From assembly GCF_003862485.1 (NCBI RefSeq), contig NZ_RRCM01000001.1:1681698-1729123 (forward strand): a stretch of 47,426 nt of DNA, in the 5' to 3' direction. Position 1 is the first letter of the stretch, and each line of letters begins with the position of its first letter. A program made the position numbers and the translations under genes. The stretch comes from Lachnoanaerobaculum orale (GTDB lineage: Bacteria > Bacillota > Clostridia > Lachnospirales > Lachnospiraceae). Below are positions 1 through 47,426 of the stretch, piece after piece. The notes below the pieces were generated by a model. It worked only from the letters and a program-made list of their open reading frames with translations, did no database searches and was not told the origin of the DNA.

Positions 1-71
1 ACTTTACACATACCGTCATAAAACTGTCGCAATTCTATAAAATTTTTCTCTTCTGCATATCTGATAATCAT
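1..71 (-). CDS. Start of a truncated gene, possibly a GNAT acetyltransferase
   Basis: Only the first 23 codons lie inside the window. The reading frame starts at an ATG (69-71, minus strand) preceded by a good ribosome site (GGAGGG, about 8 bases upstream). The first residues, MIIRYAEEKNF, resemble the opening beta strand of GNAT N-acetyltransferases, which often begin with an I-R-x-A pattern. That is weak evidence from a short piece. The gene lies just downstream of DUF4869/ATPase copy A and points the same way, so it could be its third partner. The rest of the gene is outside the window. Confidence 0.4.
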   Translation of the reverse strand, partial: MIIRYAEEKNFIELRQFYDGMCK

Positions 72-93
72 AGAAATCTATCCCTCCAACTTC

Positions 94-218
94 TTATTGT
101 TTAACATCCTCAAAACTCTCTTCTGTGCTCGCATTATCAATAGATTTATCAGAAGTACTATCTTTGGTAATTGTACTTTCTGCCTCCTCACTTATTATGA
201 TGTTTTCTCTCAAATTCT
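94..218 (-). pseudogene. Possible frameshifted tail of the short ATPase
   Basis: Directly after, and overlapping, the end of the short ATPase, the neighbouring frame is open and reads RENIIISEEAESTITK and on to a TAA at 94-96. Its start resembles the segment of the long paralogue that follows the ATPase domain (DIVVTEDSNS). It ends before the remainder of that domain. This could be a remnant left by a frameshift plus deletion, or simply an open frame by chance. Low confidence. Confidence 0.3.
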
Positions 219-619
219 TTGTTCTTTCCGTTACCCTTAATACGATATATTTCATCAACACTGTATGGCAACTGTGAAAGATAACTTCTTGTTATTATTA
301 GGAAGTAATTATCGCAATCCTTTACCTTGCTTGCAAATTCCTTTGAAAAAACAAACTTGCTTCCTTCATCAATCACTACAACAGTATTACTCAATTTATC
401 AAGCTCGTCTTCCCAATTTTTCCCTTCCAGTGTTACAATATTTCCACCGCTAATCTTTACTCCGCTTTCTTTTCCCATATTATTGTAATCTCTAATCATA
501 TCATACAATGTGGTCTTTCCGGTGCCGCTATCTCCACGAAGAATAGTAATATTTCGATTTAATGTGAATTTATAAGAGTTTCTTTGATTGCTTATCTTAA
601 TACTTACCCTACCAACCAT
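188..619 (-). CDS. P-loop ATPase, short copy (partner of DUF4869 protein, copy A)
   Basis: A 143-residue protein with a clear Walker A motif, GDSGTGKTT, near residue 30 and a Walker B strand ending in VVVIDEG near residue 85. It aligns along its length with the N-terminal half of the 321-residue ATPase at 31940-32905 (shared ITI-x-x-GDS-x-TGKTT, IDEG and LPYSV-[DE]-EIY blocks), so it is a shortened paralogue. Its start overlaps the stop of the upstream DUF4869 gene by one base (TAATG), so the two are translationally coupled. After its TGA stop, another frame stays open to a TAA at 94-96 and reads NIIISEEAEST..., which loosely resembles the VVTEDSNS segment of the long copy. The gene may therefore be a frameshifted, truncated version. 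The reaction and substrate are unknown. Confidence 0.75.
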   Translation of the reverse strand: MVGRVSIKISNQRNSYKFTLNRNITILRGDSGTGKTTLYDMIRDYNNMGKESGVKISGGNIVTLEGKNWEDELDKLSNTVVVIDEGSKFVFSKEFASKVKDCDNYFLIITRSYLSQLPYSVDEIYRIKGNGKNKEFERKHHNK

Positions 620-1074
620 TACTGCATATTCTCCTTAAGATATTTATCCGCCTCATCTAAAAACTCTCTCATATTATGCACTATTAGTTTTCTATCATTT
701 AAAATACGAATTTCAAAGTCTTCTTTTCCGAAATCCATTATATGATATAGAGCTATCGTGAAACTTTTTTCTTTTCCAAGCTTTAGTATCCATTTTGCAC
801 AATTATCTCCACAATTTGATGCATTAAACGTTTTACCCGGTTCATTTTTCATAAGAATCAATGCCTTTACGCCACCTGACAATTTATCCGGCGGAATTTG
901 CCCTAAAACCGGACTTTGAATAGTATTTGCATCCAAAACTTCAGATCTGTCAATATCTTTAATAGCAGCTCTTGCAAATTCATCTGTAATCCAGCTGTCT
1001 TTATATCTATTTCTAAAATATACCGATGTATTATATATTACATTATCTCTATTACCAAACCAAACTCTAAGCAT
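619..1074 (-). CDS. DUF4869 family protein (copy A)
   Basis: A 151-residue cytoplasmic protein with no signal peptide or membrane segment. I recognise it as DUF4869-like. Conserved blocks shared with copy B at 32921-33358 are IYNT-x-x-YF near the start, SPVLG-x-IPP, LSGGVK-x-LIL, FNAS-x-CGDNCAKW and H-x-MDFGKE. The CGDNC pair of cysteines and the SGG loop look functional (metal, redox or ligand binding), but no activity is known to me. It starts at an ATG behind a GGAGG site. It is the first gene of a two-gene unit with the P-loop ATPase, and the same pair recurs about 32 kb away. A TATAAT at 1118-1123 (minus strand) may be its -10 box. Confidence 0.75.
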   Translation of the reverse strand: MLRVWFGNRDNVIYNTSVYFRNRYKDSWITDEFARAAIKDIDRSEVLDANTIQSPVLGQIPPDKLSGGVKALILMKNEPGKTFNASNCGDNCAKWILKLGKEKSFTIALYHIMDFGKEDFEIRILNDRKLIVHNMREFLDEADKYLKENMQ

Positions 1075-1176
1075 AATATTCCTCCGTATTTATAGTCTTT
1101 TCTCTCTTATATTGAATATATTATATCATAATTACTTTTAATTCTATAAAATCTGTTCCGAAATCCATATTTCCTC

Positions 1177-1204
1177 TTGACAGCAAAAGTAGACAGTGTA
1201 TACT
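1177..1204 (+). promoter_or_regulatory. Promoter of the tetR-type operon
   Basis: TTGACA at 1177-1182 and TATACT at 1199-1204 are separated by 16 bases, close to the sigma-A consensus. The -10 box lies inside the first of two operator-like repeats, as expected for a self-repressing TetR gene. Confidence 0.8.
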
Positions 1205-1227
1205 TACATATGTAGACAGTGTATACT
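1189..1227 (+). repeat. Two direct repeats, probable TetR operators
   Basis: The 16-base sequence GTAGACAGTGTATACT occurs at 1189-1204 and again, perfectly, at 1212-1227, 23 bases apart. Each copy contains the near-palindrome AGTGTATACT. The first overlaps the -10 box and the second lies between the promoter and the ribosome site. This is the usual arrangement for an operator bound by the TetR protein encoded just downstream. Confidence 0.8.
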
Positions 1228-1245
1228 TTTTTAGAAAGGAAATAT

Positions 1246-1842
1246 ATGAAAAGGGATACTGACAAATTAAAGGAAAACCTTATTTTAACAGGTGTGAAGG
1301 AAATAAAGCAAAACGGCATTGACAGTATATCACTTAGAACTGTAGCAAAATCCTGTGGCGTAACTCACGGAACGCCTTACAGACACTTTGAAAGCAAGGA
1401 AAATTATTTAAATACAGTCTTAAAGCATATTTCCACACTTCTTGACAGTGAACTTATTAAAGATGTGGATGTAAGCCAAAATGCCAAAGCGCAGCTTATT
1501 CAAATGGGTGTTAATCTTATAGACTTTGCAAAAAATTATCCAAATTTCTTTGAGGCATTATTTATCAAATTTCCGTTTAAGTATATGAAATTCACTGATA
1601 AAACAATTTCAGATACCTCAGATTTTCCGGGCTTTTCAAGGTTTAAGGATGTGGTTATTTTACTTAGAAAAGAGGAAAATTTTACAAATAGTGAGTCCGA
1701 ATCACTGCTTCACTTTTGGAGTTTTATTTCAGGACTGGCAATAATAGCCGGAAGCCTGATTGGAAACGAGCTTGATAATGAAACCATAAAAAATACAATA
1801 AGAAGTATGCTTGAAATATATATTAAAGGAGAAAGACAATGA
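1246..1842 (+). CDS. TetR/AcrR family transcriptional repressor
   Basis: A TetR-type regulator of about 198 residues. The N-terminal helix-turn-helix is clear (SISLRTVAKSCGVTHGTPYRHFESKENYL), followed by a TetR_C-type ligand-binding helical domain. I chose the ATG at 1246 rather than the in-frame ATG at 1219, because AGAAAGGA lies just before 1246 and the earlier start would fall inside the second operator repeat. The stop overlaps the next gene (ATGA). The protein probably represses itself and the downstream quinone-reductase-like gene through the two repeats at 1189-1227. The inducer is unknown; such pairs often respond to quinones or other electrophiles. Confidence 0.9.
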   Translation: MKRDTDKLKENLILTGVKEIKQNGIDSISLRTVAKSCGVTHGTPYRHFESKENYLNTVLKHISTLLDSELIKDVDVSQNAKAQLIQMGVNLIDFAKNYPNFFEALFIKFPFKYMKFTDKTISDTSDFPGFSRFKDVVILLRKEENFTNSESESLLHFWSFISGLAIIAGSLIGNELDNETIKNTIRSMLEIYIKGERQ

Positions 1843-2408
1843 ATATTTTAATTATTTACACACATCCAGATTGTAAAAGTTTTAATCATGAGATACTAAA
1901 GCAAGTAGAAAACTCTATCCCGTCTGTGCATAAGGTTAAAACAATTGACTTATATAAAGAAAATTTTGATCCTGTACTGAATTTTGACGAAGAAAATAAA
2001 AGGCGTGATCTGTCAAAAAATCCTGAGACTTCAAAGTATCGTGATATGATCACAGAAGCCGATAAGCTTATCTTTATCTTTCCAATATGGTGGTCAGGTA
2101 TGCCTGCTGTTTTAAAGGGATTTATCGACAGAGTATTTGTATCAGGTTTTGCTTATTCTTATAAGAAAATAGGACTTGAAGGACATTTAAAGGGTAAATC
2201 AGCGTGGATTATCACTACTATGAATGCTCCATCTGTTATACTACCTTTCTCTAATGATTACGGTAAGGTTTTAAAAAATCAAATTTTAAAGCAATGCGGT
2301 ATTAAACCTGCTAAATTAACCACACTTACTCAGGTAGAATCGGCTACACAAGAAAAGAGAAACTTATATTTACAAAAAATATCTTCAATAGCAAAAAATA
2401 TCTCTTAG
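1839..2408 (+). CDS. NAD(P)H dehydrogenase (quinone)-like flavoprotein
   Basis: A 189-residue flavodoxin-fold protein of the MdaB/Kef-ancillary/NQO1-like family (Flavodoxin_2). Evidence is the opening strand ILIIYTHPDCKSFNH, which forms the FMN/FAD phosphate loop, and the family signature FPIWWSGMPAVLKGFIDRV near residues 85-105. These enzymes reduce quinones or nitroaromatics by two electrons using NAD(P)H and are cytoplasmic. The gene overlaps the upstream tetR-type gene by four bases (ATGA) and has its own AAAGGAG site, so the two form an operon. The likely role is detoxification of the compound sensed by the repressor (inference). Confidence 0.88.
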   Translation: MNILIIYTHPDCKSFNHEILKQVENSIPSVHKVKTIDLYKENFDPVLNFDEENKRRDLSKNPETSKYRDMITEADKLIFIFPIWWSGMPAVLKGFIDRVFVSGFAYSYKKIGLEGHLKGKSAWIITTMNAPSVILPFSNDYGKVLKNQILKQCGIKPAKLTTLTQVESATQEKRNLYLQKISSIAKNIS

Positions 2409-2423
2409 ATATAGTTTATAAAG

Positions 2424-2454
2424 GGTGAGCCGAAACTTGACTCACCTAAATCTT
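2424..2454 (+). terminator. Possible weak terminator after the quinone reductase gene
   Basis: GGTGAG (2424-2429) pairs with CTCACC (2441-2446) around an 11-base loop, followed by a short AT-rich run. It is placed correctly to end the tetR operon, but the T tract is poor. Confidence 0.45.
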
Positions 2455-2491
2455 TCATGTGTTAAGATTCCATTCCTACTTACATTTCAAG

Positions 2492-2902
2492 TCACAACTC
2501 TTTTGTATAATAGTATCTCTCACCTGTATAAGGATAATTTTTCAAGGCAAACACCTCTTTATAACCATGTTTTTCATAAAATTTCGGTGCTTGAAAATTA
2601 AAAGTATCCACAAATGAATACTTACAACCTCTATTTTTTGACTCATTTTCAGCCATTTCTAAGATCTTTGAGCCTATTCCCTGTCCACGTAAATCATCAC
2701 TGACATACAGATATTCAATCTCAAGCCAATTCCCGAAAGTCTCCGCTACCATTCCCGCAACCAAATTTCCTTCTTCATCTTCCAAATAAATATTAAGAGG
2801 TTCACTTTTAGACGGCTCTCTATTGGCTCTGTTATAAGCTCTGATTAGATTTGCCAGTTCATGTGTTCTTTCGGATTCTGTATTTTCCAATTTCAATTCC
2901 AT
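2492..2902 (-). CDS. GNAT family N-acetyltransferase
   Basis: A 136-residue acetyltransferase. The acetyl-CoA binding motif is visible as YVSDDLRGQGIGSKILEMAE (R/Q-x-x-G-x-G/A), followed by a C-terminal FYEKHGYKEV motif typical of the fold. I use the ATG at 2902; the frame extends further only through a TTG. The GGTGGAGG sequence lies upstream with an 11-base spacer, somewhat long. The substrate cannot be told from sequence. It stands alone, between the tetR operon (convergent) and a decayed ORF6N gene. Confidence 0.85.
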   Translation of the reverse strand: MELKLENTESERTHELANLIRAYNRANREPSKSEPLNIYLEDEEGNLVAGMVAETFGNWLEIEYLYVSDDLRGQGIGSKILEMAENESKNRGCKYSFVDTFNFQAPKFYEKHGYKEVFALKNYPYTGERYYYTKEL

Positions 2903-2925
2903 AATGTATAAGTCCTCCACCAATT

Positions 2926-3190
2926 TTATACTTCTTGCACTAAATCATTTGGACTGATCAAGTCTTGATTCTCAATTATAAAGTCTTTCATCTGCTTAAA
3001 CATTCTTATTAAAGCCTTGCTTTGCTTAACAGCAAGTTCTCCTCTTAATACAGTCATAAGCATATAAATACCCTGCTCCGTAAAAGCATAAGGTAGTTTT
3101 CTACGACCGCCCCAACTTGATGTCGATTTTTTTCGATATCAAGTTTTCAAACTCCGACTTCATCAACTGAAATATAGCATATCCAAGGAC
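2926..3190 (-). pseudogene. Remnant of an ORF6N-domain (phage antirepressor-type) gene
   Basis: Reading the minus strand, one frame gives SSWGGRRKLPYAFTEQG and continues as a helical tail ending in a TAA at 2926-2928. This is the hallmark of ORF6N/BRO-type DNA-binding proteins found in phages and mobile elements. Just upstream, FQLMKSEFENLISKK, the preceding part of the same domain, lies in another frame. The two are joined if one A is removed from a run of seven A near 3126-3140. The N-terminal part before FQLMK is not recognisable, so the gene is frameshifted and truncated. It probably marks a former prophage or integrative element. Confidence 0.7.
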
Positions 3191-3240
3191 AATGAATTGT
3201 AGTACTCTTTCGTTTTAACTATATCTACCTTCACAGTTAT

Positions 3241-3515
3241 CTCCTTAAAACTTTAGCAAACACCGGGTTTTCTTCACCCTGTATTTTTGTCGAAAAAACC
3301 TACAGCACTCTTATTTCATTCTTCATCCTTCAGTTCCCCTCCCGGAATATTTCCCAAAAACATTTCTAATATAGATTTTACTGTACTTTTCATATTCAGT
3401 CCATATTTTAGTCCCGGCCTGTAGAAAAACTTTTCTGTATCTACTACACTACTATGATACTCGCAGATTCTTCAAGCTTTACTACAACTTTTCCAACAAA
3501 ACTATTGAATATAGA
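3241..3515. other. Decayed intergenic stretch with fragments of an unknown coding sequence
   Basis: No intact gene. On the minus strand an open frame ending at a TGA (3316-3318) reads FFYRPGLKYGLNMKSTVKS and on for about 20 more residues, which looks protein-like. Just upstream, another frame reads FVGKVVVKLEESASIIVV before double stops. These look like pieces of a broken gene, but I do not recognise the family. Neither fragment has a convincing start. Confidence 0.4.
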
Positions 3516-3517
3516 AA

Positions 3518-3568
3518 AAGCACATATCTGAAAGATTCTATAATCTTAAAGTTATGTGCTTAGTTTTT
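3518..3568. terminator. Long imperfect hairpin, possible terminator
   Basis: AAGCACAT (3518-3525) pairs with ATGTGCTT (3554-3561), and inside it AAGATT pairs with AATCTT. A TTTTT run follows on the plus strand. It lies just past the end of the leftward AraC-type gene, so it may end that transcript, although the T run favours rightward termination. Confidence 0.5.
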
Positions 3569-3600
3569 ACACTATTCGATTACTTAGACATACCGTTTTT

Positions 3601-4443
3601 TTAAGCTTTAGTTATAGGAATCCAAAGTTCCATTTTATAGTCTTTACTATCCATATCACCTTCGTAATAATATTCAAAGTCAGGTTTACCTGAATGTACA
3701 TAGCCATGCTCAGGGAAAAATACTTCCATCGCATATTTCCATCCGTTATGAATACAATCCGGAACACTTCCTATTAACTCTACAACGGCATACTCTGCTT
3801 CTTCCACTTCCAAAACATCTAACCCCATGCTTATGGCTTTGTCTACATCATTAACAATATAGCCTGCCATGTAGTTTATTTTGCCTGGATTTTCTACATC
3901 ATGACAAACGCCCATACTTTGACCGCTTCCCAAACTTGCAAGTTCATCGTAGCTATATTTTTTATATAGCTTATTCCATACACTCGGACATAATGATGAA
4001 TTGATGCTTTGTTCATTTACACCTGCAACTGCAAATGCTTGTTTCTTTTGAATTGTAATGTTCATGCTTCTTCCTCCTCTTACACTTAGTGCTAATTGCA
4101 CTCGTGATACTAATTTGAACGGTTTCCCATTTCTTACCTCAGAGGGAGTAAATCCATGAAAATTCTTAAATGCTGTTCCAAATGAATCTGATGACTCATA
4201 TCCGAATTTGAAAGCAACATCAATAATTTTTTCATCCGTATTTCTTAATATAACGGCTGCTTCCGTCAATCTTCTGCTTCTTAAATATTCTGAAAGCGTT
4301 GTTTCGGTCAGAATAGAAAACAAGCGACTGAACATTGAATATGAATATCCGGATAACTGAGTTACTTTCTTTTCATCAATTTCATCATCAAGAACTGTTT
4401 CAAGATAATCAATCGTATCGTTAAACGACTTGATAATATTCAT
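3601..4443 (-). CDS. AraC family regulator with GyrI-like effector domain
   Basis: A 280-residue protein with two parts. Residues 1-110 are an AraC-type double helix-turn-helix (YLRSRRLTEAAVILRN; IDVAFKFGYESSDSFGTAFKNFHGFTPSEVR). Residues about 128-280 resemble the GyrI-like small-molecule-binding domain (start MNITIQKKQAFAVAG; end YKMELWIPI). This N-HTH/C-GyrI layout is the one seen in Rob and in many drug-responsive regulators of Clostridia, which sense hydrophobic cationic compounds. It starts at an ATG behind GAAAGGAGG. No transporter lies next to it, so its targets are unknown. An inverted repeat at 4481-4498 near its promoter could be its own binding site. Confidence 0.9.
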   Translation of the reverse strand: MNIIKSFNDTIDYLETVLDDEIDEKKVTQLSGYSYSMFSRLFSILTETTLSEYLRSRRLTEAAVILRNTDEKIIDVAFKFGYESSDSFGTAFKNFHGFTPSEVRNGKPFKLVSRVQLALSVRGGRSMNITIQKKQAFAVAGVNEQSINSSLCPSVWNKLYKKYSYDELASLGSGQSMGVCHDVENPGKINYMAGYIVNDVDKAISMGLDVLEVEEAEYAVVELIGSVPDCIHNGWKYAMEVFFPEHGYVHSGKPDFEYYYEGDMDSKDYKMELWIPITKA

Positions 4444-4473
4444 TTCGATTCCTCCTTTCCTTCAGTTTATTTT

Positions 4474-4498
4474 AGTATAGAGGAAGATTTCATTTCCT
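4474..4498 (-). promoter_or_regulatory. Putative -10 box with inverted repeat upstream of the AraC/GyrI gene
   Basis: TATACT (4474-4479, minus strand) could be a -10 box. Directly upstream of it lies the inverted repeat AGGAA-8-TTCCT (4481-4498), inside the would-be spacer. No good -35 box at the right distance is seen, which fits an activator-dependent or distorted promoter. Inference only. Confidence 0.35.
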
Positions 4499-4580
4499 AC
4501 CCTACAACATACGTACAAGTTTTATAGGTTTTGTCTCATGGAAACTTATAGTATGCCACGTTCAACAAATTCAGATTTGA

Positions 4581-4940
4581 TCATAACATTTCAATATGAG
4601 ACTTGAAATATTTCTCTTGAAATCTAACAGCTTCTTCAATTTCTTCTACTGTAAACTTTATTCCTATTGGAGCAATAACCCATTTTTCTTCTGCATCATC
4701 GTCCCTTTTGATAACAGCAATTAATTCTCCTTCATATTCATCTACTGCTTTATCAACCCCAAGTATATATACGTCTTATTCTTCCCCATCAGGAGCGATT
4801 ATTCCTTCAATATAACCATAATTGATTGGATAAATATGTTCAGGATAATCAGGATGAGCACTCCCAAGCTTACGATCAACTTTAACTTTTACAATTTTGC
4901 CAATCATATCTTCCATCACCAAATTCAAATCTAAAATCAT
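4581..4940 (-). pseudogene. Inorganic pyrophosphatase-like gene broken by one stop codon
   Basis: The frame reads GKIVKVKVDRKLGSAHPDYP, then YPINYGYIEGIIAPDGEE, a TAA stop at 4776-4778, then DVYILGVDKAVDEYEGELIA and on to KWVIAPIG and a TGA at 4581-4583. This matches short clostridial proteins of the soluble inorganic pyrophosphatase type, where GEEQD is expected at the stop. A single C-to-T change (CAA to TAA) would explain the break. All other parts are intact and in frame, so the inactivation is recent, or the stop is suppressed, or it is a sequencing error. The start at 4940 directly follows the stop of the gene at 4941-5363. Confidence 0.75.
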
Positions 4941-5363
4941 CTACAAATTCCCAAACACCCTTCTAACCCCATCTTCATAACACCTGCTATCAAAATCCGG
5001 TTTATACTTTGTCGTTTTCATCTTAATGATATCCGAAAGCTCCATAAGATAGTCTTTATACATTTTAAGAAACTTACTTACACTTTCTGTCTTGTTGGAG
5101 TTCCACTCATTAGCGCTGAAATGAACATATACCATAAACTTCCCCGCTTTAGAATAGTACCTTGCCTGATAGATTCCCGACTTAGGATAATACTTTGATA
5201 TATTTCCGCTAAGACAAACACAAATATCCATCTTCTGCAATGCCTCTATCTCAACGCTATCAAAAGTTTTTTTCATCTCTTTTCTTACTATTCTTGCGGT
5301 AGAAAGTATATCATCCAATATATCATCCGTTCCTCCGACAATAATATTCATATTGACTTTCAT
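4941..5363 (-). CDS. Conserved-looking hypothetical protein
   Basis: A protein of about 140 residues with no signal peptide, membrane segment or motif I recognise. I use the ATG at 5363 (MKVNMNIIVGG), because GAGGGAAAT stands just before it; the open frame upstream runs through the ispD terminator hairpin and is not coding. The composition (alternating short strands and helices, two lysine-rich helices, a DFDSRCYEDG motif near the C-terminus) suggests a small globular cytoplasmic protein. It is directly followed by the pyrophosphatase pseudogene, with which it probably shared a transcript. It could be an immunity-type or other accessory protein, but nothing proves that. Confidence 0.6.
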   Translation of the reverse strand: MKVNMNIIVGGTDDILDDILSTARIVRKEMKKTFDSVEIEALQKMDICVCLSGNISKYYPKSGIYQARYYSKAGKFMVYVHFSANEWNSNKTESVSKFLKMYKDYLMELSDIIKMKTTKYKPDFDSRCYEDGVRRVFGNL

Positions 5364-5418
5364 ATTTCCCTCAAATTCCGGCTGTGAAGTTGAACCCCTG
5401 ACACTTGACATAATACCC

Positions 5419-5454
5419 AAAAAGCCGACGCAACCACAGGCTGCATCGGCTTTT
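5419..5454 (-). terminator. Terminator of the tex-tsa-ispD operon
   Basis: On the minus strand AAAAGCCGATGCA pairs with TGCGTCGGCTTTTT around a short loop, directly after ispD. This is a strong GC-rich hairpin followed by a T run. Confidence 0.85.
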
Positions 5455-5463
5455 AATCCATCA

Positions 5464-6159
5464 CTATAAAAAGTTCCCGGCATCCAAAAACGCCTTAGCT
5501 ATCACTATATCCTCAGGTGTGGTTACCTTTATATTTTTATAATCACCCTCTATCAGTCTTACCTTGGTATCGGTAAACTTTTCCACCACCATTGCATCAT
5601 CTGTGATGCCGAGAGTCTTATAGTCGGTTTTATACAGCCTTTCAAATGCAGACTTTATTAAAGCTATATCAAAGCACTGTGGGGTTTGGATAATACAAAG
5701 TGTATTTCTATCAATTGTCTCACCGCCAAATTCTCCATCTCGCACTCTTATAGTGTCTTTCGGAGTTACTGCAGGTACAACCGCCCTATATTTAACAGTC
5801 TCTTCTATACATCTGTTTATAAGCTCCACACTTATCATGGCTCTTGCAGAGTCATGTATCAGACAGATATCTCCTGTGGCTTCTTTTAAGCCGTTGTATA
5901 CGGAATCATATCTTTCATCCCCACCGGCTACGATACTTTTCACCTTACTAAATCCGTATTTTTTTACAATATCTTCTCTTACAAAATCGATATCATCTTT
6001 TGAAGTAACTACAATTATATCATCCGTATTACTTTCACTGAAGGCTTTTAAAGAATAGTATAATAAAGGCTTATCAAAAAGCTCTACAAACTGTTTCTTT
6101 TTCTTAGCACTAAATCTCTTGCCACTGCCTGCGGCAAGTATTATCGCCGTACTTCTCAT
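5464..6159 (-). CDS. ispD: 2-C-methyl-D-erythritol 4-phosphate cytidylyltransferase
   Basis: IspD of the non-mevalonate isoprenoid pathway joins MEP and CTP to form CDP-ME. The CTP-binding loop IILAAGSGKRFSAKKKKQF is at the N-terminus, and the motifs HDSARAMIS and KVTTPEDIVIAKAF, the usual C-terminal signature, are all present. Total length is normal (about 232 residues). I prefer the ATG at 6159, which has GGA eight bases upstream; an in-frame ATG at 6165 and a GTG at 6177 overlapping the tsaD stop are alternatives. It is the last gene of the operon and ends before a strong terminator. Pairing of ispD with tsaD is a gene-order feature, not a functional link that I know of. Confidence 0.95.
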   Translation of the reverse strand: MRSTAIILAAGSGKRFSAKKKKQFVELFDKPLLYYSLKAFSESNTDDIIVVTSKDDIDFVREDIVKKYGFSKVKSIVAGGDERYDSVYNGLKEATGDICLIHDSARAMISVELINRCIEETVKYRAVVPAVTPKDTIRVRDGEFGGETIDRNTLCIIQTPQCFDIALIKSAFERLYKTDYKTLGITDDAMVVEKFTDTKVRLIEGDYKNIKVTTPEDIVIAKAFLDAGNFL

Positions 6160-6173
6160 AATCATATTCCAAA

Positions 6174-7190
6174 TCACAGTTCCAGATTCGGCACTGCATT
6201 CAGTGTCAAATCTTTAAAGTTGTTGTTAATATATTCAAAGTATGCGGCTACACCTATCATTGCAGCATTATCCGTACAAAATATCGGTGAAGGGAAATGA
6301 AGTTTCAATCCCTCTTCATTACACTTTTCTTCCATCAGACTCCTAAGTGCGGTATTTGAAGCCACACCGCCTGCCATAGCTACATTCTTTATATTGTAAT
6401 CCTTTGCAACTTCAATAGTATGCTCCACCAAAACCTCTACAACTGCTCTTTGAAATGAAGCTACCAAATCATTTACATTTATCTTTTCACCGGTCATATT
6501 TGCCTTGTTTTGATAATTTAAAACGGCAGACTTTACACCTGAAAAGCTGAAATCATATTTGGAATCATTTACTTTTGCCTTTGGAAACTCTATAGCATGA
6601 GGATTTCCAAGTTTTGCGGCCTTATCAATCTTCGGGCCTCCCGGATATCCAAGTCCGACACTTCTTGCCACCTTATCAAATGCCTCACCTGCCGCATCAT
6701 CTCTGGTGGTCGCAACTATCTCAAAATCATTATAATCCTTTACAATCGCTATTTCGGTATGACCGCCTGAAACGATAAGGCATACAAAAGGAGGTTTCAG
6801 CTCCTCATGTTCTATAAGGTTTGCAAACACATGTCCCTTTATATGATGTACACCTATAAGAGGTTTGTTAAGGCCGTAGGCAAGCGTCTTTGCTTCTCCA
6901 ACACCTACAAGCAGCGCTCCTACAAGCCCCGGTCCGTAGGTAACCGCTATTGCGTCAATATCGTCAAATGTAACATTCGCCTCTTTCAGCGCATCTTTTA
7001 TTACAAAATTTATATTTTCTATATGCTTTCTGGAGGCAATTTCAGGAACTACGCCTCCGTATATTGTATGTAAGTCAATCTGTGATGAGATAATATTTGA
7101 AAGCACCTTTCTGCCGTCCTCTACTACAGCTGCCGCAGTCTCATCGCAGGAGCTTTCTATTGCAAGTATCTTTATATTATTCTTCTTCAT
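6174..7190 (-). CDS. tsaD: tRNA N6-adenosine threonylcarbamoyltransferase TsaD
   Basis: Catalytic subunit of the t6A synthase, which transfers the threonylcarbamoyl group to A37 of ANN-decoding tRNAs. The protein has 338 residues, a normal length. The ASKHA ATP-binding start ([14 protein letters not shown]) and the metal-binding histidines H116 and H120 in HHIKGH are visible, as are [18 protein letters not shown] and the late [11 protein letters not shown] motif. Its start lies within the end of rnz (overlap 14 bases). TsaB and TsaE are encoded upstream in the same operon, so three t6A proteins that work together are co-transcribed; TsaC is not in the window. Confidence 0.98.
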
Positions 7191-8088
7191 AACCCAGTTC
7201 TACACTCCATCCGTCTTTGGCAGTCTTTATAGCCGGAAAAATTTTCTTCAGCTTATCAATATACTCGTCAGGCTTATTCATTGACGGTGAATAATGTGTA
7301 AGCCACATTCTCTTAGGATTTGCCTCTTTGCCGAGATTTGCAGCCTCAGTCATGGTCATATGCTTATAACCTTTGGCATTGTCTTCCTTATCATCCTCAC
7401 CGTACATACCCTCACATATAAATAGGTCACAGTCTGCTGCATACTCGGCAATAACAGGAACAGGTCTTGTATCGGTACAATAGTTGACCTTTATACCTCT
7501 TCTGGCTTCACCCATTACCATATCGGGAGTATAGGTTTTATCTCCGTCTTTGATAATCTCGCCATGCTGCAATTTATTCCAATACTTTAGCGGAATATCA
7601 AGCTCCTTTGCTCTTGCGGCATCAAACTTTCCCTTTCTCTCAATAGAGATTCTGTAACCATAACAAGTCACCCGATGGTTTACCTTATACGCCTCTATCT
7701 TATATGGGGCAAAGTCTATCACTTCTTCGTTTTCTCTAAGTTCTCTAAACTGTATTTCAAAAGGAAGTTCAGGTGCTATAACCCTCATAGCATTTACAAC
7801 TCTCTCAAGCCCTTTTGGACCTATTACAAGCAGAGGTGTGGTCTTTTCACAATTTCCCATTGTGAGCAAAAGTCCCGGAAGTCCGCTTATATGGTCCGCA
7901 TGATAATGTGTAAAGCAGATCACATCTATAGGCTTCGGGCTCCATCCCTTTTCCTTTATCGCAATTTGGGTGCCTTCGCCGCAATCTATCAAAAGATTTA
8001 CTCCCTCACATCTGGCCATCATTGAAGTCAGCCATCTGTAAGGCAGCGGCATCATGCCCCCTGTACCTAATAAACAAATATCTAACAT
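7177..8088 (-). CDS. rnz: Ribonuclease Z (tRNA 3'-endonuclease)
   Basis: Metallo-beta-lactamase-fold nuclease that trims the 3' trailer of tRNA precursors lacking an encoded CCA. The zinc motif HYHADH is at residues 61-66, followed by GLPGLL. Further conserved points are NYCTDTRP, the aspartate-bearing FICEGMYG and a late LTHYSP. At 303 residues it is the normal short bacterial form. Its start overlaps the stop of rimI and its end overlaps tsaD, so it is translationally linked in the t6A operon. This places a tRNA maturation nuclease with tRNA modification enzymes. Confidence 0.95.
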
Positions 8089-8522
8089 TTTATATATCCT
8101 TCCATCAACAGAGCATCATCTAAAGGATTTGAGTAATACTCTCTTCTGATACCTATCTTTTTAAAGCCGTAGTTTTCATAAAGCCTTATGGCTGCGGTAT
8201 TTTTACTTCTTACCTCAAGAAATACTTTCTTTACCTTCATTGTCCTCAGATTTGAAATCATAAAGTTCATAAGTTCATGAGCAGACCCTGAGTTTCTGCT
8301 GTTTTTATCTGTGGCTATACGGAAAAGTTCGGCCTCATCCATATTTACTCTGAAAATAATATAGGCTAAGACTCTATAGTCTTCTTCAATTACCATACAG
8401 TAATCAAACTTTGATTCTATAGAGTCTTTTATATTTTTTTCGCTCCAGGCATCACTGAAAATATCACATTCAAGTTCCCTTATCGCCTCGGTATCAGTAG
8501 GAAGCATCGGTCTTAGCCACAT
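8082..8522 (-). CDS. rimI: Ribosomal-protein-alanine N-acetyltransferase-like (RimI)
   Basis: A 146-residue GNAT protein of the RimI type, which acetylates the N-terminal alanine of ribosomal protein S18 in E. coli. It begins LRPMLPTDTEAIRELE and carries the C-terminal LEVRSKNTAAIRLYENYGFKKIGIRREYY block typical of RimI. The acetyl-CoA loop is NSRNSGSAHELM, where alanine or glycine is normal. It overlaps tsaB by 29 bases; the start at 8522 has a good GGCGGAAAGAGAG site. The tsaB-rimI-tsaD grouping is common in Firmicutes. Confidence 0.92.
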   Translation of the reverse strand: MWLRPMLPTDTEAIRELECDIFSDAWSEKNIKDSIESKFDYCMVIEEDYRVLAYIIFRVNMDEAELFRIATDKNSRNSGSAHELMNFMISNLRTMKVKKVFLEVRSKNTAAIRLYENYGFKKIGIRREYYSNPLDDALLMEGYIKC

Positions 8523-9222
8523 CTCTCTCTCTTTCCGCCTGACTTTTTCTAAGGTAATTCGGACTCATATCATCTGCCGATATAACCTTGCCGGCTTTCA
8601 TCATTTCCATACCGAGCATTGCAATATTTGATGCTCTCTGTCTGTTTAAATTTAACGGTGCAAAATCATGTTTCATTGTAAGCTTTTCATCAATATATTC
8701 TCTGAATACCGACACACCGTCACCTAAGAATATCGCTCTTTCCACATTTTCCTTTGCACCTGTTTCTTTTAAAATTTCAAAAAGCTCGTCTATAGACACT
8801 GCCATAGACTCTGCTTTGACCTCAAGTTTTGTGTCGTTTTTATATATTCCCGTATACACCTGATTTCTTCTGGCATCCATTATCGGCACTATAAGTGCAT
8901 CACTTGCATAGATATTCATTGCCATAGCATCAAGTGTAGGAACTTCTATAAGTGGCAAATCCAGTGCCAGTCCGAGTCCCTTTGCACTTGCAGCCCCTAT
9001 TCTAAGACCTGTAAATGAGCCCGGACCTCCTGAAACGGCTATAGCTGAAAGCTCACTAAGGCTTATACCCGTCATCTTTACTATCTCATCAAGCATCGGC
9101 AACAATGTTTCCGAATGTGTCTTTTTAAAATTTGTAGTGTATTCAGCTATTGTCACATCTTCATCTATTATTGCAACTGAAGCCACCAATGCGGCACTTT
9201 CAATTCCTAAAATCTTCATCAT
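8494..9222 (-). CDS. tsaB: tRNA threonylcarbamoyladenosine biosynthesis protein TsaB
   Basis: TsaB is the non-catalytic ASKHA-fold partner that binds TsaD and TsaE in the t6A complex. Evidence: start KILGIESAALVASVAI, the conserved block AVSGGPGSFTGLRIGAASAKGL at about residues 63-85, and VPTLDAMA. Length of 242 residues is normal. It overlaps tsaE upstream by 23 bases and rimI downstream by 29 bases, indicating tight co-expression. Confidence 0.96.
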   Translation of the reverse strand: MMKILGIESAALVASVAIIDEDVTIAEYTTNFKKTHSETLLPMLDEIVKMTGISLSELSAIAVSGGPGSFTGLRIGAASAKGLGLALDLPLIEVPTLDAMAMNIYASDALIVPIMDARRNQVYTGIYKNDTKLEVKAESMAVSIDELFEILKETGAKENVERAIFLGDGVSVFREYIDEKLTMKHDFAPLNLNRQRASNIAMLGMEMMKAGKVISADDMSPNYLRKSQAERERDVAKTDASY

Positions 9223-9661
9223 CCATACCTTCTACAGCCACTTCTCTATAATCAAATCCCTTTTCAAGGTTCTTTGATATAACCACTCTTATCACATCTT
9301 TCGGCAATGCTTCCTCTATCAGAGTTGACCACTCTATAAGAATGACTGCATCATCAAATAAAAACTCGTCAAAACCTATCTCGTCAAGCTCCGATATATC
9401 GCTGATCCTGTATACATCAAAGTGGTGCAGCCTTTTATCGCCCTCATAAGTCTTTACTATATTGAAGGTGGGGCTTACAATATCCCTTTTTATATTAAGC
9501 CCTGCACCTATTCCCTTTGCAAATACAGTCTTGCCGACTCCAAGGTCTCCGTCAAGACATACTGCTACAGGACCGCTTCTTTTTTTCAAAATATTTGCAA
9601 GTCTGTAGGCAATATCAAATGTATCCTTGTCGCAAAAGCTGTCAAAAACAATTTTACTCAT
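9200..9661 (-). CDS. tsaE: tRNA t6A ATPase TsaE
   Basis: Small P-loop ATPase (153 residues) that resets the TsaBD complex. The Walker A motif GDLGVGKT is at residues 38-45; SPTFNIV and HFDVYRI are the other family signatures (about residues 63-85), and ILIEWSTLIEEALP follows. The gene directly follows the YcxB-like gene and overlaps tsaB. The set tsaE-tsaB-rimI-rnz-tsaD is therefore encoded in one overlapping block. Confidence 0.96.
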   Translation of the reverse strand: MSKIVFDSFCDKDTFDIAYRLANILKKRSGPVAVCLDGDLGVGKTVFAKGIGAGLNIKRDIVSPTFNIVKTYEGDKRLHHFDVYRISDISELDEIGFDEFLFDDAVILIEWSTLIEEALPKDVIRVVISKNLEKGFDYREVAVEGMDDEDFRN

Positions 9662-9662
9662 T

Positions 9663-10151
9663 CTAAAATATACTCACTCTTGTCTTTTCTTTTAAAATAG
9701 CGACTATTTTTTCTTTATTATCTTTAGTATACCTGTCAGGTAAAAGATATCCTCTTATCGCATCCACATATATAACTATAATTCCCGGCAATATCCTTGA
9801 ACGAAATCCGCTTTCCCACTTAAATTCAACCTTGTCATCTCCTGATGATACCTCTATGCCCTCGTCGTTAAGCGAAAGAGAAAGTCCTGCCCTAACGGCA
9901 TCCGTCCTTGCCTGCTTTTGTGACTTTAAGTAAAGCATTGCAGGCTGCACTATCAGAAACATATTTGACATTACCAAAAATAAAATCTTTCTCGGAATAT
10001 CAATCCTGTTCCAGGTAGTAATCATAAAATAATACATTGCCACAGTGAACAATATATTGAAAATAAGCAAAAATCCTCTGTTGCTGTGATACATGGAAAA
10101 AAGCCAAATATCCTTAGCATTCAGTTTCATATCTATTTTTATTTTGTTCAT
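9663..10151 (-). CDS. YcxB-like membrane protein
   Basis: About 162 residues. Two hydrophobic segments (residues about 28-48 and 58-75 of the frame) are followed by a soluble C-terminal half with SLNDEGIEVSSGDDKVEFKW and the DAIRGYLLPDR motif typical of the YcxB-like domain. Function is unknown in the family; it sits in the cytoplasmic membrane with the soluble part probably inside. I take the ATG at 10151, since the frame extends only to a TTG overlapping the tex stop. There is no clear ribosome site, so it is probably translated by coupling to tex. Confidence 0.75.
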   Translation of the reverse strand: MNKIKIDMKLNAKDIWLFSMYHSNRGFLLIFNILFTVAMYYFMITTWNRIDIPRKILFLVMSNMFLIVQPAMLYLKSQKQARTDAVRAGLSLSLNDEGIEVSSGDDKVEFKWESGFRSRILPGIIVIYVDAIRGYLLPDRYTKDNKEKIVAILKEKTRVSIF

Positions 10152-10152
10152 A

Positions 10153-12306
10153 TCAATCAAATACCATAGACAGCGCTATTCTCTTTTTCTTCAAATCCAC
10201 ACTGTCCACCCTTACTTCAACAATATCTCCGACACTTACCGCCTCAAGCGGGTGCTTTATAAACTTCTTACTAAGCCTTGAAATATGCACAAGTCCGTCC
10301 TGATGTACTCCGATATCCACAAACGCACCGAAGTCGATAACATTTCTTACAGTACCCTTTAAAATCATGCCTTCTTTCAAATCTTCCATCTCCATAACAT
10401 CTGTACGGAGTATAGGCTTTTGCATCTCATCTCTCGGGTCTCTTCCCGGCTTTTCAAGTTCCTTTACAATATCTCTTAGAGTGATTTCACCGATTTCAAG
10501 TTCATCACTTATCTTTTTGAAATCAGATATCTTCTTTGAAATACCGCTAAGACCTGATAAAGTGATATCGCTGTCACTATATCCCAAGCTCTCCAAAAGC
10601 TTTTTGGTGGCGGCATAACTTTCAGGATGCACACTTGTCATATCAAGAGGTTCTTTTCCGTCATTTATTCGAAGGAAACCTGCACATTGCTCAAATGCCT
10701 TCGGTCCAAGCTTTGAAACCTTCAAAAGCTCTTTTCTTGTTTTGAAGCTTCCGTTTTCTTCTCTGTATACCACTATATTCTTGGCAACAGCCTTTGATAT
10801 ACCTGAAATATACTCTAAAAGAGGTGCAGATGCGGTATTTAAATCCACACCTACCTTGTTTACACAGTCTTCCACCACCGCGCCAAGCGCCTCAGAGAGC
10901 TTCTTTTGGTTCATATCATGCTGATACTGACCTACGCCTATGGACTTAGGGTCTATCTTTACAAGCTCCGCCAGCGGATCCTCCAGTCTTCTGGCAATAG
11001 AAGCCGCCGACCTCTGTCCCACATCAAAATTCGGGAACTCCTCTGTAGCAAGCTTACTTGCGGAATATACGCTGGCTCCGGCCTCATTTACTATAATGTA
11101 CTCAAGCTTTTTGTCCACTTCCTTTATAAGCTCTACAATAACGGCTTCAGACTCTCTGGATGCAGTACCGTTTCCAAGAGAAATAAGGCTTATATTGTAC
11201 TTTTTTATAAGCTCCTTTAATACCTTCTTGGCCGCCTCCACCTTGTTTTGAGGTGCTGTAGGATAGATAACCGTGGTATCCAGTACCTTTCCCGTTTCAT
11301 CCACTACGGCAAGCTTACACCCCGTTCTGAAGGCCGGATCCCAACCGAGCACCACTCTGCCCGCTACAGGAGGTTGCATAAGAAGCTGAGTAAGGTTCTT
11401 TCCGAACACCTTGATAGCCTCATCCTCTGCCGCCTCTGTCAGGCTTGATCTTATATCTCTTTCTATAGAAGGTGCAATAAGTCTCTTATATGCGTCGTCA
11501 ATAGTATCCTTTAATATCTGCTCTGTATGTTCATTATGCTTTTTTATAATGCATTTTTCCAGATATCTGATAATCTCCTCAACCGGAGGGTCAAGCTTTA
11601 CTGTAAGTATCTTTTCTTCCTCTCCTCTGTTGATTGCAAGTATCTTATATCCTGCTGTTTTTGAAACACTCTCTGCAAAATTGTAATAATTTTCATATAC
11701 AGATTCTACAGTTTCATCCTTTGCCACAGAAGTCAGTATTCCCTGCTTAAATGAGAGATCTCTTATCTTATTTCTAAAAGCCGCATCATCAGAGATTTTC
11801 TCTGCAATAATATCCATAGCACCTGCTATAGCATCTTCAGGTGTCTCCACCTCAAGCCCCTCTTTATCTGAAAGGTATTTCTTTGCTTCCTCAAGTGCAG
11901 GCTGCTTCAGGTTTTCCTCGTAAATATCTGTGGCAAAATTCTCAAGACCTTTTTCAATAGCAATCATTGCCCTTGTACGCCTCTTCGGCCTGAAAGGTCT
12001 GTATAAATCATCTACCGCTACCAATGTGATTGCGGCTTCAATTTCTTTTTTCAACTCGTCGGTAAGTTTCCCCTGCTCCTCAATGGCTGAGAGTACCTGA
12101 GTCTTTTTTTCCTCAAGATTTCTAAGATACTTCAGTCTTTCATCAAACTGTCTGAGTATCTCATCATTAAGCGAACCTGTGACTTCTTTTCTGTACCTTG
12201 AAATAAAGGGAATGGTATTACCATCATCTATCAATTTGATAGTAGCCTCTACCTGTGCCGTCTTTATGCCAAGCTCTTCTGCGAGTATTTTTACTATATC
12301 AGTCAA
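10153..12306 (-). CDS. tex: Transcription accessory protein Tex
   Basis: A 717-residue Tex protein (YqgF-like, HhH and S1 domains), a conserved nucleic-acid-binding factor related to eukaryotic Spt6. Visible parts: the N-terminal Tex domain (FISRYRKEVTGSLNDE), the YqgF-like core (VLGWDPAFRTGCKLAVVD; SLGNGTASRESE), the HhH region (KVGVDLNTASAPLL; LLKVSKLGPKAFEQCAGF) and the C-terminal S1 domain (GTVRNVIDFGAFVDIGVHQDGLVHIS, positions about 650-715). The start codon is TTG at 12304-12306, supported by AAGGAGG five bases upstream. Long antisense open frames in this region are shadows. It is followed without a gap by the YcxB-like gene. Confidence 0.96.
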   Translation of the reverse strand: MTDIVKILAEELGIKTAQVEATIKLIDDGNTIPFISRYRKEVTGSLNDEILRQFDERLKYLRNLEEKKTQVLSAIEEQGKLTDELKKEIEAAITLVAVDDLYRPFRPKRRTRAMIAIEKGLENFATDIYEENLKQPALEEAKKYLSDKEGLEVETPEDAIAGAMDIIAEKISDDAAFRNKIRDLSFKQGILTSVAKDETVESVYENYYNFAESVSKTAGYKILAINRGEEEKILTVKLDPPVEEIIRYLEKCIIKKHNEHTEQILKDTIDDAYKRLIAPSIERDIRSSLTEAAEDEAIKVFGKNLTQLLMQPPVAGRVVLGWDPAFRTGCKLAVVDETGKVLDTTVIYPTAPQNKVEAAKKVLKELIKKYNISLISLGNGTASRESEAVIVELIKEVDKKLEYIIVNEAGASVYSASKLATEEFPNFDVGQRSAASIARRLEDPLAELVKIDPKSIGVGQYQHDMNQKKLSEALGAVVEDCVNKVGVDLNTASAPLLEYISGISKAVAKNIVVYREENGSFKTRKELLKVSKLGPKAFEQCAGFLRINDGKEPLDMTSVHPESYAATKKLLESLGYSDSDITLSGLSGISKKISDFKKISDELEIGEITLRDIVKELEKPGRDPRDEMQKPILRTDVMEMEDLKEGMILKGTVRNVIDFGAFVDIGVHQDGLVHISRLSKKFIKHPLEAVSVGDIVEVRVDSVDLKKKRIALSMVFD

Positions 12307-12319
12307 AATTGCCTCCTTA

Positions 12320-12673
12320 TCAATGCGCTATATACATTTGAATATAGTCCTGTATAACCTTAATCTGTTCCGGTCTGAATTGATTTAAAATTCTTTGATC
12401 CTTCAGCTGTACCACCACAAAAAGTATCATGGCATATATGATAAGTCCGATAATTATCCCAAATATTCCGGTCACAATACCGGCTACAGCCTTTCCTCTC
12501 ATTCCGCCCTTGGCTGAGATTATTGCAAATGCGATTGCAAATATCCCAAGCGGAATTCCAAGCGGAACACCCGATGTGGGCAGTGAACACATACATGACA
12601 GTATTGAGACTATGCCGAACACCATCGACCTGTTCTCCCACCTCTTTTTTGTCTTCTCTTCAGTATTTTTCAT
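12320..12673 (-). CDS. DUF4190-type small membrane protein
   Basis: 117 residues with two hydrophobic segments (about 18-55 and 60-90) linked by GGMRGKAVAGIVTGI. The SLPTSGVPLGIPLGIFAIAFAIIS part matches the general pattern of DUF4190/DUF4190-like proteins, which have a repeated glycine-rich A-x-x-x-G core. Function is unknown. It lies 13 bases upstream of tex and 14 bases downstream of the DUF2752 gene, all leftward, so it belongs to the same operon. Confidence 0.7.
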   Translation of the reverse strand: MKNTEEKTKKRWENRSMVFGIVSILSCMCSLPTSGVPLGIPLGIFAIAFAIISAKGGMRGKAVAGIVTGIFGIIIGLIIYAMILFVVVQLKDQRILNQFRPEQIKVIQDYIQMYIAH

Positions 12674-12686
12674 CTATAATCCCCGT

Positions 12687-13028
12687 CTATTTCAGTAAGT
12701 CTATGCCTCTAAAAACTAAAAACCAGTCCTTCACAACCCAATTCAAAAGCATTATAACGACTCCGATATACAGCATAGGCAGAATAATCTTATCCTTATT
12801 CAAACGCCTGCCGCTAATCTTATACTTTACTACAAAAGCGAAAAAAATAAAAGTTGCAATAACCGTATACAGCACTATCGGATTATAAATAAAGCTCTTT
12901 TCTACATTTCCTCTTATCAAAAACCTGACTGCCCTTGTGCCTCCGCATCCCGGACAATATAATCCTGTAAGCTCGTGAAATGCACATGGCGGCAGCGGTT
13001 TTACCAATTTATCAAATATTCTTTCCAT
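12687..13028 (-). CDS. DUF2752 family membrane protein
   Basis: About 113 residues. The signature PPCAFHELTGLYCPGCGGTRAVR near residues 13-35 (cysteine-rich, CPGCGGTRA) defines DUF2752. Two or three membrane segments follow (VLYTVIATFIFFAFVV; ILPMLYIGVVIMLLNWVV). Function is not known. I use the ATG at 13028 (MERIFDK); the open frame extends upstream through GTG codons into the hom terminator and those are unlikely starts. It is probably the first gene of the long leftward tex-tsa operon. Confidence 0.8.
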   Translation of the reverse strand: MERIFDKLVKPLPPCAFHELTGLYCPGCGGTRAVRFLIRGNVEKSFIYNPIVLYTVIATFIFFAFVVKYKISGRRLNKDKIILPMLYIGVVIMLLNWVVKDWFLVFRGIDLLK

Positions 13029-13030
13029 AT

Positions 13031-13058
13031 AAAAATATAGCACCACCTGTGGTGGTGC
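13031..13058 (-). terminator. Terminator after hom
   Basis: GCACCACC (13040-13047) and GGTGGTGC (13051-13058) form an 8-bp stem with a 3-base loop. On the minus strand it is followed by TATATTTTTAT. It separates pheB-hom from the DUF2752-tex operon, though some read-through may supply the latter. Confidence 0.8.
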
Positions 13059-13065
13059 CGAATGC

Positions 13066-14286
13066 TTAAGCTATCTTTGTTCTAATATATTTTATCACAT
13101 CACCGAGATTATTCAAGGCTGCAAGGAAATCTCTTTCCTTCATAAGGTCTGTAACCAATGCAAACTCATCCTTACCGTCAAGGTATACTTCCTTTGCATT
13201 CTTAAATGTCTCTTTGCACTTATCTATAAACTTGGCATCCCTGCCCTTAAATCTTACAAAGTACTTGTGGCTTGTCTCATTCATATCGACCACATTCTGC
13301 TTTTCATCTCCCCAGCCGAATGTTGCCACATTTTTATCCTTGTTCTTTGTAATAGCTACGATATCCGCCACTACTGCACTTGCTGTAGGCAGCTTACCTG
13401 CACCGCTTCCGTATAACATACTCTTTCCGAGCATATTTCCTTCCACCATGATACCGTTGAACACATCATTTACCATGTAGAGAGGATGGTCTCTTTCAAC
13501 CATTACAGGTGCAACAAATGCAAACACCTTACCGTCTTCAAACTTTGAATCACCGAAAAGCTTGATAGAAAGCTTCATATGCTTGGCATATTCAAAATCT
13601 GTAGTGTCTATCTTTGTAATACCCTCTGTATGGATTTCCTCAAAGTTTACTTCCTTGCCTGTTGCCAAAGATGCCAATATCGCAATCTTTATGCAGGTAT
13701 CATAACCTTCCACATCAGCCTCCGGATTTCTCTCTGCATATCCAAGCTCCTGTGCTGTGGAAAGTGCTTTTTCAAAGTCCTCACCCTCTGTATCCATCTT
13801 TGTAAGTATATAGTTTGTTGTACCGTTTAAAATACCTGTAATCTCTTTAAAATGCTCACCGGCATAGCTTTCCGTAATTGTTCTGATTATCGGAATACCT
13901 CCGCCTACACTTGCCTCAAAGAAGAAGTTTACATTTTTTTCTCTTGCAATCTTTAAAAGCTCGGTACCGTGTGCAGCTACCAATGCCTTATTTGATGTGG
14001 TTACATGCTTTCCTGAAAGAAGTGCATCTCTTACAAACTCAAATGCAGGAGATGTTCCTCCCATTGTCTCCACTACCACATCTATATCATTATCTTCTAT
14101 TATTTCCTTTATGTCATGTACAACTAGACTTTCCCACTCGCTGCCCGGAAACTCACGGATATCAAGAATCTTTTTTACCGCTATACCTTCACCTGTCTTT
14201 TTCTTTAAAAGAGTATTGTTCTCCTTTATAACTTCATATACACCTGAACCTACTGTTCCAAATCCTAAAATTGCAATATTAAACAT
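13066..14286 (-). CDS. hom: Homoserine dehydrogenase
   Basis: NAD(P)-dependent reduction of aspartate semialdehyde to homoserine, feeding threonine and methionine synthesis. The Rossmann start is AILGFGTVGSGVYEVI. The catalytic block GGGIPIIRTITESYAG, then ILNGTTNYILTKM and GYAERNPEADVEGYDTCIKIAILA are the family hallmarks. At 406 residues it has a C-terminal ACT-like part (KYFVRFKGRDAK onward), the usual site for threonine feedback. It starts with ATG behind GGGAG and lies 3 bases after pheB. A terminator follows at 13031-13058. Confidence 0.97.
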   Translation of the reverse strand: MFNIAILGFGTVGSGVYEVIKENNTLLKKKTGEGIAVKKILDIREFPGSEWESLVVHDIKEIIEDNDIDVVVETMGGTSPAFEFVRDALLSGKHVTTSNKALVAAHGTELLKIAREKNVNFFFEASVGGGIPIIRTITESYAGEHFKEITGILNGTTNYILTKMDTEGEDFEKALSTAQELGYAERNPEADVEGYDTCIKIAILASLATGKEVNFEEIHTEGITKIDTTDFEYAKHMKLSIKLFGDSKFEDGKVFAFVAPVMVERDHPLYMVNDVFNGIMVEGNMLGKSMLYGSGAGKLPTASAVVADIVAITKNKDKNVATFGWGDEKQNVVDMNETSHKYFVRFKGRDAKFIDKCKETFKNAKEVYLDGKDEFALVTDLMKERDFLAALNNLGDVIKYIRTKIA

Positions 14287-14289
14287 ATA

Positions 14290-14733
14290 TTACTCCCTAG
14301 CTAAAATTTTTATATCAAAGATGCCTTCCAAACTTCTGATTTCATATACCAGCTTAGACAAGTCTCCGGTATCCTTCAAAATCTCTATAGACAAAGAAAT
14401 AGTTGCCACACCGCTTACCGGTATAGTTTGATGTATTGTCAAAATATTGGCATGATATTTTGCAACTACTGCCAAAAGCTCCGATAAAAGACCCGGTTCA
14501 TCCGATATCTGAATTGAAAGGGTAATATTCCTTCCCTTTGAAGAATCATCAAACGGAAATATATCATCCTTATATTTATAAAATGAGCTCCTGCTTATAC
14601 CACATTTATCTGTGGCTTCTTTTACAGTCATCATCTTATCCGCTGTCAGCAGTCTTTTCGCCTCAACCACTTTTATAAGTACCTCAGGCACCGCCTTGTC
14701 TTTTACCACATAATATTTGACATTCTGTTCCAT
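14290..14733 (-). CDS. pheB: ACT domain protein, PheB/UPF0735 family
   Basis: 147 residues. Residues 1-70 carry a helix-turn-helix-like segment (TVKEATDKCGISRSSFYKYKDDIFPF); residues about 75-147 form an ACT domain (ISDEPGLLSELLAVVAKYHANILTIHQTIP). This is the UPF0735 family, often called PheB and found upstream of hom in Firmicutes. It probably senses an amino acid; its activity is not established. It is co-transcribed with hom (3-base gap). The upstream gap to 14833 contains no gene. Confidence 0.9.
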   Translation of the reverse strand: MEQNVKYYVVKDKAVPEVLIKVVEAKRLLTADKMMTVKEATDKCGISRSSFYKYKDDIFPFDDSSKGRNITLSIQISDEPGLLSELLAVVAKYHANILTIHQTIPVSGVATISLSIEILKDTGDLSKLVYEIRSLEGIFDIKILARE

Positions 14734-14832
14734 GTTCGCCTCTAAAATACATCTGTTCGTCTACCGCACAATGATAGCATACAGGATTTTAAATTGCAAG
14801 TAAAAATCAGTTACGGCATCCGATTTACGACA

Positions 14833-14867
14833 CAAAAAAGAGGCCGAATACACAGCCTCTAAAAAAA
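14833..14867 (-). terminator. Terminator after the phosphohexomutase gene
   Basis: On the minus strand AGAGGC and GCCTCT (stem at 14839-14844 with 14855-14860) enclose a 10-base loop, followed by TTTTTT. The A run on the other side makes it bidirectional in form. Confidence 0.85.
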
Positions 14868-14868
14868 T

Positions 14869-16584
14869 TTATGCTAAATGCTTCTTAAGTTCGTCAGCTA
14901 TTTTGCTCTCAAGTTCTCTTGCACTTGACTCATTTTCACCGGTTATTGCAAGGTATAATTTAAGCTTAGGCTCGGTTCCTGAAGGTCTTAATACCGCACT
15001 TGAATTGCCCTCAAGCATATACTTGATAACATTTGACTTTGGAAGCTTTATCTCCTCCTTGGCACCTGTTTTCAGTGTAGTCTGAGTGGAAGTCTCATAA
15101 TCTCTTACCTCAAGCACCTTCACACCTGCAATCTCACTTGGAGTATTGTTTCTGAAGCTGTCCATTATCTCATTCATCTTATTCATACCGCTCTCGCCTT
15201 CAAACTCAAATGAATAAAGTGTATTCAGATAATAGCCGTACTTCTTATAAAGTCCCTCAAGTACCTCAAGCAGTGACTTTCCTTCAGCCTTGTAGTATGC
15301 AAACATCTGTGCAATCAGATATGAGCCGTTTACGGCATCCTTATCTCTTACATAGCTTCCTGAAAGGTAACCGTAGCTCTCCTCAAATCCGAGAAGATAT
15401 CTGTCAACCTCACTGTCCTTTTCAAGACCTGCAATCTGATCTCCTATATACTTAAATCCTGTAAGTACATCTCTGGTCTCAATGCCGTAGTCGTCAGCCA
15501 CTCTCTTTGCAAGATCCGTGGTAACTATGGTCTTTACAAGTACAGGCTTCTTAGGCATTATACCCATAGCAATCTTTCTCTTTGCAATAAAGTCTGTAAG
15601 AAGTACACCTACCTCATTACCTGAGAAAAGTCTGAAGTCGTCGCCCTGCTTTACGGCAATACCCACTCTGTCACAGTCCGGGTCTGTAGCTATAAGTATA
15701 TCGGCACCCACATCCTTTGCAACCTTAAGACCTACCTCAAGTGCCTGTCTTATCTCAGGGTTAGGATATGGACAGGTAGGGAAATCACCGTTTGGAGTAG
15801 CCTGCTCTTTAACCACCTCGATATTTGTGAAGCCGTTTTTCTTAAGACAGGTTGTAACACATCTGAGTCCCGTTCCGTACAGCGGTGTATAAGCAATCTT
15901 TACGTCCTTATTTACATCATCACCTATGAAAGTCTGTGTTGAAACCGCATCTATGAACTCGTTAAAAGTATTCTCACTTATATACTCTATAATACCTGTC
16001 TCAAGTCCTTCTTTGAAGTCCACAATCTTGTAATCGGAGAATGTATCCACACTGTTTATCTCATCAAGTATTCTGTCTGCCGCCTCATTGGCTATCTGAC
16101 ATCCGTCCGCACCATAAACCTTATATCCGTTGTATTTTGCAGGATTGTGGCTGGCTGTTACCATTATACCGCCGTCACATCCGAGCTCTCTTACCGCAAA
16201 AGAAAGTGCAGGTGTAGGCATAAGCTCTTTCCAGATATATACCTTGATTCCCGCTCCTGCAAATATTCCTGCCGCCCATTTTGCAAAAAGCTCCGAATTA
16301 TGTCTGCTGTCATATGATATGGCAATCTTAGGAGTCTTTGATATGGAATTTATATAGTTTGCCAACCCTCTGCTGGCTTTACCTACAGTATAGATATTCA
16401 TTCTGTTACTTCCGACACCCAGTACGCCTCTTAAACCTCCTGTACCGAAAGCAAGCTCCTTATAGAATCTGTCGTTGATAGCGTCTTCATCGCTCTCGAT
16501 AGCCGCAAGCTCCGCTACAAGATTTTCATCCTTAAGTTTTGCACTCTTCCAAGTCTCATAAGTTTTTTTTGTAAGTTCGTTCAT
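14869..16584 (-). CDS. Phosphoglucomutase/phosphomannomutase
   Basis: About 571 residues, alpha-D-phosphohexomutase superfamily, interconverting sugar 1- and 6-phosphates. The catalytic serine loop is IMVTASHNPAKYNGYK, the metal loop is DPDCDRVGIAV, the sugar loop is GFEESYGYLSG, and the phosphate-binding loop is RPSGTEPKLKLY. Length fits the long PgcA-type alpha-phosphoglucomutases of Firmicutes. I chose the ATG at 16584 (MNELTKKTYE) because GGAG precedes it directly; an upstream extension of 15 codons has no such site. It is probably its own transcription unit, with a terminator at 14833-14867. Confidence 0.95.
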   Translation of the reverse strand: MNELTKKTYETWKSAKLKDENLVAELAAIESDEDAINDRFYKELAFGTGGLRGVLGVGSNRMNIYTVGKASRGLANYINSISKTPKIAISYDSRHNSELFAKWAAGIFAGAGIKVYIWKELMPTPALSFAVRELGCDGGIMVTASHNPAKYNGYKVYGADGCQIANEAADRILDEINSVDTFSDYKIVDFKEGLETGIIEYISENTFNEFIDAVSTQTFIGDDVNKDVKIAYTPLYGTGLRCVTTCLKKNGFTNIEVVKEQATPNGDFPTCPYPNPEIRQALEVGLKVAKDVGADILIATDPDCDRVGIAVKQGDDFRLFSGNEVGVLLTDFIAKRKIAMGIMPKKPVLVKTIVTTDLAKRVADDYGIETRDVLTGFKYIGDQIAGLEKDSEVDRYLLGFEESYGYLSGSYVRDKDAVNGSYLIAQMFAYYKAEGKSLLEVLEGLYKKYGYYLNTLYSFEFEGESGMNKMNEIMDSFRNNTPSEIAGVKVLEVRDYETSTQTTLKTGAKEEIKLPKSNVIKYMLEGNSSAVLRPSGTEPKLKLYLAITGENESSARELESKIADELKKHLA

Positions 16585-16671
16585 AATGCTCCTTTCATAG
16601 GGAATATATGTTACCCGATTGCTGCACATTTTGCACTCACAATCCTTGTACCATCATACCAAATTTCATGG

Positions 16672-17526
16672 TTATTTTCCAGCATGTTTCGTACTTTCTC
16701 TGCCGTAATAGAAAATATATTGCTGAATAACTCCGGCGTAACCGTCATAGAGTTTTAGCGGAAATTCTCCGTCATAATGCTCATCAATCATTCTCTTTAT
16801 CCAAACGTCAATAGGAAAAGCCGCAATCCTGTGATATCCGAAAAGTGCCACACAGTTTGCAACCTTAATGCCCACTCCCTTAAGGCTCATAAGTGCCGCC
16901 AAAAGCTCATTGTCATCAAGCACACTTAGCGCTTCAAGGTCAATATCTCCTCTGTATACAGACTTTGCGCTCGCCTCTATATAAGGGCTTCTGTACCCCA
17001 GTGAACAGGCATTCAAATCGTCAATACTTGCATCTGCCAGTGCCTTAGGTGTAGGGAAGGCAAAAAACTCACTGTTTTTATCAATATTTTTTATAAAGTC
17101 AGGTACTTTCATATCTATCTTTTTGCCGTAGGTTTTTGCAAGTTTTTCGATAGATGATTTTATCGCAGGTATACTCTTTCTTTGTGAAATAATAAAGGAT
17201 ATAAGCATCTCCCACTTGTCCTGATTAAGTATCCTGATGCCGTAAGAGTACCTGGCGGCATTTATCAAAAACAAATCATCTGCAGGAATGTTCTTTTCAA
17301 AATCACTGTAGTCAAGCCTTAAATCAAAGTAGTCAATCCAAAACTCTTCAAACTCGGACTCGCTGCATGAGAGTATGTATCCGTCACCATCCTCTTTTAT
17401 AAACAAAAGCTTATCCCCTGCCACAAGGCTGTATTCATCGTCATAAACATTAAATCTAAATATCTGTCCGCTCTCTGCGATCTTTTTCATATCCAGATAC
17501 GGGTATTGTATTCTAAACATATTCAT
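16672..17526 (-). CDS. ogg: 8-oxoguanine DNA glycosylase (OGG1-type)
   Basis: About 284 residues. N-terminal OGG_N-like part (AESGQIFRFN) and a helix-hairpin-helix GPD domain. The catalytic lysine lies in SLKGVGIKVANCVALFGY and the essential aspartate in FPIDVWIKRM, matching OGG1 lysine and aspartate. Earlier, ISQRKSIPAIKSSIEKL is the conserved NNN/SQ-type substrate loop. The enzyme removes oxidised guanine from DNA. Starts at 17526 or 17520 lie inside the end of rluA, so the two are translationally coupled. It is the last gene of the copA-csoR-rluA-ogg unit. Confidence 0.9.
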   Translation of the reverse strand: MNMFRIQYPYLDMKKIAESGQIFRFNVYDDEYSLVAGDKLLFIKEDGDGYILSCSESEFEEFWIDYFDLRLDYSDFEKNIPADDLFLINAARYSYGIRILNQDKWEMLISFIISQRKSIPAIKSSIEKLAKTYGKKIDMKVPDFIKNIDKNSEFFAFPTPKALADASIDDLNACSLGYRSPYIEASAKSVYRGDIDLEALSVLDDNELLAALMSLKGVGIKVANCVALFGYHRIAAFPIDVWIKRMIDEHYDGEFPLKLYDGYAGVIQQYIFYYGRESTKHAGK

Positions 17527-18403
17527 CAATTCTTTCTTTAAAATCTGTTGGCAACTCACATTCAAGGTATAAATTTTCACCTGTTATCGGGTGTATGAAA
17601 GAAAGGCTCTTTGAATGCAGAAGCGGCCTCACATTCTCCTTATCATAATACCTTTCATTATACAAATAATCTCCTACAAGCGGATGCCCTATATAACTCA
17701 TATGAACTCTTATCTGATGTGTCCTGCCGGTATCAAGCCTAAGCTCTATCAAGGAAGCTCCTCTAAGTCTTTTTAAGACCTTGTAATGAGTGATTGCCCT
17801 CTGACCTCCCTTGCTTACTCTACGCTTTATAAGTGTATCATCCTCTCTGGCTATAGGGGCATCAACAGTTCCGCTTTCTTTAAGGCTGCCGTCATCTTCA
17901 ACTATTGCATTGTATACTCTTTTTATCTCACGTCTTTGCATGGAGACATTCAATATGCCTGCACTTAAAAAATGCTTTGCCACGACAGTAAGCCCTGTAG
18001 TATCCCTGTCAAGCCTGTTTATACATCTGAAGACAAAGTTTTTATTCCTGTAGCAGTACATCAAAGCATTTGCCATAGAGTTTTCATAGTTGTTGAGGCT
18101 CGGATGTATAGGCATATCACTCGGTTTATTTACCACCACTATATCCTCATCCTCATATTTTATATCAAGCTTTATAAAAACAGGCAATATGTTTTCACTC
18201 TTTTTATATTCACATACACGAACAAGAAGCCGGTCAAATCTTGCCGGCTTCTGATTCATATACGCCCAGGTTCCATTGAGCACTATACCGTTTTCATATT
18301 TTTTAAGCTCCAATATATTGGAGGAGGTATATCCCTTACTCTTTAAAAAGTCCGATATACTGTTATAGTCTTTATCTATTATATACAGAATCTGTCTTTC
18401 CAT
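17513..18403 (-). CDS. RluA family pseudouridine synthase
   Basis: 296 residues. The signature INRLDRDTTGLTVVAKH contains the catalytic aspartate and is diagnostic of the RluA family; IKRVYNAIVEDD and LDTGRTHQIRVHMSYIGHPLVGDYLY follow. These enzymes convert uridines in 23S rRNA or tRNA into pseudouridine. The N-terminal S4-like part is weak or reduced. The start overlaps the csoR stop (TAATG). Which RNA site is modified cannot be said. Confidence 0.93.
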   Translation of the reverse strand: MERQILYIIDKDYNSISDFLKSKGYTSSNILELKKYENGIVLNGTWAYMNQKPARFDRLLVRVCEYKKSENILPVFIKLDIKYEDEDIVVVNKPSDMPIHPSLNNYENSMANALMYCYRNKNFVFRCINRLDRDTTGLTVVAKHFLSAGILNVSMQRREIKRVYNAIVEDDGSLKESGTVDAPIAREDDTLIKRRVSKGGQRAITHYKVLKRLRGASLIELRLDTGRTHQIRVHMSYIGHPLVGDYLYNERYYDKENVRPLLHSKSLSFIHPITGENLYLECELPTDFKERIDEYV

Positions 18404-18675
18404 TACTTCATCATCTTCTTTATGGTATTTGACAGCTCGACTATCTTTTCCTTTCTCTCCTCGTCACTGCCTGTAGCGGCGGCATCAAGAATGCATCCTT
18501 CTATATGGCCTTCAATGATGGTACGGTTCACTCTCTCCAAAAGAGCTCTGGTGGCAAGGACCTGATTGGATATGTCGATACAATATCTGTCCTCTTCCAC
18601 CATCTTTATGATTCCCTCAAGCTGTCCTTTTGCAGTTTTCAATTGTCTCAGAACAGTCTTAGAGTCGGCTCTCAT
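18403..18675 (-). CDS. csoR: CsoR-type copper-sensing repressor
   Basis: 90 residues, all-helical DUF156 fold. The copper ligands C-H-C are visible: cysteine in RYCIDISNQ, histidine and second cysteine in IIEGHIEGCILDA. CsoR binds DNA when apo and releases on Cu(I) binding. Its start overlaps the copA stop (TAATG) and it is followed with the same overlap by rluA. The target is probably the GC-rich palindrome upstream of copA at 21352-21368. Confidence 0.93.
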   Translation of the reverse strand: MRADSKTVLRQLKTAKGQLEGIIKMVEEDRYCIDISNQVLATRALLERVNRTIIEGHIEGCILDAAATGSDEERKEKIVELSNTIKKMMK

Positions 18676-18875
18676 TATACCACCTCATAACCTGCGTCAG
18701 TGATAGCCTTCTTTACCTTCTCAAGGTCTGTACCTTCGGCGTACTCTATTGTAACATTTTTCTCATCCAAATTCACTATTGAATTGCTTACACCCTCTAC
18801 GGCCTTTGTTACCTTCTCAACTGTTGCCTTACAATGTCCGCACATCATTCCGTTTACATTAATTACTGTTGTCAT
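18675..18875 (-). other. Possible internal start making a CopZ-like copper chaperone
   Basis: Within copA, the ATG at 18873-18875 is preceded by AGAAAGAGGG with a 7-base spacer, a good ribosome site. Translation from here would give a 66-residue protein that is exactly one HMA domain with the GMMCGHC metal site, the size of free CopZ. No separate copZ gene is in the window. Whether it is used is unknown. Confidence 0.45.
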
Positions 18876-21227
18876 GGTTTTTCCCTCTTTCTTTTTTTCA
18901 TTATTTTCAATGAGAACTATCTCATCATTGCCTGATTTATTATTTTTTATATTCTTCGGCTTAAAACCGCGAAGTCTAAGTGCGTTGCTTACCACACATA
19001 CACTGCTCATTCCCATAGCTGCAGCACCGAACATCGGACTGAGCTTCCATCCGAGGCTTAGATAAAATACACCTGCCGCAAGCGGTATTCCTACAGAGTT
19101 ATAAAAGAACGCCCAGAAAAGGTTCTGCTTTATATTCCTTATAACCGCCTTGCTGAGGTCGATAGCTGTAGCCACATCCTTTAGTGAGCTGTGCATAAGT
19201 ACTATATCCGCACTTTCTATAGCCACATCGGTTCCGGCACCTATTGCAATACCTACATCCGCTCTTGCAAGTGCAGGTGAATCATTGATACCGTCACCTA
19301 CCATTGCCACCTTATGTCCGGCCTCCATAAGCTTTCTTACATGCTCTTCCTTATCTGTAGGGAGTACTTCGGCTATTACCTTGTTGATACCTGCCTGCTT
19401 TGCAATAGCTGTTGCTGTATTCTTGTGATCACCCGTTAAGAGTACCACATCTATATCTCTTGCCTTCAGAGCCTCTATAGCCTCTTTACTGTCATCCTTT
19501 ATTGTATCCGCTACCGCAATGATTCCTATAAGCTTGTCATCCGCCATAAAATACATCGGAGTCTTGCCCTGTGATGCCAGCTCATTGCCCTTATCAAATA
19601 CCGAATCAAATCCTGAGTTGTTTCCGACAGCTTCTCTTATTGCCTGTTCATTTCCGGCTACAATCTTTTTGCCGTCAATATCGGCTCTGATACCTCTTCC
19701 CGACTGTGCGGTGAAGTTTTCAGGGGATGAGAATGTCAAATTCTCTTCTTTAGCCTTTTCCACAATAGCTTCAGCAAGCGGATGCTCAGAAGCACTCTCC
19801 ACACTTGCAGCAAGTTTTAAAAACTCATTATCATCTATATCAAATCCTATAATGTCGGTAACTACAGGTTTACCCTTGGTAACCGTACCTGTCTTATCAA
19901 GTACTACCGTATCAATACTGTGAGTTGTCTCAAGCGCATCCGCAGACTTTATAAGTATACCGTTTTCAGCACCCTTTCCCGTACCTACCATTATTGCTAC
20001 AGGAGTTGCAAGTCCCAGTGAACATGGGCATGATATAACAAGTACAGCTATAGCACGATTGAGTGCGAATGAGAAATCATATCCGAGTACAAGCCATACA
20101 ATAAATGTTACCAAAGCAATTCCCATTACTACAGGTACGAATACACCTGCGACCTTATCAGCCATCTTGGCAATAGGCGCCTTTGATGATGAAGCTTCCT
20201 CCACTAAGGCGATAATCCTTGAAATAGCGGTATCCTCGCCTACTTCTGAAGCCTTTATCTTTACACTTCCATTTTTGTTGATTGTGGCACCTATCAGCTT
20301 GTCACCCTTATCCTTTTGAACCGGGATACTCTCACCTGTGATGGCACTCTCGTCAACACTGGTGCTTCCTTCTATGATAATACCGTCTACAGGGATACTC
20401 TCACCCGGTCTTATTACTACTATATCTCCTACTCTTACGTCCTCAGTTAGAATATTTTCTTCCACACCGTCTCTTATTACATTGGCTCTCTTAGGTGAAA
20501 GATCCACAAGCTTTGAAATGGCGTCTGTAGTTCTTGCCTTTGAACCTGTCTCAAAGAACTTACCTAAAGTAATAAGTGTAAGTATCATGGAAACCGACTC
20601 AAAATAAAGATTTTTTCTGTACTCCGCCACGGTATTCATATCACCGTTACTTAACGCATATCCCATAACATATATTGCTATAACACCATATATAAAAGCC
20701 GCTATAGTGCCTACCGCAACCAATGTATCCATATTCGGGGAAAGATGGCTAAGTGACTTAAAACCGCTGATATAATACTTTCTGTTTACATACATTACAG
20801 GAAGCACCAATAAAAGCTGTGTCAGCGCAAATCCTACCGGATTACCCGCTCCCGATAAAAAGTTCGGCAGCGGAAGCCCTATCATACTTCCCATACTGAA
20901 ATACATCAATATGGCAAGGAAGATAACAGATACCTTCAATCTGAACTTCATGGAACTAATCGCATCATCATTTGTCTTTTTGATGCTCTTTTCCTTTGCC
21001 TTTTCCTTTGTATCACCTGCAAGTGAAGCACCGTAACCTGCATTCACTATACTCTTTATTATATCATCCGGACTGAGCTTCTTCTCATCGTATTCAACCT
21101 GCATAGAGTTGGTCAAAAGATTCACGGAAGCTTTATCCATACCTGCAAGCTTACTTACCGTCTTTTCCACCTTTGCGGAACAGGCGGCACAGCTCATTCC
21201 TGTGACATTGTACTTTTCCTTTGTCAT
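18675..21227 (-). CDS. copA: Copper-exporting P1B-type ATPase with N- and C-terminal HMA domains
   Basis: About 850 residues. An N-terminal heavy-metal-associated domain has GMSCAACSAKVEK. The transmembrane copper site is CPCSLGLATP; the phosphorylation motif is DKTGTVTKGKP; the HP motif is SEHPLAEAIV; TGDHKNTA and GDGINDSPALARADVGIAIG are the nucleotide and hinge motifs; MGMSSVCVVSNALRLR is the last membrane motif. Unusually a second HMA domain follows the last membrane helix (GMMCGHCKATVEK), joined by a charged linker. I chose the ATG at 21227 because GGAGATAT precedes it. The enzyme exports Cu(I) from the cytoplasm. Confidence 0.96.
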   Translation of the reverse strand: MTKEKYNVTGMSCAACSAKVEKTVSKLAGMDKASVNLLTNSMQVEYDEKKLSPDDIIKSIVNAGYGASLAGDTKEKAKEKSIKKTNDDAISSMKFRLKVSVIFLAILMYFSMGSMIGLPLPNFLSGAGNPVGFALTQLLLVLPVMYVNRKYYISGFKSLSHLSPNMDTLVAVGTIAAFIYGVIAIYVMGYALSNGDMNTVAEYRKNLYFESVSMILTLITLGKFFETGSKARTTDAISKLVDLSPKRANVIRDGVEENILTEDVRVGDIVVIRPGESIPVDGIIIEGSTSVDESAITGESIPVQKDKGDKLIGATINKNGSVKIKASEVGEDTAISRIIALVEEASSSKAPIAKMADKVAGVFVPVVMGIALVTFIVWLVLGYDFSFALNRAIAVLVISCPCSLGLATPVAIMVGTGKGAENGILIKSADALETTHSIDTVVLDKTGTVTKGKPVVTDIIGFDIDDNEFLKLAASVESASEHPLAEAIVEKAKEENLTFSSPENFTAQSGRGIRADIDGKKIVAGNEQAIREAVGNNSGFDSVFDKGNELASQGKTPMYFMADDKLIGIIAVADTIKDDSKEAIEALKARDIDVVLLTGDHKNTATAIAKQAGINKVIAEVLPTDKEEHVRKLMEAGHKVAMVGDGINDSPALARADVGIAIGAGTDVAIESADIVLMHSSLKDVATAIDLSKAVIRNIKQNLFWAFFYNSVGIPLAAGVFYLSLGWKLSPMFGAAAMGMSSVCVVSNALRLRGFKPKNIKNNKSGNDEIVLIENNEKKKEGKTMTTVINVNGMMCGHCKATVEKVTKAVEGVSNSIVNLDEKNVTIEYAEGTDLEKVKKAITDAGYEVV

Positions 21228-21351
21228 ATATCTCCTTCCCAAATATATCATCTGCACTCTTAAAGTGCTCAAAACAACATAATATTTGACTTTACACCTT
21301 CACGGGATGTAAACCGAAAAATCCTACTTAACAGCGTTTCCGGTTTTTCAC

Positions 21352-21368
21352 ACACCCCCACGGGGTAT
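21352..21368 (-). promoter_or_regulatory. Putative CsoR operator
   Basis: The plus strand shows ACCCCCACGGGGT (21354-21366), a GC-rich near-palindrome in an AT-rich region. It matches the general CsoR site pattern of C-rich and G-rich arms (TACCC...GGGTA). It lies at the start of transcription of the copA promoter. Confidence 0.7.
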
Positions 21369-21372
21369 ATGT

Positions 21373-21402
21373 ATAGTACAACATTTATTATGCTCTTGTC
21401 AA
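21373..21402 (-). promoter_or_regulatory. Promoter of the copper operon
   Basis: TTGACA at 21397-21402 and TACTAT at 21373-21378 (minus strand), 18 bases apart. The putative CsoR operator begins just past the -10 box. Confidence 0.75.
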
Positions 21403-21440
21403 CCGAAAATCTACAATTTCTTAAAGTTAAATTGCATTAT

Positions 21441-21475
21441 AGCAAAAAAAGCCTTACAAAACGGCTTTTTTGCTT
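21441..21475. terminator. Hairpin with A/T tracts between divergent copA and hup
   Basis: AGCAAAAAAAGCC (21441-21453) pairs with GGCTTTTTTGCT (21463-21474) around a short loop. It is a typical bidirectional intrinsic terminator, yet no gene converges here: copA starts leftward and hup rightward. It may insulate the two promoters or end a small transcript. Confidence 0.6.
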
Positions 21476-21483
21476 TATTCTTC

Positions 21484-21512
21484 TTGACAAATGGCCTTAA
21501 ACAGACTATAAA
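21484..21512 (+). promoter_or_regulatory. Promoter of hup
   Basis: TTGACA (21484-21489) and TATAAA (21507-21512) with a 17-base spacer, an almost perfect sigma-A promoter. The leader of about 100 bases contains a small GCCGA/TCGGC hairpin and ends with AGGAGG before the hup ATG. Confidence 0.8.
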
Positions 21513-21616
21513 ATTTATGTTATGAGTGGTGTTATGCCTCATAATAATTGCCGATTTTATTCGGCGACACTATTTTATTATAATGTTTTTTCAAGCATTA
21601 TTTTTAGGAGGAAAAA

Positions 21617-21898
21617 ATGAATAGAACAGAGTTAATCGATGCTATGGCTAAGAAGATGGGCGATTCCGCTACAAAGAAGGAAGCTGAAGCAGCTCTTAAG
21701 GCTTTTGTAGACGTTGTTACAGAAGAGCTTGCAAAGAAGGAAAAGATCCAGCTTGTTGGTTTCGGAACATTTGAGACATCTGTAAGACCTGAGAGAGAGG
21801 GTAGAAACCCTAGAACCGGTGAAACAATGAAGATCGCTGAGAGCGTAGTTCCTAAGTTCAAGCCGGGTAAGGCACTAAAGGATGCTGTTAATAACTAA
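21617..21898 (+). CDS. hup: HU family DNA-binding protein
   Basis: 93 residues, the normal HU length. The DNA-arm motif is GFGTFETSVRPEREGRNPRTGETM, and PKFKPGKALKDAVN closes the protein. HU is an abundant dimeric nucleoid protein that bends DNA. Strong promoter (21484-21512) and AGGAGG ribosome site. Its stop overlaps the rqcP start (TAATG). Confidence 0.98.
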   Translation: MNRTELIDAMAKKMGDSATKKEAEAALKAFVDVVTEELAKKEKIQLVGFGTFETSVRPEREGRNPRTGETMKIAESVVPKFKPGKALKDAVNN

Positions 21899-22137
21899 TG
21901 CGTATTGACAAATTTTTAAAAGTTTCAAGAATAATAAAAAGACGCACAATAGCCAATGAAGCATGTGATGCAGGCAGAGTCCTTATAAACGACAAAGTAA
22001 TCAAAGCATCTGCTGAAGTAAAAGTTGGAGATATTGTAGAAGTATTATTCGGTGGTAAGTCTGTAAAGGTAGAGGTTCTTTCACTGAAGGAAACTACCAA
22101 AAAAGATGAGGCACAGGAATTATTTAAATATCTTTAG
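21898..22137 (+). CDS. rqcP: S4-domain RNA-binding protein RqcP
   Basis: 79 residues, essentially one S4 domain: MRIDKFLKVSRIIKRRTIANE, then GRVLINDKVIKASAEVKVGD. This is the YabO/RqcP family (Hsp15-related), which in B. subtilis acts with RqcH in ribosome-associated quality control and alanine tailing. The hup-rqcP overlap (TAATG) couples their translation. This hup-yabO order is common in Clostridia. Confidence 0.9.
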   Translation: MRIDKFLKVSRIIKRRTIANEACDAGRVLINDKVIKASAEVKVGDIVEVLFGGKSVKVEVLSLKETTKKDEAQELFKYL

Positions 22138-22164
22138 TAAATAGCCGGCTTGTCCGGCACAGAC

Positions 22165-22201
22165 AATGCCGTATGGGTTTTACCAAACGGCATTTTTATT
22201 T
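22165..22201 (+). terminator. Terminator after rqcP
   Basis: AATGCCGT (22165-22172) pairs with ACGGCATT (22187-22194), followed by TTTATTTT. Confidence 0.8.
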
Positions 22202-22236
22202 TATATAACAATAAATTTATTTTAGGAAGAAATATT

Positions 22237-23115
22237 ATGTGGATTGCAGATAATTGGAAGGACTATGAAATACTGGATACTTCAAACGGCGAAAAGCTTG
22301 AAAGGTGGGGAGATTATATACTTGTAAGACCGGACCCTCAGGTACTTTGGAATACGGAACATGAACACCCTTCATGGAAAAAGAAAAACGGTCACTACCA
22401 CAGAAGTAAGGCCGGCGGCGGACATTGGGAATTTTTCAATCTTCCGAACACATGGAGTATCGACTATGAACTTCCTTCATCAAAGATAACCTTTAATCTG
22501 AAACCTTTTACATTCAAGCATACAGGCGTTTTCCCTGAACAGGCAACCAACTGGGACTTCAGCTACAACATGATAAAAAACGCAGGCAGAGAGATAAAAG
22601 TGCTCAATCTGTTTGCATATACAGGCGGAGCCACATTGGCTGCAGCCGCTGCCGGAGCATCGGTCACACATGTGGATGCAAGCAAGGGCATGGTAGGTTG
22701 GGCAAAGGAAAATATGATAAGCTCCAATCTTTCAAATGCTCCTATCAGATGGCTTGTGGACGACTGTATCAAGTTCGTTCAAAGAGAAATAAGACGCGGC
22801 AACACTTATGACGCTATAATAATGGATCCGCCGTCATACGGCAGAGGTCCAAAGGGTGAGATATGGAAGATTGAGGACTCAATATATGACTTTATAAAAC
22901 TTACTACAAAACTTTTAAGTAAAGACCCTCTATTCTTTCTTATAAACTCATATACCACAGGACTTGCGCCGGGTGTACTTACATATATGATGCAAAAATC
23001 ACTCAAAGAAAATCATCTTCCGAAAGCGCATATTGAAGCCATGGAGATAGGACTTCGTGTAAACAAATCCGAATATATATTGCCATGCGGTGCCAGCGCC
23101 AGATGCACCTGGTAA
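22237..23115 (+). CDS. Class I SAM-dependent RNA methyltransferase
   Basis: 292 residues. The SAM-binding core is VLNLFAYTGGATLAAAAAGA followed by VDASKGMVGWAKEN, and the catalytic loop is IIMDPPSYGRGPKGE, as in RlmI-like and other RNA methyltransferases. The N-terminal 90 residues form the usual beta-rich RNA-binding part but lack a clear PUA domain. I use the ATG at 22237 (MWIADNWKDY) with AGGAAG before it, because the longer frame runs through the rqcP terminator. The exact rRNA base is not known. Confidence 0.88.
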   Translation: MWIADNWKDYEILDTSNGEKLERWGDYILVRPDPQVLWNTEHEHPSWKKKNGHYHRSKAGGGHWEFFNLPNTWSIDYELPSSKITFNLKPFTFKHTGVFPEQATNWDFSYNMIKNAGREIKVLNLFAYTGGATLAAAAAGASVTHVDASKGMVGWAKENMISSNLSNAPIRWLVDDCIKFVQREIRRGNTYDAIIMDPPSYGRGPKGEIWKIEDSIYDFIKLTTKLLSKDPLFFLINSYTTGLAPGVLTYMMQKSLKENHLPKAHIEAMEIGLRVNKSEYILPCGASARCTW

Positions 23116-23124
23116 TATTGCAGA

Positions 23125-23158
23125 TAAAAAAGGGGCTGTTATGATAGCCCCTTTAAAA
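23125..23158. terminator. Bidirectional terminator
   Basis: AAAGGGGCT (23129-23137) pairs with AGCCCCTTT (23146-23154), with A and T runs on both sides. It serves the rightward methyltransferase gene and the leftward heptose fusion gene, which converge here. Confidence 0.85.
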
Positions 23159-23159
23159 T

Positions 23160-24479
23160 TTATTTCATATCTTTTATTATCTTTTCTACGGCGTCAAGTA
23201 AATCCTTCGCCTCGATATCACAGCTTCTGTCATATTTGCCGTCATTTCCTGCAAATCCTGTATCCACAAGCACAGACTTAACACCTGCGTTTCTTGCCAA
23301 TTCAAGATCCATTGTAGAATCTCCAACCATATATGACTTGGACAAATCAATATTGTACTTATCTACCGCCTCATCTATCATACCGGTCTTAGGCTTTCTG
23401 CACTCACAGTCAAACTTAAGCTCAGGTACCTCTCCTTCAAATCCCTTATCAGGATGATGCGGGCAATAGAAAATATCATCCACAAAAGCTCCCTTTTCAC
23501 CCAGAAGAGTCTTTAACTTGTTGTGAATATTGTGAAGTTCCTCAAAACTGCATTCACCTCTTGCAATCACAGGCTGGTTTGTGATAACTATCGCCAATGC
23601 ACCGCTCTTATTGATAGCCTTTATGGCCTCAATTGTTCCCGGAATCAACTCAAGGTCATCGGCATTTGAGATAAATCCCTTTGAAACATTCATAGTGCCG
23701 TCTCTGTCAAGGAATATGGCTCTTTGTCTGTTCTTAAGATTTTTGGAGGCAATAAGGCCGTTTTTAAGTTCTTCCACAGTAGCATTGATTCTGTCTACAG
23801 TACCAACATCCTTCACATACTCAGGTGAATGATAGGCATAGATATTTGCTCCGTTTTTTACCTGATTTGCCAAGATATCCTTTTCAAAGTCAATCTTTAC
23901 AGGCTCACCTACAAGTTCAAGCAACTCTCTGTTTATAACGTACATACCGGCATTGACCATATTGTCATACCAGTAATCTCTTACATTATTCTTTGAGTCA
24001 AATCCTATAACCTTACCGTTATCATCAGTCTGTATAAGATCCGAGTCATAAGGATGTCCGTTCGGATGTGCCAACAATGTTGTAAGTGCGGCATTTTTGA
24101 AATGGAAGTCCTCCATCCTGTCAAAATCAATATCAAAGAATACATCACCGAATACAAGCAAAAAATCCTTTGCATCTGTCTTATCCTTCAGATAGTAGAA
24201 TGCACCTGCAGTACCAAGAGGCTCTTTTTCTACAATGTAGTCGATATCAACACCGAAATCCTTGCCGTCCTTAAAGTGATCCATAATCTTTTCACCCAAA
24301 TGTCCGACAATCATTATAATCTTTTTTATACCGTATTCTTTCAGCGCTTCAACCTGATACTCAAGCAACGGCTTACCGTCTACCGGCACCATGGGCTTCG
24401 GAATCTCGTCATTAGTTATACTGCGAAGTCTGCTGCCCTTTCCCCCTGCCATAATAACCGCAACATCTATTTTTTTCAT
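23160..24479 (-). CDS. Fused sugar-phosphate nucleotidyltransferase and HAD (GmhB-like) phosphatase
   Basis: 439 residues in two domains. Residues 1-240 are a nucleotidyltransferase (VIMAGGKGSRLRSITN, PKPMVPVDGKPLLEYQ, FLLVFGDVFFDIDFDRM). Residues about 260-435 are a HAD-IIIA phosphatase (IFLDRDGTMNVSKG; TNQPVIARG; zinc cysteines and histidines in CPHHPDKG and CECRKPKTGM; GDSTMDLELARNAG), closest to D-glycero-D-manno-heptose-1,7-bisphosphate 7-phosphatase. Together these would act in NDP-heptose synthesis: HddC-like and GmhB-like steps of the pathway used for S-layer or capsule heptose in Gram-positives. The exact sugar is inferred. It overlaps the kinase gene by four bases. Confidence 0.85.
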   Translation of the reverse strand: MKKIDVAVIMAGGKGSRLRSITNDEIPKPMVPVDGKPLLEYQVEALKEYGIKKIIMIVGHLGEKIMDHFKDGKDFGVDIDYIVEKEPLGTAGAFYYLKDKTDAKDFLLVFGDVFFDIDFDRMEDFHFKNAALTTLLAHPNGHPYDSDLIQTDDNGKVIGFDSKNNVRDYWYDNMVNAGMYVINRELLELVGEPVKIDFEKDILANQVKNGANIYAYHSPEYVKDVGTVDRINATVEELKNGLIASKNLKNRQRAIFLDRDGTMNVSKGFISNADDLELIPGTIEAIKAINKSGALAIVITNQPVIARGECSFEELHNIHNKLKTLLGEKGAFVDDIFYCPHHPDKGFEGEVPELKFDCECRKPKTGMIDEAVDKYNIDLSKSYMVGDSTMDLELARNAGVKSVLVDTGFAGNDGKYDRSCDIEAKDLLDAVEKIIKDMK

Positions 24480-25435
24480 TTATTCAACCTCTCTACAACC
24501 TCTTCAAATGTAGGGATACTTACAATACCGCCTCTTTTTTCCACACACAGACTTGCAACCGCATTTCCGTATCTTGCAATATCATACATCTGACTTGTGG
24601 TAATATCGTCCAGGCTAACATCTTCACTCAAAAATCTTGCCAAGAGTCCGCCCCAGAAAGAATCTCCGGCACCTGTGGTGTCGACAACCGTACTCTTAAA
24701 TCCCGGCACCTCAACATATCCTGAAGCCGATACCACAAGAGCACCCTTAGCTCCAAGAGTCACTACGGCAAGCTTTACTCCGTTTTCTATCAGATACTTT
24801 CCTGCCTCAAGCGGATCGCTATACGGTGTCAAAAGTGCTGTCTCCTCATCTGATATCTTCATCATATCTGCAAACTGTACCATAAGTCTCATCATCTCCA
24901 TGGCCTTGTCCACACTCTCCCAAAGCGGAGCACGGTAGTTCGGGTCATAGGATATAATGGCACCTGCGTCCTTTGCAATCTTTACAGCTTCAAATGTGGC
25001 AGTTCTTGCAGGCTCATCCGTAAGTGAAAGTGAACCCACATGGAAAATCTTTGTATCTGCAAGCATATCCTTATTTATCTCATCTATGGAAAGCCTTGTA
25101 TCAGCTCCCGGCTTTCTTGCAAAAGAAAATCCCCTGTCTCCCGTTATAGAAAGGCTTACAAATGCAAGAGTTGTAAAGACTGAAGGGTCTGTAATCAAAC
25201 CGCTTGTATCAATAGGTATACCCTCCAATGTACTTCTCAAAAAATCTCCGTGCATATCCGCACCTATCTTTCCGATAAACGCCGTCTTAAGACCCGATCT
25301 TGATACCGCGGTCAGCATATTCGCAGGCGCACCGCCCGGATTTTGCTCAAAAAGCTTCATTCCTGCAGGTGAAAGACCTGCCGGTGTAAAATCAATCAAC
25401 AGCTCGCCCAATGCAACTACATCCCAATTCTTCAT
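24476..25435 (-). CDS. scrK: PfkB family sugar kinase, probable fructokinase
   Basis: About 319 residues, ribokinase/PfkB fold. The N-terminal glycine signature NPGGAPANMLTAVSRSG and the C-terminal DTTGAGDSFWGGLLARF carry the substrate- and ATP-binding residues, the latter with the catalytic aspartate. GFSFARKPGADTRL is typical of clostridial fructokinases. I use the ATG at 25435; GGAG lies upstream. It lies between a sodium symporter and the heptose-type fusion gene, so a role as a heptose kinase is a less likely alternative, because known heptose kinases of this pathway in Gram-positives are GHMP-type. Confidence 0.85.
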   Translation of the reverse strand: MKNWDVVALGELLIDFTPAGLSPAGMKLFEQNPGGAPANMLTAVSRSGLKTAFIGKIGADMHGDFLRSTLEGIPIDTSGLITDPSVFTTLAFVSLSITGDRGFSFARKPGADTRLSIDEINKDMLADTKIFHVGSLSLTDEPARTATFEAVKIAKDAGAIISYDPNYRAPLWESVDKAMEMMRLMVQFADMMKISDEETALLTPYSDPLEAGKYLIENGVKLAVVTLGAKGALVVSASGYVEVPGFKSTVVDTTGAGDSFWGGLLARFLSEDVSLDDITTSQMYDIARYGNAVASLCVEKRGGIVSIPTFEEVVERLNK

Positions 25436-25474
25436 CACATAACTCCATTCTTTTATTACACTTCAAAAGCTCAA

Positions 25475-26881
25475 TTAAAGACTGATAACTCCCAAAGTGT
25501 TGAGTATGGCGCTAACCAATATAATAATCAAAAATACCGGTGCAAACACTCTCATTACTATATTATACATACTTTTTCTCTTAAATGCAGAAGAATATGA
25601 TATTTCCTCCGCAATTTTTTTCAATGTGATAATCCTTACCACGAGATAGCAGGTGGCAAGCGCCGCTATCGGCATCATTATAGAGTTGGTAAGGAAATCA
25701 AGGAAATCCAAAATAGGCATTTTAAAAATCTTTACAAAATCAAGTATACCGTAACCTGCCGCAGATGAGCCGCCTACAAATACCATTATTACAGCCATCA
25801 AAATGACGGATTTGTTTCTGCTTAAGTTAAGCTCATCACAGAATGTGGAAATACTCGTCTCCACAAGTGAAATGGCACTGGTAAGAGCCGCCAAAAGCAC
25901 AAGTAAGAAAAATCCTATACCTGCAATCCTTCCTGCACCCATACTCTCAAACACCTTAGGCAGTGTAATGAACATAAGTGAAGGTCCCGCCTTAAGTTTA
26001 TCAGGGTCACCGCCTGAAAAAGCAAATACGGCAGGTATAACCATCAGTCCTGCAAGCACCGCCACACCTGTATCCACCATCTCCACTCTGGAAGTGGAAA
26101 TCTCAACATCCACATCCTTTGTCAGATATGAACCGTAGGTATACAAAATACCCATCGCGATGGAAAGTGAATAAAACATCTGTCCAAGTGCCGCAACCAC
26201 AGTCATCAGTGAAAAATTGTGAAAGTTGGGCACAAAGAAATACTTCACACCTGCCATCGCACCCGGTCTTGTAACCGAATACAGAGCTACCACTATCGCA
26301 AGTATTATAAGAAGAGGCATCATTATCTTTGATACCCTCTCAATTCCCTGCTCCACACCTCCAAGTATTACCACAAAAGTTGCAAGAGCAAATATCACAA
26401 ACCAAAAGAAAACCACCTTTGTATTGCCTATGAAACTGCCAAAATATCCGTCTGCTGCAAGTCCATCCACATTGCCCTTTATATACTCCACAAGATATTT
26501 TACGACCCAACCGCCTATAACACTGTAGTAAGGCACTATCAGTACCGGTACTATCGCATTTATAAAGCCTCCAACTTTTAAAATCCTGCTGTTTCCAAAA
26601 TAATTGAAAGCGCCTATAGCACTTCTTTTTGTCATCCTGCCTATGGTAGTCTCGGACATAATCATCGCATACCCGAATGTCAATGTCAGTATCAGATATG
26701 TAAGCAAAAACATTCCGCCGCCGTACTTCGCAGCCAAATACGGAAACCTCCAAATATTACCAAGTCCCACCGCAGAGCCTGCAACAGCCAATATATAACC
26801 CAGTCCGCCTGAGAAGTTGGCCCTCTTCTCACCTGTATTTTCTATACTCGTCTCTTCCCCGTACTTAAAATCGTCAGTCAT
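25475..26881 (-). CDS. Neurotransmitter:sodium symporter (NSS) family transporter
   Basis: 468 residues with about 11-12 membrane helices. The sodium-site sequence AVAGSAVGLGNIWRFPYLAAKYGGG is near residues 30-55 and is diagnostic of the LeuT/NSS family; VPYYSVIGGWV and the FSLSIAMGIL-like helix follow. These take up amino acids or similar amines with sodium ions. The substrate cannot be told; TnaT-like and SNF-like annotations are possible. It starts with an ATG behind GGGGAGAG. The 36-base gap to the kinase gene suggests an operon. Confidence 0.92.
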   Translation of the reverse strand: MTDDFKYGEETSIENTGEKRANFSGGLGYILAVAGSAVGLGNIWRFPYLAAKYGGGMFLLTYLILTLTFGYAMIMSETTIGRMTKRSAIGAFNYFGNSRILKVGGFINAIVPVLIVPYYSVIGGWVVKYLVEYIKGNVDGLAADGYFGSFIGNTKVVFFWFVIFALATFVVILGGVEQGIERVSKIMMPLLIILAIVVALYSVTRPGAMAGVKYFFVPNFHNFSLMTVVAALGQMFYSLSIAMGILYTYGSYLTKDVDVEISTSRVEMVDTGVAVLAGLMVIPAVFAFSGGDPDKLKAGPSLMFITLPKVFESMGAGRIAGIGFFLLVLLAALTSAISLVETSISTFCDELNLSRNKSVILMAVIMVFVGGSSAAGYGILDFVKIFKMPILDFLDFLTNSIMMPIAALATCYLVVRIITLKKIAEEISYSSAFKRKSMYNIVMRVFAPVFLIIILVSAILNTLGVISL

Positions 26882-27040
26882 ATCTCTCCCCTTTACTTTT
26901 CTTTGTTAAGACTAACATTTTAATATTCTTTTTACAAGGAAAATTTATTGCAAATTCATTTCAAAACACCGGCAGGTTCACTTCTTTTATCCATATTTTC
27001 ATATATGTTTTACAAAGATTTTATATAAAACTATCATAAT

Positions 27041-27080
27041 AGAAGCTTCACCTTTAAATCCAAGTGAAGCTTCTTTCAGT
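27041..27080. terminator. Terminator after msrAB
   Basis: AGAAGCTTCAC (27041-27051) pairs with GTGAAGCTTCT (27064-27074). Eleven base pairs, 12-base loop. It lies beyond the end of msrAB; the T tract on that side is imperfect. Confidence 0.7.
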
Positions 27081-27087
27081 ATTTTTG

Positions 27088-28032
27088 TTATTCTACATAT
27101 TTTTTCAAATATCCGTAGCCCTCTTCGTCCATTTTATCAAACGGAATGAAACGAAGTGCAGCCGAATTGATACAGTATCTTAGACCTCCAAGCTCACTCG
27201 GACCGTCATCAAAAACATGGCCCAGATGCGCGTCGGCCGCATTACTTCTGACCTCAATCCTTCTTCTGCCAAGGCTTAAATCCTCGCTGTATTTCACCAA
27301 ATCCTTTTGTATCGGCTTTGAAAAGCTGGACCATCCACAACCCGACTCAAACTTATCTGTAGAGAAAAACAGCGGCTCACCTGATGTGATGTCCACATAG
27401 ATACCTCTTTCAAAGTTTGAATTAAACTCATTATCAAAAGGTCTCTCCGTAGCCGCATTCACAGTGACATCATACTGAAGCGGCGTCAAACTCTCCTTAA
27501 GTTCATCATCATTTTTTCTTTTATATTTTTCACTTCTTACTATCGGTTCATCCGCCAGACTTAAATTGATGTGACAGTAGCCGTTCGGATTCTTATCCAG
27601 ATAGTCCTGATGGTACTCCTCCGCACTGTAGAAGTTTTCTATCGGCAGCACTTCAACCGCAATCTTTTCATTGTACTTTCTTTGTTCTCTTTCTATAGCG
27701 GCCTTTATCACAGGCAGCTGACTCTCATCCGTATAATATATTCCGGTTCTGTACTGTGTACCCACATCATTGCCCTGCTTATTCACGCTGACAGGATCAA
27801 TTATCCTGAAATAATATATAAGCAAATCTTCAAGACTGATAACCTCATCATCAAAATCCACCTTCACAGTCTCCGCATGCCCCGTATCATGTCGGCACAC
27901 GTCCTCATAACTTGGATTCTCGGTCCTACCGTTGGCATATCCGCAGGTAGTACCCTCGACACCCTCAATTCTTTTAAAGTAGCCTTCCACGCCCCAAAAG
28001 CAACCGCCGGCTAAAAACACTTCTTTTACCAT
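27088..28032 (-). CDS. msrAB: Bifunctional methionine sulfoxide reductase A/B
   Basis: 314 residues. Residues 1-160 are MsrA with the catalytic cysteine C11 in [11 protein letters not shown] and [12 protein letters not shown]; residues 165-314 are MsrB with [17 protein letters not shown] and [11 protein letters not shown], whose cysteine is catalytic. MsrA reduces S- and MsrB R-methionine sulfoxide, so the fusion repairs both. There is no signal peptide, so it is cytoplasmic. The start follows GAGGAGG. The next gene upstream is an Rrf2 regulator, which might control it. Confidence 0.96.
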
Positions 28033-28131
28033 ATACTACCTCCTCATAAAATATCTTTAATAATTGTATCACTATTTCACGCATTTGCAATTATATTTTT
28101 TACAATCTTTTCTGTTTAAAAAAGGATAAAC

Positions 28132-28524
28132 CTATAAAAGCTTATCCAAAGTAGTCGTCTGTAATTCTCTGTTAAGTGAGCTCTGTATCCTGTTGAATTC
28201 CTTGTTCAAAATACATTCTCCACATCTGTTGTTTATACAGTCATATCCTTCTCTGACACATTCCGTTATACTCATATCTTCACCCAATGCAACACAAATA
28301 TCATACAGTGTCGTATTGGCTAAATCACATTTTAAGTAGTAGCCTCCGTTGACTCCTCTCATACTCCCTATAAGTTTTGACTTCAGTAAACTGTTCAGTA
28401 CCTTATATGTAATGGCCTGCGGTAAATGCTCCTTCTTTGCAACCCCAGATGCGGAAACCTTTGTACCGTCTTTTAACGCCCTTACCACTCTTACTGCATA
28501 GTCCATTTCTCTAGTAATCAGCAT
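28132..28524 (-). CDS. Rrf2 family transcriptional regulator
   Basis: 130 residues, winged helix-turn-helix (DYAVRVVRALKDG; VSASGVAKKEHLPQAITYKVLNSL; SMRGVNGGYYL). After it, cysteines at ECVREGYDCINNRCGEC form the cluster seen in Rrf2 members that bind an iron-sulfur centre (NsrR, IscR, RsrR type). It is likely a redox or nitric oxide sensor (inference). GGGGG precedes its ATG. The upstream flavoprotein has its own terminator at 28640-28670, so the regulator is separate. Its targets are unknown. Confidence 0.85.
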   Translation of the reverse strand: MLITREMDYAVRVVRALKDGTKVSASGVAKKEHLPQAITYKVLNSLLKSKLIGSMRGVNGGYYLKCDLANTTLYDICVALGEDMSITECVREGYDCINNRCGECILNKEFNRIQSSLNRELQTTTLDKLL

Positions 28525-28639
28525 TCGTCCCCCTAAATATAATCGGTGTAAAATCTATTCTAATACATAAATACTAGCATAAAGCCATTTATTTTTCTAT
28601 TATTTTTTATAAATTTTTATGTTTATAGTAAAGAATTGT

Positions 28640-28670
28640 AAAAAAAGCCGATACCCTTTCGGATACCGAC
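28640..28670 (-). terminator. Terminator of the FMN-flavoprotein gene
   Basis: On the minus strand GTCGGTATCC pairs with GGGTATCGGC (28647-28670) around a GAAA tetraloop, with a TTTTTTT run after it. Confidence 0.85.
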
Positions 28671-28680
28671 TTATATTTAT

Positions 28681-30783
28681 TTACTGTAGCTTGGCATTGT
28701 TTATAGCATCTGTAATTCCTTTAGATGTTACGGATGCGCCTGAAACATTGTCAACTTCGAACTTACCGCTCTTTTGCATACCTTTTTTGATCTTGTTGAT
28801 AGCTTTACCGCCTATTTCGGTTGTCTCCTTAGGACCTGAAATCTCCAGGTCGTTTACTATACCCTTTTTGACTGTGAATGTAACTTCTATATCACCTCCG
28901 AAGCCCTTCGCACTGCCCTTATATGAGCCGTCCTTAAGCTTGGTCTTTATATCCTTGGCTACAAAGTTTGCATCTTCAGTCTGTGCCGTGATAGTTCTCT
29001 CAGTGTTTCCACCGTTGTCAAGCACATACTTGTTTGCACTGTCACCTGCGATTCTGCCGAATACTACTATATCTGTAACAGCGTTTCCACCAAGTCTGTT
29101 GGCACCGTGTACTCCACCTACGACCTCACCTGCTGCAAAGAATCCCGGAATGACACTTCCGTCTTCCTTAAGCACCTGAGTTTCCTTATTTATCTTTACA
29201 CCGCCCATAGTATGATGCACAGCAGGCTTTGCCTTACCTGCAAAATACGGCGGCTTTGTTAAAGGCACTTCCATACTCTTTCTGCCGAACTCACTGTCCT
29301 TACCTACAGCCTGCATTGCCGCATACTCCTGCATAGTGGCTACAAAATTAGCTTCATTAACACCTGTCTTTTGAGCCAGCTCTTCAATGCTGTTTGCCTC
29401 TACAATGATCCCCTCATTGATATACTTTTCTATAGCGGAAAGTGACTCTCTGACAGCCGTATCAAATACAAGCCAGCTCTCACCGTTTTGCTGAGCCATG
29501 ATAGCTGCTGAAACAACATCTCTTGTATCAAGCTCATTGACAAAACGCTTTCCGTCATCATTTACAAGTATTGCACCGTTACCGCGCACACCCTCAGTGT
29601 ACATAGTTGCAGTGTCAGGATTTACAGTCGGATGTGTCTGAATCTGTTCGATATCTGTAAGTCCCGCTCCAAGCTCGGTTGCCATCTCAATACCGTCACC
29701 TGTTGCACCCACATGATTGGTGGTAATAAATCCTTCAAGCTGTGGTGCATACTTTGCAACCATCTGAGGATTTGCACCGAAACCTCCTGTAGCAAGCACT
29801 ACCACTTTTGTATTTATAACAAAGACTCCGTTATCATCTTCCGCCTCTACACCTGTTATCTTGCCGTCCTTATCTGCAAAGATTTTGGTTGCCTTAGTCT
29901 CCAACAAAACAGGTACACCCAGTTCATCAAGTTTTGCATTAAGTGTCTTTACAAGCATCGGTCCTACAGCGGATGTATCACTCGGTCTGTGTATTCTCTT
30001 AACGCTTGCACCGCCGAACTGTCCCACTACTGAAAGGTCGCCGCCTATAGAATTAACCCAATCTACAGCCGATGCGGAATTTTCCACCAAAGTCCTTACA
30101 AGTTCAGGGTCGTTCAGATTCTTTCCGCCCTTCATAGTATCCTGATAGAAAAGTTCATTGCTGTCTTCTATACCGTCTCTCTTCTGATACTGAGTCTCTG
30201 AAGCGTTCAATCCGCCTGTAGCTCTTACACTATTACCGCCTGTAATAGGCATTTTCTCCAATATAACCACATTTGTGGCGCCTTTTTGTGCAGCCTCTAT
30301 TGCAGCACTCATTCCCGCACCTCCGGCACCTATTACTACAATATCTGCCGACTGCGGTTTCCTTTCACCCTTTACCTCTTTGCCTTGAGCTTTCAGCAAA
30401 GCTTTCTTCAGTGCATGCTTTAATCCGCTTGATGTAATCGTCGCACCGCTGACAGAATCAAACTCCGTATCTAAATTTGCCTTCATCTTATCATTCAGCT
30501 TTTCTATGGCGGCTCCACCTATATCCGGAGTCTCACTTTTTCCTTCAAATGAAATATTTTCAATTCCGTTGTCTCCCACTACCACTGTGGCTCTTACATT
30601 GCCGCCAAAACCTTTATCTGCGGCTGAATATGTACCTGCAATATACTTCGTATTGTCTTTTATGTACTTTCTTACACCGTCAGTAACAGGGAAAGCTATT
30701 ATAATAGTAATAACAGCAGCCAATACCATCAAAAAGAGCCCAACTATATTGCCCTTGTTCTTATTTGTTGGTTGCTTACCCAT
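28681..30783 (-). CDS. Membrane-anchored flavoprotein reductase with two FMN-binding domains
   Basis: About 700 residues. One N-terminal membrane helix (IVGLFLMVLAAVITIIIAF) suggests an exported enzyme on the outer face of the membrane. Residues about 45-130 are an FMN-binding domain with DSVSGATITSSG; the flavin motif ADIVVIGAGGAGMSAAIEA starts the FAD domain near residue 155, with GGNSVRATGGLNASET and the fumarate reductase/urocanate reductase-like body; a second FMN-binding domain near the C-terminus has DNVSGASVTSKG. The SGA[TS]-x-[TS] motifs are the sites where ApbE links FMN covalently. The substrate (fumarate, urocanate, others) is not known. I use the ATG at 30783 with AAGGAGG before it. 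Confidence 0.9.
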   Translation of the reverse strand: MGKQPTNKNKGNIVGLFLMVLAAVITIIIAFPVTDGVRKYIKDNTKYIAGTYSAADKGFGGNVRATVVVGDNGIENISFEGKSETPDIGGAAIEKLNDKMKANLDTEFDSVSGATITSSGLKHALKKALLKAQGKEVKGERKPQSADIVVIGAGGAGMSAAIEAAQKGATNVVILEKMPITGGNSVRATGGLNASETQYQKRDGIEDSNELFYQDTMKGGKNLNDPELVRTLVENSASAVDWVNSIGGDLSVVGQFGGASVKRIHRPSDTSAVGPMLVKTLNAKLDELGVPVLLETKATKIFADKDGKITGVEAEDDNGVFVINTKVVVLATGGFGANPQMVAKYAPQLEGFITTNHVGATGDGIEMATELGAGLTDIEQIQTHPTVNPDTATMYTEGVRGNGAILVNDDGKRFVNELDTRDVVSAAIMAQQNGESWLVFDTAVRESLSAIEKYINEGIIVEANSIEELAQKTGVNEANFVATMQEYAAMQAVGKDSEFGRKSMEVPLTKPPYFAGKAKPAVHHTMGGVKINKETQVLKEDGSVIPGFFAAGEVVGGVHGANRLGGNAVTDIVVFGRIAGDSANKYVLDNGGNTERTITAQTEDANFVAKDIKTKLKDGSYKGSAKGFGGDIEVTFTVKKGIVNDLEISGPKETTEIGGKAINKIKKGMQKSGKFEVDNVSGASVTSKGITDAINNAKLQ

Positions 30784-30962
30784 CCATTTCCTCCTTGAAA
30801 CTCTCAAAATTACTCTGATATTATAAAAGAAAGTTAAAAAACTATCAATAAATATTTTTAATAAAATATAATATCGGCTTTTATTTTATTTTTTAGGTGC
30901 TATAATAGATTTTATACAATTAAATATCGCAGTGATATTTATTCTTTCAGTAAGGAGGCAAT

Positions 30963-31907
30963 ATGAAAAATATAACAGTTGCAGGTGGCGGTGTACTTGG
31001 CTCACAGATAGCATTTCAGACCGCTTTTTGCGGATTTGACGTAAAGATATGGCTTAGAAGTGAAGAGTCCATAGGAAGAACAAAGCCTAAGTTGGAAAGA
31101 TTATATAATATCTATAAGACAACACTTAATGAGGCAAAGAAAGAGCTCGGCACGGGAAAGGTATTTCCAAGAGGTTTAATCACAGATTCCTCTAAAATTA
31201 ATGAATCAGACATAGACAGACTTTTGGCAGCTGTCGATAAGGCTTATAATGAGATAAAACTTACTACAAGCCTTGAAGAAGCTTGCAAGGATGCCGACCT
31301 TATAATCGAGAGTATGGCTGAAAATCCTGAAGCCAAGGTTGCATTCTATAAGTCTCTTGATCCACATCTTGAAGCAAAGACTATAGTTGCCACCAACTCT
31401 TCAAGTATGGTTCCAAGTCAATTCCGTGAATATCTGAGCAGGCCGCAACAGTATCTTGCAATTCACTTTGCAAACAATATCTGGATCAGCAATACTGCCG
31501 AAATAATGGGACACAGCACCACATCAAAGGATGCTTATGAGGCTGTAGCCAAGTTTGCTTCAGATATTAAGATGATTCCTCTTCGTCTTAAGAAGGAGCA
31601 GCCCGGATATATACTGAACTCAATGCTTATACCTTTCCTTAATGCAGGTCAGATGTTGCTTGCAAATGAGGTGGCAGACCCTGCTACCATCGACCTAACA
31701 TGGAGACTCGGTACAGGCTCACCATACGGTCCGTTCCAAATCCTTGATATTGTAGGCCTTAACACAGCCCTTAATATAGTATCAAACAATCCGCTCTCAA
31801 AAGACCCGACTACCGTACAGGGCAAGATAAAAGCAATCCTTGAAAAGTATATTGCCGAAGGCAAAACCGGAGTGAATTCAGGGGAAGGATTCTATAAGTA
31901 TAATTAA
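30963..31907 (+). CDS. 3-hydroxyacyl-CoA dehydrogenase-type NAD enzyme
   Basis: 314 residues. Rossmann start ITVAGGGVLGSQIAFQTAFCG; the catalytic histidine in LAIHFANNIW followed by glutamate in AEIMGH, and PGYILNSML, the usual linker to the helical dimer domain. The family oxidises 3-hydroxyacyl-CoA, or related 3-hydroxy acids. There is no thiolase or crotonase next to it, so the substrate is open. It is divergent from the flavoprotein gene, and TATAAT near 30901 may be its -10 box. Confidence 0.85.
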   Translation: MKNITVAGGGVLGSQIAFQTAFCGFDVKIWLRSEESIGRTKPKLERLYNIYKTTLNEAKKELGTGKVFPRGLITDSSKINESDIDRLLAAVDKAYNEIKLTTSLEEACKDADLIIESMAENPEAKVAFYKSLDPHLEAKTIVATNSSSMVPSQFREYLSRPQQYLAIHFANNIWISNTAEIMGHSTTSKDAYEAVAKFASDIKMIPLRLKKEQPGYILNSMLIPFLNAGQMLLANEVADPATIDLTWRLGTGSPYGPFQILDIVGLNTALNIVSNNPLSKDPTTVQGKIKAILEKYIAEGKTGVNSGEGFYKYN

Positions 31908-31912
31908 AAATA

Positions 31913-31928
31913 GGGGGCGTAAGCCCCC
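31913..31928 (-). terminator. Terminator of the DUF4869/ATPase copy B unit
   Basis: GGGGGC (31913-31918) pairs with GCCCCC (31923-31928) around GTAA. On the minus strand it is followed by TATTTTTAATT, so it mainly serves the leftward ATPase gene. Confidence 0.8.
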
Positions 31929-31939
31929 TGAACGGTTCA

Positions 31940-32905
31940 TTAATTTAAATTGATATAGTTCATCTTTTCAAGAATTGCCTTTTTTACCGTGTCTGTCAAA
32001 TAAGCTGAGTTTAAATTCTTTTTCTTATATGCCAAGTAGCTGTCTTTTGTCATATCTATTAAAACAGCAGTGAAAAATCTCTCCCAGCTGAAATACTCTT
32101 TAGATTCTATAAAATCTGAAGGACTCTCCAATATACTATTCAACATAGAATTTCTTACTATTCCGGATAACAGCACTAACCATTCAAATGATTCGGGTAA
32201 ATATATTGCTATTCCTTTCTTCTCACTTATCAGCTCTGTTACTCTGTGCATTTCCGAACCGAATGCTGCACCATCTACTATTACAAGAGTATTTTCATTA
32301 CCGTGCGAATTCAAATACTGAAAAATGTTCGATTTACCGTTTAAACTTTCACATCTTAAATGTGCGTCATCACATATGTTTTTAAAAAACTGGTACCCTG
32401 AATTACTGTCTTCAGTCACAACAATATCAGGATTTATTGACCCTTTATATATATCCGCGCCATAGATTCTGTAAAACTCATTAAACTTCTGTTCAAGCCT
32501 TCCATACTTTCCTGAAGTTTTTATACCATATATCTCCTCTACACTATATGGTAGAGCAGGCAATGACTCCCTGGTTACAATAACATAATAATTATCTGTG
32601 TTTTGAATAAACTTTGAAAACTCTATTGTTTTTATGAATTCATTTCCTTCATCAATAAATACTATACTGTCTGAAACAGCTGCCAGCTGTTCCTTCCACA
32701 ATGTACCGTCAAGTACAAAACATTTTTTATCACATACCAAATCAACGGCTGCTCCGGAAGGATTGTTTACCGCTTCCCTAATCATATCAACTAATGTAGT
32801 CTTACCGGTCGCGCTGTCTCCTTGGATAATTGTTATATTTCTCCTTATCTCAAAGTCGTATTTCAGACGCTTTGTAGAAACAATAACTCTATGCTTTCCT
32901 TTCAT
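31940..32905 (-). CDS. P-loop ATPase with unknown C-terminal domain (partner of DUF4869 protein, copy B)
   Basis: 321 residues, cytoplasmic. Walker A GDSATGKTT is at residues 29-37; the Walker B strand ends in IVFIDEG (81-87); VTRESLPALPYSVEEIYG follows. Residues about 165-321 form a second domain with PDIVVTEDSNSGYQFFKNIC and NTLVIVDGAAFGSEM. The order ATPase, then E-containing strand, then a VDG strand recalls a reduced TOPRIM-like arrangement as in OLD-type nucleases, but the second acidic residue is not seen; this is speculation. It directly follows the DUF4869 gene (15-base gap) and the pair has its own promoter and terminator. Confidence 0.78.
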   Translation of the reverse strand: MKGKHRVIVSTKRLKYDFEIRRNITIIQGDSATGKTTLVDMIREAVNNPSGAAVDLVCDKKCFVLDGTLWKEQLAAVSDSIVFIDEGNEFIKTIEFSKFIQNTDNYYVIVTRESLPALPYSVEEIYGIKTSGKYGRLEQKFNEFYRIYGADIYKGSINPDIVVTEDSNSGYQFFKNICDDAHLRCESLNGKSNIFQYLNSHGNENTLVIVDGAAFGSEMHRVTELISEKKGIAIYLPESFEWLVLLSGIVRNSMLNSILESPSDFIESKEYFSWERFFTAVLIDMTKDSYLAYKKKNLNSAYLTDTVKKAILEKMNYINLN

Positions 32906-32920
32906 AATATCACATCTTTT

Positions 32921-33358
32921 CTATACAAATTCGCCTGCTATACTTACAAGTTCCATTTTTGTATGTACTATTTGGTTTGTGTTCAATATCAATATATCAA
33001 ATCCTTCTTTACCGAAGTCCATCAAATGGTGCAGATTGATTGTCCTGTCTTCTTTCTCTGCAATCTTTAAAAACCATTTGGCACAATTATCACCACAGGT
33101 AGATGCATTAAATATCTTATCTTTTTCAAATTTGACCAAAATTAATGTCTTTACTCCACCTGATAAGCCTGTTGGAGGTATTTTGCCTAATACGGGGCTG
33201 TCTATTACTCCACTGTCTAAAACAACCGACTTATCTACATCATAAATCATCTCTTTTACAAACGGGTCCACTATCCAATCATCCTCGTAATCATACTTAA
33301 AATAAGATGCCGTATTATAAATAGACTCTTTCATATCTCCGTAAAAAATTTTCAGCAT
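32921..33358 (-). CDS. DUF4869 family protein (copy B)
   Basis: 145 residues. I use the ATG at 33358 (MLKIFYGD), which has GGAAGGTGG just upstream, rather than an ATG 69 bases earlier. It shares with copy A the blocks IYNT-x-x-YF, SPVLGKIPP, LSGGVKTLIL, FNASTCGDNCAKW and HHLMDFGKE. No signal peptide or membrane segment. Function unknown. Two copies, each followed by the same type of ATPase, indicate a functional two-gene module. Confidence 0.78.
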   Translation of the reverse strand: MLKIFYGDMKESIYNTASYFKYDYEDDWIVDPFVKEMIYDVDKSVVLDSGVIDSPVLGKIPPTGLSGGVKTLILVKFEKDKIFNASTCGDNCAKWFLKIAEKEDRTINLHHLMDFGKEGFDILILNTNQIVHTKMELVSIAGEFV

Positions 33359-33407
33359 AATCCACCTTCCAAACCTCAAATAATCTAAAACCAATCTCAG
33401 TATACAA

Positions 33408-33435
33408 ATTATATCGTCGGAATACAATATTTCAA
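33408..33435 (-). promoter_or_regulatory. Promoter of DUF4869/ATPase copy B
   Basis: TTGAAA (33430-33435) and TATAAT (33408-33413), 16 bases apart, on the minus strand. It lies between the terminator of the upstream secreted-protein operon and the DUF4869 gene, so copy B is its own transcription unit. Confidence 0.7.
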
Positions 33436-33439
33436 ACCT

Positions 33440-33480
33440 AAAAAGACTGACGCCCTATGTCTTTCATAAGGTGACAGTCT
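33440..33480 (-). terminator. Terminator of the secreted-protein pair
   Basis: On the minus strand AGACTG pairs with CAGTCT (outer stem 33444-33449 with 33475-33480), with further pairing inside, followed by TTTT. Confidence 0.7.
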
Positions 33481-33490
33481 ATTAAATTTA

Positions 33491-34177
33491 CTATCTGAGG
33501 TGTGCGCTGCCTGCAGGATACAGACCTGCTTCAGCCAATAAATCTTCCATGGTCTTATAGCCTCTTTCAGCTATTCTTGCTTGGCGTGCCGCATCTTCTT
33601 CAGCAATTCTTGCATCTTGGTCAGCCTTTCTAAGCGCTTCATATCTCTCAGCATCGGCATCTATTCCTATCATATCACTGCCGCCACAATTATATGCGTT
33701 AGCCTTATTGTATCCGAGACCTTCCAAACTTTTTAAAGTGGCTTCACTTAGAGTCTCCAGATATTCATGTTCTCCACTTCCAAACCTTATTTTATCCATG
33801 GATATCTTAATACCTCTGTACATATCTCCGTCAGATAAGTATCTTCCATAAGTACCGCTACCCTTTGTATCATCCAAAAAACCGTAAAGCAATTTATCAG
33901 GCATTAAACTAGACTTATTACAAATCAAACCTGTAATCATTTTGCCGTTTGCATCAACATAATAATCATTATCATGATCTATTATATTTGCATTCTTTAC
34001 AAGTTGACCGTCCTTATAATATCCCCACTGATTGTCGGCACCCAACTTCCAATTATCACAGAATGTCTTTCCGTCATTCAATACGCTGTTATAATCAACA
34101 TCCGCATATGAACATATGGGCATAGATAACGCCATTATACATACTGCAGCTACCACTTTATTAAGCAATCTTTTCAT
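33491..34177 (-). CDS. Secreted protein with wall-binding repeat and charged helical tail
   Basis: 228 residues. A signal peptide (KVVAAVCIMALSMPICSYA) is cleaved near residue 25. Residues about 42-80 hold one or two choline/glucan-binding-like repeats (WGYYKDGQLVKN; YYVDANGKMITG). The middle part (YGRYLSDGDMYRGIKIS) is unrecognised; residues about 165-210 are a charged alanine/arginine/glutamate helix (YEALRKADQDARIAEE), probably coiled coil. It is the second gene of a unit with the transglutaminase-like protein (13-base gap). Function unknown; surface location is likely. Confidence 0.7.
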   Translation of the reverse strand: MKRLLNKVVAAVCIMALSMPICSYADVDYNSVLNDGKTFCDNWKLGADNQWGYYKDGQLVKNANIIDHDNDYYVDANGKMITGLICNKSSLMPDKLLYGFLDDTKGSGTYGRYLSDGDMYRGIKISMDKIRFGSGEHEYLETLSEATLKSLEGLGYNKANAYNCGGSDMIGIDADAERYEALRKADQDARIAEEDAARQARIAERGYKTMEDLLAEAGLYPAGSAHLR

Positions 34178-34190
34178 CTTTTTACTCCTA

Positions 34191-35078
34191 TTAATATAGT
34201 CCCCTCATCATATCTTCAGTAACTTGGCTCATATCACCTGAAATGTACGGATGTGTACCGAATCCGCAGCCGTATCCCATAGCATCGGCATATCCTGTTT
34301 TACCGTCCATATTTACAATACACCATTGGTGAGTCCACTGATTCGGATTGGCATGTTCCCAATCGTATCCCATAAAATCAAGTACTCTGCCAAGCGCTCT
34401 GGCACCGCCTGCACAAGTATATACACCTGCAATAAATACTCCGTAAGGTCCTCTGTAATACTTGTTGGCATCGGTTCCGTATGTGTTATGTAAATTGTAT
34501 TCTCTATATATTATTGATGCGGCCTTTCTTATCTTAGCCAAATCGGTAGTAAGAGAGTTATCCGATAAAACTCTTGTAGCAATATTCCTTGCTACCGCAT
34601 CAGCCTGATTTGCCTGCTCCTGTGTACAATATTTATAATAGTCATGCTTTCCGAGGCTGCTTGCGGCTCTCGCTTCATCAAGTGTAACTTGTTTTTGAGA
34701 TGTTGCCGAACTGTTTCCTGAAATCCACGCTCCGTCTGCGCCTACCTGATATCCATCAGGTGTAGTGGTATTTGTCAACATTCCGCCGTTTGAACCGAGG
34801 TAATAGTTACCTACCCAGCAGTTTGACGCCATTTTGCCGCCGTCATCAAAGTAATACCATGTACCCTTGATGTCCTTCCATCCGGTAGTCATAAAGCCGC
34901 CTGAATTAAGATAGTACCACGCACCGGAGTCATTAATCCATTCATCCTGTACTGCATACTGATAATCTTTCGTATAGCGCCAGTTTGACCCCTCTTTGTA
35001 CCATTGACCTGCAAATGCGGTGGAAGCTGTCGATATCGCAGTTGCCACCAATATTGTACCGAAAGCCAATTTTTTCAT
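34191..35078 (-). CDS. Secreted transglutaminase-like protein with wall-binding repeats
   Basis: 295 residues. Signal peptide about 1-25 (LAFGTILVATAISTASTAFA). Residues about 26-120 carry several wall-binding repeats (W-Y-x-N-x-G-G patterns such as GWKDIKGTWYYFDDGGKM). Residues about 150-295 look like a transglutaminase/cysteine-protease fold: the catalytic cysteine in GVYTCAGGARALG, histidine in THQWCIVNMDGK and aspartate in GYADAMGYG. Such proteins act on cell-wall peptides or proteins. I use the ATG at 35078; AAAGGAGG is upstream. Confidence 0.82.
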   Translation of the reverse strand: MKKLAFGTILVATAISTASTAFAGQWYKEGSNWRYTKDYQYAVQDEWINDSGAWYYLNSGGFMTTGWKDIKGTWYYFDDGGKMASNCWVGNYYLGSNGGMLTNTTTPDGYQVGADGAWISGNSSATSQKQVTLDEARAASSLGKHDYYKYCTQEQANQADAVARNIATRVLSDNSLTTDLAKIRKAASIIYREYNLHNTYGTDANKYYRGPYGVFIAGVYTCAGGARALGRVLDFMGYDWEHANPNQWTHQWCIVNMDGKTGYADAMGYGCGFGTHPYISGDMSQVTEDMMRGLY

Positions 35079-35238
35079 CACAAAACCTCCTTTAAGTGTT
35101 TTATGTGCAGATAGTTAATTAAATATAACTATTGTTTAATATTATCTTAATTATAGATACAAATTTTATTAAAATCAATGCTATATACAAAAAATGATTT
35201 ACATAAATATTGTTTATGTCGACTTTTTCATTATTACT

Positions 35239-35270
35239 CAAAAAACCGACGCCCTGTCTAAGGCGTCGGT
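35239..35270 (-). terminator. Terminator of the sdaA operon
   Basis: ACCGACGCC (35245-35253) pairs with GGCGTCGGT (35262-35270); on the minus strand a T run follows. It directly follows sdaAA. The remaining intergenic stretch (35082-35238) holds only AT-rich sequence, probably the promoter region of the transglutaminase gene. Confidence 0.85.
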
Positions 35271-35290
35271 CATATATTTTAATACTTTGT

Positions 35291-36160
35291 TTACCCACAC
35301 ATCCCGCAGGCTTCACAGGCACTCTTTGTGACTGCGCAGCCTCCAAGAGCGGTTTCTCTGAGTTCTACAGGCATTCTCTTGCCTACTCTATACATCGTGT
35401 CAAGCATCTCATCAAAAGGGATGAGCTGCGTAATACCTGCAAGTGCCATATCTGTTGCCACCAAGGCGTTGGCTACGCCTGAGGCGTTACGGTTTTGACA
35501 CGGGTACTCTACCAGTCCTCCTACAGGGTCACATACAAGACCCAGCATATTCATAAGGACTGTTGACGCGGCATCAAGGCTCTGCCTCGGTGTACCTCCC
35601 ATCAGCTCCACGGCACCTGCCGCAGCCATAGCAGAAGCCACTCCCATCTCCGCCTGACAGCCGCCTACAGCACCTGCAACCGTAGCGTTTCTCATTGCAA
35701 GATAGCCTATTGCACCTGCAGCAAACAGTGCATCCATTATCTTGTCGTCTGAAAATGAGTACACATCCTGCATTGCCAACAAAAGACCCGGCACTACACC
35801 TGATGAACCTGCTGTAGGTGCGGCCACGATAAGTCCCATTGATGCATTGCACTCAAGTACCGCCATGGCATACATCATGCCCCTGCTCAGCACTGAGCTG
35901 CTGATGTTTTTCTTTGCCTCTCTGTAATCACTGAGTTTTTTTGCTTCTCCGCCTATCAGACCTCCCATTGATTTCATAGGTGTGTTGATAGGCATTGTTG
36001 CGGAATCTCTCATGATTTGAAGGACTCTTTTCATCTTTTCTTTTATCTCTTCTTTTGAGCTTGTACTCTCATCACATTCCCTTTGCTTCATCACCTCGGA
36101 AATGGACATTTTATTACTATCACAAAGCTCTAAAAGTTCTTTTGCATTGCTAAAATCCAT
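35291..36160 (-). CDS. sdaAA: L-serine dehydratase, iron-sulfur-dependent, alpha subunit
   Basis: 289 residues. Conserved cysteines for the [4Fe-4S] cluster in LVCDPVGG, YPCQNRN and GGCAVTKSACEACG; APTAGSSGVVPG and SMGGLIGGEAKKL match the family. With the beta subunit it converts L-serine to pyruvate and ammonia; the cluster is oxygen-sensitive, which fits an anaerobe. It is 8 bases downstream of sdaAB and is the last gene of the unit. Confidence 0.96.
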   Translation of the reverse strand: MDFSNAKELLELCDSNKMSISEVMKQRECDESTSSKEEIKEKMKRVLQIMRDSATMPINTPMKSMGGLIGGEAKKLSDYREAKKNISSSVLSRGMMYAMAVLECNASMGLIVAAPTAGSSGVVPGLLLAMQDVYSFSDDKIMDALFAAGAIGYLAMRNATVAGAVGGCQAEMGVASAMAAAGAVELMGGTPRQSLDAASTVLMNMLGLVCDPVGGLVEYPCQNRNASGVANALVATDMALAGITQLIPFDEMLDTMYRVGKRMPVELRETALGGCAVTKSACEACGMCG

Positions 36161-36168
36161 AATATCTC

Positions 36169-36834
36169 CTACTGAACTATCATTACCTGTGATATATATT
36201 CATTCTTATATAAGTCGTCTTTTACAGTCTTCGGAATAGACTCGTCAGACTCTATAATGGTATAAGCTCTGTTACCCTTTGACTCTCTGTAGAGCTTCAT
36301 AAATGCGATATTGATATTGTGTTCGCAAAGTATCTTGGTGGTATACGCTATTACTCCCGGTCTGTCCTTATGTACAAGCACCAGAGCACTGTACTCGCCT
36401 GAGAAGTCTATATCCACCTCGCCTATCTTTACTATCCTTACCTTTCCGCCGCCAAGTGACTCACCTCTGACCGTTACGCTTCTGCCTTCTTCATCCTCCA
36501 TACACACATCTACGGTATTCGGATGGATATCGGTCACCTCACTGTTCGGTGTAAACTTATATTCAATACCTCTTTCCTTCGCAATGTTGAATGAGTCACG
36601 GATTCTCACATCATCCGTCCCAAATCCCATAAGACCGCCAAGAAGTGCTCTGTCGGTTCCGTGCCCCTTATATGTTTTTGCAAAAGATCCGTACAGAATG
36701 AACTCCACTTTTTTCGGCTTACCTCCAAGCATCTTTCTTGCCAAAAAAGCTATCACACATGCCCCCGCTGTATGTGAGCTGCTCGGTCCTATCATGTTGG
36801 GACCAAGCACATCAAAAACGCTAATAAACGGCAT
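36169..36834 (-). CDS. sdaAB: L-serine dehydratase, iron-sulfur-dependent, beta subunit
   Basis: 221 residues. N-terminal SDH_beta part (DVLGPNMIGPSSSHTAGAC; GHGTDRALLGGLMG) and a C-terminal ACT domain (LVLVHKDRPGVIAYTTKIL). Works with SdaAA. It starts 12 bases after the symporter gene, so the three form one operon for serine uptake and breakdown. Confidence 0.96.
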   Translation of the reverse strand: MPFISVFDVLGPNMIGPSSSHTAGACVIAFLARKMLGGKPKKVEFILYGSFAKTYKGHGTDRALLGGLMGFGTDDVRIRDSFNIAKERGIEYKFTPNSEVTDIHPNTVDVCMEDEEGRSVTVRGESLGGGKVRIVKIGEVDIDFSGEYSALVLVHKDRPGVIAYTTKILCEHNINIAFMKLYRESKGNRAYTIIESDESIPKTVKDDLYKNEYISQVMIVQ

Positions 36835-36846
36835 ATCTATCTCCTA

Positions 36847-38049
36847 CTACTTTTTCAATATAAACTTCTGATATATTGTCTCTACAACTACACCTATAGC
36901 ATTGTCACCTGATACATTACAAGCTGTTCCGAATGAATCCTGTGTAATATAAAGCGCTACCATAAGAGCACATATAGGTCCGTCGGTATTTCCCAAATCT
37001 TTTCCGAAAATCATATAAAGGAAAGGAAGTGCAGTCATTATAGAACCTCCCGGCGCTCCCGGAGATGCCACCATTGCAACACCCAAGGTCATGATAAACG
37101 GAACTACCGTATGGAAACCTATCGGAATCTCATTCATCAAACATACCGCTGTAGCACATGCAACTATGGTAATCATTGATCCCGCCATATGTATATTTGC
37201 ACAAAGCGGTACTACGAAGTTTCTTATCTCCTCACTTACACCGTCATTCTTTGCACACTCAAGGTTTACAGGAATTGTGGCTGCAGATGACTGTGTTCCG
37301 ATAGCTGTTGTATATGCAGGAATCTGATTCTTGATAAGTACAAAAGGATTCTTCTTACTTATTGCACCTGCAACTGCAAACTGGATTGTTATTATAACCA
37401 AATGCATTATTATAACAACAAGGAATACTTTCCAAAGGATACCGAGAATAACGAATGTTCTGCCCGACTTTGTCATATCTACAAATGTACCGCAGATAAA
37501 CAGTGGGAGCAGCGGAATAATTGCCTTATGAAGTACCTTGTCAATAATTGTTGAAAAGTCCTTAAAGCTGTTATAAAGTGTATCTCCTATCTCTTTTCCT
37601 CGCATTGCAGACATACATAGTCCAAGTATGAATGCAAGTACCACTGCCGACAATGTATCTATTACAGGTGGAAGTGCTATAGAGAAGAACGAATCAACGG
37701 AATTTCCTGCTGTAGCTTCTATCTGCGCAAGTGCATCGGCACTTATAAAGCTTGGAAAAAGAGTTGATGATACAAGATATGAACCTGAACCTGCTACAAG
37801 TGTAGAGCCGTATGCAATTAACACCGTAATAAGTAAAAGCTTTCCGGCTCCCTGTGACAAGTCCGCGATACCCATAGTAACATAAGCCAGAATCATAAGC
37901 GGAATTACGAACTTAAGGAATGAACCGAAAATTCCCGACAATGTTACTACAAACCTACATACGCTCTCCGGCAAAAACTGTCCGATCAAAATACCTATAA
38001 CAATGGCTATGATCAGCTTCGGCACCAGGCCGATTTCATGTTTTTTCAT
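36847..38049 (-). CDS. Sodium:dicarboxylate/amino acid symporter, probable serine importer
   Basis: 400 residues with eight to ten hydrophobic segments, DAACS family (SstT/GltP-like). Visible are LVPKLIIAIVIGILIGQF, the serine-rich re-entrant loop IGTQSSAATIPVNLECAKN (helical hairpin) and SPGAPGGSIMTALPF. It lies directly upstream of sdaAB-sdaAA, so L-serine (perhaps threonine) is the likely substrate, by context. GGAGGG precedes its ATG. Confidence 0.9.
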   Translation of the reverse strand: MKKHEIGLVPKLIIAIVIGILIGQFLPESVCRFVVTLSGIFGSFLKFVIPLMILAYVTMGIADLSQGAGKLLLITVLIAYGSTLVAGSGSYLVSSTLFPSFISADALAQIEATAGNSVDSFFSIALPPVIDTLSAVVLAFILGLCMSAMRGKEIGDTLYNSFKDFSTIIDKVLHKAIIPLLPLFICGTFVDMTKSGRTFVILGILWKVFLVVIIMHLVIITIQFAVAGAISKKNPFVLIKNQIPAYTTAIGTQSSAATIPVNLECAKNDGVSEEIRNFVVPLCANIHMAGSMITIVACATAVCLMNEIPIGFHTVVPFIMTLGVAMVASPGAPGGSIMTALPFLYMIFGKDLGNTDGPICALMVALYITQDSFGTACNVSGDNAIGVVVETIYQKFILKK

Positions 38050-38261
38050 TTAATTTTCCCTCCTAAAAACATGTACATACTCATTTCTGTTGTTATTATT
38101 TTATCATATTTTTAAGTAAAAATTAACTTAATTATATAAAAGTTAGGGTTTAAAATCATTTAAGTATCTTCTTCATTTGTTGTGCAAAATCTAATTTATA
38201 ATTAATGTTTCTTTTTGCCTGTTTAATGTATAATATAGGTATCAATCTATATGGAGGGAAA

Positions 38262-39044
38262 ATGAAAAGATTATTTTTATATTTGACAATAGTTGCAATG
38301 CCTCTGCTTTTTGCAGGTTGTAAGAAAACTGATACCTCTGATTTAAAAAGTATTATGACAACAGAGGCAAACGGAGCCATGTCTCCTACCACTGTAGCAT
38401 CAAGCGAAATCAGCTTGGCTAAGGATAACAAAAAGCCTTCAGTCGAAGCTAAAAAAAGCATAACAGAACAGTCACAGAGTTTTTCCAAGGACAAAAGCGA
38501 GATATCCTATCCTAAGCTTACAGGAAGTAAGGATGATACTTCTCTTAATACCATGATTTCAGATAATGCAAAGCTTGGATTAAGTACATTTGCAAAAGCA
38601 CCCGACTCCGATGTAAAGATCAAATACAATATAAAGAATCAGAGCGGCAAGAGAATGAGTATTGTATACACTGGAAAAAGCGGTGACAGCAATATTATTT
38701 TTACGAATAATATCGACCTTGAGAGCGGCAAGAGTATCGGCCTTTCAGACTTTGCGGATCCGCTTACAATCGCAAACTATATACTCTCAGACGATGTGGT
38801 ACTTGAGAACGCTTCCAATGCACAGGCGGCAGGATTTGCCGAGTACAAAAAAACCTTAAGTGTTGACATATTAAAGACTTTACTTGAGGATGCGGACTTC
38901 CCGTTGATTAAGGAAAATGATGTAAACGAAGGCTTTCCTAAGGTATTTTCATACGAATCCGGAGGAGATATCTTTATAGCAATACCTGTATCACATGAGC
39001 TTGGAGACTATGTTCTTGTAAAGTATTCTCCTGCAACAAAATAA
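38262..39044 (+). CDS. Lipoprotein with DUF4163/DUF3298-like domain
   Basis: About 260 residues. Type II signal peptide with lipobox LLFAGC, so the mature protein is anchored at the outer face of the membrane. After a low-complexity serine/threonine-rich linker, residues about 85-255 resemble the DUF4163-DUF3298 region seen in PdaC/RsiV-type proteins (YPKLTGSKDDTSLNTMISDN; FTNNIDLESGKSIGLSDFA; DIFIAIPVSHELGDYVLVKY). Its activity is unknown; these domains are often peptidoglycan-linked or lysozyme-sensing. I use the ATG at 38262 with GGAGGG before it. Confidence 0.8.
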   Translation: MKRLFLYLTIVAMPLLFAGCKKTDTSDLKSIMTTEANGAMSPTTVASSEISLAKDNKKPSVEAKKSITEQSQSFSKDKSEISYPKLTGSKDDTSLNTMISDNAKLGLSTFAKAPDSDVKIKYNIKNQSGKRMSIVYTGKSGDSNIIFTNNIDLESGKSIGLSDFADPLTIANYILSDDVVLENASNAQAAGFAEYKKTLSVDILKTLLEDADFPLIKENDVNEGFPKVFSYESGGDIFIAIPVSHELGDYVLVKYSPATK

Positions 39045-39110
39045 TTCTATGTACTTATATGTTTTTTTGAACTATAATAAGGAGAATTAAATTAAAGATT
39101 GAGGTGAAAG

Positions 39111-39740
39111 ATGTCAAAAGTTTACATTAATAAGCATCCGTTGGTACAACACAAGATTTCAAGACTTCGCGATAAAAACACAGGAACCAATGAGTTCAGA
39201 GCTTTGGTCGGAGAGATTGCAATGCTTATGGGTTATGAAGCGCTAAACGATCTTCCTACAGAGGAGGTTCAGGTGGAGACTCCGCTTGAAACTTGTATGA
39301 CAGAGGTGATTTCAGGCAGAAAACTGGCTGTTGTTCCTATACTAAGAGCAGGTCTCGGTATGGTAGACGGTATTTTAAATCTTGTTCCGGCTTCAAAAGT
39401 AGGACATATAGGACTTTACAGAGATGAACAAACTCACACACCTGTAGAATACTACTGCAAATTGCCTAAGCCTATCGAGGAGAGAATAATAGTTGTTACA
39501 GATCCTATGCTTGCAACCGGCGGTTCCGCTATAGACGCCATTACACAGATCAAAAAGCATGGCGGAAAGAAAATCAAGTTTATGTGTATAATCGCCGCTC
39601 CTGAGGGACTTAAAGCGTTAGAGGAAGCTCATCCTGATATACAGATTTATGTCGGACATCTTGACAGAGAGCTGAATAAAGATGCTTATATCTGTCCGGG
39701 ACTTGGAGATGCAGGTGACAGAATATTCGGTACAAAGTAA
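39111..39740 (+). CDS. upp: Uracil phosphoribosyltransferase
   Basis: 209 residues. The PRPP-binding loop [17 protein letters not shown] and the C-terminal uracil loop [17 protein letters not shown] are diagnostic. Salvages uracil to UMP. It lies 66 bases after the lipoprotein gene with a GAGGTG site; TATAAT near 39072 may be its own -10 box. Confidence 0.98.
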
Positions 39741-39743
39741 TTT

Positions 39744-39767
39744 AAGCCGCCGCAAGGCGGCTTTTTT
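39744..39767 (+). terminator. Terminator after upp
   Basis: AGCCGCC (39745-39751) pairs with GGCGGCT (39756-39762) around GCAA, followed by TTTTTT. Confidence 0.9.
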
Positions 39768-39772
39768 AATTT

Positions 39773-39801
39773 AAAAAAGGCCTCGGGACAAGCCCGAAGC
39801 C
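39773..39801 (-). terminator. Terminator after eno
   Basis: On the minus strand GGCTTCGGG (39793-39801) pairs with CCCGAGGCC (39779-39787) around five bases, followed by TTTTTT. Confidence 0.88.
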
Positions 39802-39821
39802 TCATAATTATTTGAATAAGA

Positions 39822-41141
<1,320 letters not shown>

Positions 41142-41281
41142 TCATATATCGCTTATCTATATGAAATTAACTGTCTGCGACGATAGTATAATAACACAAA
41201 TCAAAACATAACTCTATATAATTTTATAGTTTTTTGTTATAATGTGAAAATAATCGTTACCGTATTCATTTAGGAGAGTTT

Positions 41282-42337
41282 ATGTCAGATTTCAAATACA
41301 GTGAACAAGTTGATATAGAGAATATCCAAAAGCTTAGAAAGATGCTTTCCGAGTTGCCGGCATTCTTCAAAGATTTCTTTAGAGGCATTGAACCCAGAAC
41401 CCTTTCAAGAACCAGAATCGCCTACGCATATGATATAAAAGTCTTTTTGGAATTCTTACTGAATGAAAATCCGAGTATCAAAAGTACATACTCCAAAATA
41501 TCCGATATTCCGCTCTCGGTACTTGAAAATTTGTCGGTCACCGATATAGAGGAATTTATGGAGTATCTTAAGTATCGTGACAGTGAAGGCAGGAAAATCT
41601 CCAACAAGGAAAATGCCGTAAAAAGAAAGATATCCACTTTAAAAAGCGTCTTTAAATACTTTTATCGTGTGGAAAAAATCAGTGAAAATATTATGGAAAG
41701 GGTACAGCTGCCTAAGCTTCATACTAAGGAAATAATAAGACTTGATATTGATGAAGTCGCTATGATGATTGATGAAGCCGAAAAGGGTGAAGGACTAAGC
41801 GACAGGCAAAAAGCTTACCATGAAAAGACCAAGGTCAGAGATGTAGCCCTGCTCTCACTGCTGCTCGGCACCGGTATCAGAGTCTCCGAATGTGTGGGAC
41901 TGAATATTTCTGATGTGGACTTTAAAAATAACGGAATACTGATACACAGAAAAGGCGGCAAGGAAGTCACAATATATTTCTCGGATGAAGTAAAGGAAGC
42001 TCTGCAAAACTACTGTGATGAAAGAGTCCTTATACTTGAAGAAAGCGGACATGAAGGCGCTTTCTTTCTCTCAATGCAGAATAAAAGAATGTCTGTACGC
42101 AGTGTCGAAAATCTGGTTAAAAAATACGCGAGGATAATAAGTCCGCTAAAAAAGATTACACCTCACAAGCTGCGCTCCACCTACGGCACCAATCTTTATA
42201 AGGAAACCGGTGATATATACCTGGTAGCGGATGTGCTCGGACACAGTGATGTAAACACCACCAAAAAGCACTACGCAGCTATAGAAGATGACAGGCGAAG
42301 AAGTGCCAGAAATGCCGTAAAGCTTAGGGAGAGTTGA
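41282..42337 (+). CDS. Tyrosine recombinase of Xer type
   Basis: 351 residues. The N-terminal SAM-like DNA-binding part (TLSRTRIAYAYDIKVFLEFL) and the catalytic domain with arginine in LLGTGIRVSECVGL, lysine in IHRKGGKEV, H-x-x-R in HKLRSTYGT, histidine in LGHSDVNTTKKHY and the tyrosine in HYA. The length and the long N-terminal part resemble XerS-type or stand-alone chromosomal Xer proteins more than 295-residue XerC/D. There is no integrative element boundary or excisionase next to it, so a chromosome dimer resolution role is plausible. Convergent with the LysM gene. Confidence 0.88.
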   Translation: MSDFKYSEQVDIENIQKLRKMLSELPAFFKDFFRGIEPRTLSRTRIAYAYDIKVFLEFLLNENPSIKSTYSKISDIPLSVLENLSVTDIEEFMEYLKYRDSEGRKISNKENAVKRKISTLKSVFKYFYRVEKISENIMERVQLPKLHTKEIIRLDIDEVAMMIDEAEKGEGLSDRQKAYHEKTKVRDVALLSLLLGTGIRVSECVGLNISDVDFKNNGILIHRKGGKEVTIYFSDEVKEALQNYCDERVLILEESGHEGAFFLSMQNKRMSVRSVENLVKKYARIISPLKKITPHKLRSTYGTNLYKETGDIYLVADVLGHSDVNTTKKHYAAIEDDRRRSARNAVKLRES

Positions 42338-42347
42338 TCTCCCTTTT
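42327..42347 (+). terminator. Terminator overlapping the end of the Xer gene
   Basis: GGGAGA (42327-42332) pairs with TCTCCC (42338-42343) around GTTGA, which contains the stop codon, followed by TTTT. Confidence 0.65.
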
Positions 42348-42349
42348 GC

Positions 42350-42628
42350 TTATTCTGCTTTATAGCTTACCACTATAAAGCAACCCGGATGTACTTTCTC
42401 GGATTCCATTTTGTTCATCCTAAGTACATCTTTCACATACTCCTCATGTGATACGCCTGTGTTGTTGTATTTTCTTGATATACTGTCAAGGCTGTCGCCA
42501 TACTCGACTTTCACTGTGGTATATCTTATATTCTCTCTATCCATATCGGCTCTTGTGGTATTGGCTCTGCCCAGTAAAAAACTGACTAAAAACAATGTAA
42601 AAATAAAAGCTAAAAATAATTTTCTCAT
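42350..42628 (-). CDS. Small secreted LysM protein, YneA-like cell division inhibitor candidate
   Basis: About 92 residues. One N-terminal membrane/signal segment (RKLFLAFIFTLFLVSFLLG) and a C-terminal LysM-type domain (VKVEYGDSLDSISRKYNN; VLRMNKMESEKVHPGCFIVV). This is the layout of B. subtilis YneA, an SOS-induced inhibitor of septum formation. I use the ATG at 42628 with GGAGGGAAT before it. Its promoter carries three LexA-like boxes (42637-42710), which supports the assignment. Sequence identity to YneA is low by eye, so function is inferred from layout and control. Confidence 0.78.
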   Translation of the reverse strand: MRKLFLAFIFTLFLVSFLLGRANTTRADMDRENIRYTTVKVEYGDSLDSISRKYNNTGVSHEEYVKDVLRMNKMESEKVHPGCFIVVSYKAE

Positions 42629-42636
42629 ATTCCCTC

Positions 42637-42650
42637 CAAACATTTGTTCT
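42637..42650 (-). promoter_or_regulatory. LexA-like box 1 (in the leader)
   Basis: CAAACATTTGTTCT on the plus strand fits the Gram-positive LexA (DinR) site CGAACATATGTTCG at 11 of 14 positions. It lies between the start of transcription and the ribosome site. Confidence 0.65.
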
Positions 42651-42658
42651 ATGTCATA

Positions 42659-42687
42659 ATATTACAATAAGAACATATGTTTGTCAA
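42659..42687 (-). promoter_or_regulatory. Promoter of the LysM gene
   Basis: TTGACA (42682-42687) and TAATAT (42659-42664) with a 17-base spacer on the minus strand. A LexA-like box lies inside the spacer. Confidence 0.8.
42670..42683 (-). promoter_or_regulatory. LexA-like box 2 (in the promoter spacer)
   Basis: AGAACATATGTTTG fits the Gram-positive LexA site at 12 of 14 positions. It overlaps the edge of the -35 box and lies in the spacer, where bound LexA would block RNA polymerase. Confidence 0.8.
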
Positions 42688-42696
42688 GAATAAAAT

Positions 42697-42710
42697 CGAA
42701 CAAATGTTTA
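42697..42710 (-). promoter_or_regulatory. LexA-like box 3 (upstream of -35)
   Basis: CGAACAAATGTTTA fits the LexA site at 11 of 14 positions. It overlaps the smpB stop codon and lies about 10 bases upstream of the -35 box. Confidence 0.65.
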
Positions 42711-43169
42711 TCTCATGCTTCTCTTCATTGCTTTTTCTATTTCTCTTTGCTGTGTCTTCTTTGCAAGTGTCTCTCTCTTATCATAGTTTTTCTTACCCTT
42801 TGCAAGACCTATTTCCACTTTTACAAGGCTTCCCTTAAGATACACTTTAAGCGGTACTATGGTAAGTCCCTTTTCATTAAGCTTTGCATCAAGCTTTAAT
42901 ATCTCTTTTTTGTGCATCAAAAGCTTCCTTACTCTGAGCGGGTCTTTATTGAATATATTTCCCTTCTCATACGGGTTTATATGCATACCCATTATGAAAA
43001 GTTCTCCTTTTTCAATTCTTATCCATGACTCTTTTATAGAAACATGACCCATTCTCACAGATTTTACTTCAGTACCGAAAAGCTCAATACCTGTTTCATA
43101 GTTTTCCAAGATAAAATAGTCAAAATACGCCTTTTTGTTATTTGCAATAACCTTAATCCCCTCTGCCAT
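42708..43169 (-). CDS. smpB: SsrA-binding protein SmpB
   Basis: 153 residues. Start IANNKKAYFDYFILENYETGIELFGTEVKS, middle MHINPYEKGN, and a basic C-terminal tail, all typical. SmpB brings tmRNA to stalled ribosomes. It overlaps rnr by 17 bases; the secG-rnr-smpB order is classic in Firmicutes. No tmRNA gene (ssrA) is visible downstream; the LysM gene lies there instead. Confidence 0.98.
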   Translation of the reverse strand: MAEGIKVIANNKKAYFDYFILENYETGIELFGTEVKSVRMGHVSIKESWIRIEKGELFIMGMHINPYEKGNIFNKDPLRVRKLLMHKKEILKLDAKLNEKGLTIVPLKVYLKGSLVKVEIGLAKGKKNYDKRETLAKKTQQREIEKAMKRSMR

Positions 43170-45294
43170 CTTTCTCCTTTACAAGTTTGAAGTCAATTCT
43201 CTTTGCAAGCCTGTCAATATCGTATACCTTAACTCTGACTTTTTGACCCAAAACAAATTTCTTTTTTGTGATTTCTCCTACCAGCTCATATCCGGCCTCA
43301 TTGTATACAAAGTAATCGCCTTCCAAATCGGCCATCTTTATAAAGCCTTCCACCGTATTTTCAAGCTCCACGAATATTCCGAAGCTTGTAACACCGCTTA
43401 TGATTCCGTCAAACTCTTCACCTATGTGATTTAACATATATTCACATTTTTTATACTTTACAGTCTCTCTTTCCGCCTCTTCAGCCCTTCTCTCCATCTG
43501 AGACGACTGCAAGGCCACGCTGTCCAATATGGCCCTATAGTGTTCTATACGCCTGCTTGAAAGTCCCTTTTTTATATTCTCCTTGATTATCCTGTGTATC
43601 TGAAGGTCCGGATATCTTCTTATAGGTGAAGTAAAATGTGTGTAATATTTTGCAGCCAAACCGAAATGCCCTACACAAACCGTATCATATCTTGCCTGCT
43701 TCATACTTCTAAGTGCAATTCTTGATATTATAGGCTCCGCATCGCTTCCTTCTATATTTGCAAGCAACTTTTGAAGTTCCTTAGGTGACACCTCATCATT
43801 TTTTCTTCTCAGTGTGAATCCGAAATTGTTGATAAATATTGCAAGACTCTTCATCTTCTCGGGGTCCGGATTTTCATGTACTCTGTAGAGGAAAGGTATA
43901 TCCTGCCAGAAAAAATCCTCAGCTACAGTCTCATTTGCAGCCAACATAAAATCTTCTATAAGCTTTGTCGCAGCATTCCTGTCATAAGGCTTTATATCGA
44001 CAGCCTTGCCGTTTTTATCAAGTATCACCTTGCTTTCAGGCAGGTCAAAGTCTATAGAACCTCTCTTTGTCCTCGCTCCTCTAAGCAAATCTGAAACTTT
44101 CTTAAAATCATGAAACAAGTCTACATATTCGGCATATCTTTTTTTAGTCTCTTCATTGCTGTCGGTGATGACTTCATTGACCGCCGTATATGTCATCCTC
44201 TCATTTACATTGATAACGCTCTCACAGATATTGTGGCCTATTATATTGCCTTTTTCATCTATCTCCATAATACATGAGAGTGCCAGCCTGTCCTCGCCCT
44301 GATTTAGTGAGCATATGCCGTTACTTAGCTTTCTTGGAAGCATCGGTATTACTCTGTCTACCAGATACACACTTGTGGCCCTGTGAAGCGCCTCTTTATC
44401 TAAGGCGGTATTTTCTTTCACATAGTGAGTAACATCCGCTATATGTACTCCCAGATGCCATATATTGCCGTTTTTCTCAAGTGTAATAGCGTCATCAAGG
44501 TCCTTTGCATCTTCTCCGTCTATGGTCACCGTTACCTTATCTCTAAAGTCAACTCTTCCTCTGATATCCTTTTTTAACACCTTGGTCGGGATACTCTTAA
44601 GCTCATTTTCCACCTCTTCATTAAACTTTTCAGGCAATCCGAATGACTTTGCTATAGAAAGTATATCTACTCCGGCATCCGTGTTCTTTCCGAGGATTTC
44701 AACCACCTTGCCTTCAGGCTTTCTCTTATCTCCTCCGAAGTCTGTGATTTCAACCACTACCTTGTCGCCTGTCTTGGCTCCCTTGCCCCTTGTCTCAGGA
44801 ATATATATATCCTTAAAAAGCTTGGTATTATCAGGCAGTACAAAACCGAATCTGTTGTTCTTTTGATAGTAACCGACAACCTGCACATTGGCATGTTTTT
44901 CTATCCCTATAATATGGCCTTCGGCTCTTTTTTCGCCGTTTTCCACGTCTATAACCACTTTTACCGTGTCACCGTTCATAGCATTATTAACATACTCTGC
45001 AGGTATAAATATATCCGATTCTCTACCTTCCACTCTTACAAAGCCGAATCCTCTTTGGTTTGCCATAAACTCACCGAGCAAAAAGTTGTGTTCAGGCTTT
45101 CTGTACTTGCCTCTTTTTGTTATTTCAAGCTTCCCTTCAAGCAAAAGCTCCTGCAAGACCTCGTTAAGCTCATATCTTTTTGCTTTTTCAATACCGAAGA
45201 AGGTCGCCAGTTCCTTTGCCTTCATAGGTACATACATCGGACTTTCCACAAAGTCCATGATTATTTTTTTTCTGTTATCTATAATGTTATACAT
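43153..45294 (-). CDS. rnr: Ribonuclease R
   Basis: About 713 residues. N-terminal winged-helix and cold-shock domains (YVPMKAKELATFFG; GEFMANQRGFGFVRVEG), the RNB catalytic domain (TIDGEDAKDLDDAITLEK with the metal aspartates; MLPRKLSNGICSLNQGEDRLALSC), and a C-terminal S1 domain (GIISGVTSFGIFVELEN). A 3'-to-5' exonuclease that degrades structured RNA and works with SmpB/tmRNA. I use the ATG at 45294, with GGGTAG before it, rather than an earlier ATG inside the terminator area. Confidence 0.97.
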   Translation of the reverse strand: MYNIIDNRKKIIMDFVESPMYVPMKAKELATFFGIEKAKRYELNEVLQELLLEGKLEITKRGKYRKPEHNFLLGEFMANQRGFGFVRVEGRESDIFIPAEYVNNAMNGDTVKVVIDVENGEKRAEGHIIGIEKHANVQVVGYYQKNNRFGFVLPDNTKLFKDIYIPETRGKGAKTGDKVVVEITDFGGDKRKPEGKVVEILGKNTDAGVDILSIAKSFGLPEKFNEEVENELKSIPTKVLKKDIRGRVDFRDKVTVTIDGEDAKDLDDAITLEKNGNIWHLGVHIADVTHYVKENTALDKEALHRATSVYLVDRVIPMLPRKLSNGICSLNQGEDRLALSCIMEIDEKGNIIGHNICESVINVNERMTYTAVNEVITDSNEETKKRYAEYVDLFHDFKKVSDLLRGARTKRGSIDFDLPESKVILDKNGKAVDIKPYDRNAATKLIEDFMLAANETVAEDFFWQDIPFLYRVHENPDPEKMKSLAIFINNFGFTLRRKNDEVSPKELQKLLANIEGSDAEPIISRIALRSMKQARYDTVCVGHFGLAAKYYTHFTSPIRRYPDLQIHRIIKENIKKGLSSRRIEHYRAILDSVALQSSQMERRAEEAERETVKYKKCEYMLNHIGEEFDGIISGVTSFGIFVELENTVEGFIKMADLEGDYFVYNEAGYELVGEITKKKFVLGQKVRVKVYDIDRLAKRIDFKLVKEKDGRGD

Positions 45295-45319
45295 ATCTAC
45301 CCTTATAAAACTTATAATA

Positions 45320-45344
45320 AAAAGCACTCGTGTGAGTGCTTTTT
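45320..45344 (-). terminator. Terminator or attenuator between secG and rnr
   Basis: AAAAGCACTC (45320-45329) pairs with GAGTGCTTTT (45334-45343) around GTGT, flanked by T-rich DNA. It lies directly after the secG stop, so it would end or reduce transcription into rnr. Confidence 0.85.
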
Positions 45345-45345
45345 A

Positions 45346-45576
45346 TTATTTAACAATATTTAATACTAATGATAAAATCAAAAACAGTGCCGCAGCAACC
45401 TTGGTAAGCTTCTCAAGCAAACCTTCTACTGAACGTCCTCTGTTCTTACCCCAATATGTATCTGCGATACCGCCTATTGAGCCAAGTCCCTGCTCGTTAC
45501 CCTCCTGAAACAGTACCACTGCAGTCAGGAAAACACACACTAAAATAAATATTATTGAAATCAACTTATTTAACAT
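45346..45576 (-). CDS. secG: Protein translocase subunit SecG
   Basis: 76 residues with two membrane helices (LISIIFILVCVFLTAVVLFQ; LTKVAAALFLILSLVL) and the conserved loop QEGNEQGLGSIGG. Part of the SecYEG channel in the cytoplasmic membrane. It is the first gene of the secG-rnr-smpB cluster with a promoter at 45609-45637. Confidence 0.95.
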   Translation of the reverse strand: MLNKLISIIFILVCVFLTAVVLFQEGNEQGLGSIGGIADTYWGKNRGRSVEGLLEKLTKVAAALFLILSLVLNIVK

Positions 45577-45608
45577 ATCTACACTCCATTTTATACAAAA
45601 CTGCTTTT

Positions 45609-45637
45609 ATAATATCACTAAACCATAACTATTGCAA
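45609..45637 (-). promoter_or_regulatory. Promoter of secG
   Basis: TTGCAA (45632-45637) and TATTAT (45609-45614), 17 bases apart, on the minus strand. Confidence 0.65.
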
Positions 45638-45644
45638 GCAAAGA

Positions 45645-45815
45645 TTACTCTATCTTCACACTGCTTCCGCTTTTAATTTCGGCATCTGTCTGTAAAGATT
45701 CGTTACCTTCCACAACTTTTACATTTGCACTGTTGCTTATCCAAGTATTCGGCAATATCTCATAGGAATATTTTACAGTGTAGTCGCCCCCGTCTTCCGT
45801 CGAAGTACTATGAAA
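45645..45815 (-). pseudogene. C-terminal remnant of a truncated gene
   Basis: The minus-strand frame ending at TAA 45645-45647 is open back to about 45815 and reads GGDYTVKYSYEILPNTWISN and so on to AEIKSGSSVKIE. It has no start. Its beginning coincides with an inverted repeat (45802-45816) next to IS remnants, so the gene was probably cut by insertion of a mobile element. The composition suggests an extracellular beta-rich domain; the family is not recognised. Confidence 0.6.
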
Positions 45816-45967
45816 GTTCCGACGCTTTAAATTTCTGATAGCCTATTTAATTTTACGCAATTCTTTTAAACCCTTTATTTTAAAGGCTTTTCTTGCACAA
45901 AAAATATTTCAAAAAATTTGATTAAATTTTCAAAGCATGTTATAATCATAGTACTTCATAGTACTTT
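45802..45967. repeat. Inverted repeat flanking a 130-base IS-associated segment
   Basis: GAAGTACTATG at 45802-45812 is repeated inverted as CATAGTACTTC at 45947-45957, and again, partly, as CATAGTACTTT at 45957-45967. The segment between is AT-rich with no gene. The repeats may be an end of the IS or regulatory repeats of its promoter. Confidence 0.5.
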
Positions 45968-45983
45968 AGCTTTAGAGGTGTTT

Positions 45984-46088
45984 ATGGCTTATTTTTTGAG
46001 AAAAGAAAAGAAGAAAAAAGGTACTTATCTTCAGATGTATGAATCATTTTGGGATAAGGATCGGGTCTTTGACAGTTTGTTTACATAA
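45984..46088 (+). pseudogene. N-terminal fragment of an IS1634-type transposase
   Basis: A 34-residue frame, MAYFLRKEKKKKGTYLQMYE and on to a TAA at 46086-46088. The first 25 residues are the usual N-terminus of IS1634-family (IS4 group) transposases in Firmicutes. After WDKD the sequence no longer matches, so this is a truncated copy joined to other DNA. A second transposase begins 130 bases further on. Confidence 0.7.
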
Positions 46089-46218
46089 ATAAGCTTCAAA
46101 AAAGTCTCACAACCCGCATATAGCCTATATTTCTTAGTTGAAAAATTTGTCAAAATTTTCGTTTTATTATATAGTATTTTATAGTATTGTGTGGTATAAT
46201 AGGGGTTGGAGGTTCCCT

Positions 46219-47426
46219 ATGAAAGTTACTACATCAAAATCAAAAAATGCTGAGTCATTCTATATTTCTAAAAGTTTCATTAATGACAAAGGTGTTAGCA
46301 CCTCTGTTAATGTACGCAAACTTGGTACGCTTGCTGATTTATTAAAAAAGCACGGACCTACCAGAGATGATGTAATGGAATGGGCTCGTGCTGAGGCAAG
46401 ACTTGAAACACAAAAATATAAAGAAGAAAAAACAGTAAATATTTCTTTTAACTCCAATAAAAGACTTCAACCTCAACAACAAGTCTTCTATCGTGGGGGA
46501 TATCTGTTTTTGCAATACTTTTATTATAAACTTGGCTTGGATAAAGTTTGCAGAAAAATAAGGGATAAATATAGCTTCAAGTTTGATATCAACTCGATAT
46601 TATCAGATTTGATTTACTCAAGAATACTTGAACCTTCCAGTAAACGCTCAAGTTATAAATGTGCACTGGACTTTTTGGAGCCGCCGTCTTACCAACTACA
46701 TGACGTGTACCGTTCTTTAAATGTACTTGCTAAAGAATGTGACCTTATACAATCTGAAACTTATAAAAACAGCCACTTATTAGGAAAACGCAATGATAAG
46801 ATTCTTTTTTATGATTGCACCAATTATTATTTTGAGATTGAAGATGAAGACGGAATTAAGAAATATGGCAAAAGTAAGGAACACAGACCAAACCCTATAG
46901 TACAAATGGGGATGTTTATGGATGGTGACAGCATTCCTCTTGCTTTTTCTCTATTTCCGGGTAATGCTAATGAGCAAACTTCTATTAAACCTCTTGAAGA
47001 AAAGATTTTAAACGAGTTTGACTGTCAAAAGTTTATTTACTGTAGCGATGCAGGACTCGGTTCGGAAAAAATAAGAAAATACAATCATATGGGCGAAAGA
47101 GCCTTTGTCGTTACACAATCTATAAAAAAGCTTAATGCACAAGATAGACAATGGGCTTTAGACACTAAAGGATTTAAACGTTTGTCTGATGATAAAGTAG
47201 TAGATTTATCAGAAATATCAAGGGATGATGAGGCTATATATTACAAAGATGCTCCGTATACGCCTAAAGATTTATCTCAGAGACTTATCATCACATATTC
47301 ACCTAAATATGCCAAATACCAAAAAACTATTAGAGAAAAACAAGTTGACAGAGCTAAGCTAATGCTTGAAAAAGGTAGCATCAAAAAAGAAAGGCGAAAT
47401 CCTAATGACCCTGCCAGGTTTATTAG
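46219..47426 (+). mobile_element. IS1634-family transposase, runs off the window
   Basis: Open from an ATG at 46219 (GGAGG seven bases upstream) to the window end, more than 400 codons. N-terminal part with VRKLGTLADLLKKHGPTRDD; the DDE-type core includes ILFYDCTNYYFE (first catalytic aspartate) and FIYCSDAGLGSEKI (second), with VQMGMFMDGDSIPLAFSLFPGN between. The final catalytic glutamate and the element's right end lie outside the window. Intact as far as seen, so the IS may be active. It is different from the fragment just upstream, so two related elements lie together. Confidence 0.88.

What the first reader, a model, noticed from the sequence alone, without database searches (positions are those of the whole stretch)
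31940..33358. Uncharacterised two-gene module: DUF4869 protein plus P-loop ATPase
The pair has its own promoter (33408-33435) and terminator (31913-31928), and the same pair occurs again at 188-1074 in the same gene order and orientation. The DUF4869 copies share strongly conserved SGGVK and CGDNC motifs. The ATPase has a second domain with conserved-looking acidic strands. A paired, duplicated, independently transcribed module next to accessory genes fits a stress, immunity or toxin-type system, but no function is known to me.
Basis: partly seen in the sequence, partly recalled or inferred. Interest (0 to 1): 0.75.

Follow-up and report, generated by a model that had tools for sequence, protein, structure and literature searches.

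The report
Mobile split ATPase–nuclease-like gene module
Two undescribed neighbouring genes in a gut- and mouth-type bacterium form a tightly linked, mobile unit that looks like an ATP-driven switch divided over two proteins with a possible nuclease end attached, built somewhat like known phage-defence machines, but what it does has not been tested.

Summary
Window 31940-33358 (- strand) encodes a DUF4869 protein (PF16163, E 5.6e-62) and a 321-aa P-loop protein, with the claimed promoter-like site and terminator. The pair recurs at 188-1074, but that ATPase has lost its second half. The pair is a real module: the 30 ATPase loci examined all have DUF4869 directly upstream, the two proteins' distances correlate (r = 0.84), and the window copy sits in a 3.4-kb insert absent from that site in 5 of 5 congeners. 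It has three parts: in a divergent branch the ATPase is split into a P-loop protein and a separate third protein, genes adjacent. The invariant LSGG of DUF4869 falls on the ABC-ATPase signature, and the type I profile aligns collinearly with the C-terminal half of ABC ATPases (hhalign 71%; 0 of 60 shuffles as high); type II does not confirm this. The third domain has the strand order and acids of a TOPRIM-like nuclease, but its profile match is no better than shuffles. Best reading: an ABC-type switch split over two proteins, controlling a TOPRIM-like effector, probably phage defence or toxin-like. Structure prediction never ran (40 queue-full replies); no function was tested.

The parts
32921..33358 (-). 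DUF4869 protein, 145 aa; LSGGVK (residues 65-70) at 33149-33166, CGDNC (88-92), H111
31940..32905 (-). P-loop/TOPRIM-like protein, 321 aa, starts 15 nt after the DUF4869 stop codon
32459..32905 (-). P-loop half (residues 1-149): Walker A GDSATGKT, Walker B IVFIDE, invariant R112
31943..32458 (-). second domain (residues 150-321), TOPRIM-like by strand order only: TED (E165, D166), DGAAFG (D211), PESFEW (E238, E241), SWE
   Evidence: TOPRIM profile test not significant
33408..33435 (-). promoter-like site TTGAAA-16-TATAAT
31912..31929 (-). intrinsic-terminator-like hairpin with T tail
31913..35290 (.). insert (limits approximate) carrying the module and two further genes, absent from this site in 5 of 5 congeners
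619..1074 (-). second DUF4869 copy, 151 aa
188..619 (-). second ATPase copy, 143 aa, P-loop half only; C-terminal half lost

Best explanation
The module is a small mobile switch-and-effector system. The P-loop protein (Walker A and B) and DUF4869 (an ABC-type LSGG signature, probably on a degenerate ABC C-terminal half whose own Walker B is lost) would come together to make one ATP site, so the ATPase is split between two proteins. ATP binding or hydrolysis, set off by an infection or stress cue, would release or activate the third domain, a TOPRIM-like acidic domain, which would cut nucleic acid, plausibly tRNA or DNA, and stop growth or the phage, as ABC-plus-Toprim systems (OLD, PARIS) do. 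Shown: the linkage, the three-part architecture with a natural split, the conserved motifs, mobility and decay. Supported but not proven: the ABC-type signature in trans. Inferred: TOPRIM fold, nuclease activity, defence role.
For: Pairing: 30 of 30 loci examined. Co-inheritance: r = 0.84 in 51 pairs, highest of 1000 permutations 0.16. Split branch: of the 10 such loci whose ORFs were read, 9 show a third ORF with the D/FE motifs beside the P-loop gene (shortened in L149 and L152; none in L163), upstream in L146, L150, L151 and downstream in the other six. Profile links: third protein vs type I second domain 96% E 4.2e-9, P-loop 99% E 2e-18, DUF4869 98% E 1.3e-13; mismatched pairs 3.6% and 0.1%. 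ABC link: type I DUF4869 vs 39 ABC domains, hhalign 71%, E 3.6e-5, 73 columns from signature to the last strand with H111 on the H-loop His, 0 of 60 column shuffles as high (first seen with 10 domains, 70%); with LSGGVK masked the best alignment stays in the same register, 2 of 60 shuffles as high. The second domain gives 0.8% and 0.5% against ABC. Mobility: empty site in 5 of 5 congeners and an 87% identical copy elsewhere in one of them. Decay: of 102, 18 broken and 8 none.
Against: No structure, complex or activity. Most of the DUF4869-ABC score comes from the signature itself (signature piece alone 34.6, whole 35.8); among 33 neighbour-family profiles an unrelated one reached 26.1; the type II DUF4869 profile shows no ABC match (0.2%; 22 of 60 shuffles as high). 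DUF4869 lacks Walker A and a Walker B. The TOPRIM-like domain does not match an OLD-TOPRIM profile above shuffles (26, 30 and 24 of 60 as high for type I, type II and combined) and has DGAA where TOPRIMs have DxD. Against PADLOC only weak P-loop matches of the window proteins (best LmuB, E 2.8e-7 for the truncated copy) and none for the free third protein (0 of 7 members). Few virus contigs with DUF4869 were found (2).
Confidence: 0.4

Rival explanations
1. Toxin-antitoxin-like pair: DUF4869 is the antitoxin or immunity protein that restrains the ATPase-TOPRIM-like toxin; its LSGG resemblance to ABC proteins is incidental.
For: DUF4869 stays intact next to a broken effector gene in 18 of 102 cases and has none within 1.3 kb downstream in 8; 9 of 18 first lesions lie at residues 140-200, just after the P-loop half (uniform expectation about 3.7); a phage contig carries DUF4869 without a partner beside RtcB and Thg1 tRNA-repair-type genes.
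Against: The loci were mostly found through DUF4869, so loss of DUF4869 would be under-seen; the phage copy has an in-frame TAG; that intact ATPases come with DUF4869 would hold for any obligate partner.
Confidence: 0.25
2. A housekeeping or stress-signalling two-gene operon that moves by ordinary horizontal transfer, with no defence or toxin role; the second domain binds rather than cuts.
For: Neighbours look like ordinary metabolic and cell-surface genes with no consistent partner (names by eye); the TOPRIM test is not significant; DxD is not kept.
Against: Patchy occurrence (57 of 299 family genomes; 1 of 398 phylum genomes, the window's own), up to 13 matches in a genome, frequent decay, empty sites.
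Confidence: 0.2
3. A selfish mobile cassette whose proteins serve its own spread.
For: L099 and L105 share 82 nt upstream (100%) and 53 nt downstream (92%) of the pair and no further flank match; G088 has a transposase-like gene at the window's insertion site (name by eye).
Against: No element shared by the 65 upstream regions beyond close relatives. Terminal repeats were not searched for.
Confidence: 0.05

Closest known systems
OLD family (ABC ATPase plus TOPRIM nuclease in one chain)
   Same: P-loop ATPase followed by a TOPRIM-like domain; an ABC-type signature is part of the system
   Different: P-loop part is about 140 aa without signature or helical lobe; the signature sits in a separate protein; TOPRIM profile match not significant
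PARIS (AriA ABC ATPase plus AriB Toprim tRNase, sometimes fused)
   Same: ATPase and Toprim-type effector, fused and split forms (passages of PMC12409363 seen)
   Different: Here the fusion joins P-loop and third domain and the extra partner is DUF4869; no DUF4435 match and only weak AriA P-loop matches
ABC-transporter nucleotide-binding domains
   Same: LSGG signature and, for type I, collinear C-terminal half including the H-loop His
   Different: DUF4869 has no Walker A or B and no transporter partner; type II profile does not match
Lamassu LmuB (SMC-like)
   Same: Weak match of the truncated copy P0003 (E 2.8e-7)
   Different: Full-length P0001 only E 1.2e-4 over the P-loop; the protein is far shorter

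Membership tests
DUF4869 (PF16163) | profile match over the curated cut-off | tested here: met
   207.7 and 205.3 bits against 28.9
ABC ATPase superfamily (DUF4869 as signature half) | LSGG signature | tested here: met
   LSGG[VTA]K in 53 of 55; LS[ST]GCK in 7 of 7 type II proteins
ABC ATPase superfamily (DUF4869 as signature half) | Walker A and Walker B in the same chain | tested here: not met
   absent in DUF4869 by inspection; Walker A and B are in the partner
ABC ATPase superfamily (DUF4869 as signature half) | profile homology over the half domain | tested here: inconclusive
   type I 71%, 0 of 60 shuffles; type II 0.2%, 22 of 60; signature masked 2 of 60
OLD family | OLD-like TOPRIM domain | tested here: not met
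   no Pfam match; hhalign 0.2%, 26 of 60 shuffles as high
OLD family | full ABC ATPase in the same chain | tested here: not met
   no signature motif in the 321-aa protein family, by inspection of the consensus
PARIS | AriA and AriB/DUF4435 families | tested here: not met
   AriA only E 0.038 and 5.7e-4 over the P-loop; no DUF4435 listed
TOPRIM fold | E after strand 1 and DxD after strand 3 in a beta-alpha fold | tested here: inconclusive
   E165 and D211 invariant, second D missing; profile test at shuffle level; no structure obtained
Toxin-antitoxin pair | toxicity of one gene neutralised by the other | not testable with these tools
   needs expression
Anti-phage defence system | protection against a phage | not testable with these tools
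   needs plaque assays

The most novel reading that the evidence does not exclude
DUF4869 is a stand-alone ABC signature subunit: an ABC-type ATP site assembled from two separate proteins, neither a complete ABC ATPase, which gates a third TOPRIM-like nuclease part that exists both fused and as a free protein. This would be a new three-part immune or toxin machine of gut and oral anaerobes.
Probability: 0.33. Interest if true: 0.8.

Novelty: new variant of a known kind. Interest (0 to 1): 0.6.

Why it matters
If right, it gives a first mechanism for a domain of unknown function that matched in 57 of 299 examined genomes of this bacterial family, shows that an ABC ATP site can be divided between two polypeptides with the signature supplied in trans, and adds a split member to the ABC-plus-TOPRIM style of bacterial immunity. 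No paper in the held library names DUF4869 or PF16163.

Tried and rejected
Structure prediction: 40 calls (29, 30, 37, 38, 42, 44, 46, 49, 51, 54, 56, 60, 62, 67, 71, 76, 83, 85, 89, 92, 94, 97, 101, 103, 105, 107, 109, 111, 113, 115, 118, 120, 122, 124, 129, 132, 134, 136, 138, 141; alignment A2 in 30 and 38, A1 in the rest) all answered that the queue was full, so fold and complex are untested and no fold search was made.

Conserved RNA or DNA element upstream: none beyond close relatives in 65 upstream regions (63 loci and the two window copies). Recurrent neighbours: of the 25 largest clusters shown, none besides the module itself is in more than 18 of 80 loci, and that one is led by an ABC-transporter gene (name by eye). 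Phage carriage: 0 relatives for P0002 alone, 2 for the DUF4869 profile, 1 for the ATPase profile (the same contig as one of the two), 0 for type II DUF4869; these scans rest on a few short patterns and are lower bounds. Five GenBank 'Bacteriophage sp.' hits: four were opened and are unannotated faecal scaffolds, and the three whose ORFs were listed (L184, L186, L187) carry mainly bacterial-type genes by eye. Plasmid hits: 3; the one opened (L188) lies among chromosomal-type genes. Other partners for DUF4869: genes next to orphan copies look like unrelated housekeeping genes (by eye). A hotspot of breaks after the P-loop half is only moderate (9 of 18 at residues 140-200, P about 0.005 under a uniform model), and related loci may not be independent. 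Solved structures: only P-loop matches for the ATPase (best E 4.9e-6, a 115-aa phosphate-loop protein), none convincing for DUF4869 or the third protein. AAA_21 profile: the DUF4869 alignment lands on the signature but at 0.4-1.2% probability; 0, 6 and 0 of 60 shuffles as high for the combined, type I and type II profiles. Two paper searches for Toprim or split-ABC systems gave nothing on this module in their listings.

Full report
WHAT IS THERE. The window belongs to a genome of 2.80 Mb, by its nearest records a Lachnoanaerobaculum (relatives L033-L036, 84-97% identity; the genus is my inference). The DUF4869 start is taken as the ATG at 33358, because M1 and L2 are invariant in 55 relatives; the listed ORF runs further to a TTG. 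The second copy (188-1074) keeps DUF4869 and the P-loop half only. Relatives at that locus have a 321-aa ATPase in L033, L034 and L036 and a shortened one (216 aa) in L035, and similarity of the window copy to them ends near window 206, where sequence that lies downstream of the gene in L033 begins: the C-terminal half was deleted.

IT IS A MODULE. In 299 genomes of the family, PF16163 matches 57 (54 over cut-off) and the ATPase profile 44 at E 1e-8 (about seven candidates per genome were scored, so misses are possible). The 30 ATPase loci fetched (the best of 30 of those 44 genomes) all have DUF4869 upstream on the same strand. Not in that count are weak or partial ATPase matches; comparing by eye, a contig-end piece in G160, a remnant in G102 and a weak match in G213 have no DUF4869 match beside them. 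Seen from DUF4869, 160 places reduce to 102 distinct ones: 74 with an intact ATPase, 18 broken, 8 with none within 1.3 kb downstream, 2 at a contig edge; of the eight, L156 has ATPase pieces 1.7 kb away behind an inserted gene, and L154 has an intact ATPase upstream instead. The genes overlap or lie within about 30 nt in most of the loci listed. Distances between DUF4869 proteins track those between the ATPases (r = 0.84 in 51 pairs; largest of 1000 permutations 0.16).

IT MOVES. In 5 of 5 congeners the dehydrogenase gene (30963-31907) and the gene at 35291 are without the module between them; in four the aligned ends are 43-81 nt apart, in G088 a transposase-like gene (by eye) lies there. G088 carries a copy 87% identical over 31944-33446 at another place. 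L099 and L105 share 82 nt upstream (100%) and 53 nt downstream (92%) of the pair and no further flank match. In a draw of 398 genomes of the phylum only the window's own genome matched, but the named genome scan (442 of 496 candidate stretches confirmed, 80 kept) shows Collinsella and other gut lineages too: patchy, gut- and mouth-centred. One genome has 13 matches.

IT HAS THREE PARTS. Weak matches led to a divergent branch. ORFs of ten such loci were read: a DUF4869-like protein with LS[ST]GCK and ECGxN (nine of ten; no DUF4869 match in L152), a P-loop protein of 117-164 aa and, in nine of ten (not L163; shortened in L149 and L152), a separate protein with an acidic D / FE pattern like the second domain of the window ATPase. 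That third gene is upstream in L146, L150 and L151 and downstream in the other six. Profile comparison links each part to its type I counterpart: third protein 96% (E 4.2e-9), P-loop 99% (E 2e-18), DUF4869 98% (E 1.3e-13), while two mismatched comparisons gave 3.6% and 0.1%. So the window ATPase is a natural fusion of two parts that elsewhere are separate genes, and gene order is permuted. In L155 the order is P-loop protein first, then a DUF4869-like protein.

DUF4869 AND THE ABC SIGNATURE. The nearly invariant LSGGVK resembles LSGGQ of ABC ATPases. The type I profile aligned to 10 ABC domains from held loci at 70% and to 39 domains (29 from the window's own genome plus these 10) at 71%, E 3.6e-5, over 73 columns: signature, then the Walker B / D-loop stretch (where DUF4869 has FNASxCGDNC instead), then H111 on the H-loop histidine and the last strand. 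None of 60 column shuffles came near (best 20.3 against 35.8), and the reversed profile gave 13.5. Results against: the signature piece alone carries 34.6; among 33 neighbour-family profiles the best was an ABC-transporter cluster (31.4, name by eye) but an unrelated one reached 26.1; the type II DUF4869 profile gives 0.2% with 22 of 60 shuffles as high. For: with the six signature columns masked, the best alignment still falls on the H-loop stretch in the same register (17.4; 2 of 60 shuffles as high); the part before the signature gives nothing (37 of 60). I read this as a probable, not a proven, relation.

THE THIRD DOMAIN. Its order (my reading of the sequence) is strand-TED, helix, strand, helix, strand-DGAA, helix, strand-PESFEW, which is the TOPRIM order (recalled) with E165 and D211 in the catalytic places and E241 as a possible third acid. 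A direct profile test against eight OLD-type TOPRIM sequences (two are repeats of others) was not significant (26, 30 and 24 of 60 shuffles as high for type I, type II and combined), although the type I alignment put strands 2 and 3 in the expected register. No convincing Pfam, PADLOC or PDB relative was found. The TOPRIM name is therefore an inference.

HOW IT MAY WORK. An ABC site needs Walker A of one partner and the signature of the other (established for ABC and SMC-type ATPases; recalled). The P-loop protein has Walker A and B but no signature; DUF4869 has the signature but no Walker motifs; they go together. The simplest joint reading is one composite ATP site per heterodimer, gating the third part. 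PARIS and OLD pair an ABC ATPase with a Toprim effector, and AriB cleaves tRNA (passages of PMC12409363; the whole paper was not read). A phage contig (L189) with a stand-alone DUF4869 next to Thg1 and 3.3 kb from RtcB would fit tRNA damage and a counter-defence decoy, but it is one case and its gene has an in-frame TAG, so it is a lead only. Frequent loss of the C-terminal half while DUF4869 stays is also what a costly effector would show, with the caveat that loci were mostly found through DUF4869.

VERDICT. A genuine, undescribed, mobile module; the architecture and linkage are well supported, the split-ABC mechanism moderately, the nuclease and defence role weakly.

Noticed in passing
L189:3340-8450 (IMGVR_UViG_3300028797_000159): Phage contig with RtcB, Thg1 and a stand-alone DUF4869 whose frame holds one TAG at the place of an invariant Trp; in the 16.4 kb held, none of 23 ORFs over 100 aa ends in TAG.
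   Followed up: partly
window 33491-35081: Two genes next to the module in the same insert; 34191-35081 matches choline-binding repeats (E 3.6e-17), 33491-34177 only weakly (E 0.046).
   Followed up: no
L181:3308-5062: A transposase-like gene occupies the same intergenic site in congener G088 (name by eye).
   Followed up: no
L048:6533-9443: Two complete DUF4869-ATPase pairs in tandem.
   Followed up: no
L054:8108-8959: A single 283-aa frame near a contig end joins DUF4869 and the P-loop half.
   Followed up: no
L110:8001-8438 and L161:4311-4745: Two DUF4869 copies without a neighbouring ATPase have LSGSVK instead of LSGGVK; another such copy, L160, keeps LSGGVK.
   Followed up: no
L183:4305-4910: A SUKH/SMI1-like gene (by eye) lies next to the G088 copy of the module.
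   Followed up: no
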